A DNA stretch of 64,000 bases from Paraburkholderia heleia NBRC 101817 (GTDB taxonomy: Bacteria > Pseudomonadota > Gammaproteobacteria > Burkholderiales > Burkholderiaceae): the NCBI RefSeq assembly GCF_000739775.1, contig NZ_BBJH01000039.1, forward strand, positions 1-64,000, given 5' to 3'. The position numbers and the translations under genes are program-made. The notes under the pieces were generated by a model. It did not search any database. It saw only the letters and a list, made by a program, of their open reading frames with translations, and was not told the DNA's origin. Of the stretch, positions 1 to 64,000 are shown in pieces; position 1 is the stretch's first letter, and each line of letters opens with the position of its first letter.

Positions 1-270
1 CATAACCCCATCGTGCGCCCCGCAAGCAACCGCGACTGGCCGCCGCCCGAGCCGCGCAAGCGGACCCCGTATGAAGACCTGATCCTCAACGCCTGGGATA
101 ACCGAAGCGCCTTGCCGGCCTCCGTTGACGGACTGCTGGCCGAACACGTCCATGATTCGGTTGCGCACTTCACTTCGTGGCCCTGTGCGCTCTATGAACC
201 GCGTGGCCTCTATTGCGACGGCGAGAAGTACTACGCTTACGCCGGAGATCGCAGCATCGAGACGGCGTGA
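1..270 (+). CDS. C-terminal part of an unidentified protein, cut by the window edge
   Basis: The frame is open from base 1 and ends with TGA at 268-270, giving at least 89 residues. A GTG at 13 could be a start, but the frame continues upstream, so the gene probably begins outside the window. I do not recognise the protein; it contains a proline- and arginine-rich start and an aromatic stretch near the end. Immediately after its stop lies a broken integrase fragment on the other strand, so this end may itself be a recombination junction. It could also be a chance open frame in GC-rich DNA. Confidence 0.3.
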   Translation, partial: HNPIVRPASNRDWPPPEPRKRTPYEDLILNAWDNRSALPASVDGLLAEHVHDSVAHFTSWPCALYEPRGLYCDGEKYYAYAGDRSIETA

Positions 271-271
271 C

Positions 272-415
272 GAGCGCCCGCTCGGCAAGGTCGCGGGCGT
301 AGCCGTTTTCGCTGGCCCAATCGCGAAACGAGCTTCGATAGCCGTGCGCCGTCACGACGCGCTTCGACGTATCGCTGGCGGCTTTCACGCGGCGCAGTAG
401 CGCCGTCAACGTCAT
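272..415 (-). pseudogene. C-terminal fragment of a P4-type integrase
   Basis: Read on the minus strand this stretch encodes HGYRSSFRDWASE followed by an LAERAL segment, which is the H-x-x-R box and following helix typical of P4-family tyrosine integrases. The similarity stops abruptly at about 272, before the catalytic tyrosine, and no N-terminal domain is present upstream. It is therefore a remnant of an older island integrase. It is a different family from the two other integrase fragments nearby, which shows that several elements have used this locus. Confidence 0.6.
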
Positions 416-534
416 ATGGATAACACCTTGCCGCGCGGCAACGGAAACGACGCCAGGCGTGCAGACCATCTCCCGACGCGCAAAAGAGCATCCAGTCCGT
501 GGACATGCCGCGTGACGTTGATATGGGTAGCCGA

Positions 535-1258
535 TCCGAAAGACTCCCGGCGGCTGTCGGAACTCATCGAACTATGGAATCTTCATCACGGAATGCAGTT
601 GCGGCATACGCGCACGTACCCGACGCTCCAACGCATTTGCGTTGCGCTAGGCAACCCGCTAGCGACAGCATTCAGCGCTGATGACTTTGCGGCTTATCGG
701 GCGTCGAGGATCGCAGAGGGCGTCACGGCAAACACCGTCAATCGCGAGCACGCCTATTTGAGAGCCGTCTTCAACGAGCTCGCGCGTCTCGGCCATTGGC
801 CTGGAGCAAACCCGCTAGCACGCCTCCGTCAATTTCGGATCGCCGAACGAGAGCTATCCTTTCTAACATCGGAGCAGATCGAGGCATTGCTGAACGCCCT
901 CGGTCGGAGGAAAAGAAAAGATGCGCAACTGATTACCAAGCTGTGCTTGGCGACAGGAACTCGTTGGAGCGAAGCCGAGAGTCTTCGCATGCAACAACTG
1001 CGGGGAAACGCAGTGCACTACACGCAAACAAAGACTGATAAAAATCGCTCAGTGCCCATCGATGGTACGTTAGCCGATGAAATACTAGCTTTCCACGCCT
1101 CAAAGCCGAAAGCTATCGGCGATCGCTTTTTCGAAAACTCTGCCGGAACCTTCCGCATGGCAATCGAAGATGCACAAATTGACTTGCCTGAAGGGCAACT
1201 TACGCATGTTCTGCGTCACACGTTCGCGAGCCATTTTATGATGAATGGCGGGAACATC
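535..1258 (+). pseudogene. Truncated tyrosine integrase, close copy of the intact one at 9536
   Basis: From the DSRRLSELIELW segment to HTFASHFMMNGGNIL the translation closely follows residues 57-296 of the intact integrase at 9536-10705. The first 56 residues (arm-binding domain) are missing. So are the last part with the GHSS box and the catalytic tyrosine, so it cannot be an active recombinase. The open frame runs on from 416 to 1624, but both ends are unrelated sequence: the downstream part is the antisense of another integrase fragment. This looks like the scar of an earlier related element in tandem at the same site. Confidence 0.85.
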
Positions 1259-1552
1259 TTACTTGCCGAAGAAGGCGTCGAGGTGACTCCGTGTGAATTT
1301 CTCGCTGCGTTGCGTGGTCGCCTTCTTGGTAGCCGACACCTCTTCCATGTACCGCTTCAACGCGGCCGACACCGTCAGCTTTTCGGAGGGCGGGCGAGAC
1401 AGGTAGACGCCCCGTACCATCTCGTCTTCGGTCCGGCGCGCCCAATCCTCGGCATCGTGTTTGGTGCGGAAAGTCTTGGCCGTAGTCGGCCAGCCGATCT
1501 TGCGAATGACCGCCTTCCAGGTGCCGGAAGGTGTCTTGACGATGATTGCCAT
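1259..1552 (-). pseudogene. N-terminal fragment of a third tyrosine integrase
   Basis: The minus-strand frame begins with ATG at 1552 and encodes an arm-type DNA-binding domain (MAIIVKTPSGTWKAVIRK, then KTFRTKHDAEDWARR) and the beginning of a core-binding domain. It stops at TAA 1259-1261, exactly where the plus-strand integrase fragment ends, so a recombination junction cut it to about 97 residues. Its start lies about 100 bp from the left attachment site, the normal place for an integrase of an element inserted at this tRNA. It is not the partner of the C-terminal fragment at 272-415, which belongs to another family. Confidence 0.75.
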
Positions 1553-1609
1553 GTGGCTGTTCTGAAAGCTGACTGTACCAAAAATGTACTTTTCAACGCC
1601 CAGAAAGCA

Positions 1610-1642
1610 CAATGGGTTACGTGAAATTCACGTAACCCATTG
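1610..1642. repeat. Perfect 33-bp palindrome beside the left attachment site
   Basis: Two 16-bp arms (caatgggttacgtgaa and its exact complement) flank a single central A. On the plus strand the hairpin is followed by a T-rich stretch, so it could act as an intrinsic terminator. On the minus strand it starts 8 nt past the truncated tRNA end. It may be the original tRNA-Thr terminator or a recombinase-related site. Confidence 0.85.
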
Positions 1643-1649
1643 ATTTTAT

Positions 1650-1695
1650 TGGTGCCGGCTGCAGGACTCGAACCCGCCACCTGATGATTACAAAT
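1650..1695 (-). other. Left attachment site (46-bp copy of the tRNA-Thr 3' end)
   Basis: Positions 1650-1695 repeat 14565-14610 exactly, in the same orientation: from the CCA end through the T-arm, variable loop and 3' half of the anticodon stem-loop. Identity stops on both sides (c versus t at 14564/1649, c versus g at 14611/1696). This fits integrase-mediated insertion into the tRNA gene, the intact copy being kept at the right end. Confidence 0.9.
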
Positions 1696-1788
1696 GCCTC
1701 GTGAACTGGCACTATAGGCCACTATCGCTTACTACACGGGCGTGGAGTCGCGCACGGATCACTTCATGCCCTCGTTCGCTAACTATTG

Positions 1789-1817
1789 CGTTGACAGCTC
1801 GTTGACGCACGGCTGAT
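1789..1817 (+). other. Paired CGTTGAC repeats inside the left end (possible arm-type sites)
   Basis: CGTTGAC occurs twice 4 bp apart, followed after 6 bp by CTGAT. The same arrangement with the same spacing is found at 14497-14525, just inside the other end. Matching repeats at both ends are what integrase arm-binding sites look like; binding is inferred. Confidence 0.45.
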
Positions 1818-1860
1818 CGTTACCCGAGGCATCGGCCACCGGACAGCATTAGACGAAAGA

Positions 1861-2679
1861 ATGGAACCATCGGTCAGCGTAGCATCTATCGCAGTGAAGA
1901 GCACGGTATCGGCAATCTGGAGCTTGCTGAAAAAGCCCCTCGAACTCGTCACTCAGATCCTGTTTCGTGCAGCCTACGAGCTATCCACACGGCATAAGTC
2001 CTATCGGGACGTTAAAGGGCTTTGGCTGGACGAACTAGGCGATTACTTCTCATACAGTGTGAACTGGAGAAAGGTGTTTCTCGGGAAAAAGCAAGAGGCA
2101 TGCACGTTATGGATCAAGGCGAAGGAAGGGAGGTCGTTTAAGCGGGTCACACTATGCGTAACCGCATCGCTCGAAACGCTTCGCTATCAATCAACCGTGG
2201 TCCTTTACGACGTCGGCGAAACGCCGACTGTCGCGGCCGTCCCAAGCATCCCGCTGCGACAAGTCGAGGTCCGGGGCAATATGGTCCATGTTCCATACGA
2301 TACCGTGCGAATCGAATTGAAAGAGCTGATCAATGAAGATGGCGAACCAATTCCGCTGCCGCGCGACGTGTCGGATTACGGCCACCCCTTCGATAACCTC
2401 GAAGCGGCAATGGGCCTCCGCAAGAGCGACGTGTTTCGGTGGGGGAAATGGTGGAACCTCGACTTCCTAGAAAGCGAGAAGCACGAATTCCGCGTCAATT
2501 ATCGTGGCATGGCATTCCTCTCTGAGTTTCACGGTCAAAGGGTTGCTCACGCCTGGTACTCTTTGCTGGCCTGGCTTTCCAAGCGGGATTGGTTTCTCGA
2601 AGTCTGCTTTTGGTCGAGAAATCTTGTTACTGCAAAGCAGTTGAGGCTGGCCTTTGAGAAAAGCTTCAGCGCAGAGTGA
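1861..2679 (+). CDS. Hypothetical 272-aa protein, left-end cargo
   Basis: A single good open frame starts at ATG 1861 and ends at TGA 2677-2679. I do not recognise a family. The first 45 residues contain a moderately hydrophobic, amphipathic segment (IWSLLKKPLELVTQILF) that could lie on a membrane. The rest is a soluble mix rich in tryptophan and charged residues, with a WGKWWNLDF segment near residue 197. Base composition is lower in GC than the core genes. It is the only plus-strand gene in the left half of the element and sits next to the attachment site, a usual place for cargo. Confidence 0.65.
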   Translation: MEPSVSVASIAVKSTVSAIWSLLKKPLELVTQILFRAAYELSTRHKSYRDVKGLWLDELGDYFSYSVNWRKVFLGKKQEACTLWIKAKEGRSFKRVTLCVTASLETLRYQSTVVLYDVGETPTVAAVPSIPLRQVEVRGNMVHVPYDTVRIELKELINEDGEPIPLPRDVSDYGHPFDNLEAAMGLRKSDVFRWGKWWNLDFLESEKHEFRVNYRGMAFLSEFHGQRVAHAWYSLLAWLSKRDWFLEVCFWSRNLVTAKQLRLAFEKSFSAE

Positions 2680-2754
2680 GCCGTCCTATGCGAGCGACAC
2701 GTTTGGCAGAGTCAGATTACGAGGTAGAGCACGCCATCACTCTCAATATTCACC

Positions 2755-2771
2755 AGTCCCTCATTCTTGTA
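2755..2771. repeat. 17-bp direct repeat, copy 1 (flanks the antitoxin-like gene)
   Basis: agtccctcatYcttgta occurs here and at 3226-3242 with one mismatch (Y is t here, c there), and the bases before it are partly alike. The two copies bracket the antitoxin-like gene and its control region. Confidence 0.5.
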
Positions 2772-2805
2772 ACAGCAGTGGAGCCCACATAGGCGTCACC
2801 TGCGG

Positions 2806-3030
2806 TTAATTGTGACATTCCGGCACTGTGCTTTCGTTCTCGGTACCCCACGTGTCTAGCCATCGCCATACCTCCTCACCAGTGAGGTGCAAGCCCGTCT
2901 TTTGGAACTCCAGCCAGGAATTCACGGCCTCTTGCTGGAATCGCGCGCGTGCCGCCACTCTCTGACCGAGCTCGACGTCAGACGCGTGGCCCACATCGTG
3001 AGCTCCAGATGACGGTAATCGCGATTTCAT
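2806..3030 (-). CDS. Antitoxin-like small protein (74 aa), no toxin partner seen
   Basis: I take ATG 3028-3030 as start, because the part upstream of it in the open frame has no protein-like character and contains the repeat-rich control region. The C-terminal half, SWLEFQKTGLHLT followed by a WLDTWGTE segment and an ending PECHN, resembles small antitoxins usually coded next to RelE/ParE-type toxins. No toxin gene lies downstream (only 126 bp before the next gene) or upstream. The family call rests on memory of the motif, so an unrelated regulator remains possible. Confidence 0.5.
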   Translation of the reverse strand: MKSRLPSSGAHDVGHASDVELGQRVAARARFQQEAVNSWLEFQKTGLHLTGEEVWRWLDTWGTENESTVPECHN

Positions 3031-3037
3031 AGCATAA

Positions 3038-3069
3038 CGTAACGTATCAATCGTATCGTAACGTACCAA
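3038..3069 (-). promoter_or_regulatory. Tandem 13-bp repeats upstream of the antitoxin-like gene
   Basis: cgtaacgtatcaa (3038-3050) and cgtaacgtaccaa (3057-3069) are direct repeats with one mismatch, 19 bp apart start to start. They lie just upstream of the ATG at 3030. This is the layout expected for an autoregulatory operator bound by an antitoxin or by another small DNA-binding protein. Confidence 0.55.
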
Positions 3070-3101
3070 GCGACGGTCTAGACGCGCGTTGCTACGTTTG
3101 C

Positions 3102-3182
3102 GGCGGGAGCTGCCGCCGAGGGTCACGCCCTCGCCTCTACGATACTCGGTTTCGTTCGTCGGCCTCGCGCGGGAGCGCGAGG
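3102..3182. other. Hairpin-rich intergenic stretch
   Basis: Two inverted repeats are visible: ggcgg/ccgcc at 3102-3106 and 3113-3117, and cctcgcg/cgcgagg at 3163-3169 and 3176-3182. They lie between the lipoprotein gene and the antitoxin-like gene, with no coding signal. They could be part of a terminator, an origin or an oriT; nothing decides between these. Confidence 0.35.
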
Positions 3183-3225
3183 CAATCAAAGGAACGTGGA
3201 TGCGCGGACGCGAGCCAGTGTTCAA

Positions 3226-3242
3226 AGTCCCTCATCCTTGTA
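3226..3242. repeat. 17-bp direct repeat, copy 2
   Basis: Partner of 2755-2771 with one mismatch. It lies just downstream of the lipoprotein gene stop, so the two copies enclose a unit of about 490 bp holding the antitoxin-like gene. Confidence 0.5.
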
Positions 3243-3246
3243 TTCG

Positions 3247-3642
3247 CTAAAGCTTGGAGAGTTCGACCGGACCAAACATGAACACCATCAGATAACCAGT
3301 GGAGGTCTTGAATTTCCCCGCCGTAAAACCGGGCTGGACCTTTGCCACCAAGGCGACCCTCGTTTTCAGCCCGATGAATGGACCGTTCACCGAGCCGCCG
3401 ACCAATTTTTCAAACTCGTCCTTGGTCACCGGCTGCGCAAAGTCAGAGCCGGATCGCCAGCTTCCATTGCTGTAATCATCGAACACGTAGCCGGCGGCCG
3501 TCTTTTCCACCTTGATCACCGGTTCGACTTTTCCGTTTTGCTTCGCGCCGTACATCCCCTCCAGCGTATCCGGCGAATTCCTGTTGCAGCCGGAAAGTAT
3601 CGCCACAAGTAGTCCAAGCACAATACCCAAGAGCTTCTTCAA
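3247..3642 (-). CDS. Small lipoprotein (131 aa) next to the VirB6-like gene
   Basis: The protein starts with MKK, a hydrophobic core and the lipobox LSGC with the acylated cysteine at residue 19, so it is exported and lipid-anchored. The mature part is about 110 residues, rich in glycine and lysine, without a family I recognise. It directly follows the VirB6-like gene in the same transcript (49 bp gap). In conjugative systems a lipoprotein beside VirB6/TrbL is often an entry-exclusion or pore-associated protein. That role is only a suggestion from position. Confidence 0.75.
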   Translation of the reverse strand: MKKLLGIVLGLLVAILSGCNRNSPDTLEGMYGAKQNGKVEPVIKVEKTAAGYVFDDYSNGSWRSGSDFAQPVTKDEFEKLVGGSVNGPFIGLKTRVALVAKVQPGFTAGKFKTSTGYLMVFMFGPVELSKL

Positions 3643-3691
3643 TTTTTCGTCCTCTATATCGGTCAGCAGATAAGGGAATTTTAGCCAGCGC

Positions 3692-4711
3692 CTATAGACC
3701 CTTGACGCTGTTCATGCGGAATCGACTCGTCGCAGCGCGAGCGGCAGCCTGGCCGGCGCCAATAGCATGGCGCGCGCCAGCTTGCGCACCACCCAGTGCT
3801 TTACCGCCCGCCCATTTCGAGCCTTGACCGGCCGCGCGCGCGATGATGCGCGACGCACCGCCAGTCGCTGAAGATACGACCCAGTTCCCGAAGCCGGTGC
3901 CGATCGGCGCACCTCCGGCGAGGCTAGATGCCACGTGGGTAACACCCATGATGACGAGCACGTCGATGATCGCAATCAGCAGCAAACCCAACGCACTGCC
4001 GAGGCCGGAGGTCGGAGTCATCGAATCCATGTACTGCTGAAATGCGACGTACGTGAACGACAGCACTGTCACCGCAAATACGTTGACGAAAACGTAGTTG
4101 ACGATCAGACCTACCCACGCATCGAAGAACCGCTTCGTAACGTCGAAAATCAGGCAGCCGATGAAAATCGGACCAAAAGCCAACAGTACGGTCAACATGC
4201 CCTTTGAGAGCAGGATGAGGTAGGCGGCATAGACGGTCATGATGAGCCCAGCCCCGTAATACACTATCCCCGAAAAGAAGAATGAAAATCCGTTAGAGGT
4301 TAGCAAAGAACCCCGAGAGAACGCATCGCTCCCAAGCGACCATGCCTGACCCAGTTGTTGATCGAGGATCGATGGACCGGCAACGGTGTCAGCGGTCTGC
4401 CCAGTAACGATGCTCGTGAGATCTGTCGGCAAATTCAGCACGGGATCGAGCACGTACTGCCCGTACCCAGCGATGGAAAAGCCGATGCTCAGGATCAGCG
4501 TTATCTTGATGATCCGGAATACCATGTCATTGCCCCAATCCTGCACTTTTCCGCGAATGCCCGCCCAAGAATAGAGAATGAAGTAGATCCCGAGGCACGT
4601 TGTTACTACAGGCAGCATCGCAGTAATCGTCCGCTGGACTGCGGCGTTCAGGAACGCATCAATCGCAGCTTGGAAGTGCGTGAAGATGTTTGCGAAAATT
4701 GTCAGCGTCAT
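3692..4711 (-). CDS. VirB6/TrbL-like inner-membrane channel protein
   Basis: The 339-residue protein has a short N-terminal amphipathic part, then several long hydrophobic segments (about residues 30-50, 85-105, 140-180, 190-215 and 240-265) and an alanine/glycine-rich cytoplasmic tail. This is the size and layout of VirB6/TrbL proteins, which form part of the inner-membrane channel of type IV secretion systems. No other channel, ATPase or coupling-protein gene is present in the element, so the subunit is an orphan. It may modify or block a helper system's machinery. It lies 15 bp after a 94-aa gene that carries a palindrome 34 bp upstream of this start. Confidence 0.75.
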   Translation of the reverse strand: MTLTIFANIFTHFQAAIDAFLNAAVQRTITAMLPVVTTCLGIYFILYSWAGIRGKVQDWGNDMVFRIIKITLILSIGFSIAGYGQYVLDPVLNLPTDLTSIVTGQTADTVAGPSILDQQLGQAWSLGSDAFSRGSLLTSNGFSFFFSGIVYYGAGLIMTVYAAYLILLSKGMLTVLLAFGPIFIGCLIFDVTKRFFDAWVGLIVNYVFVNVFAVTVLSFTYVAFQQYMDSMTPTSGLGSALGLLLIAIIDVLVIMGVTHVASSLAGGAPIGTGFGNWVVSSATGGASRIIARAAGQGSKWAGGKALGGAQAGARHAIGAGQAAARAATSRFRMNSVKGL

Positions 4712-4726
4712 GGCGCTCTCTCCTTG

Positions 4727-5011
4727 CTATTGCCGGCGAGCCGGACTTTCGTTGACTAAAGTTTTGCCGGCACGCTGGGCCTTCAGAAAGCTGCCGTAGT
4801 CACGGCATACGCGTTCGATTGCTACATCGTCGTATGCATCAAGCGTACGTCGCTCAAAGGCGAGTAGCTGCCGCTTGATATGTAAGCGCGCCAACATCTT
4901 CGCGTCAGGCCGAGGCTTTGCTTCCTCCGCCGCTATTTCGCTCACGATGAATCCGATCATCGAGTTGAGCACCTCCAATGCCGTTTCGAGGCGAGCCACG
5001 CTATCGGTCAT
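4727..5011 (-). CDS. Small hypothetical protein (94 aa) of the mobilization operon
   Basis: The start is ATG 5009-5011, which shares its A with the TGA of the preceding gene (TGATG), so translation is probably coupled. The protein is mostly helical, with many alanine, glutamate and arginine residues and a likely coiled segment over residues 30-60. I do not recognise a family. Near the C-terminus it encodes KTLVNES, a stretch that also forms the operator-like palindrome at 4745-4762; the 82-aa protein at 7085 encodes nearly the same (KTFVNES). Confidence 0.7.
   Translation of the reverse strand: MTDSVARLETALEVLNSMIGFIVSEIAAEEAKPRPDAKMLARLHIKRQLLAFERRTLDAYDDVAIERVCRDYGSFLKAQRAGKTLVNESPARRQ
4745..4762. 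promoter_or_regulatory. Operator-like palindrome upstream of the VirB6-like gene
   Basis: actttcgttgactaaagt is an imperfect palindrome with actt(t)/(a)aagt ends, 34 bp upstream of the 4711 start. It matches the perfect palindrome at 7160-7177 at all but one base and resembles that at 7111-7127. It lies inside the coding region of the 94-aa gene. Confidence 0.55.
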
Positions 5012-5217
5012 CACAGAACCTCCGTGACGGCGGGAAAGCCCTCGACCACCAGATGATCCAGGCGCTCGTAGAAAACGCCCAGCATTGCCGCGAGGTCCTC
5101 GTACATCGGATTCGGCCTCATCAGATCGATGCATTGGCCCATCCCATGGACGGCCTCCTGAAGCGACGTGTACCACGTGAGTAAATCGGGGGACGCGTTA
5201 CTATTGATGTCAGCCAT
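5011..5217 (-). CDS. Small hypothetical protein (68 aa) after the relaxase
   Basis: ATG at 5215-5217 is preceded by a strong ribosome-binding site (aaggaggtg) at good spacing, which fixes the start. The product is acidic and helical and I do not recognise it. Its stop overlaps the start of the 94-aa gene by one base. It follows the relaxase gene after a 150-bp gap that contains a strong inverted repeat. Confidence 0.65.
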   Translation of the reverse strand: MADINSNASPDLLTWYTSLQEAVHGMGQCIDLMRPNPMYEDLAAMLGVFYERLDHLVVEGFPAVTEVL

Positions 5218-5249
5218 GATTCACCTCCTTGCAGGTGGGTCGTGGTTAG

Positions 5250-5283
5250 GGACGAAGGAGCGTCTCACCGCTCGTTCGTCCCG
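5250..5283. repeat. 14-bp inverted repeat downstream of the relaxase gene (oriT or attenuator candidate)
   Basis: Arms 5250-5263 (gggacgaaggagcg) and 5270-5283 pair at 13 of 14 positions around a 6-nt loop. No T-run follows on the minus strand, which argues against a simple terminator. It sits between the relaxase gene and the ribosome-binding site of the next gene. It could be an oriT stem next to the relaxase gene, or an mRNA structure. Confidence 0.5.
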
Positions 5284-5367
5284 CTACGAAGAGCGCATCG
5301 TTGTGCTTCGAACGACGCGCGAAACAACAGAACCTGGGGCGCAGCAAGACAAGCAAGGGCGACGAGC

Positions 5368-6555
5368 TCAACGCTCATGGTCATCTTTCCTTGACGCACT
5401 ATCGCGCGTTGGAATCACGCTCGGCCTCGACTTCTGCACATGAGTTCCTGCCGCACTTGCGACCTTCGGCCTCTCGTCACTGAGACGATCATGCCCTTCC
5501 CTCGTCTTCCTCATCCGGCTAGCGGTGTGCTGCCGCTCTGTCATCGGCACCGGCACGCTGCTCACGAAACGTCTAATGTCGTTGCTCAGAAGCGCGTCAC
5601 CCGGCTTACCAGAGGCTCGAAGCGCGTCAGCGAGTTCCAGCCACGTATTGGTCACTTCTTCATGCCTGCGTGCAGCTGCCGCCTCCCATACGCCATCGGC
5701 GCTCTTTCCAGTCAGTACGGCATTGGCAGCAGCTCGAAGCTTGGCGAGCTCCACATTCGACCGACAGGGATTGTCCTGGCGGTTCTTGGACATGTGGTAC
5801 ATGTTCTGTCGTTTTCCCTTGCGGACAACGCCGCGGATAGATCTCGGCGTAGCTGCGGCCTGAATTCCGTGTTCACGTAGTTTCTGAGCGAACAGTTGCC
5901 TAAACTCCCAAAGCTGAGGCGGCCCGTGAAGTAGTCGTTGCCCATCCACCGAGCCTGCTTTCACGCATACATGAGCGTGCGGATGCGGTGGTGCTTGTGG
6001 ATCTGGATCAGTATCGGGCGTGTGGAGTGCGAAAACGTACTCGTGCCCCGCGAACGCTTCTCGCGAAAATTCCCTGACCGCCGACGTAAACCGCTCGACG
6101 TTCGTATCGGCAGGCATCGACAGCACCAAATTGACTGTGAGCTTTCCATTCGAGCGTCGCTTGCCGCACCATTCAGACCAGTGCTGCTGCAACTCGCGCA
6201 CATCATCGAGACACGTGAGTTGTTGGCCGCTATCCGTCTCGGCTGTGAGCCGGCCATTTCGAGTGATATACGTCAAATGAGCCCAGACGCGACCGGTCGT
6301 TTTCGCGACACTGCTAACCTTCACAACCGCCTCCGGCGCTCGATGCACAACACGCGCTATCGCCGCTCGCGCCGTATCCGTGCTGGCAACAGCGCGCCGG
6401 CTACTGCGCATATGCAGGTCAGGAAGCGAAGGCCGCACTTGCCCGGTCGATTGCCGTCCGGCGCGAACCGATGTTAGTCGTCGGAGTTCTTCCGAATCCG
6501 ATGAATCCAGTATCCCTAAAGTATCGAAGAGTTTTTCGACCTTGCGGTTGCTCAT
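5368..6555 (-). CDS. mobA: VirD2-like (MOBP-type) relaxase
   Basis: The 395-residue protein nicks the transfer origin and leads the strand into the recipient. Motif I, HLTYITRNGRL, matches the LEYLSRKGKL region of VirD2, which makes Tyr96 the likely catalytic residue. The metal-binding motif HPHAHV (His191, 193, 195) fits motif III. The first 65 residues and the basic C-terminal 130 residues are extensions without a recognised domain. Its ATG overlaps the mobC stop (ATGA), so the two are translated together, as in other MobC-MobA pairs. No coupling protein is coded nearby, so a helper must supply the channel. Confidence 0.85.
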   Translation of the reverse strand: MSNRKVEKLFDTLGILDSSDSEELRRLTSVRAGRQSTGQVRPSLPDLHMRSSRRAVASTDTARAAIARVVHRAPEAVVKVSSVAKTTGRVWAHLTYITRNGRLTAETDSGQQLTCLDDVRELQQHWSEWCGKRRSNGKLTVNLVLSMPADTNVERFTSAVREFSREAFAGHEYVFALHTPDTDPDPQAPPHPHAHVCVKAGSVDGQRLLHGPPQLWEFRQLFAQKLREHGIQAAATPRSIRGVVRKGKRQNMYHMSKNRQDNPCRSNVELAKLRAAANAVLTGKSADGVWEAAAARRHEEVTNTWLELADALRASGKPGDALLSNDIRRFVSSVPVPMTERQHTASRMRKTREGHDRLSDERPKVASAAGTHVQKSRPSVIPTRDSASRKDDHER

Positions 6556-7088
6556 GGCTTCGCACTCCTTCGGCTAATGCTCGCATCCGTCAGTTCCGCG
6601 ACGAGAGCGCAATGCCGCTTGATTTCTGCGCTGAGCGTTTCGACACGCTCGACCGTCATGCTTCGACTCGCATTCGGCTCCATGTTCAGAGTACGGGCGA
6701 TCTGATTGAGGTTCCTCCCAATCGCCGCAAGTTGCCTGCTCGACTCGGCCAAGGCGTCAACCTCGGCACGGTTGAACTGTGGCTGCCGGAGCAATGTCGC
6801 CCGTATGAGCTTAACGATCCATTCCGTCCTTCGAAGGCCCTCCCCCGTAGCCGCTGCCGTTAGTAGCTGATGCTCTTCGGAGGTCAGCAAGACGTTCACC
6901 TGCGTCCCTGCGCTCCGCGACTTCCGCGTAGGCGGTAAAGCGGGTTTCTCTTCGGTATGCAACACCTTGTCCAGCATCAGCCGTAGGAGTTGCGCTTCGC
7001 TTCGACAACCGTGGCGCTGTGCCGCCGCAGCAAACTTCAGCTTGGTTTCTCGTGACACGCGCGCCCGGATCGTCTCGTACTCTTTCAT
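6552..7088 (-). CDS. mobC: MobC-type mobilization accessory protein
   Basis: The 178-residue protein has a basic N-terminal part resembling a ribbon-helix-helix DNA-binding domain (RARVSRETKLKFAAAAQRHG). The C-terminal part has the MobC signature around IGRNLNQIARTLN, about residue 135-150. MobC proteins bind oriT and help the relaxase open the strands. I chose ATG 7088 because gcggag precedes it and because it overlaps the TGA of the upstream gene. Two palindromes lie 23 and 72 bp upstream, and MobC itself is one candidate for binding them. Confidence 0.8.
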   Translation of the reverse strand: MKEYETIRARVSRETKLKFAAAAQRHGCRSEAQLLRLMLDKVLHTEEKPALPPTRKSRSAGTQVNVLLTSEEHQLLTAAATGEGLRRTEWIVKLIRATLLRQPQFNRAEVDALAESSRQLAAIGRNLNQIARTLNMEPNASRSMTVERVETLSAEIKRHCALVAELTDASISRRSAKP

Positions 7089-7333
7089 GTCACGGCTCCG
7101 CCGCGTGCCCACTTTCTAGAAGAAAGTGTTTCCTGCCCTAGCACACAAGACACATCGCCACTTTCGTTGACGAAAGTTTTCGTCGGCCTGTATTGCGCAA
7201 TACACGAGCGCACAAGGCATCGAAGCGCTTCGTCGCGCTCCCGCGCGACTATGTCGTCGTTGTTTGCAAAGGCGAGGAGTTCCCCCTCGATAGCGGCTCC
7301 CGCCGCTGGTTGGCACATTTGGCTATGGTTCAT
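7085..7333 (-). CDS. Small hypothetical protein (82 aa) upstream of mobC
   Basis: ATG 7331-7333 overlaps the TGA of the preceding gene by 4 bp, and its own TGA overlaps the mobC ATG in the same way, so it belongs to a tightly coupled operon. I recognise no domain. The segment KTFVNES near residue 55 is encoded by a perfect palindrome and recurs in the 94-aa protein at 4727. The coding sequence may be constrained as much by the operator as by the protein. Confidence 0.6.
   Translation of the reverse strand: MNHSQMCQPAAGAAIEGELLAFANNDDIVARERDEALRCLVRSCIAQYRPTKTFVNESGDVSCVLGQETLSSRKWARGGAVT
7111..7127. promoter_or_regulatory. Palindrome upstream of mobC (proximal)
   Basis: actttct-aga-agaaagt has perfect 7-bp arms, 23 bp upstream of the mobC ATG. 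Its outer half-sites match those of the palindromes at 7160 and 4745, suggesting one regulator. Confidence 0.6.
7160..7177. promoter_or_regulatory. Palindrome upstream of mobC (distal)
   Basis: actttcgt-tg-acgaaagt has perfect 8-bp arms, 72 bp upstream of the mobC ATG and within the 82-aa gene. It is nearly identical to the site at 4745-4762. Confidence 0.65.
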
Positions 7334-7608
7334 GACGCTCCTCGAATCCCCTCGCTGCACCCGGCCAGAAAGCCCAAAATCGCGTCGTAGGCATACGTCA
7401 GCGCCAGTGCGCCGGTTCCAACCGTTGCCATCAGCAACTGATTCCGGACCGGTACGGGATAGGGGATAACAAGTGTCGCCACAAGTACAAACAGCGATAC
7501 GCCGGATAGCAGTAGCAGAGGCCATCTCACGACAGGCCGAATCCAGCGAAGAGCGAGAAACGCGCAGATGGTTACGATCACAATTGCTGCCGAGATGGCT
7601 CTACGCAT
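7330..7608 (-). CDS. Small membrane protein (92 aa)
   Basis: Starting at ATG 7606-7608, the protein has a first hydrophobic segment at residues 5-22, a second at about 29-52 and a third, weaker one near 60-80, so it should be an inner-membrane protein with two or three spans. Its start overlaps the end of the replication-like gene by 8 bp and its stop overlaps the next gene by 4 bp. No family is recognised. The position before mobC suggests a link to transfer or element maintenance, without direct evidence. Confidence 0.65.
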   Translation of the reverse strand: MRRAISAAIVIVTICAFLALRWIRPVVRWPLLLLSGVSLFVLVATLVIPYPVPVRNQLLMATVGTGALALTYAYDAILGFLAGCSEGIRGAS

Positions 7609-8533
7609 GGCTGTTTCCTCGCTTCCGCTGGGTGATCTCTTTGATGGCGTCGAGCGCGGGGCGAGCAATCTGTGGATCGCTGCGGGGACCGTCTTTCGTC
7701 CGCAATTCGGCGATACGCTGCTGCTCGCTTGCTTCACGACGAGCTTTGACGCGCACGGCTCCGAGCGGAACGAAACTTCCGTCATGAAGCTTTCTCAGAA
7801 CTGCACGAAACCATCTGAGCGGCGTGGTCCGAATCGCCCTAGTCTCGATGGCATCCGCCAGTTCGTCGAGCAACTCCTGCGCTCTACAGGCCTCCGTGCT
7901 CGCGAGAGTCTCGAGAAGACCCAGGATCGCAGCTCGTTCGCTCGGTGGTAGCTGCGGAGGAAAGATCAAGTCGCGGGCGCCGCATGGCTCGATGTTTTCG
8001 GGCTTTCGTAGCCTTCTCTCACAACCACGCACAACGTCGTTCGACGAGGTGGTTGTAGTGGTGGTGTTAACTGACTTTGGTATGTCTTGGCTTGGTAAAC
8101 CTTTATGGCCGCTTCCACCGGCGCCGGCTGAGCCGTACGCGGGTCCGCCGGAGGCGGAAACGCCGGAGCCGGAAAATCCGGCTACGGAGTTCGCCGTAGG
8201 CGCAACGAGAGGCTCCGGGTTGAACTCGATATTCCATATCCACTTTCCTCCCGCCCCCTGCCGCTTTTCGCGGATCAGATAGCCGGCAGCTTCCAGTTCC
8301 CCCGCCATCCGCTGCCAACGATCCTTACGGACCTGCAACCGAATTCGAAGCGCTTGCACGCTAACCTGCCAACCAGCCGGCTTCACGGCAAGCCACGCAG
8401 CGACTGCTCGGCTGTCGAGTGCTAGGCGGTCATCCTCCAACAACGCTTCGGGAACTGATCCCCATCGGGTTCTGTGGGTTACGCGAACCACTCCGCCCGC
8501 ATGGTGAGGAAATGCCGATCGATCTCGGACCAT
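7601..8533 (-). CDS. Replication-initiator-like or helix-turn-helix protein
   Basis: The 310-residue protein has an N-terminal winged-helix-like region (residues 10-85). There, SRAVAAWLAVKP and a following QALRIRLQVRKDRWQRMAG resemble phage replication O/DnaD-type and Rep-like HTH domains. A low-complexity linker rich in Gly, Ser and Thr spans about 100-155, followed by a helical C-terminal domain. ATG 8533 lies 11 nt after the previous stop; a GTG at 8572 in the same frame is less likely because it overlaps the upstream gene. It probably serves DNA replication or partition of the excised element, but a transcriptional role is not excluded. Confidence 0.55.
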   Translation of the reverse strand: MVRDRSAFPHHAGGVVRVTHRTRWGSVPEALLEDDRLALDSRAVAAWLAVKPAGWQVSVQALRIRLQVRKDRWQRMAGELEAAGYLIREKRQGAGGKWIWNIEFNPEPLVAPTANSVAGFSGSGVSASGGPAYGSAGAGGSGHKGLPSQDIPKSVNTTTTTTSSNDVVRGCERRLRKPENIEPCGARDLIFPPQLPPSERAAILGLLETLASTEACRAQELLDELADAIETRAIRTTPLRWFRAVLRKLHDGSFVPLGAVRVKARREASEQQRIAELRTKDGPRSDPQIARPALDAIKEITQRKRGNSHA

Positions 8534-8544
8534 CGCAGATGACG

Positions 8545-8772
8545 TCACAGCGAGAACCCTTGTTCGAGACACCGTTGCTGAAGGAGCGCGACGTTGATCA
8601 GGCTGTACTTCCCTACACTTACCGTCGGCAGATAACCCTTGTTGCAGAACCCGACGATAACGCCGACCGGTAGGCCGATCGCCGCGGCGAAGGCCTCGCG
8701 CGACATCATCGGAACCGGTGGAAGCACCGGAAGGCTCGGCGCGCTCTTTGCCGCTTCGGTTATTGACGCCAT
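8545..8772 (-). CDS. Excisionase-like small DNA-binding protein (75 aa)
   Basis: ATG 8770-8772 follows a perfect aaggag site. After a proline-rich leader of about 20 residues comes a MerR/AlpA-like helix-turn-helix, SREAFAAAIGLPVGVIVGF, then a short wing (YLPTVSVGKYSL). This size and fold fit the excisionase or AlpA-type regulators of integrated elements. It is the first gene of the leftward operon and is transcribed divergently from the regulator-integrase pair, across the operator at 8801-8817. It could instead be a Cro-like repressor. Confidence 0.55.
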   Translation of the reverse strand: MASITEAAKSAPSLPVLPPVPMMSREAFAAAIGLPVGVIVGFCNKGYLPTVSVGKYSLINVALLQQRCLEQGFSL

Positions 8773-8800
8773 AATCGCTCCTTGGAGAATCACCAGTGAT

Positions 8801-8817
8801 AGTGGTAAATTACCACT
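8801..8817. promoter_or_regulatory. Operator palindrome in the divergent control region
   Basis: agtggtaa-a-ttaccact is a perfect palindrome with 8-bp arms in the 87-bp region between the leftward operon and the rightward regulator-integrase unit. Partial agtgat copies flank it at 8795-8800 and 8821-8826, so several binding sites are likely. Confidence 0.75.
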
Positions 8818-8859
8818 GTTAGTGATTTATAGTCACGGAACGATTTCTTGTCAACGGTC

Positions 8860-9555
8860 ATGCACATGCACCCCATAGCCACGCGAATGAAGGCGATCAT
8901 TGAAGCCGAGACGGACAACCGGCGACGCTACAAGGAGCTGGAGGAAATCTCGAATGTCCATCCAGATACTTGGAAGTCGTTTTGGTACGGTAAGCAGCGC
9001 CCGACCGCAGAGATGATTGAGGCCATAAGCCAAAGATGGCCGCAGTACGCCTTCTGGCTCGTAACAGGCATCACCGATCCCGAACGGAACCACATAGCGC
9101 CGGCAACGGCTGCAAGCGGGTACCCGGTTATGCGCGGGGTGGAACAGCCTTGGGCGACACGAGAATTTCGCTATCTGATCGCAGCGCGCAACAGTGAACC
9201 GACCGACGACGATCAACGAGCGTTGCGTCGGCGACAAATCCAAGACGCGGCTCTTCAAGCCATGGAGAAAGTGATATCGCCGGCAGCGAACGTTTCGTAC
9301 GAAAAGGCGATGCGCGTACTCGGCGAATCCGGCCGGCATGATTTCTATCCGCTGGCCCTGGATCCCGAATATCTATCGATCCGTAAGGCCCGACGGGACG
9401 CCGAGGATCAATTACGGAAGGACGGCTTCGGTTGGTTCGATAACGTTCTCTCGTCCGTGAAGATCGACAAGCGGTTGCTCCAAAACCCTAAGGCGTTGCT
9501 CAGCAAGGTCTTCGGCGCGTTATTCGCTCGACAAGATGACCATCAAGAAGACTAA
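8860..9555 (+). CDS. Element regulator with N-terminal helix-turn-helix (231 aa)
   Basis: The N-terminal 60 residues contain RRRYKELEEISNVHPDTWKS and KQRPTAEMIEAISQRWP, a layout resembling phage repressor or Cro helix-turn-helix domains. The rest is charged and helical without a recognised domain. The start is unsure: TTG 8848, ATG 8860 or ATG 8866; I list 8860. The gene reads away from the 8801 operator and overlaps the integrase start by 20 bp, so it likely controls excision and transfer and couples integrase synthesis to its own. Confidence 0.65.
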   Translation: MHMHPIATRMKAIIEAETDNRRRYKELEEISNVHPDTWKSFWYGKQRPTAEMIEAISQRWPQYAFWLVTGITDPERNHIAPATAASGYPVMRGVEQPWATREFRYLIAARNSEPTDDDQRALRRRQIQDAALQAMEKVISPAANVSYEKAMRVLGESGRHDFYPLALDPEYLSIRKARRDAEDQLRKDGFGWFDNVLSSVKIDKRLLQNPKALLSKVFGALFARQDDHQED

Positions 9556-10705
9556 GAGCGGCTGGCTCGTTGATATCCAGCCTGGGGGCCGCGGAGGGAA
9601 GCGCTACCGGAAAACGCTCAAGACGCAAGCCGAAGCGAAAGCGTACGAAGCATGGCTCACGGCGAAGGTTGCTCAAGCGCCCGAGTGGGTGCCTGCACCC
9701 AGAGACTCGCGGCGACTGTCGGAGCTCATCGAGCTATGGAATCTCCATCATGGAATGCAGTTGCGGCACACCCGCACGTATCCGACGCTCCAGCGCGTCT
9801 GCATTGCGCTAGGCAACCCGTTGGCGACAGCATTTAGCGCAGACGACTTCGCGTCTTATAGGGCGTCGCGGATCGCCGAGGGCGTAACGGCCAACACGGT
9901 CAATCGTGAGCACGCGTATTTGCGAGCCGTCTTCAACGAGCTCGCTCGTCTCGGTCATTGGCAGGGAGCAAACCCGCTCGCACGCCTCCGCCAATTTCGG
10001 ATAGCCGAACGGGAGCTGTCCTTTCTCACATCGGATCAAATCGAGGCGTTGCTGGTCGCCCTCGGTCGGCGGAAAAGACAAGATGCGCTGCTGATTACCA
10101 AGCTGTGCTTGGCGACAGGAGCGCGTTGGAGCGAAGCCGAGTGCCTCCGAGTGCAGCAGTTGCGCGGGAATGCCGTTCACTTCACGCAAACGAAGACCGA
10201 CAAAAATCGCTCAGTGCCGATCGACCCTGCACTAGCCGAAGAAATACTCGCGTTTCGGGCATCGAAGTCAAAAGTCATAGGCGACCGCATTTTTGAAAAT
10301 TCTGCGGGCGCCTTCCGCATGGGCGTACGCGATGCGTGCATTGAACTGCCGGAGGGGCAACTCACTCACGTACTCCGTCACACCTTCGCGAGCCACTTCA
10401 TGATGAATGGTGGCAACATTTTGACGTTGCAGCGCATCCTCGGGCACTCTAGCCTACAAATGACGATGCGTTACTCACACTTGGCACCAGATCACTTAAA
10501 GGAGGCTACCCGGCTCAACCCCCTTGTCTCGCTATCGAATCGGGAGAGCGTCCGGACTCCGAATTCGACCACGCATCAAAACACTGACGGCTTTGAAACT
10601 CGCGACGTCACTCAATTGGAAAGACCCGATCAGGTCAACGAACATTGCGAACACGCGCCTGTTCGCGCTGACGTAAGCGCTGACGGACCTGCACATACAA
10701 GTTAG
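9536..10705 (+). CDS. int: Tyrosine recombinase/integrase of the element (389 aa)
   Basis: All parts of a phage-type integrase are present: an arm-binding domain (residues 1-45), a core-binding domain (about 60-145) and a catalytic domain with Arg197 (ATGARW), His278 and Arg281 (HVLRH), His304 (GHSS) and Tyr313 (MRYSH). It should integrate the element into tRNA-Thr and, with the excisionase-like protein, excise it. The gene begins inside the end of the regulator gene with no ribosome-binding site, so it depends on translational coupling. Its last 71 bp overlap the end of ietS on the other strand, so the C-terminal tail may have been rewritten when cargo was acquired. It lies mid-element rather than beside an att site, which is unusual. 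Confidence 0.92.
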   Translation: MTIKKTKSGWLVDIQPGGRGGKRYRKTLKTQAEAKAYEAWLTAKVAQAPEWVPAPRDSRRLSELIELWNLHHGMQLRHTRTYPTLQRVCIALGNPLATAFSADDFASYRASRIAEGVTANTVNREHAYLRAVFNELARLGHWQGANPLARLRQFRIAERELSFLTSDQIEALLVALGRRKRQDALLITKLCLATGARWSEAECLRVQQLRGNAVHFTQTKTDKNRSVPIDPALAEEILAFRASKSKVIGDRIFENSAGAFRMGVRDACIELPEGQLTHVLRHTFASHFMMNGGNILTLQRILGHSSLQMTMRYSHLAPDHLKEATRLNPLVSLSNRESVRTPNSTTHQNTDGFETRDVTQLERPDQVNEHCEHAPVRADVSADGPAHTS

Positions 10706-12932
10706 CGTCTGCGTTTTCGAGGTCACGAAACGTTACCGCCATAGAGTAAGGCTCCGGAATATCCGGTCGGGGATTCCATGGCTCATCCTTTCTTGTGACG
10801 ACGATGAACAATCGCCTATCCTTGGATACTTTATACGTCCATGTTGCACACTGTAACGTGCCCTTTGATCGGGTGGTCGCATTGATATTGGCAAACGCTG
10901 ACTCAGCCAGTTTTCGCGCGGCTGCTACGCGATTCGTGTTGAACCAGCCACTAACCTGCTCAAGGCTTTCAGCCTCAACTACGTTAAAACTGAGTTTTGA
11001 AGATCGGTAGCCAATTCTGGTCGTCTTCACCGTCGGGCTGTATGCCAACGCGACCGAAATCTCTCGTGCTCTCTTGCGCCCCTGCCAAAATTCATCCGGC
11101 AACAACAGCTCGTAAAAATGATGATGATCTGTGGCGATAGCGTCCTCTGCAACCAAAGTAACGGCATCGTCATCAGATTCGAATAGGTGTCGAGTCACTA
11201 CGCGGCCGAATCCGCCAAGGCCGAGCTTCAACTCGTTATCTTCGGCGAGGAGAGTCTCAATCTCTCCAGGAACTCGAGCATGCGCACCAAGTATAGCCCT
11301 CACCATATTCGCAGAAGCGTCTGGCAAAAAACGCAGCACTGTTGCCGCAAGATGCGCTACTTGTGGCGCAGCGAAGCTGGTGCCCGGAGCATCATCGAAA
11401 AGTCTGCCATTGGCAAAATCTCGTGAGGTTGAAACCACGCCAAGACGTTGACCTGCGAAACCGTTGCGAAGGTGATGCCTCGCCACGTTTCCGCCAAACG
11501 CGACGAAGTCCGGCTTGACAGCTCCGGCGACCGAAGGGCCACTTCGCGTGAAAGGGCTCGGCTGGTTGCGTCTTGCTATGGGGGTGGTCTCGATTCTTTC
11601 CGGGAATCGCTGAGCTTGATGATCCAACTCAAATTCGGCTAGTCCCCCGACGGTCAGGGAGTTTATTGAAGTCGCGGGATCAAGCAGGCGAAATTCACTA
11701 CCCGACAAATATCCGGGATATGTCTGCAATGCATCGTCCGGTATTTCGTCGGTGAGAAGATTGCCAGTAGGTACAACAAACAGGATATTCAGTTCGCGGC
11801 TCAATCGATCTAGCGTGTACGCCAAGCCCCGGACATGCCTCCCGTCGTACACTTTATTCGCGTCGCCATATGCAAGACAAAAGATCTTGCAGCCATACTG
11901 TTCGCGAAAATACCGAACAGCATCCTCAACTGCCTTCTCAACGAAGTGGGTTTGATCTTGGCCATCATTGCTGAATACCTTTCCCGCAAAGAGTCGCAAC
12001 TGCGGTGCAAAGCGATCTGGCAGCAGATCAGTCATCGAACCATACAAGGCGAGACCAGCAACACGAGTACCATGCCCATCCTCGTCCGCTGCTGGCTCGC
12101 CCGGCTCTATAAAGTTGCCCGTTTCCCCAATCGCAGGCGCCAACAATGGATGGGCCGCCGCAATTCCCGTATCCAAAACGCATACGCCCGGAGCGTCATC
12201 CGGTACAGGGTCGAGATCGGGCAAATCGTTGATGTCCAGCTGCAGCGACTGCAGCTCAAGTCGGAAACTCGGCGGCAAGTCAACTAGCCGCACATCCCGA
12301 TAGCGCAACAAGACGTCTACCTGCGTTGCAGACGCTCGGAGCTTGAACATGAGCAGGCTTTCTTTATCGAGCCGATCTAGCGTCTCGATCTGTTCTGCTC
12401 GCAGTAATTCCTCAAACGCGCGGACCAAACGTACTCGCTCGTCGTTACGCTCGATCGGCCAGAGCTCGACGTCCACAATCGACGAATTTTCATCGGGCAA
12501 CCCAAGCTGTGCTAACGCAGGCCCCGTTCGGTCAGCCGGCGTCCAGGAATCAAACCCCCTAATGGCGAGCAGTAGGTTGGCGTACGTAACATTGCCATCA
12601 CGAGCCAGCACGGTAAGTCGTTGGTCCACCACCGCGAGCGCGTCTTCGGTGCTGAACAGCAGCGCGACCGAACGCCCCTCTTGGCTTACAACAGTGAGCC
12701 CGGGAATTACCTCCAAGTCGTCCGGTCGAAACCCCTCAAGAACATCGATACGCAAGAGCCTACGCTCGTCGAAACCTGGCTCCGCTGGAGCCTCAGTCAC
12801 GACGGTTAGACTGCGCTGTAACTGAACGCCGTGCTGCCTTACGTCGCTTGGCTTCGGAAAGCCAGGAAATCGATTTTTTTTCCTTAAGGTTACCGGCTCA
12901 TCCCGTACTACGCGCAGATGCTCATATGGCAT
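10635..12932 (-). CDS. ietS: IetS-type subtilisin-like serine protease
   Basis: The 765-residue protein has an N-terminal region of about 245 residues, then an S8 peptidase domain with the triad Asp254 (CVLDTG), His287 (GHGTRVAG) and Ser519 (GTSFAAPQ). Asn391 in PTGN is the likely oxyanion residue. There is no signal peptide, so it acts in the cytoplasm. The gene follows an AAA+ ATPase gene by 56 bp. This pair is IetAS: on an Agrobacterium Ti plasmid the protease was described as the toxin and the ATPase as its antidote, and the same pair was later reported as an anti-phage system. The assignment is from architecture and order, not from alignment. Confidence 0.8.
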   Translation of the reverse strand: MPYEHLRVVRDEPVTLRKKNRFPGFPKPSDVRQHGVQLQRSLTVVTEAPAEPGFDERRLLRIDVLEGFRPDDLEVIPGLTVVSQEGRSVALLFSTEDALAVVDQRLTVLARDGNVTYANLLLAIRGFDSWTPADRTGPALAQLGLPDENSSIVDVELWPIERNDERVRLVRAFEELLRAEQIETLDRLDKESLLMFKLRASATQVDVLLRYRDVRLVDLPPSFRLELQSLQLDINDLPDLDPVPDDAPGVCVLDTGIAAAHPLLAPAIGETGNFIEPGEPAADEDGHGTRVAGLALYGSMTDLLPDRFAPQLRLFAGKVFSNDGQDQTHFVEKAVEDAVRYFREQYGCKIFCLAYGDANKVYDGRHVRGLAYTLDRLSRELNILFVVPTGNLLTDEIPDDALQTYPGYLSGSEFRLLDPATSINSLTVGGLAEFELDHQAQRFPERIETTPIARRNQPSPFTRSGPSVAGAVKPDFVAFGGNVARHHLRNGFAGQRLGVVSTSRDFANGRLFDDAPGTSFAAPQVAHLAATVLRFLPDASANMVRAILGAHARVPGEIETLLAEDNELKLGLGGFGRVVTRHLFESDDDAVTLVAEDAIATDHHHFYELLLPDEFWQGRKRAREISVALAYSPTVKTTRIGYRSSKLSFNVVEAESLEQVSGWFNTNRVAAARKLAESAFANINATTRSKGTLQCATWTYKVSKDRRLFIVVTRKDEPWNPRPDIPEPYSMAVTFRDLENADANLYVQVRQRLRQREQARVRNVR

Positions 12933-12988
12933 TTGGCCCCCGCGGTTCTATATGTTTGATGGTCTCCGCGTAAGAATGCGCAAAAAAG

Positions 12989-13993
12989 CTACTTTGTGCA
13001 ACTTTTGCCGGTGGTGCGTCGTCTGTGCTCACGAGCGACCGCAGAATCGAGGTGCGTGGTCTCCAAGAACTCTCGACCCTGAAGGACCATTTCTTTTATC
13101 GCCCGACGCAAAACGCGCTCGATATCCGCGTGAGACATACCCTTGAACCGAGAAGACACTGCAACGTCAGACGGCTCGAAGTTCCTCCGGACGCCACGTA
13201 GCTTGTTCTGCAACAGCGCCTTTATCTGCACGGCATCTGGGTTAGCAAATTGGACAGTCTCATCGAAACGTCTCCAAATTGCCGAATCGAGTAGATTCTC
13301 GTGATTTGTCGCCGCTATAAGCACGCTCTTACCGCGATACTCATCGATCATTTGGAGCACTGCATTAACCACGCGGCGCAGTTCTCCATGCTCTCCGGAG
13401 TCGCCCCTATCTTTGGCCAACGCGTCAAATTCGTCGAAGAGGGCCACGACCGGACGCCCCTCCACAAAGTCGAATACCTTTCGAAGATTGGCGGCCGTCT
13501 CTCCGAGGTACGACGAGATAACTGCATCCAGACGAATAATCGCCAGCGGCAAATCAAGTTCCGTCGCAATTATTTCCGCCGTGAGAGTTTTGCCGCATCC
13601 CGGCGGACCGAAGAATAGTAGCTTCCGTGCAGGCTCCAACCCGTAGGTCGTCAGTGCGCCTTCGCGGTTGTGCTCAAGCAGGATGTGCTCGATAGCCGAA
13701 CGAACGTCAGCGCTAACCACCAAGTCGGTCAGTTCACGCGTCGGCTGCCGAATGTCGATCAAGTCAACCCCGCGCTCCTTGTCCGAAGGAACCGACTTCT
13801 TGAGATTGACGACCGAAAGCGATGAAGCGGACGAAGGACGCCCATAGAGAACTTTTTCGAGATCGTTGGCAAGCAAATGATGCTGCTTCCCTCTTTCCTC
13901 GGCGATAACTGCCTCGGACGCCCGGCGAAAAGCTTCGTGGTCGCCCTCGACACCCGCGCGTACCAATTGTCGTAGAAGTTTTCCGTTCGCCAT
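12989..13993 (-). CDS. ietA: IetA-type AAA+ ATPase
   Basis: The 334-residue protein has one AAA+ module: Walker A GPPGCGKT (129-136), Walker B VVALFDEFD (182-190), sensor 1 ATN (228-230) and an arginine-finger RRFD (241-244). The first 95 residues are a helical N-domain. In IetAS systems this ATPase is thought to control the partner protease or remodel its substrates. ATG 13993 follows taggggta and is preferred to the GTG at 14017. It precedes ietS in one transcript, at the right end of the element where cargo usually sits. Confidence 0.8.
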   Translation of the reverse strand: MANGKLLRQLVRAGVEGDHEAFRRASEAVIAEERGKQHHLLANDLEKVLYGRPSSASSLSVVNLKKSVPSDKERGVDLIDIRQPTRELTDLVVSADVRSAIEHILLEHNREGALTTYGLEPARKLLFFGPPGCGKTLTAEIIATELDLPLAIIRLDAVISSYLGETAANLRKVFDFVEGRPVVALFDEFDALAKDRGDSGEHGELRRVVNAVLQMIDEYRGKSVLIAATNHENLLDSAIWRRFDETVQFANPDAVQIKALLQNKLRGVRRNFEPSDVAVSSRFKGMSHADIERVLRRAIKEMVLQGREFLETTHLDSAVAREHRRRTTGKSCTK

Positions 13994-14017
13994 GGTCGAT
14001 ACCCCTACCCTCGTCAC

Positions 14018-14060
14018 TGCCGAAGGAATACTATATGTGTATACGTACAGTATAAAGAAA
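14018..14060 (-). promoter_or_regulatory. AT-rich promoter region of ietAS
   Basis: Upstream of ietA the DNA turns AT-rich and contains tatac-gtaca-gtata (14040-14054), an inverted repeat, plus TATACT and TATAGT sequences usable as -10 boxes on the minus strand. No convincing -35 box is visible, so start site and regulation are open. Confidence 0.35.
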
Positions 14061-14412
14061 GCTGCCGACTAAAGCGACAGAGGCGCAGCATACAGAATTG
14101 CCAAAATTCCGTCTTCTTCTCGAAGAACGACTCGGTGACATCACCTGACGAGCATGGCATGCCTAGCATCGTCCAATTGCACATCGAATCTTCTTGAACG
14201 CTATCGGCTGCTCCCCCCCACCACGAGGCCGAACTCTAGGCTGTTTCTGCTTCGCTGCCTGCCAATGCCTAAAGTTCGTTTTGCAGACTCGTCCAGAACC
14301 GTGCCGTGCTCACCCCTGCGCATTCAAGTCGTAGCCGGGTCGGGCTAACGCCTCTCAGGCCATTAAGCACTCGCGAAAGCGCGGGACGGTCGGAGTCTTT
14401 CAGCTGCTTCCG
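14061..14412. other. No gene seen (about 350 bp)
   Basis: Only short frames without coding character or ribosome-binding sites occur here. The stretch lies between the ietAS promoter region and a broken antitoxin fragment and may be decayed element sequence. Confidence 0.5.
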
Positions 14413-14481
14413 CTATACCGAGACCGAGAGGTACACGGTCTCGCGCAGAATTTCACCCGGATGCGGATGATGTTTCATCAT
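14413..14481 (-). pseudogene. HigA-type antitoxin remnant
   Basis: On the minus strand ATG 14479-14481 opens MMKHHPHPGEILRETVYLS and then reaches a stop after 22 codons. HPGEILRE is the characteristic beginning of HigA antitoxins (HTH addiction modules of about 100 residues). The rest of the gene, including the helix-turn-helix, is absent, and no HigB toxin gene is found on either side. It is likely the tail of a former toxin-antitoxin locus near the right end. Confidence 0.6.
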
Positions 14482-14496
14482 GGCGTGCCCTCTCGC

Positions 14497-14525
14497 CGTT
14501 GACGATCCGTTGACAGTCCGCTGAT
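14497..14525 (+). other. Paired CGTTGAC repeats inside the right end (possible arm-type sites)
   Basis: CGTTGAC at 14497 and 14508, then CTGAT after 6 bp, with the same spacing as at 1789-1817. It lies 40 bp inside the right attachment site. Confidence 0.45.
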
Positions 14526-14530
14526 GTGGC

Positions 14531-14556
14531 AAGGGCCTAGCCGAAGCTAAGCCCTT
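14531..14556. terminator. Hairpin 8 bp downstream of tRNA-Thr
   Basis: Arms 14531-14541 and 14546-14556 pair at 10 of 11 positions around a cgaa loop. On the plus strand gttttaa follows, so it is a better terminator for rightward transcription. On the minus strand it directly follows the tRNA 3' end but without a T-run. Confidence 0.5.
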
Positions 14557-14564
14557 GTTTTAAC

Positions 14565-14640
<76 letters not shown>

Positions 14641-14658
14641 GTAGCCCGCTATTCTACT

Positions 14659-15174
14659 TCATTTCACGATCTTGAGGTGGCCCTTGCCGCCCTTGTTGCC
14701 GCCTTCGTCATCTTTGTCGGCGGCACGCGTCGCAACCGGAGCAAGAGGCGCGAGCGGCGCAGCGGGTTCTTCGGCAGGCGCCTCGCGCACTGCGTGCGCC
14801 TCATGCGCTTCGGCTTCTTCGTGGTCCTCGGAGGACAGCACGTCGTCGGCGTCGCCGGGCGGCGACTCGACCGGGAACGCCATGCCCTGGCCGTTCTCGC
14901 GCGCGTAGATCGCGAGCACGTTCGACACCGGTACCTCGATCTTGTGCGACTTGCCCGAGAAGCGCGCGTGGAACTCGATCATCTCGTTGCCCATCTGCAG
15001 CTGGCTCGTCGCCTCGAAGCTGATATTCAGCACGATTTCGCCGTCACGCACGAACTGGCGCGGCACGCGCGTGCGGTTGTCGACCCGCACCGCGATATGC
15101 GGCGTGAAGCCGTTGTCGGTGCACCACTCGTACAGCGCGCGCAGCAAATACGGCTTGGTGGAAATCTCTTGCAT
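14659..15174 (-). CDS. sspB: ClpXP protease specificity-enhancing factor SspB
   Basis: The 171-residue protein has the SspB substrate-binding domain in its first 110 residues (start MQEISTKPYLLRALYEW) and an acidic Ala/Glu/Pro-rich linker. It ends with a short basic-hydrophobic tail, GHLKIVK, the module that docks on ClpX. It delivers ssrA-tagged proteins to ClpXP. ATG 15174 follows aaagga at good spacing; the in-frame start at 15189 lacks such a site. It follows sspA on the same strand, the usual pair. Confidence 0.93.
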   Translation of the reverse strand: MQEISTKPYLLRALYEWCTDNGFTPHIAVRVDNRTRVPRQFVRDGEIVLNISFEATSQLQMGNEMIEFHARFSGKSHKIEVPVSNVLAIYARENGQGMAFPVESPPGDADDVLSSEDHEEAEAHEAHAVREAPAEEPAAPLAPLAPVATRAADKDDEGGNKGGKGHLKIVK

Positions 15175-15277
15175 CAACAATCCTTTCACGAGGCGGCATC
15201 CACACCCACGCCGTGCACGCCGCCTCTGTTACCTGCAACCGCCAGGGTACTGCCCAGCTGCATGCCCAACTGCGTGC

Positions 15278-15889
15278 TTAACGACGCATGACCTTTTCAG
15301 ACGGCGTCAGCGCTTCGATGTACGCCGGACGGCTGAAAATGCGCTCGGCATACTTCATGAGCGGCGCGGCATTCTTCGACAGCTCGATGCCATAGTGGTC
15401 GAGGCGCCACAAGAGCGGCGCAATTGCGACGTCGAGCATCGAGAACTCTTCGCCCAGCATGTACTTGTTCTTCAGGAAGATCGGCGCGAGCTGCGTGAGG
15501 CGGTCGCGGATCGCGAGGCGCGCCTTCTCGTGGTTCTTCTCTGCGGCCTTGCCCTTCTCGTTTTCGAGCGTGCTCACGTGCACGAACAGTTCCTTCTCGA
15601 AGTTGAGCAGGAACAAACGCGCGCGGGCGCGCTGGACCGGGTCGGCCGGCATCAGCTGCGGATGCGGGAAGCGCTCGTCGATGTACTCGTTGATGATGTT
15701 CGACTCGTACAGAATCAGGTCGCGCTCGACCAGAATCGGCACCTGACCGTACGGATTCATCACGGCGATGTCTTCCGGTTTGTTGAACAGGTCGACGTCG
15801 CGGATTTCGAAGTCCATGCCCTTTTCGAACAACACCAGCCGGCAGCGCTGGGAGAACGGGCAGGTAGTGCCGGAGTACAGAACCATCAT
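15278..15889 (-). CDS. sspA: Stringent starvation protein A (GST-fold RNA polymerase-associated)
   Basis: The 203-residue protein has a thioredoxin-like N-terminal domain starting MMVLYSGTTCPFSQRCR and a helical C-terminal domain, the glutathione-transferase layout of SspA. SspA binds RNA polymerase in starvation and acid stress. Two adjacent ATG codons (15889 and 15886) follow gaggaaat. The gene lies between the bc1 operon and sspB, all on the minus strand, with 113 bp to petC, so it could be transcribed with petABC. Confidence 0.93.
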   Translation of the reverse strand: MMVLYSGTTCPFSQRCRLVLFEKGMDFEIRDVDLFNKPEDIAVMNPYGQVPILVERDLILYESNIINEYIDERFPHPQLMPADPVQRARARLFLLNFEKELFVHVSTLENEKGKAAEKNHEKARLAIRDRLTQLAPIFLKNKYMLGEEFSMLDVAIAPLLWRLDHYGIELSKNAAPLMKYAERIFSRPAYIEALTPSEKVMRR

Positions 15890-16002
15890 GATTTACATTT
15901 CCTCAATAAACCCAAAAGGCCAGCGGGCGAAAAACCGCCGAACGGTCCCTGAACCGTCAGACGGCATCTCGTCGCACCGGCCCCACGTCGGTCAGGACGT
16001 GC

Positions 16003-16788
16003 CTATTTGATATCTTTCCAGTACGCGGCGTTCAATCGCCACGCGAAAAAGCTCAAGACGCCGAGGAACAGGAGCACCCACACGCCAAGCTGCCTGCGGG
16101 TTTTCTGCTCGGGTTCGGCCATCCAGCCGAGGTAGGCCACCAGGTCGGCCACGTCGGCATCATAATCCACCGGCGAGAGCGTTCCGGGCGTGACCTGCTG
16201 GAACCCGGCAAAGCGACGGACCTTTTCCCCGGTTTCCTCGTCCGTCGTGTCCTCGAACTTCGCCGTGCGGATGCCCTGCAACTGCCACAGCACGTGCGGC
16301 ATGCTCACGTTTTCGAACACCAGATTGTTCCAGCCGGTCGGCCGCGTGTCGTCGCGGTAGAAGCTGCGCAGATACGTGTACAGCCAGTCGCGCCCTTTCG
16401 CCCGCGCTTCCACGGAGAGATCCGGCGGCGCCACGCCGAACCACGCCTTCGCGTCGTCCGGGCGCATCGCGACGGACATCGTGTTGCCGACCTTGTCGGT
16501 CGTAAACAACAGATTATCTTCGATTTGCTTCTGCGGAATGCCGAGATCCTGCAACCGGCTGTAGCGCATCAAGTTCGCACTATGGCAATTCAGACAATAG
16601 TTTACAAACAATTTGGCGCCGTGTTGCAGCGAAGCAAGATTTTCGCCGTTATCGGGTGCGCGGTCGAGCGGAATGTTTTCCTGCGCCGCGGCAGACCCGA
16701 CCCCAAATACGCATGAGAGCGTCAGCGCAGCCAAGCCGGCCCGGACGCTCACCTTCACGAGCGTCGAAAAAAGAGATCTTTTCGTCAT
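16003..16788 (-). CDS. petC: Cytochrome c1 of the bc1 complex
   Basis: The 261-residue protein has a signal peptide cleaved near AAAQE (about residue 36), a haem-binding CLNCH motif (Cys65, Cys68, His69), methionine ligand candidates in the region after residue 100, and a C-terminal membrane anchor (VWVLLFLGVLSFF). It passes electrons from the Rieske protein to soluble cytochrome c. It is the last gene of petABC and follows cytochrome b by 21 bp. Confidence 0.95.
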   Translation of the reverse strand: MTKRSLFSTLVKVSVRAGLAALTLSCVFGVGSAAAQENIPLDRAPDNGENLASLQHGAKLFVNYCLNCHSANLMRYSRLQDLGIPQKQIEDNLLFTTDKVGNTMSVAMRPDDAKAWFGVAPPDLSVEARAKGRDWLYTYLRSFYRDDTRPTGWNNLVFENVSMPHVLWQLQGIRTAKFEDTTDEETGEKVRRFAGFQQVTPGTLSPVDYDADVADLVAYLGWMAEPEQKTRRQLGVWVLLFLGVLSFFAWRLNAAYWKDIK

Positions 16789-16809
16789 GTCTTCTTCCTC
16801 GCTCGTCGA

Positions 16810-18198
16810 TTAATGGGGCTTGAACCGCACGCGCTCGGGCGGCTGCCTGAAGGTGCCAAGCGGCGTCCAGAACGGCATGCCGAGGAAGAAAGCGAAATAG
16901 ACGAGCGCGCAGATCTGGGCGATCAGCGTGGCTGCCGGCGATGGCGGCTTCGTGCCGAGGAACGCGAGCGTCAGGAACGCCAGCACGAAGATGCCCAGAA
17001 ACACCTTGTGGAAGAACGGCCGGTAACGGATCGACTTCACGGGCGAGCGGTCCAGCCACGGCAGGAAGAACAGCGAGATCACCGCCGTGCCCATCACCAC
17101 CACGCCCCAGAATTTCGACTCGGTGAAGTACATGGCGAGGATCACGAGCACCGCCAGCACCGGCAGCCCGGCGCGCCATTTGCCGCGGGCGCGCACCAGC
17201 GCGAGCAGCCCGAGCAGCGCGATCACGATCATCAGCACGATCTTGAACGGGTCGGTGGTGGCGCGCAGCATCGCGTAGAACGCCGTGAAGTACCAGACCG
17301 GCGCGATTTCGGGTGGCGTCTGCAGCGGGTTGGCCGGCACGAAATTGTTCGCTTCCAGGAAGTAGCCGCCCATTTCCGGCGCGAAGAACACGATCGCCGC
17401 GAACACCATCAGGAAGATGCACACGCCCATGAAGTCGTGCACCGAGTAGTACGGATGGAACGGGATGCCGTCGAGCGGCACGCCGTTGGCGTCCTTCTTC
17501 TCCTTGATCTCGATACCGTCCGGATTGTTCGAGCCCACTTCGTGCAGCGCGATGATGTGACAGATCACGAGCCCGACCAGCACCAGCGGAATGGCGATCA
17601 CGTGGAACGCGAAGAAGCGGTTCAGCGTGACGTCCGACACCACGTAGTCGCCGCGAATCCACAGCGAGAGGTCCGGGCCGATGAAGGGAATCGCCGAGAA
17701 CAGGTTCACGATCACCTGCGCGCCCCAGAACGACATCTGGCCCCACGGCAGCAGATAGCCGAAGAACGCCTCGGCCATCAGGCACAGGAAAATCGCGCAG
17801 CCGAAGATCCACACGAGCTCGCGCGGCTTGCGGTACGAGCCGTACAGCAGCCCGCGGAACATGTGCAGGTACACGACCACGAAGAACATCGACGCGCCCG
17901 TGGAGTGCATGTAGCGAATCAGCCAGCCCCACGGCACCTCGCGCATGATGTACTCGACCGACGCGAACGCAAGCGTCGCGTCGGGCTTGTAGTTCATGGT
18001 GAGGAAAATGCCGGTGACGATCTGGTTCACCAGCACGAGCAGCGCGAGCGAGCCGAAGAAGTACCAGAAGTTGAAATTCTTCGGCGCGTAGTATTCGGAA
18101 GCATGAGCGCGCCAACTCGCCGTCATCGGGAAGCGCTTGTCGATCCAGCCTTGCAGCCCGGTCGTTTCCACCCCATCCTTTTCGGTTCCCGTCGCCAT
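16810..18198 (-). CDS. petB: Cytochrome b of the bc1 complex
   Basis: The 462-residue protein has the eight-helix cytochrome b layout, histidine haem ligands in RYMHSTGASMFF and FFAFHVIAIP, and the quinol-site PEWY-type motif present as PVWYFTAFY. It oxidises quinol and moves electrons across the membrane through two b haems. ATG 18196-18198 shares its A with the Rieske stop (TGATG), so the two are co-translated; the open frame further upstream is antisense-free run-on, not part of the protein. Confidence 0.96.
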   Translation of the reverse strand: MATGTEKDGVETTGLQGWIDKRFPMTASWRAHASEYYAPKNFNFWYFFGSLALLVLVNQIVTGIFLTMNYKPDATLAFASVEYIMREVPWGWLIRYMHSTGASMFFVVVYLHMFRGLLYGSYRKPRELVWIFGCAIFLCLMAEAFFGYLLPWGQMSFWGAQVIVNLFSAIPFIGPDLSLWIRGDYVVSDVTLNRFFAFHVIAIPLVLVGLVICHIIALHEVGSNNPDGIEIKEKKDANGVPLDGIPFHPYYSVHDFMGVCIFLMVFAAIVFFAPEMGGYFLEANNFVPANPLQTPPEIAPVWYFTAFYAMLRATTDPFKIVLMIVIALLGLLALVRARGKWRAGLPVLAVLVILAMYFTESKFWGVVVMGTAVISLFFLPWLDRSPVKSIRYRPFFHKVFLGIFVLAFLTLAFLGTKPPSPAATLIAQICALVYFAFFLGMPFWTPLGTFRQPPERVRFKPH

Positions 18199-18818
18199 CA
18201 CGCTTCTCCTTTTTCGTCCCGGCCGATCACGATCTGCGTCGGGGACGCGAACATGTAGCGGGGAATATCGAGGTTTTGCGGCGCCGGCTTGTTCTTGAAC
18301 ACACGGCCGGAGAGATCGTAGGTGGAGCCGTGGCACGGGCACAGGAAACCGCCCGGCCAGCTGTCGGGCAGGTTCGGCTGCGGGCCTTCCTGAAAGCGCG
18401 GCGTGGGCGTGCAGCCCAGATGGGTGCAGACGGCCACGGCCACGAGAATGTTCTGATGCTCGGCGCGCGAACGGTATTCGTTCATGCAGTACTCCGGCAT
18501 CGGCATCGAGAACGGGTGCTCGGAGTTCGGGTCGGCCAGATCGGGATCGGCTTTCTTCACGTCGGCCATCATGCGATCCGTACGGTTCAGGATCCACACG
18601 GGCTTGCCGCGCCAGGCCACGGTCATGAGCGAGCCGGGCTGCAGATTCGTGATGTCGACTTCGACAGGCGCGCCGGCGGCGCGGGCTTTTTCGGATGGTG
18701 CAAAGGAACCTACGAAGGGTACGACAGTGGCCACGCCTCCAATGCCACCTGCTACGGACGTCGCAATCAGCCAGGTTCGGCGGCTGCCGTCGACGCGGTC
18801 ATTCTCGTTGTCTCGCAT
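18198..18818 (-). CDS. petA: Rieske iron-sulfur subunit of the bc1 complex
   Basis: The 206-residue protein carries a Tat-like leader with two arginines (SRRTWLIATS), an N-terminal anchor, and the two cluster-binding loops CTHLGC and CPCHGS in the C-terminal domain. It takes the first electron from quinol. Export of the folded protein depends on the Tat system, whose genes are coded 2.3 kb away at 21149-22877. It is the first gene of petABC; the 237 bp upstream hold no other gene and should contain the promoter. Confidence 0.95.
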   Translation of the reverse strand: MRDNENDRVDGSRRTWLIATSVAGGIGGVATVVPFVGSFAPSEKARAAGAPVEVDITNLQPGSLMTVAWRGKPVWILNRTDRMMADVKKADPDLADPNSEHPFSMPMPEYCMNEYRSRAEHQNILVAVAVCTHLGCTPTPRFQEGPQPNLPDSWPGGFLCPCHGSTYDLSGRVFKNKPAPQNLDIPRYMFASPTQIVIGRDEKGEA

Positions 18819-19055
18819 CACATCGCCCCACTTCTGAGTTGGATTTTTCCGTCACGCCAGCTTACCCGCGGTGCTGCCGAACGCTAGTTTGCTCGAATGG
18901 AGTTGGCATTTACAAGGGGCGTCCTCCAAAAAGCCTCGGAAGTCCTTGATATCTCGGGGTTTTCCCGCAGAAAAGAGGGCCACTTTCTTTTCAGTTTGTA
19001 AATGCCCGATGAATAAAACGATGCTGCATCACGACAATTGGCGCCGGATGCCCAA

Positions 19056-19802
19056 TCAAACGGGATTGTCGATATCGATGAAAAGATGCTCGATATTGAA
19101 CGCTTCCGAGAGGTGCGCGCCCACTGCCTGCACACCGAAGCGCTCGGTAGCGTGGTGGCCCGCAGCGAGGAACGCCACGCCGCTTTCCGCAGAGGTGTGC
19201 GTGGTCGGCTCGGAGATCTCGCCGGTGAGGAAGACGTCGGCGCCGGCCTCGATCGCGGCGTCGAAGAGACTTTGTGCCGCACCCGTACACCAGGCCACGC
19301 GGCGCAGTTGCCAGTCTGGGTCGCCGAGCACGAGCGGCGTGCGGCCGAGCGTCTGCTCGACCTCGGCAGTAAAGTGCGCGAGCGTGATCGGCATGGGCAG
19401 CGTGGCCATCCAGCCCAGATCCTGATCGCCGAAGCGTTGTTCGCCGATCCAGCCGAACCGGGCGCCCAACTGCGCGTTATTGCCCAGTTCAGGATGGCTG
19501 TCGAGCGGCAGATGGTAGGCGAACAGGTTGATATCGTTGGCGAGCAGCGTCTTCAGGCGCCGGTACTTGCGGCCCGTAATTTGCGGCGCTTCGTTTTTCC
19601 AGAAGTAGCCGTGATGCACGAGCACGGCGTCGGCGCCCCACTCGAGCGCGGCTTCGAGGAAGGCGAGCGATGCGGTCACGCCCGTGGCGATCTTCTCCAC
19701 GCGCCGCCGCCCTTCGACCTGCAGGCCATTGGGGCAGTAGTCCTTGAACCGCGCGGATTCCAGAAGATTGTTCAGATACAATTCCAGTTCGATCCGATCC
19801 AT
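19056..19802 (-). CDS. Nif3-like dinuclear metal-centre protein
   Basis: The 248-residue length and metal-ligand motifs (LVHHGYFW near residue 62, GHHATERFG near residue 217) match the NIF3/YbgI family, proteins with a two-metal site. Suggested roles are GTP cyclohydrolase-like chemistry or lesion repair, none certain. The start ATG 19802 follows agagga. Its start codon is only 19 bp from that of the protease gene on the other strand, so their promoters must overlap coding sequence. Confidence 0.85.
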
Positions 19803-19821
19803 ATAATCCTCTAATCTTCAG

Positions 19822-21036
19822 ATGCTTAGACGCTTTTGGCTGTTCTTCGCCCAGGCGGTGACGGTCCTGCTGGCGTTGATGTTCATCATCGCCACGCTCA
19901 AACCACAGTGGCTGCAGCACCAGGGGCAGTTCGGCAAGCAGCTTGCCGAACCGATCGTCGCACTGCGGGAAGTGGCGCCAGGCATCGGTTCAGGCGCCGC
20001 CCAGGGCTCCTATGCGGACGCCGCCCAGAAGGCCATGCCCGCGGTAGTGAACGTGTTCTCGAGCAAGGATGGGTCGCTGCCGCCCGATCCCCGCCAGAAC
20101 GATCCGCTATTTCGCTACTTCTTCGGCGATCGCAACAAAAATCAGAAACAGCAGGAGCAGCCTGCCGCCAACCTCGGTTCGGGCGTCATTGTCAGTCCGG
20201 ACGGTTACATTCTAACGAACCAGCACGTAATCGACGGCGCGGACCAGATCGAAATCGCGCTTTCCGACGGCCGCACCACCAACGCCAAGGTGATCGGCAT
20301 CGACCCGGAAACCGATCTCGCGGTGCTCAAGATCAATCTGCCGAACCTGCCCACCATCACGCTCGGCCGCATGGACCAGACGCGCGTGGGCGACGTCGTG
20401 CTCGCCATCGGCAACCCGTTCGGCGTGGGCCAGACGGTCACCATGGGCATCATCAGCGCGCTGGGCCGCAATCACCTCGGCATCAACACGTTCGAGAATT
20501 TCATTCAAACCGATGCGCCGATCAATCCGGGCAACTCCGGCGGCGCGCTCGTCGACGTGAACGGCAACCTGCTCGGCATCAACACGGCCATCTATTCGCG
20601 CTCGGGCGGCTCGCTCGGCATCGGCTTCGCGATCCCCGTCTCCACGGCGCGCAGCGTGCTGGAGAGCATCATCACCTCGGGGTCGGTCACGCGCGGCTGG
20701 ATCGGCGTGGAGCCACAGGATGTGACGCCGGAGATCGCCGACTCGTTCGGGCTAAAGGAGAAGTCGGGCGCGATCGTCGCGGGCGTGCTGCAGGGCGGCC
20801 CCGCCGACAAAGCCGGCATCAAGCCCGGCGACGTCCTGACCTCGGTGAACGGTGAGGCCATCACCGACACCACGCGCCTTCTGAACGTCATCGCGCAGAT
20901 CAAGCCGGGCACCGACGCGAAGATCCACCTCGTGCGCAAGAACAAGGACATGGATCTCGACGTGCTGATCGGCAAGCGCCCGCCGCCGCCGAAGCAGCCG
21001 GCTCAGGAAGACGGCGAAGGCGACGACGGCGGTTGA
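19822..21036 (+). CDS. DegS/DegQ-type periplasmic serine protease
   Basis: The 404-residue protein has an N-terminal membrane anchor (FFAQAVTVLLALMFII), a trypsin-like domain with His135, Asp165 and Ser239 (GNSGGAL), and one PDZ domain at about residues 295-380. A single PDZ plus an uncleaved anchor is the DegS pattern, a sensor protease that starts the sigma-E envelope stress response. The C-terminus is proline- and acid-rich. No sigma-E regulator genes are adjacent, so it could also be a general quality-control protease. Confidence 0.88.
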   Translation: MLRRFWLFFAQAVTVLLALMFIIATLKPQWLQHQGQFGKQLAEPIVALREVAPGIGSGAAQGSYADAAQKAMPAVVNVFSSKDGSLPPDPRQNDPLFRYFFGDRNKNQKQQEQPAANLGSGVIVSPDGYILTNQHVIDGADQIEIALSDGRTTNAKVIGIDPETDLAVLKINLPNLPTITLGRMDQTRVGDVVLAIGNPFGVGQTVTMGIISALGRNHLGINTFENFIQTDAPINPGNSGGALVDVNGNLLGINTAIYSRSGGSLGIGFAIPVSTARSVLESIITSGSVTRGWIGVEPQDVTPEIADSFGLKEKSGAIVAGVLQGGPADKAGIKPGDVLTSVNGEAITDTTRLLNVIAQIKPGTDAKIHLVRKNKDMDLDVLIGKRPPPPKQPAQEDGEGDDGG

Positions 21037-21074
21037 TTGCACAGCGCGGGCGGGGCATCGCGCCCTGCCCGCAA

Positions 21075-21133
21075 GCAGGAAAGCAAAAGGCCGCGAATGA
21101 ACTGACTGGGGTTCGCGGCCTTTGCTTTCCTGC
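21075..21133. terminator. Bidirectional terminator between the protease gene and tatC
   Basis: Arms 21075-21097 and 21112-21133 are complementary over 22 bp apart from one extra A, with a 14-nt loop. Convergent genes end on both sides. The A/T-rich part of the stem (aaagcaaaa/tttgcttt) gives weak T-runs in both directions. Confidence 0.8.
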
Positions 21134-21148
21134 GCCGAGCCCGCGGGG

Positions 21149-21931
21149 CTAGCTCGCCGCCTGACTCTCGTCCGCTGGCTTCTTCTCGCCCGTGCCGATG
21201 AAGATACGCGCCGCGATAATGCCGGCCTCATAGAGGAGGATGAGCGGCAGCGCGAGAATGAGTTGCGAGAACACGTCCGGCGGCGTCACCACGGCCGCGA
21301 CGATGAACGCGCCGACGATCACGTAGGGCCGGATCTGCTTGAGCTTCTTCACGGTGACGACGCCCATGCGCACGAGCAGCACGACGATGATCGGCACCTC
21401 GAAGGTCACGCCGAACGCGATGAACATGGTGAGCACGAAGCTTAGGTAATTGTCGATGTCGGTCGTCATCTCCGCGCCGAGCGGCGCGTTGTAGTGCGCC
21501 ATCACGCGGAAAATGGTCGGGAACACCACGAAATACGCGAACGCCATGCCGCACAGGAAGAGCGTGTAGCTGCTCGCCACGAGCGGGGCGACGAGCTTCT
21601 TTTCGTGCTGGTAGAGGCCTGGGGCGACGAACGCCCAGATCTGGTAGAGCACGACCGGCAGCGCGATCACGAAGGCCACGAGCATCGTGACCTTCATGGG
21701 CACGAAGAACGAGCCGGTCACGTCGGTGACGATCATCTTGCCGTCGCGCGGCAGGTTCTGCATGAGCGGACGCGCAAGCAGACGGAATATGTCGGGCGCC
21801 CAGTAGACGAGCCCGAGGAACACGACGATCACAGCGATGCCTGCGCGAATGATACGGTCGCGCAACTCGACGAGATGGGAAATGAAGGTCTCTTCGGAGC
21901 CTTCTTCCAGTTTTTGCTGGGGGTCGCTCAC
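21149..21931 (-). CDS. tatC: Twin-arginine translocase subunit TatC
   Basis: The 260-residue protein has six membrane spans and conserved TatC features: the N-terminal SHLVELRDR segment and the FxxP-type loop before the third span. It is the receptor for twin-arginine signal peptides. It follows tatB by 45 bp and ends the tatABC operon. The Rieske protein coded nearby is an expected substrate. Confidence 0.95.
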   Translation of the reverse strand: MSDPQQKLEEGSEETFISHLVELRDRIIRAGIAVIVVFLGLVYWAPDIFRLLARPLMQNLPRDGKMIVTDVTGSFFVPMKVTMLVAFVIALPVVLYQIWAFVAPGLYQHEKKLVAPLVASSYTLFLCGMAFAYFVVFPTIFRVMAHYNAPLGAEMTTDIDNYLSFVLTMFIAFGVTFEVPIIVVLLVRMGVVTVKKLKQIRPYVIVGAFIVAAVVTPPDVFSQLILALPLILLYEAGIIAARIFIGTGEKKPADESQAAS

Positions 21932-21976
21932 ACCGGCCCTCTGTTGGAAATGGTCGTGCGCAAAGGCGGATCCGCG

Positions 21977-22537
21977 TCAGAAGAACCGGGTGGGCCGGCG
22001 CAGGCTCGCCGGCGTGTGCTGCGCCACGCGCGCAGCGCCCGATTGCACCCGCGTGCGGCGCAGCGTGGCGCGTTTGTACCAGACCGGCGCGGCGCTCTGC
22101 TTGACGCGCCAGTTCTTGCGCCTGGCACCGCTCGCGCCCGCCTGGCCGGTGCGCCATCCCGATTGCGTGGCGACGCCCTCTACGACATTGGCGGCGGCGC
22201 CTTCCAGGCTGGCAGGATCCGCTCCGCCTGCGATGCTCGGCGACACCGACGTGCCCGCATTCCACGCGTCGTTCAATTCGGTTTCATGCTTGCGCAGATT
22301 CTCCTGAACGTTCTTCTCGACGTTCTGCGCCGCCGTTTCGAACTCGGTCTTCATGCGGCGCAACTCGTCGAGTTCGATCTCGCGCGTGACTTCCGCCTTG
22401 ACGTCGTTGATATAGCGCTGCGCGCGCCCGAACAGCGCGCCGGCCGTGCGTGCGACCCGCGGCAGCCGCTCCGGCCCGAGAACGACCAGCGCGACGACGC
22501 CGATCAGCGCCATCTTGGTTAAACCGAGATCGAGCAT
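21977..22537 (-). CDS. tatB: Twin-arginine translocase subunit TatB
   Basis: The 186-residue protein opens with the TatB signature MLDLGLTKMALIGVVALVVLG followed by PERLPR, an amphipathic helix and a long coiled region to about residue 100. The last 80 residues are poorly conserved, rich in alanine and arginine, and longer than in E. coli. TatB forms the substrate receptor with TatC. tatA lies 97 bp upstream. Confidence 0.93.
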   Translation of the reverse strand: MLDLGLTKMALIGVVALVVLGPERLPRVARTAGALFGRAQRYINDVKAEVTREIELDELRRMKTEFETAAQNVEKNVQENLRKHETELNDAWNAGTSVSPSIAGGADPASLEGAAANVVEGVATQSGWRTGQAGASGARRKNWRVKQSAAPVWYKRATLRRTRVQSGAARVAQHTPASLRRPTRFF

Positions 22538-22634
22538 GAATGGAGTTTTCCGTCAGCCTTGGCTGCCTTAGTGGAAACGAGCTGGAAACAAGCGGAACAA
22601 CCCGTGGCGGCGAGAACAACGGCCGCCACGCGTT

Positions 22635-22877
22635 TTAGCGGTAGTCGTTCGAGCGCTGTGTCTTGTCCTTGGCTTCGACGTCGACTGCACCGCCGTCGGC
22701 CGGCAGTTCGCGCTTTTGCGTGTCGGCACCGGCGCCTTCGCTCTCACGCATGCCTTCCTTGAAACCCTTCACCGCACCGCCCAGATCGCTACCGATATTG
22801 CGCAGCTTCTTGGTGCCGAAGACGAGCGCAACGATCAACAAGACGATCAGCCAGTGCCAAATGCTCAACGAACCCAT
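22635..22877 (-). CDS. tatA: Twin-arginine translocase subunit TatA
   Basis: The 80-residue protein has one N-terminal span ([21 protein letters not shown]) and an amphipathic helix with [15 protein letters not shown], the TatA hallmark. It forms the pore by oligomerising. ATG 22877 follows aaggagaga, which fixes the start; the longer frame from 22907 is not needed. It begins the tatABC operon. Confidence 0.95.
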
Positions 22878-23036
22878 GATTGACTCTCTCCTTAACCCCG
22901 CCGCCACGCGGCCTGCGCAGCGCGATAAATTGTGCCTGTCCGATGTTGCATGGACGTGGCGTGCGACCCTTTAGCCCGATGCTTCACTGAGACCACGCCA
23001 TCCGTCATTTATACCGATTTCCACCGCCGCCGACAC

Positions 23037-23405
23037 TCAGCCCATGCGGTGCCACGGACGCGGTCCGGCCAGCAAATGCGCGTGCAGATGGTAGACCTCC
23101 TGCCCGCCGCCCGGCCCCGTATTCACCACCGTGCGAAACCCGGTTTCGCCGCCCGTGTACGAGACGCCCAGCTCTTTGGCGAGCCGCGCGACCAATACGA
23201 ACATTCTACCAAGCAGCGGGGCGTCGTTTTCACCGCAATCGGCAAGGGTGGGAATATGCTGGCGCGGAATCACGAGGACGTGAGTTTCGGCTGCAGGCCG
23301 GATGTCGCGGAAGGCGACGAATTCGTCGTCCTCGTACACCCGCGTGCTGGGGATATGGCCATCGGCGATCTTGCAGAAGAGACAGGTGCTGCGGTCGTGA
23401 CTCAT
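23037..23405 (-). CDS. HIT-family nucleotide hydrolase (HinT-like)
   Basis: The 122-residue protein has the histidine triad HLHAHLL near its C-terminus and an N-terminal CLFCKI metal-binding pair, typical of HinT purine nucleoside phosphoramidases. Start ATG 23405 (MSHDRS) is preferred over the in-frame start at 23423. It lies between the DUF4870-like gene and tatA on the same strand. Confidence 0.9.
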   Translation of the reverse strand: MSHDRSTCLFCKIADGHIPSTRVYEDDEFVAFRDIRPAAETHVLVIPRQHIPTLADCGENDAPLLGRMFVLVARLAKELGVSYTGGETGFRTVVNTGPGGGQEVYHLHAHLLAGPRPWHRMG

Positions 23406-23447
23406 GGTGCTCCTGGTGAGCAAAGCCGCACGTGGCCCCGCCAGCCC

Positions 23448-23849
23448 TCAGAACCAGGCGCGCGGATTGTGCAGCGGCTTGTTGTCGTACAAGTACAGCC
23501 AGCCTTTGATGATACGGTACAACGTCCAGATTGCGACAGCCCACAAAATTGGAATGCCGACCAGCACGAAGATGAGCACGCCGCCGATCAGGTGGCCGGC
23601 CAGCCCGAGCCAGAACGTGCGGATTTGCCACGTGAAGTGCTGCTCATAGGGCGTGCCGAGCGCTTCGTCGCGTTTGAGGTAATTCAGGATGATGGCCACC
23701 AGCACCGAAATGCCGCCGGTCAGCCAGTACACCGCATAGAGCGCGTACAGCACGTGCGTGAAAGTCCGCAGGCTGCGCAACCGGTCCGCGTCAGCGCCGT
23801 TGCGGTACGAAGGGGGCGGATAGTCGCCAGACGTGGACATGTCGTTCAT
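23448..23849 (-). CDS. Small membrane protein, DUF4870-like
   Basis: The 133-residue protein has three to four hydrophobic segments (about 28-55, 80-105 and 105-118) after a short polar N-terminus. The pattern fits the DUF4870 family of unknown function. It sits between hisE and the HIT gene, both on the same strand, and is likely co-transcribed with the end of the his cluster. Confidence 0.75.
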   Translation of the reverse strand: MNDMSTSGDYPPPSYRNGADADRLRSLRTFTHVLYALYAVYWLTGGISVLVAIILNYLKRDEALGTPYEQHFTWQIRTFWLGLAGHLIGGVLIFVLVGIPILWAVAIWTLYRIIKGWLYLYDNKPLHNPRAWF

Positions 23850-23884
23850 CTCCCTCTGTGTAGCGCCGTGCGCGCCGTAGCGCC

Positions 23885-24253
23885 TCAGTCGCCGGTCTCT
23901 TCGCGCTCGCGGCTCTTGCGCAGCGCCTTTTCCTCGAGCCCCGAAAGGCCTTCGCGGCGTTCGAGTTCCGCGAGCACGTCGGCGGGACTCAGATCAAAGT
24001 GCGAGAGCGTGACGAGGCAATGGAACCACAGGTCGGCCATCTCGCCGACCAGCGCCTTCGGTGCGCCGCCCTGGCGCACGTCCTTGGCGGCCAGCACGAC
24101 TTCGGTCGCCTCTTCGCCGACCTTCTTGAGCACCGCGTCGTCGCCCTTGTGAAAGAGGCGCGCGACGTAGGAGGCGTCCGGATCGCCGCCCTTGCGGCTG
24201 TCGATCACCGCCGCGAGGCGCAGCAGGGTGTCGTGGGTGTTCAGTTGCGTCAT
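23885..24253 (-). CDS. hisE: Phosphoribosyl-ATP pyrophosphohydrolase
   Basis: The 122-residue protein has the all-alpha MazG-like fold with the [15 protein letters not shown] motif that binds magnesium and pyrophosphate. It catalyses the second step of histidine synthesis. Its ATG overlaps the hisI stop in ATGA, so both activities, fused in many bacteria, are made from coupled genes here. Confidence 0.95.
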
Positions 24254-24687
24254 TTGTAGATGTGTTCGGGGTCTTTCAGCACCGGGTCGACGGCGGCCCA
24301 GCGGCCTTCGTCGACGGTGCCTTCGAATTGCTGGAAAAAGCACGAGTGGCGGCCCGTGTGACACGCGATGCCCGAGACCTGCTCGACCTTGAGCAGCACG
24401 ACGTCTTCGTCGCAGTCGAGGCGGATGTCGCGCACGTGCTGCACGTGGCCCGACTCCTCGCCCTTGAACCACAGGCGCTGGCGCGAGCGCGAGAAGTACA
24501 CGGCGCGGCGCAGTTCGACCGTCTTCGCGAGCGCTTCGCGGTTCATCCACGCGAACATCAGGACGTCGCCGGTCGTGGCCTCCTGTGCGATCACCGGCAC
24601 GAGGCCGTTGGCGTCCCAGTTGACCTTGTCGAGCCAGCTGGCGTTGGTGAGGTCGTTGTCGGGTTTGGCGGTTTGAGTGTTGCTCAT
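24250..24687 (-). CDS. hisI: Phosphoribosyl-AMP cyclohydrolase
   Basis: The 145-residue protein carries the zinc and magnesium motifs of this family: [12 protein letters not shown] and the [13 protein letters not shown] cysteine pair. It opens the adenine ring in step three of histidine synthesis. It starts 4 bp after hisF ends, so the two belong to one transcript. Confidence 0.95.
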
Positions 24688-24691
24688 GGCG

Positions 24692-25465
24692 TCACATCCT
24701 CACCGAAATGCCCTGGTCGGCCATGAAGCGCTTCGCCTCGCCCACCGTGTGTTCGCCATAGTGGAAGATGCTCGCCGCCAGCACGGCGTCGGCATGGCCC
24801 TTGACGATGCCGTCCGCGAGATCCTGCAGGCCGCCCACGCCGCCCGAGGCGATTACGGGAATCGGCACGGCGTCGGACACCGCGCGCGTGAGGTCGAGGT
24901 CGAAGCCGCTCTTCGTGCCGTCGCGGTCCATGCTCGTGAGCAGGATTTCGCCGGCGCCCAGCTCCGCCATCTTGCGCGCCCATTCCACGGCGTCGATGCC
25001 CGTGGCCTTGCGCCCGCCGTGTGTGAACACTTCCCAGCGCGCGGGTTCGCCCGGCGCGGACGTACGCTTCGCGTCGATGGCGACGACGATGCACTGCGAG
25101 CCGTACTTGTCGGTGGAATCGCGCACGAGCTGCGGATCGGCGACCGCCGACGAATTCATGCTGACCTTGTCGGCGCCGGCGTTGAGCAGGCGCCGCACGT
25201 CCGCCACTGCGCGCACGCCACCGCCCACGGTAAGCGGAATGAAGACCTGCGAAGCCACCGCCTCGATGATCGGCAGGATCAGGTCGCGCTGGTCGGAGGT
25301 CGCGGTGATGTCGAGGAAGGTGAGTTCGTCGGCGCCCTGGTCGTCGTAGCGGCGCGCGATTTCGACGGGGTCGCCCGCGTCGCGCAGTTCGACGAAATTG
25401 ACGCCCTTGACGACGCGCCCGGCGGTCACGTCGAGGCAGGGGATGATGCGTTTGGGTAGAGCCAT
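24692..25465 (-). CDS. hisF: Imidazole glycerol phosphate synthase, cyclase subunit
   Basis: The 257-residue TIM barrel begins [21 protein letters not shown], with the catalytic aspartates of HisF in CLDV and MDRDGTKSG. It uses ammonia made by HisH to form imidazole glycerol phosphate. ATG 25465 is the family start. It is separated from hisA by 229 bp that contain an intrinsic terminator, so hisF-hisI-hisE may have its own promoter. Confidence 0.96.
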
Positions 25466-25651
25466 GATCTTGCCGAAGTTGCCAGTCGGTGTATGTGCGG
25501 CGAGCACCTTTCGCGAGAAGGCTGCCGAACCCGGTTCGGGCGTGGCGCGCAGCCGCAGCCCATTGTCGCGCGCTTTGCGCCTTGCCTTGCGCCCTGAGGC
25601 GAAAATATCCGGCGCGAGCGCCAGTCTCCATGGAGATGGCGGCGCAGCGCC

Positions 25652-25681
25652 AAAAACAAAAGGCCTCCCGTGACGGAGGCC
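25652..25681 (-). terminator. Intrinsic terminator after hisA
   Basis: On the minus strand ggcctcc (25681-25675) pairs with ggaggcc (25668-25662) around a 6-nt loop and is followed by ttttgttttt (25661-25652). It lies between hisA and hisF. Confidence 0.75.
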
Positions 25682-25694
25682 GGCATACGGCGCC

Positions 25695-26447
25695 TTAGGC
25701 GTCGTCCGATTCGCGCAGGCTGTCTGCGCGCGTTTGCGCGGCGGCGAAATCGAGGTCGCCCGAATAGATCGCGCGGCCGCAGATCACGCCTTCCACGCCT
25801 TCGTCCTCGACTTCGCACAGTGCGTCGATATCGGCGAGGTTGGAAAGCCCGCCGCTGGCGATGATCGGAATCTTCACCGCGCGCGCGAGGCGCACCGTCG
25901 CTTCGATATTGATGCCCTGAAGCATGCCGTCCCGGCCGATGTCGGTGTAGATGATCGACTCGACGCCATAGTCCTCGAACTTGCGCGCGAGGTCCGCGAC
26001 TTCGTGACCTGTGAGCTTGCTCCAGCCGTCCGTCGCGACCTTGCCGTCTTTCGCGTCGAGGCCCACGATGATATGGCCCCCGAATGCCGTGCAGGCTTCC
26101 TGGAGGAAGCCCGGATTCTTCACGGCGGCGGTGCCGATGATCACATAGGACAGGCCGTCGTCGAGATAGCGCTCGATCGTGTCGAGGTCGCGGATGCCGC
26201 CGCCGAGCTGCACGGGGATCTCGTCGCCGACTTCGCGGATGATCTCGCGAATCGCGTCTTCGTTCTTCGGCTTGCCGGCGAACGCGCCGTTGAGGTCGAC
26301 GAGGTGCAAACGCCGCGCGCCGCGCTCGACCCAGTGTCGGGCCATAGCCGCCGGTTCCTCGGAGAAAATCGTCGCCTGGTCCATATCGCCTTGTTTGAGG
26401 CGCACGCAGTGACCGTCTTTGAGATCGATGGCCGGAATCAGCAGCAT
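25695..26447 (-). CDS. hisA: ProFAR isomerase (HisA)
   Basis: The 250-residue TIM barrel starts [17 protein letters not shown] and has the two catalytic aspartates of HisA in AIDLKDG and TDIGRDGM. It catalyses the Amadori rearrangement in step four of histidine synthesis. ATG 26447 is chosen because the upstream part of the frame is not protein-like. A terminator follows its stop. Confidence 0.96.
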
Positions 26448-26623
26448 AGCTTCGGGTGTATCTGGGAATGAGGTTGAAGTCTGCAGCGCCGGCGGAAAAA
26501 AAGGCCCGATCCGACGCCGTTTCGCTAGTTTAGTACAACTCTTTCGGCGGCCTTGCTGACGCAAATCTAATGCCGCGGCGCTCGTGCGCGAAGGCGGCCG
26601 CGAACGTCAGCGCACGCACGAAA

Positions 26624-27265
26624 TCAGGGGTTCCAGTGGACGAAGTTGCGATAGACGCGCAAGCCCGCAGCAGCGCTCTTTTCCGGGTGGAATTGGGTGG
26701 CGAAGATGTTATCCCGCGCCACTGCCGAGGTAAAGGCCGCGCCGTACGGCGTTTCGCCCACGGTGAGCGCCGCCTCCGCCGGAACCACGTAGTAGCTGTG
26801 CACGAAGTAGAAGAAGCTTTCGTCGGGCACACCGGCCCACAGGGCGTGCGCGCGCGCCTGGCGCACGCGGTTCCAGCCCATTTGCGGAACCTTGAAGCGC
26901 GAGCCGTCGTCCTGCAGCTTGCCTTCCAGATCGAAGCGCACGACCTTGCCGGGCAACAGGCCGAGGCCCTTGGTGTCGCCTTCCGCGCTCCAGTCGAACA
27001 GCATTTGCTCGCCCACGCACACGCCCATGAGCGGCTTCGTGCGCGAGGCTTCGAGCACGGCATCCTGCAGGCCCGACTCGGCGAGGCTGCGCATGCAGTC
27101 GGGCATCGCGCCCTGCCCCGGCAGCACCACGCGGTCGGCAGCACGGATCGCCTCGGGACGCTCGACGATGGCCACGTCGGCTTCCGGCGCGGCCTGCCTC
27201 AGCGCCTGGGCCACCGAACGCAGGTTGCCCATTCCATAATCAACAATCGCAATTGAAGTTTTCAT
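26624..27265 (-). CDS. hisH: Imidazole glycerol phosphate synthase, glutaminase subunit
   Basis: The 213-residue class I glutamine amidotransferase has its nucleophile in GVCVGEQM (Cys84) and the His-Glu pair in QFHPEKS. It supplies ammonia to HisF. It lies 176 bp before hisA, while hisF is downstream of hisA. The 257 bp between hisH and hisB hold no gene; in related genomes I recall an extra membrane-protein gene here, so this may be a deletion. Confidence 0.95.
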
Positions 27266-27522
27266 CTCGCATCCGGCCTGCTTAAAAGGCCTTGCCCTTG
27301 GCTGTGTGGGCGCATGTGCGCCGCAATGTGCCCTGATCTGCCTTCGAAGCCGTCAATGTACGCCAGTCGGCGCGTGCAGGCCCATAAGCCCAATGGCTAA
27401 TGTGGCGCGCATGCCGCATGCGGGCGACAGCCCCGGCGCGGCGCACCCGGAGTCCTGCCGGGACACGCCGAGGCATTGCTGTGCGCAGCGCGGCTCGCCT
27501 TCTGGTCGGTAAAAGGCGTCGC

Positions 27523-28110
27523 TTAGAGGCTGCCCTTCGTCGACGGGATCTTGCCCGCCTGACGTTCGTCCAGTTCGGCGGCCTGGCGCAACGCACGGCC
27601 GAATGCCTTGAACACGGTTTCCATCTGGTGGTGCGCGTTGAGGCCGCGCAGATTGTCGATGTGCAGCGTCACGCCGGCGTGGTTCACGAAGCCGCGGAAG
27701 AATTCGATCGACAGGTCGACGTCGAACGTGCCGATGCGCGCGCGCGTGAACGGCACGTGGAATTCGAGGCCCGGACGGCCCGAGAAGTCGATCACGACGC
27801 GCGAGAGCGCTTCGTCGAGCGGCACATAGGCGTGGCCGTAGCGGCGAATGCCCTTCTTGTCGCCAATGGCCTGCGCCACCGCCTGGCCGAGCGTGATGCC
27901 GACGTCTTCCACCGTATGGTGATCGTCGATATGGGTATCGCCATGCGCCTCGACTTCCAGATCGATCAGACCGTGCCGTGCGATCTGGTCGAGCATGTGG
28001 TCGAGAAACGGCACGCCGGTCGCGAGCTTTTGCTCGCCGGTGCCGTCAAGATTCAGTTTCACGCGGATTTGCGTTTCGCTGGTGTTGCGAACGACTTGCG
28101 CGACGCGCAT
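27523..28110 (-). CDS. hisB: Imidazoleglycerol-phosphate dehydratase
   Basis: The 195-residue protein has the repeated metal-binding histidine motifs of this family ([18 protein letters not shown] and HAGVTLH with NAHHQMET). It is the single-function form without the N-terminal phosphatase found in E. coli. ATG 28110 ([13 protein letters not shown]) is the family start; 28125 is also in frame. Confidence 0.95.
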
Positions 28111-28168
28111 GGCAATTTCCTTCAAACAGCCCGTAACAGGAGAGTGGGAGAACGAAGCATTCGGCGGC

Positions 28169-29245
28169 CTACTTGAGCACGAGCTTCAGGGCAGCGAGCA
28201 ATTGCGCGTTTTCGTCGGGGGTGCCAACGGTCAGGCGCACGCAGTTCGCAAGCAATGGGTGCATTTTACCCACGTTTTTGATCAGGATCCGGGCGGACAG
28301 CAGCGTGTCGAAAACCGCCGCCGCATCGGGCACGCGCACGAGCAGGAAATTGCCCGCGCTTTCGAACACCTGGGCGCCCGGCAGCTTCGCCACTTCCGCG
28401 GCCAGCGCCGCGCGTTGCGCGCGCAGCTGCGCGGCCTGCGCATCGAGCACCTCGACATGGTCGAGCAGCAGATCGGCCGCAGCCTGCGTGAGCACGTTCA
28501 CGTTGTAGGGCGGCCGCACCTTGTCGAACTCGTTGAGCCACGACGCACGCCCGGCCAGATAGCCGAGGCGGATGCCCGCGAGCCCGAGCTTCGACATCGT
28601 GCGCATCACGACCACGTTGTCGAACTCGCCCGCGCGCGGCATCCAGCTTCGCATCGCGAACGGCTGGTAGGCCTCGTCGATCACCACGAGGCCCTTTGCC
28701 TGCGCAGCCGCCGCGATCACGCGCTCGATATCGGCGTCGTCGAACAGCGTGCCCGTCGGGTTGTTCGGGTACGCCAGCCAGATCACGGCGGGCGTGTGCT
28801 CCGCGATGGCCGCAAGCGTCGCCTCGAGGTCGAGCGTGAAGTCGGACTTGAGCGGCACGCCCACGAACTCCACCTGCGCGAATTTCGCCGACATCGCATA
28901 CATGACGAAGCCCGGCACCGGCGCGAGCACCTTCGCGCCCGGCTTCGCGCACGCCATCGTGATCATGCTGATGATCTCGTCCGAGCCGTTGCCGAGCAGC
29001 ACGTCGCAGTCGGCGGGCACGCGCATCGCGTGCTTGAGCTTCGCGATCAGCGCTTCGGGGCGCGGCGCGGGATAGCGGTTGAGCGCGACCGCCGCGAGGC
29101 GTTCGCCCAGTTTTGCGGCAAGGTCGGCGGGCAGGGCAAACGGGTTCTCCATGGCGTCGAGCTTCACGAAGCCGGAAGCGTCGGGCACGGGGTAACTCGT
29201 CATCGCGAGCACGTCGCGACGGATGATGTCTTGTGGTGTCGTCAT
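28169..29245 (-). CDS. hisC: Histidinol-phosphate aminotransferase
   Basis: The 358-residue PLP enzyme of fold type I has the catalytic lysine in [15 protein letters not shown] and the PLP-binding VIDEAYQPF segment. ATG 29245 ([12 protein letters not shown]) is the natural start. It follows hisD by about 225 bp and is followed by hisB. Confidence 0.93.
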
Positions 29246-29470
29246 GTCGAAAGGCGGCTCGCGAAAAAGCGGGGCCGCCGGCACGGGCGGCTCGGCGAGG
29301 CGGCCGCCCTGGTTATCGTCGTGGTCTCTGCTGCGTGTGGGGCAAACGACAGGTCAAACTGCGGACCCAGCTCCATGCGCCCGCGGCACTGACGAGGCTC
29401 GCCGCCGCGCAGCGTCTCCATGCTGCGCGGCGGCTCATTCAACCGGTTTCCGCCAGTTGCCGGGCGCGCC

Positions 29471-30790
29471 TTACACCTGCTTCATGCGGAATTCGGCACT
29501 GCGCGCGTGGGCCTGCAGGCCTTCGCCGTAGGCCAGTTCGGCAGCGATTTCGCCGAGCGTCTGCGCGCCTTCCGCGCTCACCTCGATGAGGCTCGAGCGC
29601 TTGATGAAATCATAGACGCCAAGCGGCGACGAGAAACGTGCGGTACGAGACGTCGGCAGCACGTGATTCGGCCCCGCGCAGTAGTCGCCGAGGCTTTCGC
29701 TCGTGTAGCGGCCAAGGAAGATCGCACCGGCGTGGCGGATTTCGGCGCCCCACTTCTGCGGCTCCAGCGCCGAGATTTCGAGGTGCTCCGGTGCGATCTC
29801 GTTGGCGATGGCGCAGGCCTCCGCCATGTCGCGCACCTTCACGAGCGCGCCGCGGTTCGTCAGCGACGTGGCAATGACTTCGGCACGCGGCATGGCGGGC
29901 AGAAGTTCGTCGATGGCCTCTTCCACGCGCTTGATGAAGCCTTCGTCCGGGCACAGCAGAATGGACTGCGCGAGCTCGTCGTGTTCGGCCTGCGAGAACA
30001 GGTCCATGGCCACCCAGCGCGGATCGGTCGTGCCGTCGCAAATCACGAGGATTTCCGAGGGGCCCGCGATCATGTCGATGCCGACCGTGCCGAACACGCG
30101 GCGCTTGGCCGAAGCGACATAGGCGTTGCCCGGCCCGCAGATCTTGTCGACGGGCGGAATCGTATCCGTGCCGTACGCGAGCGCCGCGACGGCCTGCGCA
30201 CCGCCGATCGTGAACACGCGATCGACGCCGCCGAGCAGCGCCGCCGCCAGCACGAGCGGGTTCTTCACGCCGTCGGGCGTGGGCACGACCATGATGATTT
30301 CGCGCACGCCCGCGACCCGTGCGGGAATGGCGTTCATCAGCACGGACGACGGATACGCGGCCTTGCCGCCGGGCACATAAAGGCCCACGCGATCGAGCGG
30401 CGTGACCTTCTGGCCGAGCACCGTGCCGTCGGCTTCGGTGTATTGCCAGCTATGCGAGCCGCACTCGATGCGCTGCTTCTCGTGGTAGCCGCGCACGCGC
30501 GCCGCCGCGGCTTCGAGTGCCGCGCGCTGCTTGGGCTCGAGGCTCTCCAGCGCCGCTTCGAGTTCGCTGAACGGCAGTTCGAGCGCCGCGACGCTCGTCG
30601 CGCCCAAACGGTCGAAGCGGTTCGTGTAGTCGGCCACGGCAGCGTCGCCGCGCGCCTTCACGTCGGCAAGAATCTGCGCGACGGACCGCTCGATGGCCTC
30701 GTCCTCGCTCGCCTCGAAGGCGAGCACCGCGTGCAGCGCCTGCTTGAAGCCTGAGGCGCTGGAATCGAGTTTGCGCATCGTGATAGCCAT
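29471..30790 (-). CDS. hisD: Histidinol dehydrogenase
   Basis: The 439-residue protein shows the HisD core: [25 protein letters not shown] and the zinc/substrate segment [11 protein letters not shown]. It carries out the last two oxidations of histidine synthesis. I use ATG 30790 ([10 protein letters not shown]), preceded by a weak ggatgg site; ATG 30802 in the same frame has no such site. Confidence 0.95.
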
Positions 30791-30887
30791 GCTGGTATCC
30801 ATCCGTTACGTTGTGCGCGCCGCGCCTTTTGAGATGCGTGGCGCGCGAGGCGGCGCGTCATTGCGCCTGCCCTTTGCTGCTGCTCCG

Positions 30888-31586
30888 TCAGCTCCCCTGC
30901 GTGCCGCGGGACGCGCGTTCGAACGCGTCGATGATGGGCCGCAGCGCGGCGCGCTTGAGCTTGAGCGCCGCCTGATTCACGACGAGGCGCGACGAGATCT
31001 CCATGATCTCTTCCACCTCGACCAGATTGTTCGCGCGCAGCGTGCCGCCCGTGCTGACGAGGTCGACGATCGCATCGGCGAGGCCAACGAGCGGCGCGAG
31101 CTCCATCGAGCCGTACAGCTTGATGAGGTCGACGTGCACGCCCTTGGCCGCGAAGTGCTGGCGCGCGGCTTCCGTGTACTTGGTCGCCACGCGCAGGCGC
31201 GCCCCCTGGCGCACCGCATTCGCGTAATCGAAGCCGCCCTTCACGGCCACCGAGAGACGGCAGCGCGCGATGTCGAGGTCGACCGGCTGATACAGGCCGC
31301 CGCCGCCGTGCTCGTTGAGCACGTCCTTGCCCGCCACGCCGAAGTCGGCCGCGCCGTACTCCACGTAGGTCGGCACGTCGGTCGCGCGCACGATGATTAC
31401 GCGCAGGTTCGGGTCGGTGGTCGGCAGGATCAGCTTGCGCGAGGTTTCCGGGTCTTCGGTCACATGCACGCCAGCCGCGGCGAGGAGCGGCATCGTTTCC
31501 TCGAAGATGCGGCCCTTCGAGAGCGCAAGCGTGAGCGGCGCGCTGGCCGCGGCCGCCGGCGTGGGCCTGGACTCGACCGTGCTCAT
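30888..31586 (-). CDS. hisG: ATP phosphoribosyltransferase, short form
   Basis: The 232-residue protein has the short HisG form ([18 protein letters not shown] start, [15 protein letters not shown] near the PRPP site). Short HisG lacks the regulatory C-terminal domain and needs a HisZ partner, which is not in this window. Its ATG overlaps the murA stop by 4 bp, so the his genes may be read from the murA side. Confidence 0.95.
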
Positions 31587-32845
31587 TGCGCGCTCCCCTT
31601 GATCCGCTTCACGTTCGCGCCGATCTTCGTGAGCTTCTCTTCCATGCGGTCGTAGCCGCGGTCGAGGTGATAGATGCGGTCGATCAGCGTTTCGCCTTCG
31701 GCGCACAGGCCCGCGATCACGAGGCTCGCCGAGGCGCGCAGGTCGGTTGCCATCACCTTCGCGCCAGAGAGCTTCTCGACGCCGGCGACGAGCGCCGTCT
31801 TGCCGTCGATCGTGATATGGGCGCCCAGGCGGTTCAGTTCCTGAACGTGCATGAAGCGGTTTTCGAAGATGTTTTCGACCACCTGCGAGGTGCCGTCCGC
31901 GATCGCGTTGAGCGCCATGAACTGCGCCTGCATGTCGGTCGGGAACGCGGGGTATTCGGAGGTGCGCACGTTCACGGCGCGCGCGCGCTCGTGCATGCGC
32001 ACGCGCATCCAGTCGTCGCCCTCTTCGATCGTCACGCCCGCTTCGCGCAGCTTGTCGGTGACGGCGTCGAGAATATGCGGACGCACGTGGCGCAGCGTGA
32101 CGTCGCCGCCTGCGGCCGCGACCGCGCACAGGAACGTGCCCGCTTCGATCCGGTCCGGAATGACGGTGTGATGCGCGCCGTGGAGCGTGTCCACGCCCTG
32201 AATGACGAGGCGGTCCGTGCCGATGCCTTCGATCTGCGCGCCCATCGCCACGAGCAGGTGTGCGAGGTCGCCCACCTCGGGCTCGCGCGCGGCGTTCTCG
32301 ATCACGGTTTCGCCATCGGCCAGCACGGCGGCCATCAGCAGGTTCTCCGTGCCGGTGACCGTGATCATGTCGGTGACGATGCGCGCGCCCTTCAGGCGTT
32401 TGGCGCGCGCCTCGATGAAGCCGTGCTCGATGTTGATCTCGGCGCCCATCGCCTGCAGGCCCTTGATGTGCTGATCCACGGGGCGCGCGCCGATCGCGCA
32501 GCCGCCCGGCAGCGACACCTTCGCTTCGCCGAAGCGCGCGACGAGCGGCCCGAGCACGAGGATCGACGCGCGCATGGTCTTCACGAGCTCATACGGCGCG
32601 ACGAGGTTGTTCACCTTCGAGGCGTCGAGCTGCACGCGCGCGCCGTGCTGCTCGGTGCGCACGCCCATCTGGCCAAGCAGCTTGAGCGTGGTGCGCACGT
32701 CCTGGAGGTCGGGCACGTTGTCGAGATGAACGGGTTGCGCGCTCAGAAGGCCTGCGCAGAGAATCGGCAGCGCCGCATTCTTTGCACCGGAAACAGCCAC
32801 TTCCCCTGCGAGCTTCTGCCCGCCGACGATGACGAGTTTATCCAT
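31583..32845 (-). CDS. murA: UDP-N-acetylglucosamine 1-carboxyvinyltransferase
   Basis: The 420-residue protein begins [20 protein letters not shown] and carries the catalytic cysteine in [15 protein letters not shown], the residue that fosfomycin modifies. It makes the first committed step of peptidoglycan synthesis. It lies between the BolA-like gene and hisG, an order typical of beta-proteobacteria. Confidence 0.96.
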
Positions 32846-32953
32846 GCCTGAGGTTTCCTGATCGGTGCGGCCGGCTTGCGGGGTCGCTTGATGTTGAGCT
32901 GCGCCGCTCGCGGCGGCGTCTATGTCCTGGGTGATTCGCACTGGGATTCCAGA

Positions 32954-33193
32954 TTATGCGTTCTGCCATTCGGCGGGCGTGAGCGTCTTCATGCTGAGCG
33001 CGTGGATTTCCTCGCGCATGCGGTCGCCGAGCGCCGCGTAGACGAGCTGATGGCGCTGGATCAAGCGCTTGCCGTCGAATGCTGAGGAGACGATCGTCGC
33101 GAAGAAGTGCTGGCCATCGCCTTCGACTTCGAGGTGCTCGCACGCGAGCCCTGCCGAGATGTACTGCTTGATCTGTTCCGGAGTCGGCAACAT
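32954..33193 (-). CDS. BolA-family protein (IbaG-like)
   Basis: The 79-residue protein has the BolA fold: HLEVEGDGQHFFATIVS, then RHQLVYAALGDRMREEIHALS with the conserved histidines. Such proteins bind glutaredoxin with an iron-sulfur cluster. Its place between the ABC-2/mla genes and murA matches ibaG in many proteobacteria. Confidence 0.9.
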   Translation of the reverse strand: MLPTPEQIKQYISAGLACEHLEVEGDGQHFFATIVSSAFDGKRLIQRHQLVYAALGDRMREEIHALSMKTLTPAEWQNA

Positions 33194-33220
33194 GAGTATG
33201 GCTCCTGCCTGATAGTGCGC

Positions 33221-33976
33221 TTAGTGACGCAGCTTGTACCCGCTCGCGAGCAAACGCATGGCGAGCGTGGCGAGCGCCACGAAAAACACGAAAACGATCG
33301 ACAGGCTCACGAGCGGGTTGATGTCGGACAGGCCGAAGAACCCGAAGCGGAAGCCATCGATCATGTAAAAGAACGGATTGAGCCGCGACACTTCGCGCCA
33401 CAGGGGCGGCAGCGTATGCGTCGAATAGAACACGCCCGAAAGGAACGTGAGCGGCATGATGAGAAAGTTCTGAAACGCCGCGAGCTGGTCGAACTTCTCC
33501 GCCCAGATCCCGGCGATCAGGCCGAGCGTGCCGAGGATCGCCGAGCCGAGCACCGCGAAAGCGAGGATGTAGAACGGCGCGGCGAAGCTCATCGGAATGA
33601 ACCAGATCGTCACGACGAACACGCCCGCGCCGACGGCGAGGCCGCGCACGATCGAAGCGAGCACGTAGGCGCCGAACATCTCCCATGCGGCGAGCGGGGG
33701 CAGGAGCACGAAGACGAGATTGCCCGTGATCTTCGACTGGATCAACGACGACGAACTGTTCGCGAAGGCGTTCTGCAGCACGCTCATCATCACGAGGCCG
33801 GGAATCAGGAAGCTCGTGTACTCCACGCCCGGATACACCTCGACGTGGCCGCGCAGCGCGTGGCCGAAGATCGTGAGATAGAGCAGCGCGGTAATGACGG
33901 GCGCGAGTACGGTCTGGAAAGCGACCTTCCAGAAACGCAGCACTTCCTTGTAGAACAGCGTACGGAAACCGCTCAT
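33221..33976 (-). CDS. ABC-2 type transporter permease (YadH-like)
   Basis: The 251-residue protein has six predicted spans and the ABC-2 layout (GFRTLFYKEVLRFWKV start, LIPGLVMMSVLQNAF segment). Its ATG overlaps the stop of the ATPase gene (ATGA), so the two form one exporter, YadGH-like, of unknown substrate. It links the mla genes to bolA-murA. Confidence 0.9.
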   Translation of the reverse strand: MSGFRTLFYKEVLRFWKVAFQTVLAPVITALLYLTIFGHALRGHVEVYPGVEYTSFLIPGLVMMSVLQNAFANSSSSLIQSKITGNLVFVLLPPLAAWEMFGAYVLASIVRGLAVGAGVFVVTIWFIPMSFAAPFYILAFAVLGSAILGTLGLIAGIWAEKFDQLAAFQNFLIMPLTFLSGVFYSTHTLPPLWREVSRLNPFFYMIDGFRFGFFGLSDINPLVSLSIVFVFFVALATLAMRLLASGYKLRH

Positions 33977-34899
33977 GCGAGACCCTCGACCACTTCAGGA
34001 CCGTTCATCACCTGCACGAAGACATCCTCCAGATCGGCCTTGCGCACTTCCACTTCCTCGAGCTTGCAGCCATTCGCGCGGCACTTCGCGAGAATGCGCT
34101 CCACGTCGTCGTAGCTCGCGAGGCGCAGCAGATGCTGATGTACGCTGGCATTGGACGGATCGACTTCGAGCGCGCGCAGCTCGCCCGGCAGCACGCCTTC
34201 CGAAAAGCGCAGGAACAGCTGCGTGCCGGCGAAGCGCTGCAGCAGCGCACTCGTGCGCTCGAGCGCGACCATTTCGCCGCGCCGGAGCATGGCGATGCGG
34301 TCGCACAACTGCTCGGCTTCTTCGAGATAGTGCGTGGTGAGCACGATGGTGTGCCCTTCGCGGTTCAGGCGCGCGATGAACTTCCAGAGCGTCTGGCGCA
34401 GTTCCACGTCCACGCCGGCGGTGGGTTCGTCGAGCACGATCACGGGCGGCCGGTGCACGAGCGCTTGCGCCACGAGCACGCGGCGCTTCATGCCGCCGGA
34501 GAGCGCGCGCATGTTCACGTCGGCCTTCTCGGTGAGATCGAGATTGGCCATGACTTCGTCGATCCACGCGTCGTTATTGCGCAGACCGAAGTAGCCGGAC
34601 TGGATGCGCAGCGTCTCGCGCACGGTGAAGAACGGATCGAACACCAGTTCCTGGGGCACGACGCCGAGGTTGCGGCGCGCGTTGCGGTAGTCGGCGACGA
34701 CGTCGTGGCCGCGCACGGCGATCGAGCCCTCGTCCGCGCGCGCGAGGCCGGCAAGAATGCTGATGAGCGTCGTCTTGCCCGCGCCGTTCGGGCCGAGCAG
34801 CCCGAAGAACTCGCCGTCTTCGACCGTGAAGCTGACGCCCTTGAGCGCCTGAAGCGACTTGTAGCGCTTCTTGACGTTACGGATTTCTATGGCTGGCAT
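33973..34899 (-). CDS. ABC transporter ATP-binding protein (YadG-like)
   Basis: The 308-residue ATPase has Walker A GPNGAGKTT, signature LSGGMKRR and Walker B VIVLDEPTAGVD. The last 75 residues are an extra domain seen in ABC-2 exporters. It pairs with the permease at 33221. The 278 bp upstream, between it and mlaB, hold no gene. Confidence 0.92.
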   Translation of the reverse strand: MPAIEIRNVKKRYKSLQALKGVSFTVEDGEFFGLLGPNGAGKTTLISILAGLARADEGSIAVRGHDVVADYRNARRNLGVVPQELVFDPFFTVRETLRIQSGYFGLRNNDAWIDEVMANLDLTEKADVNMRALSGGMKRRVLVAQALVHRPPVIVLDEPTAGVDVELRQTLWKFIARLNREGHTIVLTTHYLEEAEQLCDRIAMLRRGEMVALERTSALLQRFAGTQLFLRFSEGVLPGELRALEVDPSNASVHQHLLRLASYDDVERILAKCRANGCKLEEVEVRKADLEDVFVQVMNGPEVVEGLA

Positions 34900-35177
34900 G
34901 ACTAATACGCCGCCCGTTTACGAACGGCGCGGCTCAAGAGTGCATCAATGCTGCGGGGAAGACCGGAATTGGGGACGGCTTGCGAGGCCGGCTTTGCTGT
35001 CTCAGTGCACGCTTTTCATCTAGCAAGCGATGCTTTTTGCGCCGAGGCAGCGCCCAAAAAACGGTTGATTATAGGCCAAGTCGGAGAGCACGGCCTGGCC
35101 TTGGAGGCGCAACGGCGTCGGCCCGGCTGTGCGGCGTTGTGCCGCTCGAACGCAATCGTTCGGCCAGGCGACGCGGG

Positions 35178-35450
35178 TCAATGTCGCTCGTTGAGAAGCG
35201 AATCGACGCCGTAGGCGCGCGCGAGAGAGGCGAGCGCGGGGGGCAAATTGAGCACGGCAAGCGGAGCGCCGCGCTCGCGCGCGGCACGCTGCCAGGCGAT
35301 CAGCACGGCGAGCGCCGACGAATCGAACTGGGTGAGCGCCGCGCAGTCCACGGCGGTGGCGCCCGCCGAAATCTGCGCGAACCCGGCCGAGAGCGCGGCC
35401 TTTGCGCTCTCGTGGGTCAGGTTGGCGCCGGTGGCGAAACGTTCGCTCAC
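35178..35450 (-). CDS. mlaB: STAS-domain protein MlaB
   Basis: The 90-residue protein is a single STAS domain (VDCAALTQFDSSALAVLIAW). In the Mla system MlaB binds the ATPase MlaF. Its ATG overlaps the mlaC stop by 4 bp, which supports the role. Confidence 0.88.
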   Translation of the reverse strand: MSERFATGANLTHESAKAALSAGFAQISAGATAVDCAALTQFDSSALAVLIAWQRAARERGAPLAVLNLPPALASLARAYGVDSLLNERH

Positions 35451-36079
35451 GAGGTCGCCTTGCCCGATGCGAGTTGCTGGTTACGCTGCGTGAGGAACTG
35501 AATCAGGCCGTCCACGCCGCCTTGCTGGATCTTTTCCTGGAACTGCTGCTGGTACGCCTGGATGAGCCACGCGCCGAGCACGTTGATGTCATACACGCGC
35601 CAGCCTTGCGGCGTCTTGTAGAGGCGATAGTCGAGCTCGATCGGCTGGCCGCCGTTCATGACCGTCGAACGGACCACGACGTCGGTGTCGTCCGGGTTCG
35701 CGCGGAACGGCTTGTACTGGATCTGCTGGTCGCGCACCTGGGCGAGCGCGCCCGAGTAGGTGCGGATGAGCAGCGTCTTGAACTGCTCGATGACCTGTTG
35801 TTGCTGCTCCGGCGTGGCCGTGCGCCAGTTGCGGCCCATCGCGAGCTGCGTGGTGCGGCGGAAGTCGGTGTACGGCAGGATCTTTTCGTTTACGAGCTGC
35901 GTGATCTTGCTGATGTCGCCGGACTGGATGGACTTGTCACCCTTGATCTGGCTCATGACCTGCTGCGTGACCGTCTGGACCATCGCGTCGGGATTGCTGG
36001 TGTCTACCGTCTGGGCGAACGCACCGCCGGCAAACGAAAGAAACATGGCGAAAAACGGGTACAGAAGGAATTTTTTCAT
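35447..36079 (-). CDS. mlaC: Periplasmic phospholipid-binding protein MlaC
   Basis: The 210-residue protein has a signal peptide (cleavage near AFAQT) and the MlaC/Ttg2D domain (LPYTDFRRTTQLAMGRNW). It shuttles phospholipids between the outer-membrane MlaA complex and the inner-membrane MlaFEDB complex. The order here is mlaF-E-D-A-C-B, with mlaA inside the operon. Confidence 0.93.
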   Translation of the reverse strand: MKKFLLYPFFAMFLSFAGGAFAQTVDTSNPDAMVQTVTQQVMSQIKGDKSIQSGDISKITQLVNEKILPYTDFRRTTQLAMGRNWRTATPEQQQQVIEQFKTLLIRTYSGALAQVRDQQIQYKPFRANPDDTDVVVRSTVMNGGQPIELDYRLYKTPQGWRVYDINVLGAWLIQAYQQQFQEKIQQGGVDGLIQFLTQRNQQLASGKATS

Positions 36080-36255
36080 ATCGAGTCCTGCTAGTTGGGG
36101 GACATCGCCCCGTTGGAGCCAACGATATCACGCGAGATCTATCTCGCTGTGTCGAAAACTGCCAGCAAAGTGCGACAAGCGTTTCTGCTTGTTACTCACA
36201 CCTATATGTCAGACGAAAGCGCCGGCGAGGCCTTCACCACGCCGGAGCGCAACGC

Positions 36256-37266
36256 TCAGTGCAGCCGCAGCATGCTCGGGAAGCCGATGCGCGCGGGCGG
36301 GATCATCTGGTCGCCCGGTACGGTGGTTTCCGACGCGCCCATGGGCGCCGCGGCGCCAGCCGGGCCTTCCAGCGCGGCCGGAGCGGGGGTTGTTGCGCCG
36401 CTGGGGGTTGCGGGCACCGTGCTCGCCGCATTCGGCGTGGCCGCAGGCGCAGTGCCCGAAGCAGGCGCCGCCGCACCGGCAGCCGCCCCCGAAGCGGGCG
36501 CCGCCGCGCCCTCGTCGGTGTCGTCGTACTTCGGCAGCGGTGCGCCGTCGCCGTAATCCGGCAGGTTGCTGTCAGACGACGCGCGGCCGTCCGAAAGCAG
36601 GTAGCGACGGCGCTGCAGATAGGCGTTGCGGATGAACGAGTACTTGTCGATCGCCGCGCCTTCGAGCAGGTCGCTTGCGCCAAGCAGGTTGGCGCGCGTG
36701 CTCACCACGTTCAGGCCGTAAAGGCCCCACGACAGCGCGGCCGGATCCACATAGGTGAGCGGATTGATGAAGTAGTTGGGCACGAGGCCCACGCCGTCAC
36801 GCACGGTGCTCGGGCCGAACAGCGGCAGCACGAGGTACGGGCCGGGCGGCACGCCATAGTGACCGAGCGTGAGGCCGAAGTCCTGGTTGTGCTTGGGCAG
36901 CTTCGCGAGCGTCGCGACGTCGAACAGGCCACCCACGCCGAAGACCGTGTTGATCACGATTCGCATGATGTCCTCGACACCATCGGTGATCTTCAGCTGC
37001 AGGAAGTTGTTCGCGGCGTTGTACACGTCGCCGATGTTCGCGAAGAAGTTCGTCACGCTGTCGCGCACGGGCTGCGGCGTCACCTTCACGTAGCCCTGCG
37101 CCACCGGCTTGAGCGCGTACGTGTCGACCTTGTCGTTGAACGTGTACACCGTGCGGTTGAAACCTTCCCATGGATCTTCCTTCGACGGCGTCTGCACCGT
37201 CGAACAGCCCCCGAGTGCAAGCGCTGCGACGCCAAGCGTAATGGCGCGCATGCGGATGGTCGTCAT
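36256..37266 (-). CDS. mlaA: Outer-membrane lipoprotein MlaA (VacJ) with long C-terminal tail
   Basis: The 336-residue lipoprotein has its lipobox LGGC at residues 18-21 and the VacJ domain (DPWEGFNRTVYTFND, then GPYLVLPLFGPSTVRD). It removes misplaced phospholipids from the outer leaflet. About 90 residues at the C-terminus are Ala/Pro/Thr-rich low-complexity sequence beyond the usual 250. The tail should be disordered and may span the periplasm or peptidoglycan. Confidence 0.93.
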   Translation of the reverse strand: MTTIRMRAITLGVAALALGGCSTVQTPSKEDPWEGFNRTVYTFNDKVDTYALKPVAQGYVKVTPQPVRDSVTNFFANIGDVYNAANNFLQLKITDGVEDIMRIVINTVFGVGGLFDVATLAKLPKHNQDFGLTLGHYGVPPGPYLVLPLFGPSTVRDGVGLVPNYFINPLTYVDPAALSWGLYGLNVVSTRANLLGASDLLEGAAIDKYSFIRNAYLQRRRYLLSDGRASSDSNLPDYGDGAPLPKYDDTDEGAAAPASGAAAGAAAPASGTAPAATPNAASTVPATPSGATTPAPAALEGPAGAAAPMGASETTVPGDQMIPPARIGFPSMLRLH

Positions 37267-37280
37267 TCTTTTTCTCCTTC

Positions 37281-37832
37281 TTATTGAGCCGCCGAAGCAG
37301 CCGGTGCGGGCGCGGGTGCTGCGGCAGGCGCCGCATCCGTGCTCGCGCCGCTGGACGGCTTCGCGGCGCCCGAATCGGCCGCCTTGCTATAGAGGAACTG
37401 TCCGATCAGGTTCTCGAGCACGATGGCCGACTGCGTCATCGAAATGGTGTCGCCCGCCTTGAGCATTTCCGAATCGCCGCCCGGCTCGAGGCCGATGTAC
37501 TGCTCACCGAGCAGGCCCGACGTCAGGATCTTCGCCGACGTATCCTTCGGAAACTGATACTGCTGGTCGATGTTGATCGTCACCAGCGCCTGATAGGTGT
37601 TGGAATCGAAGCCGATCGAAGCCACGCGGCCCACGGTCACGCCCGCGCTCTTCACCGGCGCGCGCGGCTTGAGGCCGCCGATATTGTCGAACTTGAGCTT
37701 CACCGGATAGGTGGACTGGAACGACAGCGAACTCATGTTGCCGGCCTTCAGCGCGAGAAACAGCAGCGCGATAAAGCCCAGCACCACAAACAGGCCGACC
37801 CAGAAGTCGAGAGCATTCTTTTTCATCGTCAT
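37281..37832 (-). CDS. mlaD: Phospholipid-transport MCE protein MlaD
   Basis: The 183-residue protein has an N-terminal anchor (DFWVGLFVVLGFIALLFLAL) and one MCE domain (FDNIGGLKPRAPVKSAGVTV). It forms a hexamer in the periplasm that binds lipids. The last 30 residues are Ala/Pro-rich. It is 14 bp upstream of mlaA in the same transcript. Confidence 0.94.
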   Translation of the reverse strand: MTMKKNALDFWVGLFVVLGFIALLFLALKAGNMSSLSFQSTYPVKLKFDNIGGLKPRAPVKSAGVTVGRVASIGFDSNTYQALVTINIDQQYQFPKDTSAKILTSGLLGEQYIGLEPGGDSEMLKAGDTISMTQSAIVLENLIGQFLYSKAADSGAAKPSSGASTDAAPAAAPAPAPAASAAQ

Positions 37833-37912
37833 CCCAATGAGAATCCGTTGCAGCAGCGCTCAGATACGCGCCGCGCGGCCGGGCCGCTGCCCGGCGTCTT
37901 TGGCTGAACCGT

Positions 37913-38689
37913 TTAGCTGAACATCAGCGCGGTGAGCAGGAAGTCGAGGCCGAGCACCGCGAGCGACGCGTACACGACCGTTTTGGTAGTCGCGCGCGAC
38001 ACGCCCTCGGGCGTGGGCTTCGCCTCGTAGCCCTGATAGAGCGCGGTGAACGTCACGGCGAAGCCGAACACGATGCTCTTCATCACGCCGTTGCCCACGT
38101 CGGCCCAGACGTCCACGCCGCCCTGCATTTGCGACCAGAAGGCGCCGGCGTCCACGCCGATCAGCAGCACGCCCACCACATAGCCACCCAGAATGCCGAC
38201 CGCGCTGAAGATGGCCGCGAGGATCGGCATGGCCACCACGCCTGCCCACATGCGCGGCGCAACTACCACGCGCACCGGGTCCACCGCCATCATCTCCATG
38301 GCCGTGAGCTGCTCGCCCGCCTTCATGAGGCCGATCTCGGCCGTGAGCGAGGTGCCCGCGCGGCCCGCGAACAGCAGCGCGGTGACGACGGGCCCGAGCT
38401 CGCGCACGAGCGAGAGCGCGACCAGCAGTCCGAGCGCCTGCTCCGAGCCGTAGCGGTTGAGCGTGTAATACCCCTGCAGCCCGAGCACGAAGCCCACGAA
38501 CAGGCCCGACACGGCAATGATCAACAGCGAATAATTGCCGACGAAGTGGATCTGCTTCGTGACAAGACGCGGCCGGCGCAGCAGCGGGAAGAATTCGAGG
38601 ACGAGGCGCACGAAAAAGCGCGTGGCATGTCCCGCGCGCGCGATCGTTTCGAGCACGGTGCGCCCGATCGAACTGATGGCGCCGATCAT
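37913..38689 (-). CDS. mlaE: Phospholipid-transport permease MlaE
   Basis: The 258-residue permease has the MlaE family core (AGRAGTSLTAEIGLMKAGEQ and the FGFAVTFTALYQGY region). ATG 38689 overlaps the mlaF stop by 4 bp (ATGA). It forms the inner-membrane channel with the ATPase. Confidence 0.94.
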   Translation of the reverse strand: MIGAISSIGRTVLETIARAGHATRFFVRLVLEFFPLLRRPRLVTKQIHFVGNYSLLIIAVSGLFVGFVLGLQGYYTLNRYGSEQALGLLVALSLVRELGPVVTALLFAGRAGTSLTAEIGLMKAGEQLTAMEMMAVDPVRVVVAPRMWAGVVAMPILAAIFSAVGILGGYVVGVLLIGVDAGAFWSQMQGGVDVWADVGNGVMKSIVFGFAVTFTALYQGYEAKPTPEGVSRATTKTVVYASLAVLGLDFLLTALMFS

Positions 38690-39507
38690 GAGCGGCCTCC
38701 GCCAATGCCGAAGTCCGCTTCGAGCGGCAGGTTCGACGGGTAATGGAACCGGAACGGGCCGTCCGGCGCGCCGTCGATGAACTGGCGCACGATCGGGTCG
38801 GTCGAGGCGCGCAGCTCGTCGGGCGTGCCCTGCGCCTGCACCCGGCCGTTCGCCAGGAAGTACACGTAGTCGGCGATGGCGAATGACTCGGGCACGTCGT
38901 GCGTGACGAGGATCGAGGTTGCGCCGAGCACGTCGTTGAGCGTGCGGATGAGGTTCGCGGTGATGCCGAGCGAAATCGGGTCGAGACCCGCGAACGGCTC
39001 GTCGTACATCATGAGTTCGGGGTCGAGCGCGATGGCGCGCGCGAGCGCCACGCGCCGCGCCATGCCGCCGGAAATTTCCGAAGGCGCCAGGTCGCGCGCG
39101 CCACGCAGGCCGACGGCGTTGAGCTTCATGAGCACGAGGTCGCGGATCAGCGCTTCGGGCAGATCGGTGTGCTCGCGCAGGGCGAAGGCGACGTTCTCGA
39201 ACACCGACATGTCGGTGAAGAGCGCGCCGAACTGGAAGAGCATGCCCATCTTGCGGCGCAGGGCATAGAGGCCATCGCGCGATTGCGCGCCGACGTCCTG
39301 GCCGCCGAACAGCACCTGGCCGCGCTGGGCGCGAACGAGGCCGCCGATCAGACGCAGCACTGTCGTTTTTCCGCCACCGGAGCCGCCCATGACTGCCACC
39401 ACTTGACCGCGCGGAAAGCGCATGTTCAGGCCGGACAGGACGAGCCGGTCGCCGTAGCCGAAGTCGACGTCGCGCAGCTCCAGTAGGGTCTCAGAGGTTG
39501 AGGGCAC
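38686..39507 (-). CDS. mlaF: Phospholipid-transport ATPase MlaF
   Basis: The 273-residue ATPase has Walker A GGSGGGKTT, signature ISGGMARR and Walker B ELMMYDEPFAGLDP. No ATG is available at the right place: I use GTG 39505-39507 (VPSTSETLLELRD), since the frame upstream is not protein-like. It starts the mla operon. Confidence 0.92.
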   Translation of the reverse strand: MPSTSETLLELRDVDFGYGDRLVLSGLNMRFPRGQVVAVMGGSGGGKTTVLRLIGGLVRAQRGQVLFGGQDVGAQSRDGLYALRRKMGMLFQFGALFTDMSVFENVAFALREHTDLPEALIRDLVLMKLNAVGLRGARDLAPSEISGGMARRVALARAIALDPELMMYDEPFAGLDPISLGITANLIRTLNDVLGATSILVTHDVPESFAIADYVYFLANGRVQAQGTPDELRASTDPIVRQFIDGAPDGPFRFHYPSNLPLEADFGIGGGRS

Positions 39508-39676
39508 GTGGCTGACAGTCCATTTACACGAAGGCGGGATTATAGGGCCATCGTGGAAAACCTGCCGTGACGCCCCTCGTCCCGTTGATGTAAGCCGCAA
39601 GCGCCCGCTGTGGCGGGTTGCGGCCCCCTCGGCCCCGGGTCGCGCACGCGGCGCAGCCCGAAGCCAGGGCGGACCA

Positions 39677-40789
39677 TTATTGCGTAAACGCGTTGCGCAA
39701 TGCAGCAACCGCAGCAACCGGGTCGGGCGCCTCGGTCACCGCGCGCACCACCGCCGCGCTGCCTGCGCCAGTCGCAAGGACCTCGGGCAGCACGTTGCCG
39801 TCGATGCCGCCGATCGCCACCATCGGCACGACGCCGTCCAGCAGCTTCACGTAGCGGGCGAGTCGCGCGAGGCCCTGGGGCGCCGTGGGCATCGCCTTGG
39901 TCGTGGTGGCGAAAACGGCGCCGCACGCGAGGTAGCTCGGACGGAAATGAAGCGCCGTGAGCATCTCGAAGTAGCCGTGCGTCGACAGGCCAAGACGCAC
40001 GCCAGCCGCCGCGATCGCGCCGAGGTCGGCTTCGCGCAGGTCTTCCTGGCCGAGGTGCACGCCATAAGCGCCGGCCGCGACGGCCTCCTGCCAGTGATCG
40101 TTGATGAAAAGCTGCGCATCGTGCTTGCGGCCCGCCGCGACGCAGCGCTCGATTTCGTGCGTGAGCGCCGCGGACTTCGGCTGCTTGCTGCGCAACTGCA
40201 CCGTCTTCACGCCGTAGTCGAGCACGCGCTCGACCCACTCGGCCGTGGGCAGCACCGGATACAGGCCAAGCTTCGCGGGACACGGCGCGAACGGCTGCGC
40301 GGGCGCGGCGGGCAGGCCCAGCACGCGCGGAAAGCGCCTGATGTCGACGGGCCAGGCGTCGGCCTGCTGCTCGTCGCCGTCGCGCCAGGCGAGCGCGAGC
40401 ACGAGCGCGTCGTGCGGGTCGAAGCCGCAGTCGAGGAACGCCGCCAGCGCCGGGATCCAGTCTTCCGCCAACTCGCCTTCGAGCGCGTAACGCTCGCCGC
40501 CCAGATGCAGCGTGGCGCGCGCCGCCTTCGGGTTTTCGCCCGCGGCTTCGATCACGCCCGCGCCGTCGGTCATCCAGCGCGCGATGCTGGCCAGATGCGG
40601 CGCCGCATCGGTCACGATGATCAGATCGCCGCCGTTGGGCGCGTCGGGCGGCGTGAGACAAATGCGCCACGGCGCATGCGTGGGCTGCCAGTCGCCCAGG
40701 CGCGCGCGGATGCGCTCCGCCGTTTCGGTGAGTTCGTCCGCGGGCGGCCAGAACAGTTCGCGGCCCTGCAATCGCAGCGTCTCAGTCAT
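39677..40789 (-). CDS. thiE: Thiamine-phosphate synthase with N-terminal extension
   Basis: The 370-residue protein has the ThiE TIM barrel in its last 190 residues (YPVLPTAEWVERVLDYGVKTVQLR, and GVHLGQEDL). It joins the pyrimidine and thiazole parts of thiamine. The first 175 residues are an extra domain I cannot name; it is not an intact ThiD kinase, since no ATP-binding motif is visible. ATG 40789 overlaps the thiG stop (ATGA). Confidence 0.88.
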   Translation of the reverse strand: MTETLRLQGRELFWPPADELTETAERIRARLGDWQPTHAPWRICLTPPDAPNGGDLIIVTDAAPHLASIARWMTDGAGVIEAAGENPKAARATLHLGGERYALEGELAEDWIPALAAFLDCGFDPHDALVLALAWRDGDEQQADAWPVDIRRFPRVLGLPAAPAQPFAPCPAKLGLYPVLPTAEWVERVLDYGVKTVQLRSKQPKSAALTHEIERCVAAGRKHDAQLFINDHWQEAVAAGAYGVHLGQEDLREADLGAIAAAGVRLGLSTHGYFEMLTALHFRPSYLACGAVFATTTKAMPTAPQGLARLARYVKLLDGVVPMVAIGGIDGNVLPEVLATGAGSAAVVRAVTEAPDPVAAVAALRNAFTQ

Positions 40790-41601
40790 CGCTTGTCTCC
40801 ATCCTGGTGCCAGAACGGCATGCCGACCACGGGCGTACTCGCCACCGCCGCTTCGCGCTCGGCCATCGGTCCGGCGAGATACGCGGCGCGCCCCGCCTCG
40901 ACGCCCAGCGCGAACGCGCGCGCCATCGCCTCGGGGTGCGTGGCCTGCGAAACGGCCGTGTTGAGCAGCACGCCGTCGAAGCCCCACTCCATCACCTGGC
41001 ACGCGTGCGAAGGCACGCCGAGGCCCGCATCGACGATGAGCGGCACATCGGGCAGGCGCTCGCGCAGCACGCGCAAGCCGTAGGGGTTGATCACGCCCTT
41101 GCCGGTGCCGATCGGCGCGCCCCACGGCATGAGCGCCTCGCAACCGGCGTCGAGCAGACGCCGCCCGATCACGAGATCCTCGGTGCAATACGGCAGCACC
41201 TTGAAGCCATCCTTCACGAGACGCGACGCGGCCTCGATCAGGCCGACCGGGTCGGGCTGCAGCGTGTAGTCGTCGCCGATCAGCTCGAGCTTGATCCAGT
41301 CGGTTTCGAAGACTTCGCGCGCCATGTGCGCCGTCGTCACCGCCTCGTTGACGGTGAGGCAGCCGGCCGTGTTCGGCAGGAGCGGCACGCCGTGGCGCTT
41401 GAGCAGGTCGAAGAAGCCGGCCTCGGCGGTGCCGTCGTTCATCTGGCGGCGCAGTGCGACGGTGATCATGCCGGGGCGCGCGGCGGCCATCGAATCGGCG
41501 AGCGACTGCAGCGACGGATAGCGCGACGTGCCGAGCAGCACGCGGCTCGCGAAGGTTTCGCCGTAGAGCGTGAGCGCGTCGGCGTTGGATGGGGCGGTCA
41601 T
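40786..41601 (-). CDS. thiG: Thiazole synthase
   Basis: The 271-residue TIM barrel has the ThiG sequences LGTSRYPS, the EAAS segment, and PWGAPIGTGKG. The Schiff-base lysine is expected in the KLELIGD segment. It condenses deoxyxylulose phosphate, dehydroglycine and ThiS thiocarboxylate. ATG 41601 follows aagga; the in-frame TTG 41610 is less likely. Confidence 0.94.
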   Translation of the reverse strand: MTAPSNADALTLYGETFASRVLLGTSRYPSLQSLADSMAAARPGMITVALRRQMNDGTAEAGFFDLLKRHGVPLLPNTAGCLTVNEAVTTAHMAREVFETDWIKLELIGDDYTLQPDPVGLIEAASRLVKDGFKVLPYCTEDLVIGRRLLDAGCEALMPWGAPIGTGKGVINPYGLRVLRERLPDVPLIVDAGLGVPSHACQVMEWGFDGVLLNTAVSQATHPEAMARAFALGVEAGRAAYLAGPMAEREAAVASTPVVGMPFWHQDGDKR

Positions 41602-41690
41602 GGGTTGCAATCCTTGGCGGTGTCGTGAAAGCGCTCGCTACCTGTGCAATAAGCGGCGACGCGCGGCCAGCAGCTTGGGGCGAGCGAAGC

Positions 41691-41888
41691 TCAGCCGCCG
41701 GCCACCGGGCTCACGACGTCGAGGCGGTCGCCCGCCTGGAGCGAGCGCGCGTCATGCTGGGTGCGCGCCACGAAATCGCCGTTCAGGGCCACGGCGAACG
41801 GCGGGCGCGCGCCGAATGCGGCGAGCGCATCGGCGACAGTCGCGCCCTCGGGCAGCGTGATCGGCTTCTGGTTGATATGAATGTCCAT
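41691..41888 (-). CDS. thiS: Sulfur carrier protein ThiS
   Basis: The 65-residue ubiquitin-like protein ends in the Gly-Gly needed for thiocarboxylation (VVSPVAGG). It carries sulfur to ThiG, which starts 89 bp later. ThiF, which activates it, is not in the window. Confidence 0.92.
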   Translation of the reverse strand: MDIHINQKPITLPEGATVADALAAFGARPPFAVALNGDFVARTQHDARSLQAGDRLDVVSPVAGG

Positions 41889-41930
41889 GGCAAATACGTT
41901 CTCGAACTGCGGATTGTTTCTGGTGAGGCT

Positions 41931-43079
41931 TCAGGCCGGCTCGTGCGCGCCCTGCGCGTGCAGCATGCCGCCCCAGCGCGACGCGCGGCGCAGCGACTCG
42001 AAGGAATCGGCATCGCTCACACGGGCGTCGAGGAGCGCCTGGGCGAAGCGCGCGGCTTCGTCGGCGACTTCCGGCGCGATCATGAAGCCGTGCCGATAGA
42101 GGCCGTTCACGCGCAGCGTGGTCTTGCCGTCCCAAATGAGCGCCGGGCGATGGTCGGGCAGCGTCGGGCGGCACTGCGTGTTCAACTCGAGGATGCGCGC
42201 CTCGCCGAACGCCGGATGCACCGCAAACGCCGCGCTCAGCAGTTCGAGCGCCGAGCGCACGCTCACGGGCGAACGGTCCTCGCCTTCGATCTCGGTCGCG
42301 CCGATCACGAAGACATCGTGTTCCTTGGGCGCGATATAGAGCGGATAGCGCGGATGCAGCAGCCGCACCGGGCGCGTGAGCGTGATGCCCGGCGCATGCA
42401 CGCGCGCGACTTCGCCGCGAATGCCGCGCAACCCCGGCAGCGCGGGTTTGGCGCCCAGCCCGCGGCAGTCGATCGTCACGCGCGCGGGCGGCAGATTGGC
42501 CTCGTCGACCGTGGTGTGCCAGTGAGTTTCCACGCCGCGCGCGGCGAGCCCCGCCGCCAGCGCGGCCAAGGCCTGGCGATTGTCGAGCTGGCCCTCGCCT
42601 TCGAGCAGCCAGCCGCGCGCGAAGCGCCCGGCGAGCGCCGGTTCGGCCGCGTCGAGCTGGGCACCGGCGAGCGCAACGAAGTTCGCATCGGCGAGAGAAC
42701 GCGGCGCGTTGGCGCGCACGCGGCGCTCGAAGAGCGGCGCTTCGGTGCGATCTGCGGTATGCCAGACGACGAGCGTGCCGTTGCGCTGGAAGAACACGGG
42801 CTCCGGCAACTCGGCCAGAATGCGCGGCCAGGATTCAAGCGAGGCGACGCCAAGCTCGGTAATCAGCAGTTCGGCGACGGCGGCCTCCGCGAGCGGCGCG
42901 AGCATGGCCGCCGCGACCCAGGCCGCAGCCTCGCCGCCTTCGGGGCCGCCGCGCTCGTAAAGCGCGACGCGATGGCCCTCGCCGGCCAGACGCCACGCGA
43001 CGAGCCGGCCGCTCAGGCCGCCGCCGAGCACGACGAAGTCGGGCACGCCGCCCAAACTGGGGTTACGGGCGGGGCTCAT
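41931..43079 (-). CDS. thiO: Glycine oxidase ThiO
   Basis: The 382-residue flavoprotein has an N-terminal FAD-binding motif VVLGGGLSGRLVAWRLAGEG and the DAO fold. It makes the dehydroglycine used by ThiG in aerobes. ATG 43077-43079 overlaps the stop of a 26-codon leader ORF (ATGA). It opens the thiO-thiS-thiG-thiE operon. Confidence 0.9.
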   Translation of the reverse strand: MSPARNPSLGGVPDFVVLGGGLSGRLVAWRLAGEGHRVALYERGGPEGGEAAAWVAAAMLAPLAEAAVAELLITELGVASLESWPRILAELPEPVFFQRNGTLVVWHTADRTEAPLFERRVRANAPRSLADANFVALAGAQLDAAEPALAGRFARGWLLEGEGQLDNRQALAALAAGLAARGVETHWHTTVDEANLPPARVTIDCRGLGAKPALPGLRGIRGEVARVHAPGITLTRPVRLLHPRYPLYIAPKEHDVFVIGATEIEGEDRSPVSVRSALELLSAAFAVHPAFGEARILELNTQCRPTLPDHRPALIWDGKTTLRVNGLYRHGFMIAPEVADEAARFAQALLDARVSDADSFESLRRASRWGGMLHAQGAHEPA

Positions 43080-43156
43080 GACGACACTCCGTCACGCAAG
43101 GCGAACGCGACAAGAAACGCGACAAGAATCGGGGAACAAAGAGAATAGGCGGTCAT
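43076..43156 (-). CDS. 26-aa hydrophobic leader peptide overlapping thiO
   Basis: ATG 43154-43156 has a good ribosome-binding site (ggaaagga, 6 nt spacing) and opens MTAYSLCSPILVAFLVAFAL plus six residues; its TGA overlaps the thiO ATG by 4 bp. The peptide is mainly hydrophobic and could be membrane-inserted. It lies between the TPP riboswitch and thiO, so ribosomes entering here would deliver thiO translation. Too short to be sure that it is a working product. Confidence 0.5.
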   Translation of the reverse strand: MTAYSLCSPILVAFLVAFALRDGVSS

Positions 43157-43353
43157 CGTATCCTTTCCGTACGGCAGCAGCAGACGTACCCAAGGACGAA
43201 ACCGGCTGGCAAGGCCGACCGTGGAGGCTATGCGGCGCAGACGGCCCATACGTCCCGATAAGGAATTCGTACGAACCCATGCGCCCAAAGCGCAGCCCGG
43301 CGGGAATCCTGGCGCCCCTGCAAAGGCTGGGCGCCGGCCAAGACTTTCTGGAA

Positions 43354-43447
43354 ACTTCCCGCGCCGGTATTACCCGGATCGGGTGCGAAGGGTCTCTCTC
43401 AGCCTCACTGGCGGCATGCCCGGCATACCGGTGAAGCACCCCTGTTT
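43354..43447 (-). promoter_or_regulatory. TPP riboswitch of the thi operon
   Basis: The minus strand contains the conserved aptamer parts in order: acaggggtgc, ggctgagag followed by acccttcgcacccgatccg, then ggtaataccggcgcgggaa. They match the THI-box consensus. It would shut off thiO-thiS-thiG-thiE when thiamine pyrophosphate is high. The aptamer ends about 200 nt before the leader ORF; a ggcgcc hairpin lies in between, and no T-run is seen, so control is probably at translation or by Rho. Confidence 0.92.
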
Positions 43448-43756
43448 CGTCAGGGTCGATTAGACCACAAAACGCGCGCGGCCCGCAAACCTCGGCGGAA
43501 CCGGGGGGCCTCGTCTGGCACAATGCCCGGAACCCGCCGCTTTCGCCTCGCAAGCCCGCGCGGTGAGACAATGGGCGCCACGCTACGGCGGCGCCGGCGT
43601 GCGCTTTTGTCTCCACGCCTTGCGCCGGGTTTGACTGCACCTGCAACCCATTAAGACTCACTTAAGCGCCCGGCGACAGAATCGCTGCAAAAATCGCTGC
43701 CGCCGTGCGGCGCACGGCGCTCGCCCCCAGCGGGCCGCCACACCTTCAGGACCCAC
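43448..43756. other. Divergent promoter region between thi operon and ABC transporter
   Basis: About 310 bp with no gene. It should hold the leftward promoter for the riboswitch transcript and the rightward promoter for the gene at 43757; I cannot pick clear -35/-10 boxes. Confidence 0.4.
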
Positions 43757-45514
43757 ATGACCAACCAACCTGCCCGCGCCACGCCCGATCAGAACGAGCA
43801 CCAGAAGATCACCGCGTGGAGCCTGATCAAGCCCTACTGGGTCTCCGAGGAACGATGGATCGCCTGGGGCCTGCTCGTCGCGATCATCGTGATGAACCTG
43901 CTCGTCGTGTGGATCAACGTGCGCCTGAACGGCTGGAGCGCGGAGTTCTACAACGCGTTGCAGGCCAAGGACGTCAAGCGCTTCCCGGCGCTGCTGATGA
44001 CCTTCACTGAACTGGCGTTCGGCTTCATCATCCTCGCGGTGTATGGCCGCTATCTGCGCCAGATGCTCGGCTTTCGCTGGCGTCAGTGGCTCACTACCCG
44101 GTTCCTGAACGAGTGGCTCGGCAAGGGCGCGTTCTACCGCATCGAGCGCGACCGCCTCGCCGACAACCCCGACCAGCGGATCAGCGACGACCTCCAGTCG
44201 TTCGCCACGACCACGCTCTCGCTCACGCTCGACCTGCTCTCCACGGTCGTCACGCTCGTCTCGTTCGTCACGATCCTGTGGACGCTCGCGGGCGCGCTCA
44301 CCGTCACGCTGGGCGGCCAACCGCTCGCGATTCCGGGCTACATGGTCTGGGCCGCCGCGCTCTATGCCGTGTTCGGCTCGCTCGTGATCCAGAAGGTCGG
44401 CCACCCGCTCGTGTCGATCAACTATCAGCAACAAAAGGTGGAAGCGGACTTCCGCTTCGGACTCATCCGCCTGCGCGAAAACGCCGAGCAGATCGCCCTC
44501 TACGACGGCATGGACACCGAGCGCGGCAACGCGCAAGGCCTCTTCGCGCACATCAAGGACAACTGGTGGCGCGTGATGAAGTACACGAAGCGCCTCACCT
44601 TCGTGCTGAGCTTCTACGGCCAGATCGCCATCATCTTCCCGCTCGTGGTGGCGGCGCCGCGCTACTTCGCGGGCGCCTTCACGTTCGGCGTGCTGATGCA
44701 GATCTCGCAGGCGTTCGGTACCGTGAGCGACTCGTTCTCGTGGTTCATCAACAGTTACTCCACGCTGGTCGAATGGCGCGCCACCGTGAATCGTCTGCGC
44801 GAATTCGTGCGTGTGGTGCACTCGCCGCGCCTGAAGGAATCGGTCTCGCCCGCCACCGAGCACGGCGGCATCAATCTGCACTTCATCGACAACAACGAGC
44901 TGGCCACCGAGCATCTCAAGCTCTCGCTGCCCAACGGCATGCCGCTCTCGGAAGTGCGCGACATCGCCATCAAGCCGGGCTCGCGCTGGCTCGTGCGCGG
45001 GCCTTCGGGCGCGGGCAAGAGCACGCTGATGCGCGCGCTCGCGGGCCTCTGGCCGTTCGGCGAAGGTTCGATCGACGCGCCTGTGGATGCGCGCATGATG
45101 TTCATCCCGCAGCAGAGCTATCTGCCCATCGGCACGCTCAAGGCGGCGCTCACCTACCCCTCGCCCGCCGACGACTACAGCGACGATGACTGCCGCGAAG
45201 CGCTGCGCGCGTGCCGCCTCGAAGAGTACGTGGATCGTCTCGCCGAATCGGCACACTGGTCGCGCGTGCTCTCGCCGGGCGAGCAGCAACGCCTTGCGGG
45301 CGCGCGCGTGCTGCTGCACAAACCCGACTATCTGTTCCTCGACGAAGCGACGAGCGCGCTCGACCCCGACAACGAAAGCCGTCTCTACAAGCTGTTCATG
45401 GAGCGCCTGCCCAAGGCGGCGATCGTGAGCGTCGCGCACCGCGAGTCGCTTGCGGCCTACCATCACGAAACGCTCGAGATCGAGCGCATGCCCGAAGAGC
45501 GGGTTGCTGCGTGA
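43757..45514 (+). CDS. SbmA/YddA-type ABC transporter (fused permease-ATPase)
   Basis: The 585-residue protein has an N-terminal membrane domain of the ABC_membrane_2 type (ISDDLQSFATTTLSLTLDLL, INYQQQKVEADFRFGLIRLREN). A C-terminal ATPase follows with Walker A GPSGAGKST, signature LSPGEQQR and Walker B YLFLDEATSALD. This is the YddA pattern, distantly related to SbmA/BacA peptide importers and peroxisomal ABCD transporters. The substrate is unknown. Its stop overlaps the GTG of the next gene. Confidence 0.88.
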   Translation: MTNQPARATPDQNEHQKITAWSLIKPYWVSEERWIAWGLLVAIIVMNLLVVWINVRLNGWSAEFYNALQAKDVKRFPALLMTFTELAFGFIILAVYGRYLRQMLGFRWRQWLTTRFLNEWLGKGAFYRIERDRLADNPDQRISDDLQSFATTTLSLTLDLLSTVVTLVSFVTILWTLAGALTVTLGGQPLAIPGYMVWAAALYAVFGSLVIQKVGHPLVSINYQQQKVEADFRFGLIRLRENAEQIALYDGMDTERGNAQGLFAHIKDNWWRVMKYTKRLTFVLSFYGQIAIIFPLVVAAPRYFAGAFTFGVLMQISQAFGTVSDSFSWFINSYSTLVEWRATVNRLREFVRVVHSPRLKESVSPATEHGGINLHFIDNNELATEHLKLSLPNGMPLSEVRDIAIKPGSRWLVRGPSGAGKSTLMRALAGLWPFGEGSIDAPVDARMMFIPQQSYLPIGTLKAALTYPSPADDYSDDDCREALRACRLEEYVDRLAESAHWSRVLSPGEQQRLAGARVLLHKPDYLFLDEATSALDPDNESRLYKLFMERLPKAAIVSVAHRESLAAYHHETLEIERMPEERVAA

Positions 45515-46278
45515 GCGCAAGCGCGGTGCGCGTCGTGCTGGTCACGGGCGCGGGCTCGGGGATCGGCGCGGCGCTCGCGCGTCGCATCGCGGCGCCCGGC
45601 GTGGCGTTGATGCTGCACGCGCGCGGCGCGGACGAAGCGGCGCGCGCCCGGCTCGCCGCCGTTACCGCCGAATGCGAACGGCGCGGCTCGACCTGCGCCG
45701 TCGCGTACGGCAATCTCGCGCAGGCCGGCGAGGCGGGCGCCCTCGTGGACGCCACGCTCGCGCACTTCGGCGCACTCGACCAGCTCGTGGCCAACGCCGG
45801 GCATGCGCAGCGCCAGACGCTCGCCGCGCTCGACGCCGCGTCGCTCGAAGGCGCATTCGCCGCCATGCCCGCCGCGTTCGCCGCGCTCGTGCAACGCGCG
45901 CAACCGGCGCTGGAGCGCTCGGCGCGCGCCCGCGTGGTCGCGCTGAGTTCATTCGTTGCACACCGCTACCGCGCCGGCGCGCCGTTCGCAGCCACGGCCG
46001 CCGCGAAGGCCGCGCTCGAATCGCTGGCGAAAACCGCCGCGGCGGAGCTGGCGCCGCATGGCGTGACCGTGAACTGCGTCGCGCCCGGCTATACGCGCAA
46101 GGACAAGGGCCCCACGCCGGAAAACGCGCCGGTGTGGGAGCGTGCGGCGCAGGAAACGCCGCTCGGCCGCGTGGCGGATCCCGCGGATATCGCCGAACTC
46201 ATCGCCTTCCTGCTCTCGGACGCCGCGCGCCACATCACCGGCCAGGTGATTCATGTCGATGGCGGGCTCACGCTTTAA
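45511..46278 (+). CDS. Short-chain dehydrogenase-like protein lacking the catalytic Tyr
   Basis: The 255-residue protein has the SDR Rossmann start VLVTGAGSGIG, the VANAGH segment and the C-terminal VNCVAPGYT and GQVIHVDGG motifs. The usual YxxxK catalytic motif is replaced by TAAAK (Thr162 to Lys166); the serine of SSF is kept. Its GTG start overlaps the stop of the ABC transporter gene (GTGA). It may bind a cofactor without normal dehydrogenase activity. The GTG start is the best choice since the open frame before it is antisense-like. Confidence 0.75.
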   Translation: MSASAVRVVLVTGAGSGIGAALARRIAAPGVALMLHARGADEAARARLAAVTAECERRGSTCAVAYGNLAQAGEAGALVDATLAHFGALDQLVANAGHAQRQTLAALDAASLEGAFAAMPAAFAALVQRAQPALERSARARVVALSSFVAHRYRAGAPFAATAAAKAALESLAKTAAAELAPHGVTVNCVAPGYTRKDKGPTPENAPVWERAAQETPLGRVADPADIAELIAFLLSDAARHITGQVIHVDGGLTL

Positions 46279-46555
46279 CGCCGTGCGGTTGCTACCGGGC
46301 GCCATCGATCGCTCGCTATCGAACTAAACGCCGGAATACAACGATAGCGGGCGCCCCAAATTGTCCCTCGCCTCGGCGCGGTTTCGCGCCGTAAAATACC
46401 CCTCCAGCATACCGGAGACGGGCAGCGGCGCACCGCGCGGCCCGGCAGCGTCAAGCGCACACGCCACCCAACGCGTGCGGCGCCAGCCGGGTCGCAAGCG
46501 CCGCACGCGCCCGCCCGGTTCGTTGCGCGCACAACAACTATGGGGAAGACACGCG

Positions 46556-47851
46556 ATGGGCTACTTTCACTGGTTCACCGAGTTGAACGCGCGAGAGCGG
46601 CGCACGCTCTACGCGGGGTTCGGCGGTTACGCCGTCGACGCGTTCGACTTCATGATCTACTCGTTCCTGATCCCGACGCTCATCGCGGCCTGGGGCATGA
46701 CCAGGAGCGAGGCCGGCATGATCGCGACCAGCTCGCTGATTTCGTCGGCGATCGGCGGCTGGCTCGCCGGCATCCTCGCCGACCGCTACGGCCGCGTGCG
46801 CGTGCTGCAGTGGACCATCGCCACCTTCGCGCTCTTCACCTGCCTCTCCGGTTTCACGCATTCGTTCTGGCAGTTGCTCGCCACGCGCACACTGCAGGGC
46901 ATCGGCTTTGGCGGCGAATGGACGGTCGTCACGATGATGATGGCCGAAACGATCCGCTCGCCGCAGCATCGCGCGAAGGCCGTGGGCACGGTGCAGAGCA
47001 GCTGGTCGTTCGGCTGGGGCGCGGCCGCCGTCCTCTACTGGGCCTTCTTCGCCCTGCTGCCCGAGGAATACGCATGGCGCGCATGCTTCTGGATCGGCAT
47101 CGTGCCCGCGCTCTGGATTCTCTATGTGCGCCGCAACGTAAGCGACCCCGACGTGTTCGTCGCCACGCGCCGCGCGCGCGAAAGCGGCCCGATGCAAAGC
47201 CATTTCATGCAGATCTTCGCGCCCGCGCATCTGGCCACCACCCTGCTCGGCAGCGCGCTGTGCACCGGCATGCTCGGCGGCTACTACGCAATCACCACCT
47301 GGCTGCCCACTTATCTCAAGACGGTGCGCCATCTCTCGGTGTTCAACACGAGCGGCTATCTGATCGTGCTGATCGTCGGCTCGTTCACGGGCTATATCGT
47401 CGGCGCGATCCTGTGCGACAAGATCGGACGGCGCGCCTCGTTCATCCTGTTCGCCATCGGCTCGTTCGCGCTCGGCATGGCCTACACGATGCTGCCCATC
47501 ACCGACACCGCCATGCTCCTGCTCGGCTTCCCGCTCGGCATCGTCGTGCAGGGCATTTTCGCGGGCGTGGGCGCGTATCTCTCGGAGCTCTATCCGAACG
47601 CGATTCGCGGCTCGGGCCAGGGCTTCTGCTACAACCTCGGGCGCGGTCTCGGCTCGTTCTTCCCGATTCTCGTGGGCACGTTCGCGCAAACCACCTCGCT
47701 CGTGAAAGCGATCGGCGCGGTGGCGGGCGCAGGCTACCTGCTCGTGATCGTCGCGGCGCTGTGCCTGCCCGAAACAAAGGGCAAGGTGCTGACCGAAGAA
47801 ACGCCCGCCGAGGCGGCCGAACGCCCGTCTGCTCGATCCGCTGCACAATGA
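46556..47851 (+). CDS. MFS transporter, aromatic/organic acid type
   Basis: The 431-residue protein has twelve predicted spans and MFS motifs (GWLAGILADRYGRVRVL in loop 2-3 and the loop 8-9 repeat CDKIGRRASF). The start MGYFHWFTELNARERRTLY and the D-F-M-I-Y segment in span 1 resemble importers of aromatic or carboxylic acids. The substrate is not known. The 277 bp upstream hold no gene. Confidence 0.85.
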   Translation: MGYFHWFTELNARERRTLYAGFGGYAVDAFDFMIYSFLIPTLIAAWGMTRSEAGMIATSSLISSAIGGWLAGILADRYGRVRVLQWTIATFALFTCLSGFTHSFWQLLATRTLQGIGFGGEWTVVTMMMAETIRSPQHRAKAVGTVQSSWSFGWGAAAVLYWAFFALLPEEYAWRACFWIGIVPALWILYVRRNVSDPDVFVATRRARESGPMQSHFMQIFAPAHLATTLLGSALCTGMLGGYYAITTWLPTYLKTVRHLSVFNTSGYLIVLIVGSFTGYIVGAILCDKIGRRASFILFAIGSFALGMAYTMLPITDTAMLLLGFPLGIVVQGIFAGVGAYLSELYPNAIRGSGQGFCYNLGRGLGSFFPILVGTFAQTTSLVKAIGAVAGAGYLLVIVAALCLPETKGKVLTEETPAEAAERPSARSAAQ

Positions 47852-47900
47852 GCACGAACGTGCTGCAATACCCACCGCCCCTTCCCGTTGTACTCCCGGC

Positions 47901-49265
47901 ATGAAAACGATCGTCCTCGGCGCCGGTGTGATCGGCGTCGCCACTGCGTACTATCTGAGCGAACGAGGCTGCGACGTCACGGTCGTCGAACGGGAACCGG
48001 GCGTCGCGCTCGGCACGAGCTTCGGCAATGCCGGTGTCATCGCGCCCGGCTATGTCACGCCATGGGCCGCGCCCGGCATGCCCGCGAAGCTGATCAAGTA
48101 CCTGCTCAAGCCTGCCTCGCCTCTCATCTTCCGGCCCACGCTCGACGTCGCGCAGTGGCGCTGGATCGCGCGCTGGCTGCGCGAATGCGATCTCGCGCGC
48201 TTTCGCGTGAACAAGCAGCGCATGCAGCGCATTGCCTATTACAGCCGCGAATGCCTGCACGCGTTTCGCGCCACGCACGCGTTCGAGTACGGGCGTAGCC
48301 AGGGGTATCTCCAGCTCTTTCGCAGCGACTACGACCTCGAACTCGCGCAGCCGGCGCTCGGCGTGCTGCGCGACGCGGGCATCGCCTATCGCGAGCTCGA
48401 TGCCGCCGCCTGCGCGCAGGTCGAGCCAGGCCTCGCCTGGTCTCGCGCGAAGCCGGTGGCCGGCGTGTATCTGCCAGACGACGAGGCCGGCGACTGTGCA
48501 CGCTTCACGCGCGAACTGCGCGCCGTGTGCGAGGCGAAAGGCGTGACGTTCCTGTTCGATACCGAAGTGCTCGCGCTCGAAGCCGCGGGCGGCAAAGTCG
48601 GCGGCGTGCGCGTGCGTGCCGTGCCCGGCCGCGGCAAGGCGAACAACCGCAAGGACCGGCGCGAGCAACGCCGCGCGCCGGCGGAAGTGCTGCGCCCGGC
48701 CGAGCGCAGCGAACCCGCCGACGCCACGCCGCAAACGCTCGCCGCCGACGCCGTGGTGGTCGCGCTGGGCGTGGAGAGCGCGGCGCTCGTCGCGCCGCTT
48801 GGCGTGCGCGTGCCGCTGTATCCGGTGAAAGGCTATTCGGCCACGCTGCCCGTGGTCGACGAGCAGAAGGCCCCGCGCGCCGCGCTCATGGACGAGTCGC
48901 TCAAGACGGCGATCACGCGCTTCGGGCCGTATCTGCGTGTAGCGGGCACGGCGGAACTGGGCGACCACCGCGCGACGCTGCGCGAGCAGGCGCTGCAGAC
49001 GCTCATGAAGGTGCTCGACGACTGGTTCCCGCACGCCGCGACGCCTTCGTCGGCGCAATTCTGGGTGGGGCGCCGGCCGATGGTGCCGGACGGCGCGCCG
49101 CTGCTCGGCACGTCGGGCGTGGATGGCCTGTGGCTGAACGTCGGGCACGGCTCGACGGGCTGGGCGATGTCGATGGGCTCGGGCCGCGTGCTCGCGGACC
49201 TCGTCACGCAGCGCTCGCCGGAAATCGATCTCGATGGATTGACGCTGGCGCGGTACCGCCACTAA
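47901..49265 (+). CDS. dadA: D-amino-acid dehydrogenase (DadA-like) with an insertion
   Basis: The 454-residue FAD enzyme starts with the dinucleotide motif VLGAGVIGVATAYYLSERG, then GTSFGNAGVIAPGYVTPWAAPGMP, as in DadA. It oxidises D-amino acids to keto acids. Residues about 241-282 (GRGKANNRKDRREQRR and following) are a charged insertion that I do not expect in DadA, which is usually about 430 residues. It follows the MFS gene by 50 bp and may be co-transcribed. Confidence 0.85.
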   Translation: MKTIVLGAGVIGVATAYYLSERGCDVTVVEREPGVALGTSFGNAGVIAPGYVTPWAAPGMPAKLIKYLLKPASPLIFRPTLDVAQWRWIARWLRECDLARFRVNKQRMQRIAYYSRECLHAFRATHAFEYGRSQGYLQLFRSDYDLELAQPALGVLRDAGIAYRELDAAACAQVEPGLAWSRAKPVAGVYLPDDEAGDCARFTRELRAVCEAKGVTFLFDTEVLALEAAGGKVGGVRVRAVPGRGKANNRKDRREQRRAPAEVLRPAERSEPADATPQTLAADAVVVALGVESAALVAPLGVRVPLYPVKGYSATLPVVDEQKAPRAALMDESLKTAITRFGPYLRVAGTAELGDHRATLREQALQTLMKVLDDWFPHAATPSSAQFWVGRRPMVPDGAPLLGTSGVDGLWLNVGHGSTGWAMSMGSGRVLADLVTQRSPEIDLDGLTLARYRH

Positions 49266-49298
49266 GCGGCGGCAGCGACGCCGACGCGTGACGACGCC

Positions 49299-49859
49299 TC
49301 AATCGAGCGCGACGCTCGCCAACGCCTCGTAACGCGCGCCCTGCCTCGCCAGCGTGCTCGAATAGAGCACCAGCGACTCGAAACGCAACGGCGGCAACGC
49401 TTCCCCGCCGCTTGCCGCCGGCGCGCCCACGGCGTCGCGCGCGAAGCGCGCGAGCGTCACGTGCGGGCGGAAGGCTCGCGCGTCGAGCGGCAATCCCACG
49501 TCTCCCATGAGCGAGCGCACACGCCAGTCGAGCGCAGTGAACGCATCCGACATCGCGAGCACGGCCACCATGAGACGCGGATGCGCGCGTCCCGGCCAGC
49601 ATTCGATATGCGTGACTTGCGCGGGCGGGATGTGCGGCGCGTGCTCGGCGAGCCGCCGCGAGAGCGCGCGCCCCTGGTCGAACGACATCGCGCCGATGAA
49701 TGTCACTGTCAGATGGAGTTGCGCATAGGGCACGCGCCGTGCATTGGGCGGCACGTCGAGCGCGGCGAGCGCATCGCGCGACGCCGCAGTGGGCGAAAGC
49801 GCGATGAAGCAGCGCCGCCATTGCTGCGTGTCACGATCGGTCTCGCGGGCTTCGGACAT
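49299..49859 (-). CDS. 2'-5' RNA ligase family protein (ThpR-like)
   Basis: The 186-residue protein has the two HxTx motifs of the 2H phosphoesterase superfamily, HLTVTFIG and HVTLARFA, about 85 residues apart. Family members cleave or form 2'-5' RNA bonds or open cyclic phosphates. It converges with dadA, 33 bp apart. Confidence 0.88.
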   Translation of the reverse strand: MSEARETDRDTQQWRRCFIALSPTAASRDALAALDVPPNARRVPYAQLHLTVTFIGAMSFDQGRALSRRLAEHAPHIPPAQVTHIECWPGRAHPRLMVAVLAMSDAFTALDWRVRSLMGDVGLPLDARAFRPHVTLARFARDAVGAPAASGGEALPPLRFESLVLYSSTLARQGARYEALASVALD

Positions 49860-49932
49860 GATCGGCGGGCCTCGTTCGGTCGGGCAATCGCGTCATGGTA
49901 ACCCTGTCTGTCAGCCTGAGTGGCACGCACGT

Positions 49933-49968
49933 GAAAAAGCCGGGTCACCCTTGCGGGTGCCCGGCTTC
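49933..49968 (-). terminator. Intrinsic terminator after gltD
   Basis: On the minus strand agccgggcaccc pairs with gggtgacccggct and is followed by ttttt, about 60 bp after the gltD stop. It should end the gltBD transcript. Confidence 0.85.
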
Positions 49969-50026
49969 GGTCGTTGCGTCTCCTGCCGTCTCCCATGTGC
50001 CCCGTCTATTGCGGGACACACCGGAT

Positions 50027-51493
50027 TTAACGCGGCAACTCCGAGCTGCCCATCAGATACGCATCGACGGAACGTGCGCATTGACGACCTTCGCGGATCG
50101 CCCACACCACGAGCGACTGGCCGCGGCGCATGTCGCCGGCGGTGAAGACCTTGTCGACCGACGTGTAGTACGCCTTTTCGCCTTCAGTCGAGGCTCGCAC
50201 GTTGCCGCGCGCATCCTTCTCGACGCCGAATGCTTCGAGCACCGGCGAAACCGGCTGCGTGAAGCCCATGGCGAGCAGCACGAGATCGGCCTTCATTTCG
50301 AATTCCGAGCCCGGCACTTCGACCATCTTGCCGTCCTTCCACTCCACGCGCGCGGCGATCAGCTTCTCGACCTTGCCGTTCTTGCCTTCGAGGCGCTTGG
50401 TCGCGACCGACCAGTCGCGCGAGCAGCCTTCGTCGTGCGACGACGACGTGCGCAGCTTGATCGGCCAGTACGGCCACACGAGCGGCTTGTTCTCCTCCTC
50501 GGGCGGCTGCGGCAGCAGTTCGAACTGCGTGACGCTCTTCGCGCCGTGACGGTTCGAGGTGCCCACGCAGTCGGAGCCGGTATCGCCGCCGCCGATCACG
50601 ACCACGTGCTTGCCCTTGGCGAGCAGCTGGTTCGGCAGCTTGTCGCCGGCGTTGACCTTGTTCTGCTGCGGCAGGAACTCCATGGCGTAGTAAATGCCTT
50701 CGAGTTCGCGGCCCGGCACCGGCAGATCACGCGGCGTTTCCGAGCCGCCTGCGATCACCACGGCGTCGAACTGGTCCTTCAGCTCTTCCGGCGAGATCGT
50801 TTCCTTCGCCATGTTGCCGATGTAGGCAGGCAGTTCGCTACGGCCGATGAACACGTTGGTGCGGAACGTCACGCCTTCGGCTTCCATCTGGCGCATGCGG
50901 CGGTCGATCAGCCACTTCTCGAGCTTGAAATCGGGGATGCCGTAGCGCAGCAGACCGCCGATACGGTCGTTCTTCTCGAACACCGTCACGTCGTGGCCGG
51001 CGCGCGCAAGCTGCTGTGCGGCGGCGAGGCCCGCGGGCCCCGAACCGACCACGGCGACCTTCTTGCCCGTCTTGTGCTTCGCGACTTGCGGCGCGACCCA
51101 GCCTTCGGTCCACGCCTTGTCGATGATCGCGTGCTCGATCGACTTGATGCCGACGGGATCGTTGTTAATGCCGAGCGTGCACGCCGCTTCGCAGGGCGCC
51201 GGGCAGATGCGGCCCGTGAACTCGGGAAAATTGTTCGTGGAATGCAGGACGTCGATCGCGCTCTTCCAGTCCTGGCGGAACACGAGGTCGTTGAAGTCCG
51301 GAATGATGTTGTTGACCGGGCAGCCGTTGTTGCAGAACGGGATGCCGCAGTCCATGCAGCGTGCGCCCTGGATCTTCGCGTCGGCGTCGGAGAGCGCCGC
51401 GACGAATTCCTTGTAGTGCTTCACGCGCGTGAGCGGTGCTTCGTACGCCTCATGCTGGCGCTCGAACTCGAGAAAGCCGGTTGCCTTACCCAT
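50027..51493 (-). CDS. gltD: Glutamate synthase small subunit
   Basis: The 488-residue protein has N-terminal cysteine motifs ([24 protein letters not shown]) for iron-sulfur clusters, then FAD- and NADPH-binding Rossmann motifs ([31 protein letters not shown]). It passes NADPH electrons to GltB. gltB lies 118 bp upstream. Confidence 0.96.
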
Positions 51494-51611
51494 AGGGTTC
51501 TCGTCTATCTATCTATTCAGTGAGGGGGACCGCGCCCGCCGCCGCGCCGGGTTGTCGTAACCCGCATCGCGCGGCAGGCGCATCGTCGTGTTCAGTTCGT
51601 CGTCGCGGGAA

Positions 51612-56312
<4,701 letters not shown>

Positions 56313-56445
56313 GGGGACACCGTCAGAGTGGGGCTGTTGCCAGCCGTTGTGTTCTTTGATTCCCGCCGCTTGCGTGACCGCTGTACGGCGTTGCGCGGGG
56401 TATTACGTGCTTCCCGCGTTATGCGCCCAGGAGAGCCGAAAGGCG

Positions 56446-56474
56446 AATATACGCGACGAATCAAGGGGATGCAA
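56446..56474 (-). promoter_or_regulatory. Sigma-70-like promoter of gltB
   Basis: On the minus strand TTGCAT (56474-56469) and TATATT (56451-56446) are 17 bp apart, giving a leader of about 125 nt before gltB. The surrounding AT-rich DNA stands out from the GC-rich genes. Confidence 0.6.
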
Positions 56475-56552
56475 ATAAAATGTGATTATTTGACCCTAAT
56501 TATCACGTTGGTGCATCCGCACATTTTTTTATTGGGGACACATTAATTTGGG

Positions 56553-56583
56553 GCAAAAGAAAACGGCATCCGAAGATGCCGTT
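56553..56583 (-). terminator. Intrinsic terminator after the transposase-like gene
   Basis: On the minus strand aacggcatc-ttcg-gatgccgtt is a perfect 9-bp stem with a UUCG loop, followed by ttcttttg. It separates the gene at 56614 from gltB. Confidence 0.85.
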
Positions 56584-56613
56584 CATCTCGTAAACAATTG
56601 ATCCGAAAAGCAA

Positions 56614-57648
56614 TCAGTGGGTGCCCGTGCCCGGCTTGCGCTCGTCGTGTTCCGAACCCGAACCGGAGGAATCACCGCTACCGGAACCCTGCGAACCGCC
56701 GGAATGGCCGCCCGCCCCCCCGGGATTACTACCCGATGGGGTAGCTGAACCACTTCCGGCGTGACCGCCTCCATGCGTCGAGCCGGAGCCTGCCGGATTG
56801 GCCCCAGCGTGCGAAGAAGAATGGGGGCCGGATTGTGTGGCGCCATGACCCGCCGGCTGACCGCCGCCCCCCCCTGATCCGGCCGCAGGCGTCGAAGCCG
56901 CGCTCGCCGTGGCTGCCGCGCCAATGGCGCCCGGTGTTGCCGCGGGCGTGCCCGGCGCTTCGCGCACCTTGCGCGGGCGTCCGCGCGGCAGCGGCGAGAC
57001 GCGCCGGTTCGCCGAGCGCGACGCCCAATCGCGGTAAGTGTCGCTGCCGAGCACCCAGCCCTTGAGCGTGGCCTGCATGAGCTGCGTCGTTTCGCGTTCG
57101 TCGAGCGCCTGCTCGCAGAGTTCGCGATACGCGCGCTGACGCTCGAACGGCGTATTGCCGAGCGCCCAGTAAAGCGGATGGTCGGTGATGAGGCTGTCGA
57201 CGGTGAGACCGATGTGATGCCGGTAGCTCGACCATCGATAGTCTTCGGGCGCCGTCACGAGGTGGCTGCGCACCGGCGCGAGCTCGACGACGCGGCTCGC
57301 CAGCAGGAAGAAGCGCTCGCCCTCGATGACCGTCGCGCGGTAGCGCCCTTCCCAGAGCGTGCCGCGGCGCGCATAGCGCCGGTTGAAATGCGCCACGTAG
57401 CGCCGGCCGACCGCCTGCATTGCCTTGGGCAGGCTGGATTCGTCGGAAGGCGTGACGAGCAGTTGCACCGCGCCGGGCATCAAAACCCACGCATGCACAG
57501 CCAGATGATGATCGCGCGCCGCGGCCTTCAGGCAGTCGATGAACAGTTCGTAGTCCTGGTCATCGACGAACGCGGGCTGCTGATCGAGTCCGCGCAGGAT
57601 CACATGCTGTGGCTGATCGGGAACATAAAGACGTGCAAGCCGTGCCAT
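56614..57648 (-). CDS. REP-associated/IS200-like transposase relative with lost HUH motif
   Basis: The N-terminal 180 residues resemble REP-associated Y1 transposases: HAWVLMPG, GRRYVAHFNRRYARRG and GTLWEGRYRA line up with that family. The expected metal-binding His-x-His after MPN is Ala60-Val-Gln62 here, while Tyr84 remains. It therefore should not act as a nuclease as usual. The last 130 residues are Gly/Ser/Ala-rich low-complexity sequence. ATG 57648 (MARLARLYVPDQ) is the start. It is likely a domesticated DNA- or RNA-binding protein. Confidence 0.75.
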   Translation of the reverse strand: MARLARLYVPDQPQHVILRGLDQQPAFVDDQDYELFIDCLKAAARDHHLAVHAWVLMPGAVQLLVTPSDESSLPKAMQAVGRRYVAHFNRRYARRGTLWEGRYRATVIEGERFFLLASRVVELAPVRSHLVTAPEDYRWSSYRHHIGLTVDSLITDHPLYWALGNTPFERQRAYRELCEQALDERETTQLMQATLKGWVLGSDTYRDWASRSANRRVSPLPRGRPRKVREAPGTPAATPGAIGAAATASAASTPAAGSGGGGGQPAGHGATQSGPHSSSHAGANPAGSGSTHGGGHAGSGSATPSGSNPGGAGGHSGGSQGSGSGDSSGSGSEHDERKPGTGTH

Positions 57649-57837
57649 GCTCGATTTTCCTGGTTCCGTTGGTGAATACCCGCAGACCCGCCAGGCCCCA
57701 CCAGCGCTAGTTCTCGCTGGCATGCGGCTTCGGCGGAAAGCTCGCGGCGCCTAGTAAAAAAGCTCTAACGGTCGCGTCTGGTTTGTTGCAAACGTTCTGT
57801 TCATAATGAGCGGGCCTTTCATGGAGGAGCAATTAAT

Positions 57838-58557
57838 ATGAAATTAAAACAGGCGCTGGCAGGGGTCGCCGCGCTCGCCAGTTTCACGGCAGCACACGCA
57901 CAATCCGCAAACACTTTCTACGTCACCACCGGCTGGTTCCGCTTCATGCCGCAGGACTCCAGCGATCCGCTCAAGATCGACAGCGTCGGCGGTGCGCCCG
58001 TCAACATGGCCGTTCCGAACACGGGCGCCAGTGTCGGTACGGCCGACACCCTCGGTCTCTCCCTCGGCTACTACATCACCGACCACATCGCTACCGAAGC
58101 CGAACTGGGTATTCCGCCGAAGTTCGATATTTCCGGCGGCGGCAGCTTCGACAGCTTCGGCAAGGTCGGCTCGGCAAGACTGTGGAGTCCCGCGCTGCTG
58201 TTCAAGTACTACTTCAACCGCCCGGACGCAAAATTCCGTCCTTACCTCGGCGTCGGCGTGACCTACGCCTGGTTCACCGACGCGAAGATCACCAATGGCG
58301 CCTTCGAACAGGAGAAGCTTGGGGGTCCGACCAGTGTTTCGACGGATCGTTCCTGGGCCCCCGTGTTTAACCTGGGCTTCAACTACAACTTCACGAAGCA
58401 CTGGTTCGCCGGTTTCTCGCTCTCGTACATTCCGATCAACGTGACCGCGACGTACAACACGACGCTGAACAACCAGTTCGGCACCCAGCGAGTGGCTGAA
58501 TCGAAGATTCACCTGAACCCGCTCGTGACCTATCTGAAAGTGGGCTACAACTTCTGA
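57838..58557 (+). CDS. ompW: OmpW-family outer membrane protein
   Basis: The 239-residue protein has a signal peptide ending at AHAQS (about residue 21), then the eight-stranded barrel typical of OmpW, with GVGVTYAWF and a C-terminal aromatic end KVGYNF that the BAM machine recognises. A strong ggaggag site precedes the ATG. It may take up small hydrophobic compounds. Confidence 0.88.
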   Translation: MKLKQALAGVAALASFTAAHAQSANTFYVTTGWFRFMPQDSSDPLKIDSVGGAPVNMAVPNTGASVGTADTLGLSLGYYITDHIATEAELGIPPKFDISGGGSFDSFGKVGSARLWSPALLFKYYFNRPDAKFRPYLGVGVTYAWFTDAKITNGAFEQEKLGGPTSVSTDRSWAPVFNLGFNYNFTKHWFAGFSLSYIPINVTATYNTTLNNQFGTQRVAESKIHLNPLVTYLKVGYNF

Positions 58558-58933
58558 CGCCCACCGGCGCCCTGCATTGCCTCGCGCCGCGCCTTCGTCT
58601 CGCCCTTGCGGCGTCGGGTGAAGGGCGGCGTTTCTTGCCTGGGCGTGCCTTTCCCGCTTCAACGTCTCCATCGTCATTTCCCCGCTTTTCGCATGGGCTT
58701 ACCCTGATTCTATGCCTCTGTGAAAAAGCGTGCTGTCCCCGTAATCACCTGTTTTGTCACCAGTGAGCGAAGCCCCGCCTGGCGGGCGTTTGCGCCGGGC
58801 TCATTGCGCTCGTTCAAGTCCCGGGCACTGGAATTGCGCAATACTTGCACTCCGGTCCTCGCCCTCCCGCGCCCTTTTTCGTGCACGCTGCGGCGAGCCC
58901 TTTACCTGTGACTTTTCAACGACGGAGCCATAC
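58558..58933. other. No gene seen (about 375 bp)
   Basis: After ompW a stem cgccctt/aagggcg at 58601-58607 and 58621-58627 with a T-containing tail could be its terminator. The rest should hold the promoter of the next gene; no other signal is clear. Confidence 0.4.
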
Positions 58934-59308
58934 ATGAGCGCCTTTCCGAACACGCGAGAAGCCCTCGGAGATTCCTGGACGCGCACGAGCCGACACGCGC
59001 GGCGCATCGCGCGCCGCGGCCGCAGCGCCGCCGCCGATATCACCGACGAGTTGCGTGATCTGCTCGCCGAGCTGGAAAACACGCTGGGCGAAGGAACCCA
59101 GGCCGATGCCGTCGCGCTGCGCGCCGACATCCGCAAGCGTCTGGACGCCGCCCGCGAGCGGCTCGAAGTGGCGCGCGCAGCCGCGCGCGAACATACTGAC
59201 GCGGCCATCGCCGGGGCGGATGACTACGTGCACCGGAATCCCTGGCAGGCCCTCGCGATCGCCGGCGGCGTGGCGCTGGTAGTGGGCGCGCTGCTCGCGC
59301 GCCGCTGA
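58934..59308 (+). CDS. DUF883-type ribosome/membrane-associated stress protein (ElaB/YqjD-like)
   Basis: The 124-residue protein is a long charged helix with one C-terminal span (AIAGGVALVVGALLARR), the layout of YqjD, ElaB and YgaM, which tie resting ribosomes to the membrane. The YVHRNPWQALAIAGG motif before the span is typical. ATG 58934 is the only reasonable start. Confidence 0.85.
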   Translation: MSAFPNTREALGDSWTRTSRHARRIARRGRSAAADITDELRDLLAELENTLGEGTQADAVALRADIRKRLDAARERLEVARAAAREHTDAAIAGADDYVHRNPWQALAIAGGVALVVGALLARR

Positions 59309-59336
59309 ACGGGGATCCCGGCGCGCGCCCTGGGCA

Positions 59337-60095
59337 TCAGGCGTCGAGCGCGTGCGGCCCGATCAGGTCGATACGGTCGGTGCAAACCGTATCGACGCCC
59401 CAGTTCACTAACTGACGAGCGCGCTCGAGGTCGTTCACCGTATAGGCGAGGATGAAAAGTCCCGCCGACTTGATGCGCTCGACGAGCGCCTCGTCCAGAT
59501 GGCGATGGCTGGCATGGAGGGATACACACTCGAGCGCCGCGGTTTGCTCGCGCCAGTCGGCGGGCACGCGCTCGAATAGCAGACCGCGCGGCAGTTTCGG
59601 CGCACTGTCGCGCGCCGCCTCGAGCGCCGCGCAGGAAAATGACGAGAGCAAAGGCGGCGTGCCTGCCTGCGCCTCGTTCTCCCACAGGCGCGCCGCTTCG
59701 GCGCCGACAATGCGCCCTGTCTCCACGTCGCGGCCCGTGCAGGGCTTGATCTCGACGTTCGCCGCAAGCCCGAGCTCACGACAACACGCCGCGACTTGAG
59801 CGAGCGTCGGCATCGGCTCGCCCGCAAAACGCGCATTCCGCCAGCTGCCCGCGTCCAGCGTGGCGAGTTCCGCGTAGCGCATGCGCGCCGCGGCGCCGTT
59901 CCCGTTCGACGTGCGGTTCACCGTGTCGTCGTGGAGCAGGAACGCGACGTTGTCGACGGACAGCTTGGCATCGAACTCGACCATCGTATGGCCGAAGATC
60001 GCGCCGGTGCGCAGACCCGCCAGCGTGTTCTCGGGCGCGAGCGTGCCGCCCCCCCGGTGCGCGGCAACGCGCGGATACGGCCAGGACTTGATCAA
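59337..60095 (-). CDS. ugpQ: Glycerophosphodiester phosphodiesterase
   Basis: The 252-residue TIM barrel has the GDPD motifs AHRGGGTLAPENT (near residue 12) and HDDTVNRTSNG. It releases glycerol phosphate from phospholipid head-group esters. The start is TTG 60095, preceded by gggag; no ATG is nearby. There is no signal peptide, so it is cytoplasmic. Confidence 0.9.
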   Translation of the reverse strand: MIKSWPYPRVAAHRGGGTLAPENTLAGLRTGAIFGHTMVEFDAKLSVDNVAFLLHDDTVNRTSNGNGAAARMRYAELATLDAGSWRNARFAGEPMPTLAQVAACCRELGLAANVEIKPCTGRDVETGRIVGAEAARLWENEAQAGTPPLLSSFSCAALEAARDSAPKLPRGLLFERVPADWREQTAALECVSLHASHRHLDEALVERIKSAGLFILAYTVNDLERARQLVNWGVDTVCTDRIDLIGPHALDA

Positions 60096-60146
60096 ATGGA
60101 CTCCCGAAACCGGCAGGTGGGCAGTGAGATGGGGCGAGTCACGTTC

Positions 60147-61373
60147 TCAAACGTCGTCGGCGACGACGAAGAGACGGCGGTACTCCTTCAGCGCATAGCG
60201 GTCGGTCATGCCCGCGATGTAATGCGCGATCAGCCGCGGCTGCACGGCGGCGTCCTGCGTCTGGTACGGAGGCGGCAGCAGGCGCGAGTCTTCGCTGAAC
60301 GCCTCGAACAGCCCCTTCACCACGCGCCGCGCCTTGTTGGCCATGCGCATCACGCGATAGTGGCGGTACAGGTTGCGGTACAGGAAGCGCTTGAGCGCCG
60401 CCGCCTGCGCGGCCACGCGCTCGCTGTGTGCGACGAGCGCAGGCGCCGCGCGCACGTCGTCGAGCGACTGCGGCGCGTACTCGGTGAGATTACGCCGCGT
60501 CTGCCCAATGAGATCGACGATCAGCGTGTTGATGATGCGCCGCACCGTCTCGTGAATCAGCCGGCGGCCCTCGATCTGCGGATATTCGGCACGCGCGGTG
60601 TCGAAGTGCGTTTGCCAGAGTTCGACCTCGGCGAGCTGCTCGATGGTAAGCAGGCCCGAGCGCAAGCCGTCGTCGACATCGTGGTTGTTGTAGGCGATTT
60701 CGTCGGCGATGTTGGCGATCTGCGCTTCGATCGACGGCTGCCGGCCGAGCAAAAACCGCTCGCCCAGATCGCCCAGATGCCGCGCATGCTCGCGCGAGCA
60801 GTGCTTGAGAATGCCTTCGCGCGTCTCGAAGCACAGGTTCAAGCCGTCGAACGCGCCGTAGTGCTCTTCGAGCTCGTCCACGACCGCGAGGCTCTGGAGA
60901 TTGTGCTCGAAGCCACCGTGCTCGCGCATGCACTCGTTGAGCGCGTCCTGGCCCGCATGGCCGAACGGCGTATGGCCGAGGTCGTGGGCGAGCGAGATCG
61001 CCTCGACCAGATCCTCGTTCACGCGCAGGTTGCGGGCGACCGAGCGGGCGATCTGCGCGACTTCCAGACTGTGCGTCAGCCGCGTGCGAAAGAGATCGCC
61101 CTCGTGATTCACGAACACCTGGGTCTTGTACTCGAGGCGGCGAAACGCCGTGGAATGGACGATGCGGTCACGGTCGCGCTGGAACTCGCTGCGCGCAGCG
61201 GGCGGCGGCTCGGGATAGCGCCGCCCACGCGAGCGCGAGGCGTGCGCCGCGTAAGGCGCGAGGCCCGCCTCGAATGACGCGACTAGCGCCGCGCCGGCAT
61301 CGCCGCCATGCGCGTCGCGAAGTTCTGGAACACTACGGGGATCACTGCGGTTATCGCTGCGGGTGTCGCTCAC
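60147..61373 (-). CDS. dgt: dGTPase-like HD-domain nucleotide triphosphohydrolase
   Basis: The 408-residue protein has the HD metal-binding motifs [14 protein letters not shown] and [13 protein letters not shown]. Such enzymes remove triphosphate from dGTP. GTG 61373 follows a strong ggagg site. It is downstream of aroB, 33 bp after its stop, as in other beta-proteobacteria. Confidence 0.9.
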
Positions 61374-61406
61374 CGTTCCTCCGCAAGGGGTTGTCGCCGC
61401 GCCGCC

Positions 61407-62489
61407 TCAGTTCTGCGTCGCGGCGGCAAGCGTGGCCTGCACGGCTTCGTCGGGCGCGCGGCCGATGTGCGTCTCGCCGAAGCGTTTGAGCAGGATGAAC
61501 TTGATCGCCCCGCCCTCGGCCTTCTTGTCGACCTGCATCAACTCGACATAGCGCTCGGCGCCGAGCGCGGGCGCACGCACCGGCAGCCTGGCCGCCTCGA
61601 CCACGCGCACGAGGCGCGCGCGCGAAGCTTCGTCGAGCATGCCCATGCGCACCGAGAGGTCCGCCGCCATCACCATGCCGCAGCCCACCGCCTCGCCGTG
61701 CAGCCACTCGCCGTAGCCGAGCCCGGCTTCGATCGCATGGCCGAACGTATGGCCGAAGTTGAGGATGGCGCGCAGGCCGCCCTCGCGCTCGTCGGCAGCC
61801 ACGACCGACGCCTTGATCTCGCACGAGCGCTTGACCGCGTGCACGAGTGCTTCGGGCTCGCAACGGTTGAGCGATTCGACGTTGGCTTCGATCCAGTCGA
61901 AGAATCCGGCGTCGGCAATCGCGCCGGTCTTGATGACCTCGGCAATACCCGCCGCCAGTTCGCGCTCCGGCAGCGTGGCGAGCGCGCCGATGTCGGCGAT
62001 CACGGCCTGCGGCTGGTAGAACGCGCCGATCATGTTCTTGCCGAGCGGGTGATTGATGCCCGTCTTGCCGCCCACCGACGAATCGACCTGCGAAAGCAGC
62101 GTGGTCGGCACCTGGATGAACGGCACGCCGCGCATGTAGCAGGCGGCCGCGAAACCCGTCATGTCGCCCGTCACACCGCCGCCCAGCGCGATGAGCGTGG
62201 TCTTGCGGTCGGCGCGCGAGGTGAGGAGGGCGTCGAAGATCTCGTTGAGCGTTTCCCAGTTCTTGTGCGCCTCGCCATCGGGCAGCACCACCGTGTTGAC
62301 GTCCTTGCCGAGCGGCGCGAGCGCGGCGCGCAGCGTCTCACCGTAAAGCGGATCGACGACGGTGTTCGTCACGATCGTCACCGACTTGCCGGCGATATGG
62401 GGCGCGAAGAGCGCCGTCTGACCGATCAGGCCGGAGCCGATATGGATGGGATAGGCGCGCTCGCCCAGTTCGACGTTGACGGTAATCAT
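61407..62489 (-). CDS. aroB: 3-dehydroquinate synthase
   Basis: The 360-residue protein begins [18 protein letters not shown] and has the NAD-binding [19 protein letters not shown] and zinc-site HGEAVGCGM motifs. It is step two of the shikimate pathway. ATG 62489 is chosen over 62549. It follows aroK by 75 bp. Confidence 0.96.
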
Positions 62490-62564
62490 GCTCTGAATCT
62501 TTTGGGTTTCCGATGCACTGCCTGGTTCACGACTCTCTGCGCGAATCACCGCGCGACCTGCGCG

Positions 62565-63122
62565 CTACTCGCGCGCCGTGGCCCGCACGACGCCGGCCAT
62601 GTCGAGCTGCATCAGCACCATGTTGACGAGTCCGTTGACGGAAGGCCGGCCGGTTTCGATCACGAAGTCCGCGACTTCGCGATACAGCGGGTCGCGCAAT
62701 TCGTACAGCGCTTCGAGCCGCGCCTTGGGGTCTTCGGTTTGCAGGAGCGGACGATTTTTGTCGCGCCGCGTGCGCAGCCACAGGTCGTGCGGATGCGCGC
62801 GCAAATACACGACAAAGCCACGCGCCTTGAGCGCCGCGCGATTTTCGGGCCGCAGCACCGCGCCGCCGCCGGTCGCGAGGACGATGCCTTCACGCCCCGT
62901 GAGCTCTTCGATCATCTGTGCCTCGCGGTCGCGAAAGCCCGCTTCGCCTTCGAGTTCGAAGATCACCGGGATGCGCGCGCCCGTGCGCGCCTCGATCTCG
63001 TGATCGGAGTCGAAGAACGGACGCTCCAGCCGGCGCGCGACCGCCCGGCCCACGGTCGTCTTGCCGGCGCCCATGAGCCCTACGAAAAATACATTGGCGT
63101 TTGCGTCCCGCACTTGCAGCAC
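62565..63122 (-). CDS. aroK: Shikimate kinase
   Basis: The 185-residue kinase has Walker [10 protein letters not shown], the DSDHEIE shikimate-binding site and GGGAV. GTG 63122 follows aggaa. It is coded between the secretin gene and aroB, a common order (pilQ-aroK-aroB). Confidence 0.95.
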
Positions 63123-63250
63123 TTCCTACGAAAGGTTGGTGCCGCAGCTTACTGGCAAAGCGGCGGCGTTGTCGAGCCTGCGGCCCTGTCGTTCCGGCCC
63201 CGCAAACCTGCGGCTGCGCGCTGGCAGCCGGTTTGCCCGACCAATGAGGG

Positions 63251-64000
63251 TCAATTCGGCTCCACGACACGCGGCGTGATGAAAACCACCAGTTCGCTGC
63301 GCTGATCCCGGCGCGCGCGATGCGAAAAAAGCGCGCCCAGAACCGGTATTTTGCCCAGGAGTGGCACGCGCGTCACATCATCGCGGTCATCCGTCGCGTC
63401 GATGCCGCCAATCGAGACCGTCCCGCCGTCCTCGATTTCCACGCGCGTCTGCACGTGTTTGGTGTTGATCGCCGGCCCGGCGGCGGTTTGCTCGCCGACA
63501 CTGTCCTTCGCCACATCGAGATCGAGTATCACACGGCCATCGGGTGTGATCTGCGGTTCGACTTCGAGTTTCAGGCTGGCGCGCCGGAACTGCACCCCCG
63601 AAACGCCCTGCCCGACCTTGGCCTGATAAGGCAGCTCGGTGCCCTGCTCGACGACCGCCTTCGTGCGGTCGGCGGTGACGACGCGCGGACTCGATACCAC
63701 CCGCCCGCGCCCTTCGGCCTCGAGCGCGCTCAACTGGATGTCGAGCAGGCGCGTGGCGCGCGCGGCCAGTAGCGTGAGCCCAAGGCCTGCCGGCTCGAAG
63801 CCGGAAATCGGGCCCGCCGCGAGGTCGTACACCGTGCCGTCGGCTCGGGTGGTCAAGCCGCGGGCCGTCGTGCCGTCAACACTCACAGGCGTCACGCCAA
63901 GACGCACGCCCAGTTCGCGCGACAGCCCCTCGTCTCCCTCGACGATGCGCGCCTCGATCAGCACCTGACGTGCGGGCGCGTCGAGCCGCCACACGAGTTC
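63251..64000 (-). CDS. pilQ: C-terminal part of a type IV pilus secretin (PilQ-like), cut by the window edge
   Basis: The frame is open to the end of the window and encodes about 249 residues of a secretin domain: VLIEARIVEGDEGLSRELGV, then VVSSPRVVTADRTKAVVEQGTE, and a C-terminal LVVFITPRVVEPN. It forms the outer-membrane pore for type IV pili or DNA uptake. The gene continues upstream outside the window. Confidence 0.88.
   Translation of the reverse strand, partial: ELVWRLDAPARQVLIEARIVEGDEGLSRELGVRLGVTPVSVDGTTARGLTTRADGTVYDLAAGPISGFEPAGLGLTLLAARATRLLDIQLSALEAEGRGRVVSSPRVVTADRTKAVVEQGTELPYQAKVGQGVSGVQFRRASLKLEVEPQITPDGRVILDLDVAKDSVGEQTAAGPAINTKHVQTRVEIEDGGTVSIGGIDATDDRDDVTRVPLLGKIPVLGALFSHRARRDQRSELVVFITPRVVEPN

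Follow-up and report, generated by a model that had tools for sequence, protein, structure and literature searches.

The DNA examined here, called the window, is a stretch of 64,000 nucleotides from Paraburkholderia heleia NBRC 101817 (GCF_000739775.1, NZ_BBJH01000039.1, positions 1-64,000, forward strand). It carries a 12.9-kb integrative mobilizable element (IME) delimited by two perfect 46-bp copies of the 3' end of a tRNA-Thr(TGT) gene, the integration target (14565-14640, minus strand; ARAGORN, Rfam tRNA). A repeat search placed the two copies, 100% identical, at 1650-1695 (attL) and 14565-14610 (attR), and the same tRNA-Thr repeat bounds the related elements L070 and L071. Beside the tRNA gene stands an anti-phage cargo, the AAA ATPase IetA (12989-14017, minus; PADLOC, E=4e-106) and the subtilase IetS (10635-12932, minus; PADLOC, E=6e-256). 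Then come a tyrosine integrase (9536-10705, plus; Pfam Phage_integrase, E=2e-20), a conserved element protein that is probably a regulator from its repressor position (8848-9555, plus; also in element L068, of the type 2 described below), an AlpA-like small protein named by context (8545-8793, minus; kept in L004, L005, L096 and L068-type elements) and a replication-like (Rep-like) protein (7601-8572, minus) with a weak, below cut-off match to the STY4528 family (NCBIfam NF040582, E=3e-5). The mobilization genes code for a MobC/NikA-like relaxosome protein (6552-7112, minus; Pfam NikA-like E=4e-7, MobC E=2e-6) and a relaxase nearest to MobP1/MOBP (5368-6555, minus; Pfam Relaxase E=2e-7; NCBIfam MobP1 E=6e-22, below the cut-off). 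They are followed by two small ORFs 5' of virB6 (5011-5217, minus, and a 94-aa ORF immediately upstream, 4727-5011, minus), by virB6 itself (3692-4711, minus), by a lipoprotein gene (3247-3642, minus) and by a 74-aa antitoxin-like fragment (2806-3030, minus). A further ORF within the element (1861-2679, plus, 272 aa) matches no family and has a 99% counterpart in the P. oxyphila element. Outside attL, at 416-1612, there is a broken integrase copy, which over 300 bp is 86% identical in DNA to the integrase gene of the element, and the opposite strand of this region has the start of a second integrase-like ORF; both pieces are probably left over from insertions that took place earlier at this tRNA-Thr gene.

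Neither the ORFs nor profile searches revealed a VirB4, a VirD4 (coupling protein), VirB8-11 or any other pore gene between the att repeats, so that the preliminary description, which gave the element a relaxase and MobC but no pore gene or coupling protein other than one VirB6/TrbL, was confirmed. With an integrase between flanking att repeats, its own relaxase, a predicted oriT and neither a complete T4SS nor a coupling protein, the element is an IME. P. bannensis (L004) and P. oxyphila (L005) have the same succession of genes from integrase to lipoprotein, and a contig fragment of another genome (L096) holds the integrase-to-mobC half and ends within the relaxase gene; L096, like L084, is a small contig on which the whole element cannot appear. 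Selection was estimated against P. bannensis, at a synonymous distance large enough to be informative. The dN/dS ratio is 0.07 for virB6, 0.21 for the lipoprotein gene, 0.19 for the relaxase gene, and 0.12 and 0.14 for the 94-aa ORF and the ORF at 5011-5217, the latter being 95-97% identical in L004/L005. virB6 is unbroken in each of the three elements in which the gene is readable, and the lipoprotein gene is present in every IME of the window kind (type 1) for which that stretch is available. The recurrence of the gene order in P. bannensis and P. oxyphila, together with these low ratios, argues that the pair is not there by chance, and both genes are under purifying selection in the related IMEs.

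The 339-aa product of virB6 matches Pfam TrbL (PF04610) with E=8e-37 and 127.5 bits, against a cut-off of 25.9. Its AlphaFold2 model (pLDDT 70, C-terminus weak) resembles the R388 TrwI/VirB6 chains of solved T4SS structures, with a TM-score of 0.80 by target length and a Foldseek E-value of 2e-9. The profile and, on a model of pLDDT 70, the fold both place the protein in the VirB6 family of pore subunits. A search of the whole 8.0-Mb genome gave a single VirB4 and only two TrbL-family matches, of which one is the window ORF and the other belongs to the genome's only complete T4SS, on contig C99. With no more than 26-32% identity to the window VirB6, the VirB6 of C99 is not of the same system; C99 was rejected on this ground as the source of the window VirB6, and the C99-type system groups instead with the type-2 IMEs, in the VirB6 tree as well as in the relaxase tree. 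Since there is one VirB4 and the second TrbL lies in a T4SS of a different lineage, the search of the genome yielded no complete T4SS of the same system as the orphan subunit.

The lipoprotein gene begins 49 bp downstream of virB6 and codes, from a TTG start, for 131 aa with the lipobox LSGC. The pair first described as a VirB6/TrbL-like protein with an adjoining lipoprotein is thus borne out by the ORFs, the Pfam TrbL match, the TrwI-like fold and the lipobox. The mature part of the lipoprotein is modeled as a confident beta domain (pLDDT 85.5), for which a search of the PDB returned no fold relative (best Foldseek E 0.19), and the sequence matches neither Pfam nor the EexN profile (NF033894). 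EexN/TrbK lipoproteins of IncN/IncP plasmids are likewise encoded beside virB6/trbL (PMC8923210), but the window lipoprotein has a larger beta domain and its gene lies downstream of virB6; for want of an NF033894 match, identity with EexN was rejected. Identity with VirB7 was rejected too, since VirB7 has about 40-60 aa and is encoded between virB6 and virB8, whereas the window protein has 131 aa with a beta domain; the VirB7-like ORF of the candidate helper plasmid is a distinct 62-aa gene. Homologues of the lipoprotein sit exactly between virB5 and virB6, in the eex slot, in four complete Paraburkholderia T4SSs (L033, L034/L021, L035 and L036). Burkholderia plasmids have others, close to a type IV pilus cluster, and solitary ones occur in chromosomes and plasmids near no T4SS, one of them not far from a VgrG gene and others adjoining unrelated genes. 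The protein has the lipoprotein signal and the virB6-adjacent position of an entry-exclusion lipoprotein, and in IncP, IncW and IncN the exclusion gene abuts the VirB6 gene (PMC11493245). We lean somewhat towards a role as exclusion factor, which is likely, not established. It is a role by association, because the lipoprotein differs in type from that of the helper and some of its homologues stand alone, away from any T4SS. Should the role hold, the VirB6 of this IME is of the helper's type while its exclusion partner comes from a different family.

A survey of 148 genus genomes, 399 family genomes and plasmids found the same kind of pair in other mobilizable elements, a search that the preliminary description had proposed. 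There are 11 orphan VirB6 loci in five lineages, and a lipoprotein gene adjoins virB6 in all 11, a plain count to which no probability is attached. Type 1 is the window kind, with VirB6 then lipoprotein, in three elements. Type 2 (G048, G087, G477, G211 and G419) has mobC, two ORFs, a 44-48-aa lipoprotein, virB6 and relaxase; type 3 (G045) has EexN and TrbL; type 4 (G441) has VirB5, lipoprotein and VirB6 adjoining mobC; and type 5, a 10.9-kb B. multivorans plasmid, has EexN and VirB6. EexN is thus the adjoining lipoprotein in two of the five lineages, and EexN profile matches beside VirB6 were recorded at L006, L015 and L069. In the VirB6 tree types 1, 2, 4 and 5 stand at separate places, each beside the VirB6 of a complete or T4SS-linked system, while type 3 is on a long branch of unsure placement. 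All five type-2 elements also have a conserved 102-aa membrane protein between mobC and the lipoprotein (L067 7439-7747 and relatives), which could be a second exclusion factor. One type-2 element (L085 437-3746) has in its neighbourhood an AAA ATPase/subtilase pair with distant similarity to the window IetAS.

Among complete T4SSs the nearest VirB6s are those of L006 (78% along the alignment), L007 and L008 (64%), and the orphan groups with these three in the tree with full support. The relaxase tree gives the same pairing of IME and plasmid, the IME relaxase being sister to the plasmid relaxases L089/L093. Identity between IME and candidate helper is 78% for VirB6, 49% for the relaxase and 54% for MobC, and three small ORFs are also common to both at 44-60%; among these, the 94-aa ORF is 44% identical to its candidate-helper homologue (L091/L097). 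L007 is on a 47,390-bp contig (G315:C58), most of which is collinear with two contigs of a second genome (G308, C313 and C410), the DNA identity being about 88-90%. C313 spans the ends of C58, which makes it probable that this plasmid is circular and measures about 47 kb; the loci compared are L089, L091 and L092 on G315:C58 and L088, L093 and L097 on G308:C313 and C410. This lineage carries EexN, KfrA, ParAB-like and ParDE-like genes, with EexN in the eex position, where the IME has none. Every VirB6 among the PLSDB plasmids is less than 60% identical to that of the window; PLSDB plasmids were rejected as helpers for this reason, and the helper lineage seems to be absent from PLSDB. In no genome were the candidate helper plasmid and the IME seen together. 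On these comparisons the approximately 47-kb MPF_T conjugative plasmid lineage is the probable helper of the IME. Between IME and plasmid, the most divergent internal stretch of VirB6 is residues 121-150 (40-45% identity against 78% overall), and the C-terminal tail likewise differs. Residues 121-150 are only a candidate specificity region, because the stretch also varies between the two plasmid-type systems.

Short DNA sites connect the two as well. The putative oriT (7129-7177) consists of a nic-like TTTCCTG|CCCTAG (7129-7141), an 18-nt spacer and the palindrome ACTTTCGTTGACGAAAGT (7160-7177), and an inverted repeat adjoins it at 7110-7128. Upstream of mobC in the plasmid (L089) there is a palindrome of the same kind, again with an 18-nt spacer and followed in the layout by CTAAGGCAGGATA, so that IME and plasmid have in common a layout of palindrome, 18-nt spacer and CTA(A/G)GGCAGGA(T/A)A. 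A second copy, ACTTTCGTTGACTAAAGT (4745-4762), lies upstream of virB6 and is kept in L004/L005; with a slightly relaxed pattern, the copies upstream of mobC and of virB6 are the only two matches in the 8-Mb genome. The 18-bp palindrome ACTTTCGTNNACGAAAGT occurs in five of the 399 family genomes and always in these elements: G308, G315 and G480 hold the sister T4SSs, and the P. heleia genome and G211 hold type-1 IMEs. A reversed-pattern control gave zero matches in all 399. The palindrome may serve as a relaxosome site or as a site for a regulator. A 16-mer, GATACGTTACGTTATG (3033-3048, minus), is also common to both; the plasmid copy lies upstream of kfrA, in its promoter, and the IME copy upstream of the antitoxin-like ORF, which lies just downstream of it. 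This 74-aa ORF (dN/dS 0.32) is 60% identical over 52 aa to the ParD-like antitoxin of the plasmid (L091:5598-5870). The resemblance is to the C-terminal half, which binds the toxin; the DNA-binding half is missing, and so is a toxin. The ORF possibly codes for an anti-addiction protein.

Elements of this kind are already known. In SGI1, TraG, a VirB6 homologue, replaces that of the helper and disables its entry exclusion (PMC5389848), and the IncP island and GIsul2 have already been proposed to reshape the MPF_T pore (PMC5704250). The IncP island of Burkholderia glumae and Brucella suis is like the window IME in its size (12.7-14.1 kb), tyrosine integrase, RepA, own MobP relaxase, relaxosome proteins, TrbL (VirB6), small probable exclusion gene, antitoxin gene and kinship to an MPF_T plasmid (PMC5704250). 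It differs in being IncP-related, in having TrbJ (VirB5) and in its guaA site (PMC5704250), whereas the window IME is at tRNA-Thr, lacks VirB5, is tied to another plasmid lineage, has a 131-aa lipoprotein of another family after virB6 and carries IetAS. Membership of the IncP island family was rejected on the tRNA-Thr site, the lack of VirB5 and a relaxase that is sister to another plasmid lineage. GIsul2 has TrbJ-TrbK-TrbL, that is, VirB6 and an exclusion protein without other pore genes, but it is IncP-related and has no relaxase of its own (PMC5704250). SGI1 is similar as an IME that supplies a VirB6 homologue and whose genes respond to the helper's activator, but its pore is F-type, it also supplies TraN and TraH and it has no canonical relaxase (PMC5389848, PMC11493245). 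It was rejected as a family for the window IME, which has only a P-type VirB6 and no TraN or TraH among its ORFs. Thus SGI1, cited at first as the precedent, fits in general and is the tested case of exclusion escape by VirB6 swap, but the nearest precedents are GIsul2 and the IncP island, which already join TrbL/VirB6 with an exclusion gene, the latter with nearly the same module list, antitoxin included. What is new is the IME lineage, the probable helper with its shared sites, the lipoprotein family and chimeric pair, and the recurrence in separate VirB6 lineages.

The reading that we prefer, with a probability of roughly 0.6, is that the IME is specialised as a satellite of one particular MPF_T plasmid lineage, substituting its VirB6 into the helper pore, and that the lipoprotein is likely to be an exclusion factor. 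When the helper plasmid enters an IME-bearing cell, the mob genes and the virB6 operon of the IME would respond to it through the palindrome that both carry. The IME VirB6 would then replace or mix with the plasmid VirB6 in the pore, as 78% identity, the fold match and purifying selection suggest, and the IME relaxase, acting at the plasmid-like oriT, would send IME DNA through that pore. The swap may change recognition by the helper's EexN in recipients, and the IME lipoprotein may give its host a different exclusion specificity, both steps being suggested by gene position, by recurrence and by the examples of SGI1 and the IncP island. Of the original proposal that the pair alters a helper T4SS, the VirB6 half has gained good support from the sister relationship to the plasmid VirB6, selection, the oriT layout and the palindrome, and the exclusion half rests on position and recurrence.

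The same genes might serve the host instead. A pore subunit so closely related to the helper's could be dominant-negative, and the IME VirB6 would then poison or weaken the helper pore and restrict transfer of the helper, while the lipoprotein excludes incoming plasmids, the gain being host protection and not the element's own transfer; a toxin-less antitoxin-like ORF would suit such an anti-helper programme. We consider this improbable, since VirB6 is conserved along its length and not truncated, and the relaxase, MobC and plasmid-like oriT are kept under purifying selection, which argues that transfer through the helper matters. Still less credible, to the point of being very improbable, is a decayed conjugative element with virB6 and the lipoprotein gene as functionless leftovers. 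Ancestry shared with the conjugative plasmid lineage at several genes and the broken integrase just outside attL could be taken that way, but the dN/dS of virB6 and its intactness in all three readable elements already disfavour it, five lineages retain this kind of pair, and there are no other T4SS fragments in the element.

A separate doubt concerns the lipoprotein only, and is compatible with the VirB6 swap. It may be a general envelope lipoprotein or an immunity-type protein, as its single homologues in chromosomes and plasmids, the lack of an EexN match and a position downstream of virB6, unlike the usual upstream eex, would allow. The four complete T4SSs in which a homologue directly separates virB5 from virB6, the lipoprotein gene adjacent to virB6 in every other orphan lineage found and its presence in all type-1 IMEs where the stretch is available count against such a role, which we regard as rather unlikely, though less so than either of the other two alternatives.

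Beyond the satellite reading, a broader proposal can be made only tentatively, and we would not expect all of it to hold. Exclusion-lipoprotein/virB6 units may have been acquired by Burkholderiales IMEs several times over, in separate events and each time from the lineage of the helper concerned. In the present IME a VirB6 of helper origin may have been given a new partner, an exclusion lipoprotein of another family, which would let the IME escape helper exclusion while imposing its own. With a toxin-less antitoxin and operator sites that likewise stem from the helper, this would make up a full satellite programme directed against an MPF_T helper plasmid, comparable to that of SGI1 and IncC. 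Recurrent lipoprotein-virB6 units in elements otherwise free of T4SS genes are what would be expected if VirB6 is the target of exclusion, and they offer minimal natural pairs with which to test this. With a named helper lineage and shared DNA sites, the relation between an MPF_T satellite and its helper becomes directly testable beyond the IncC/SGI1 model.
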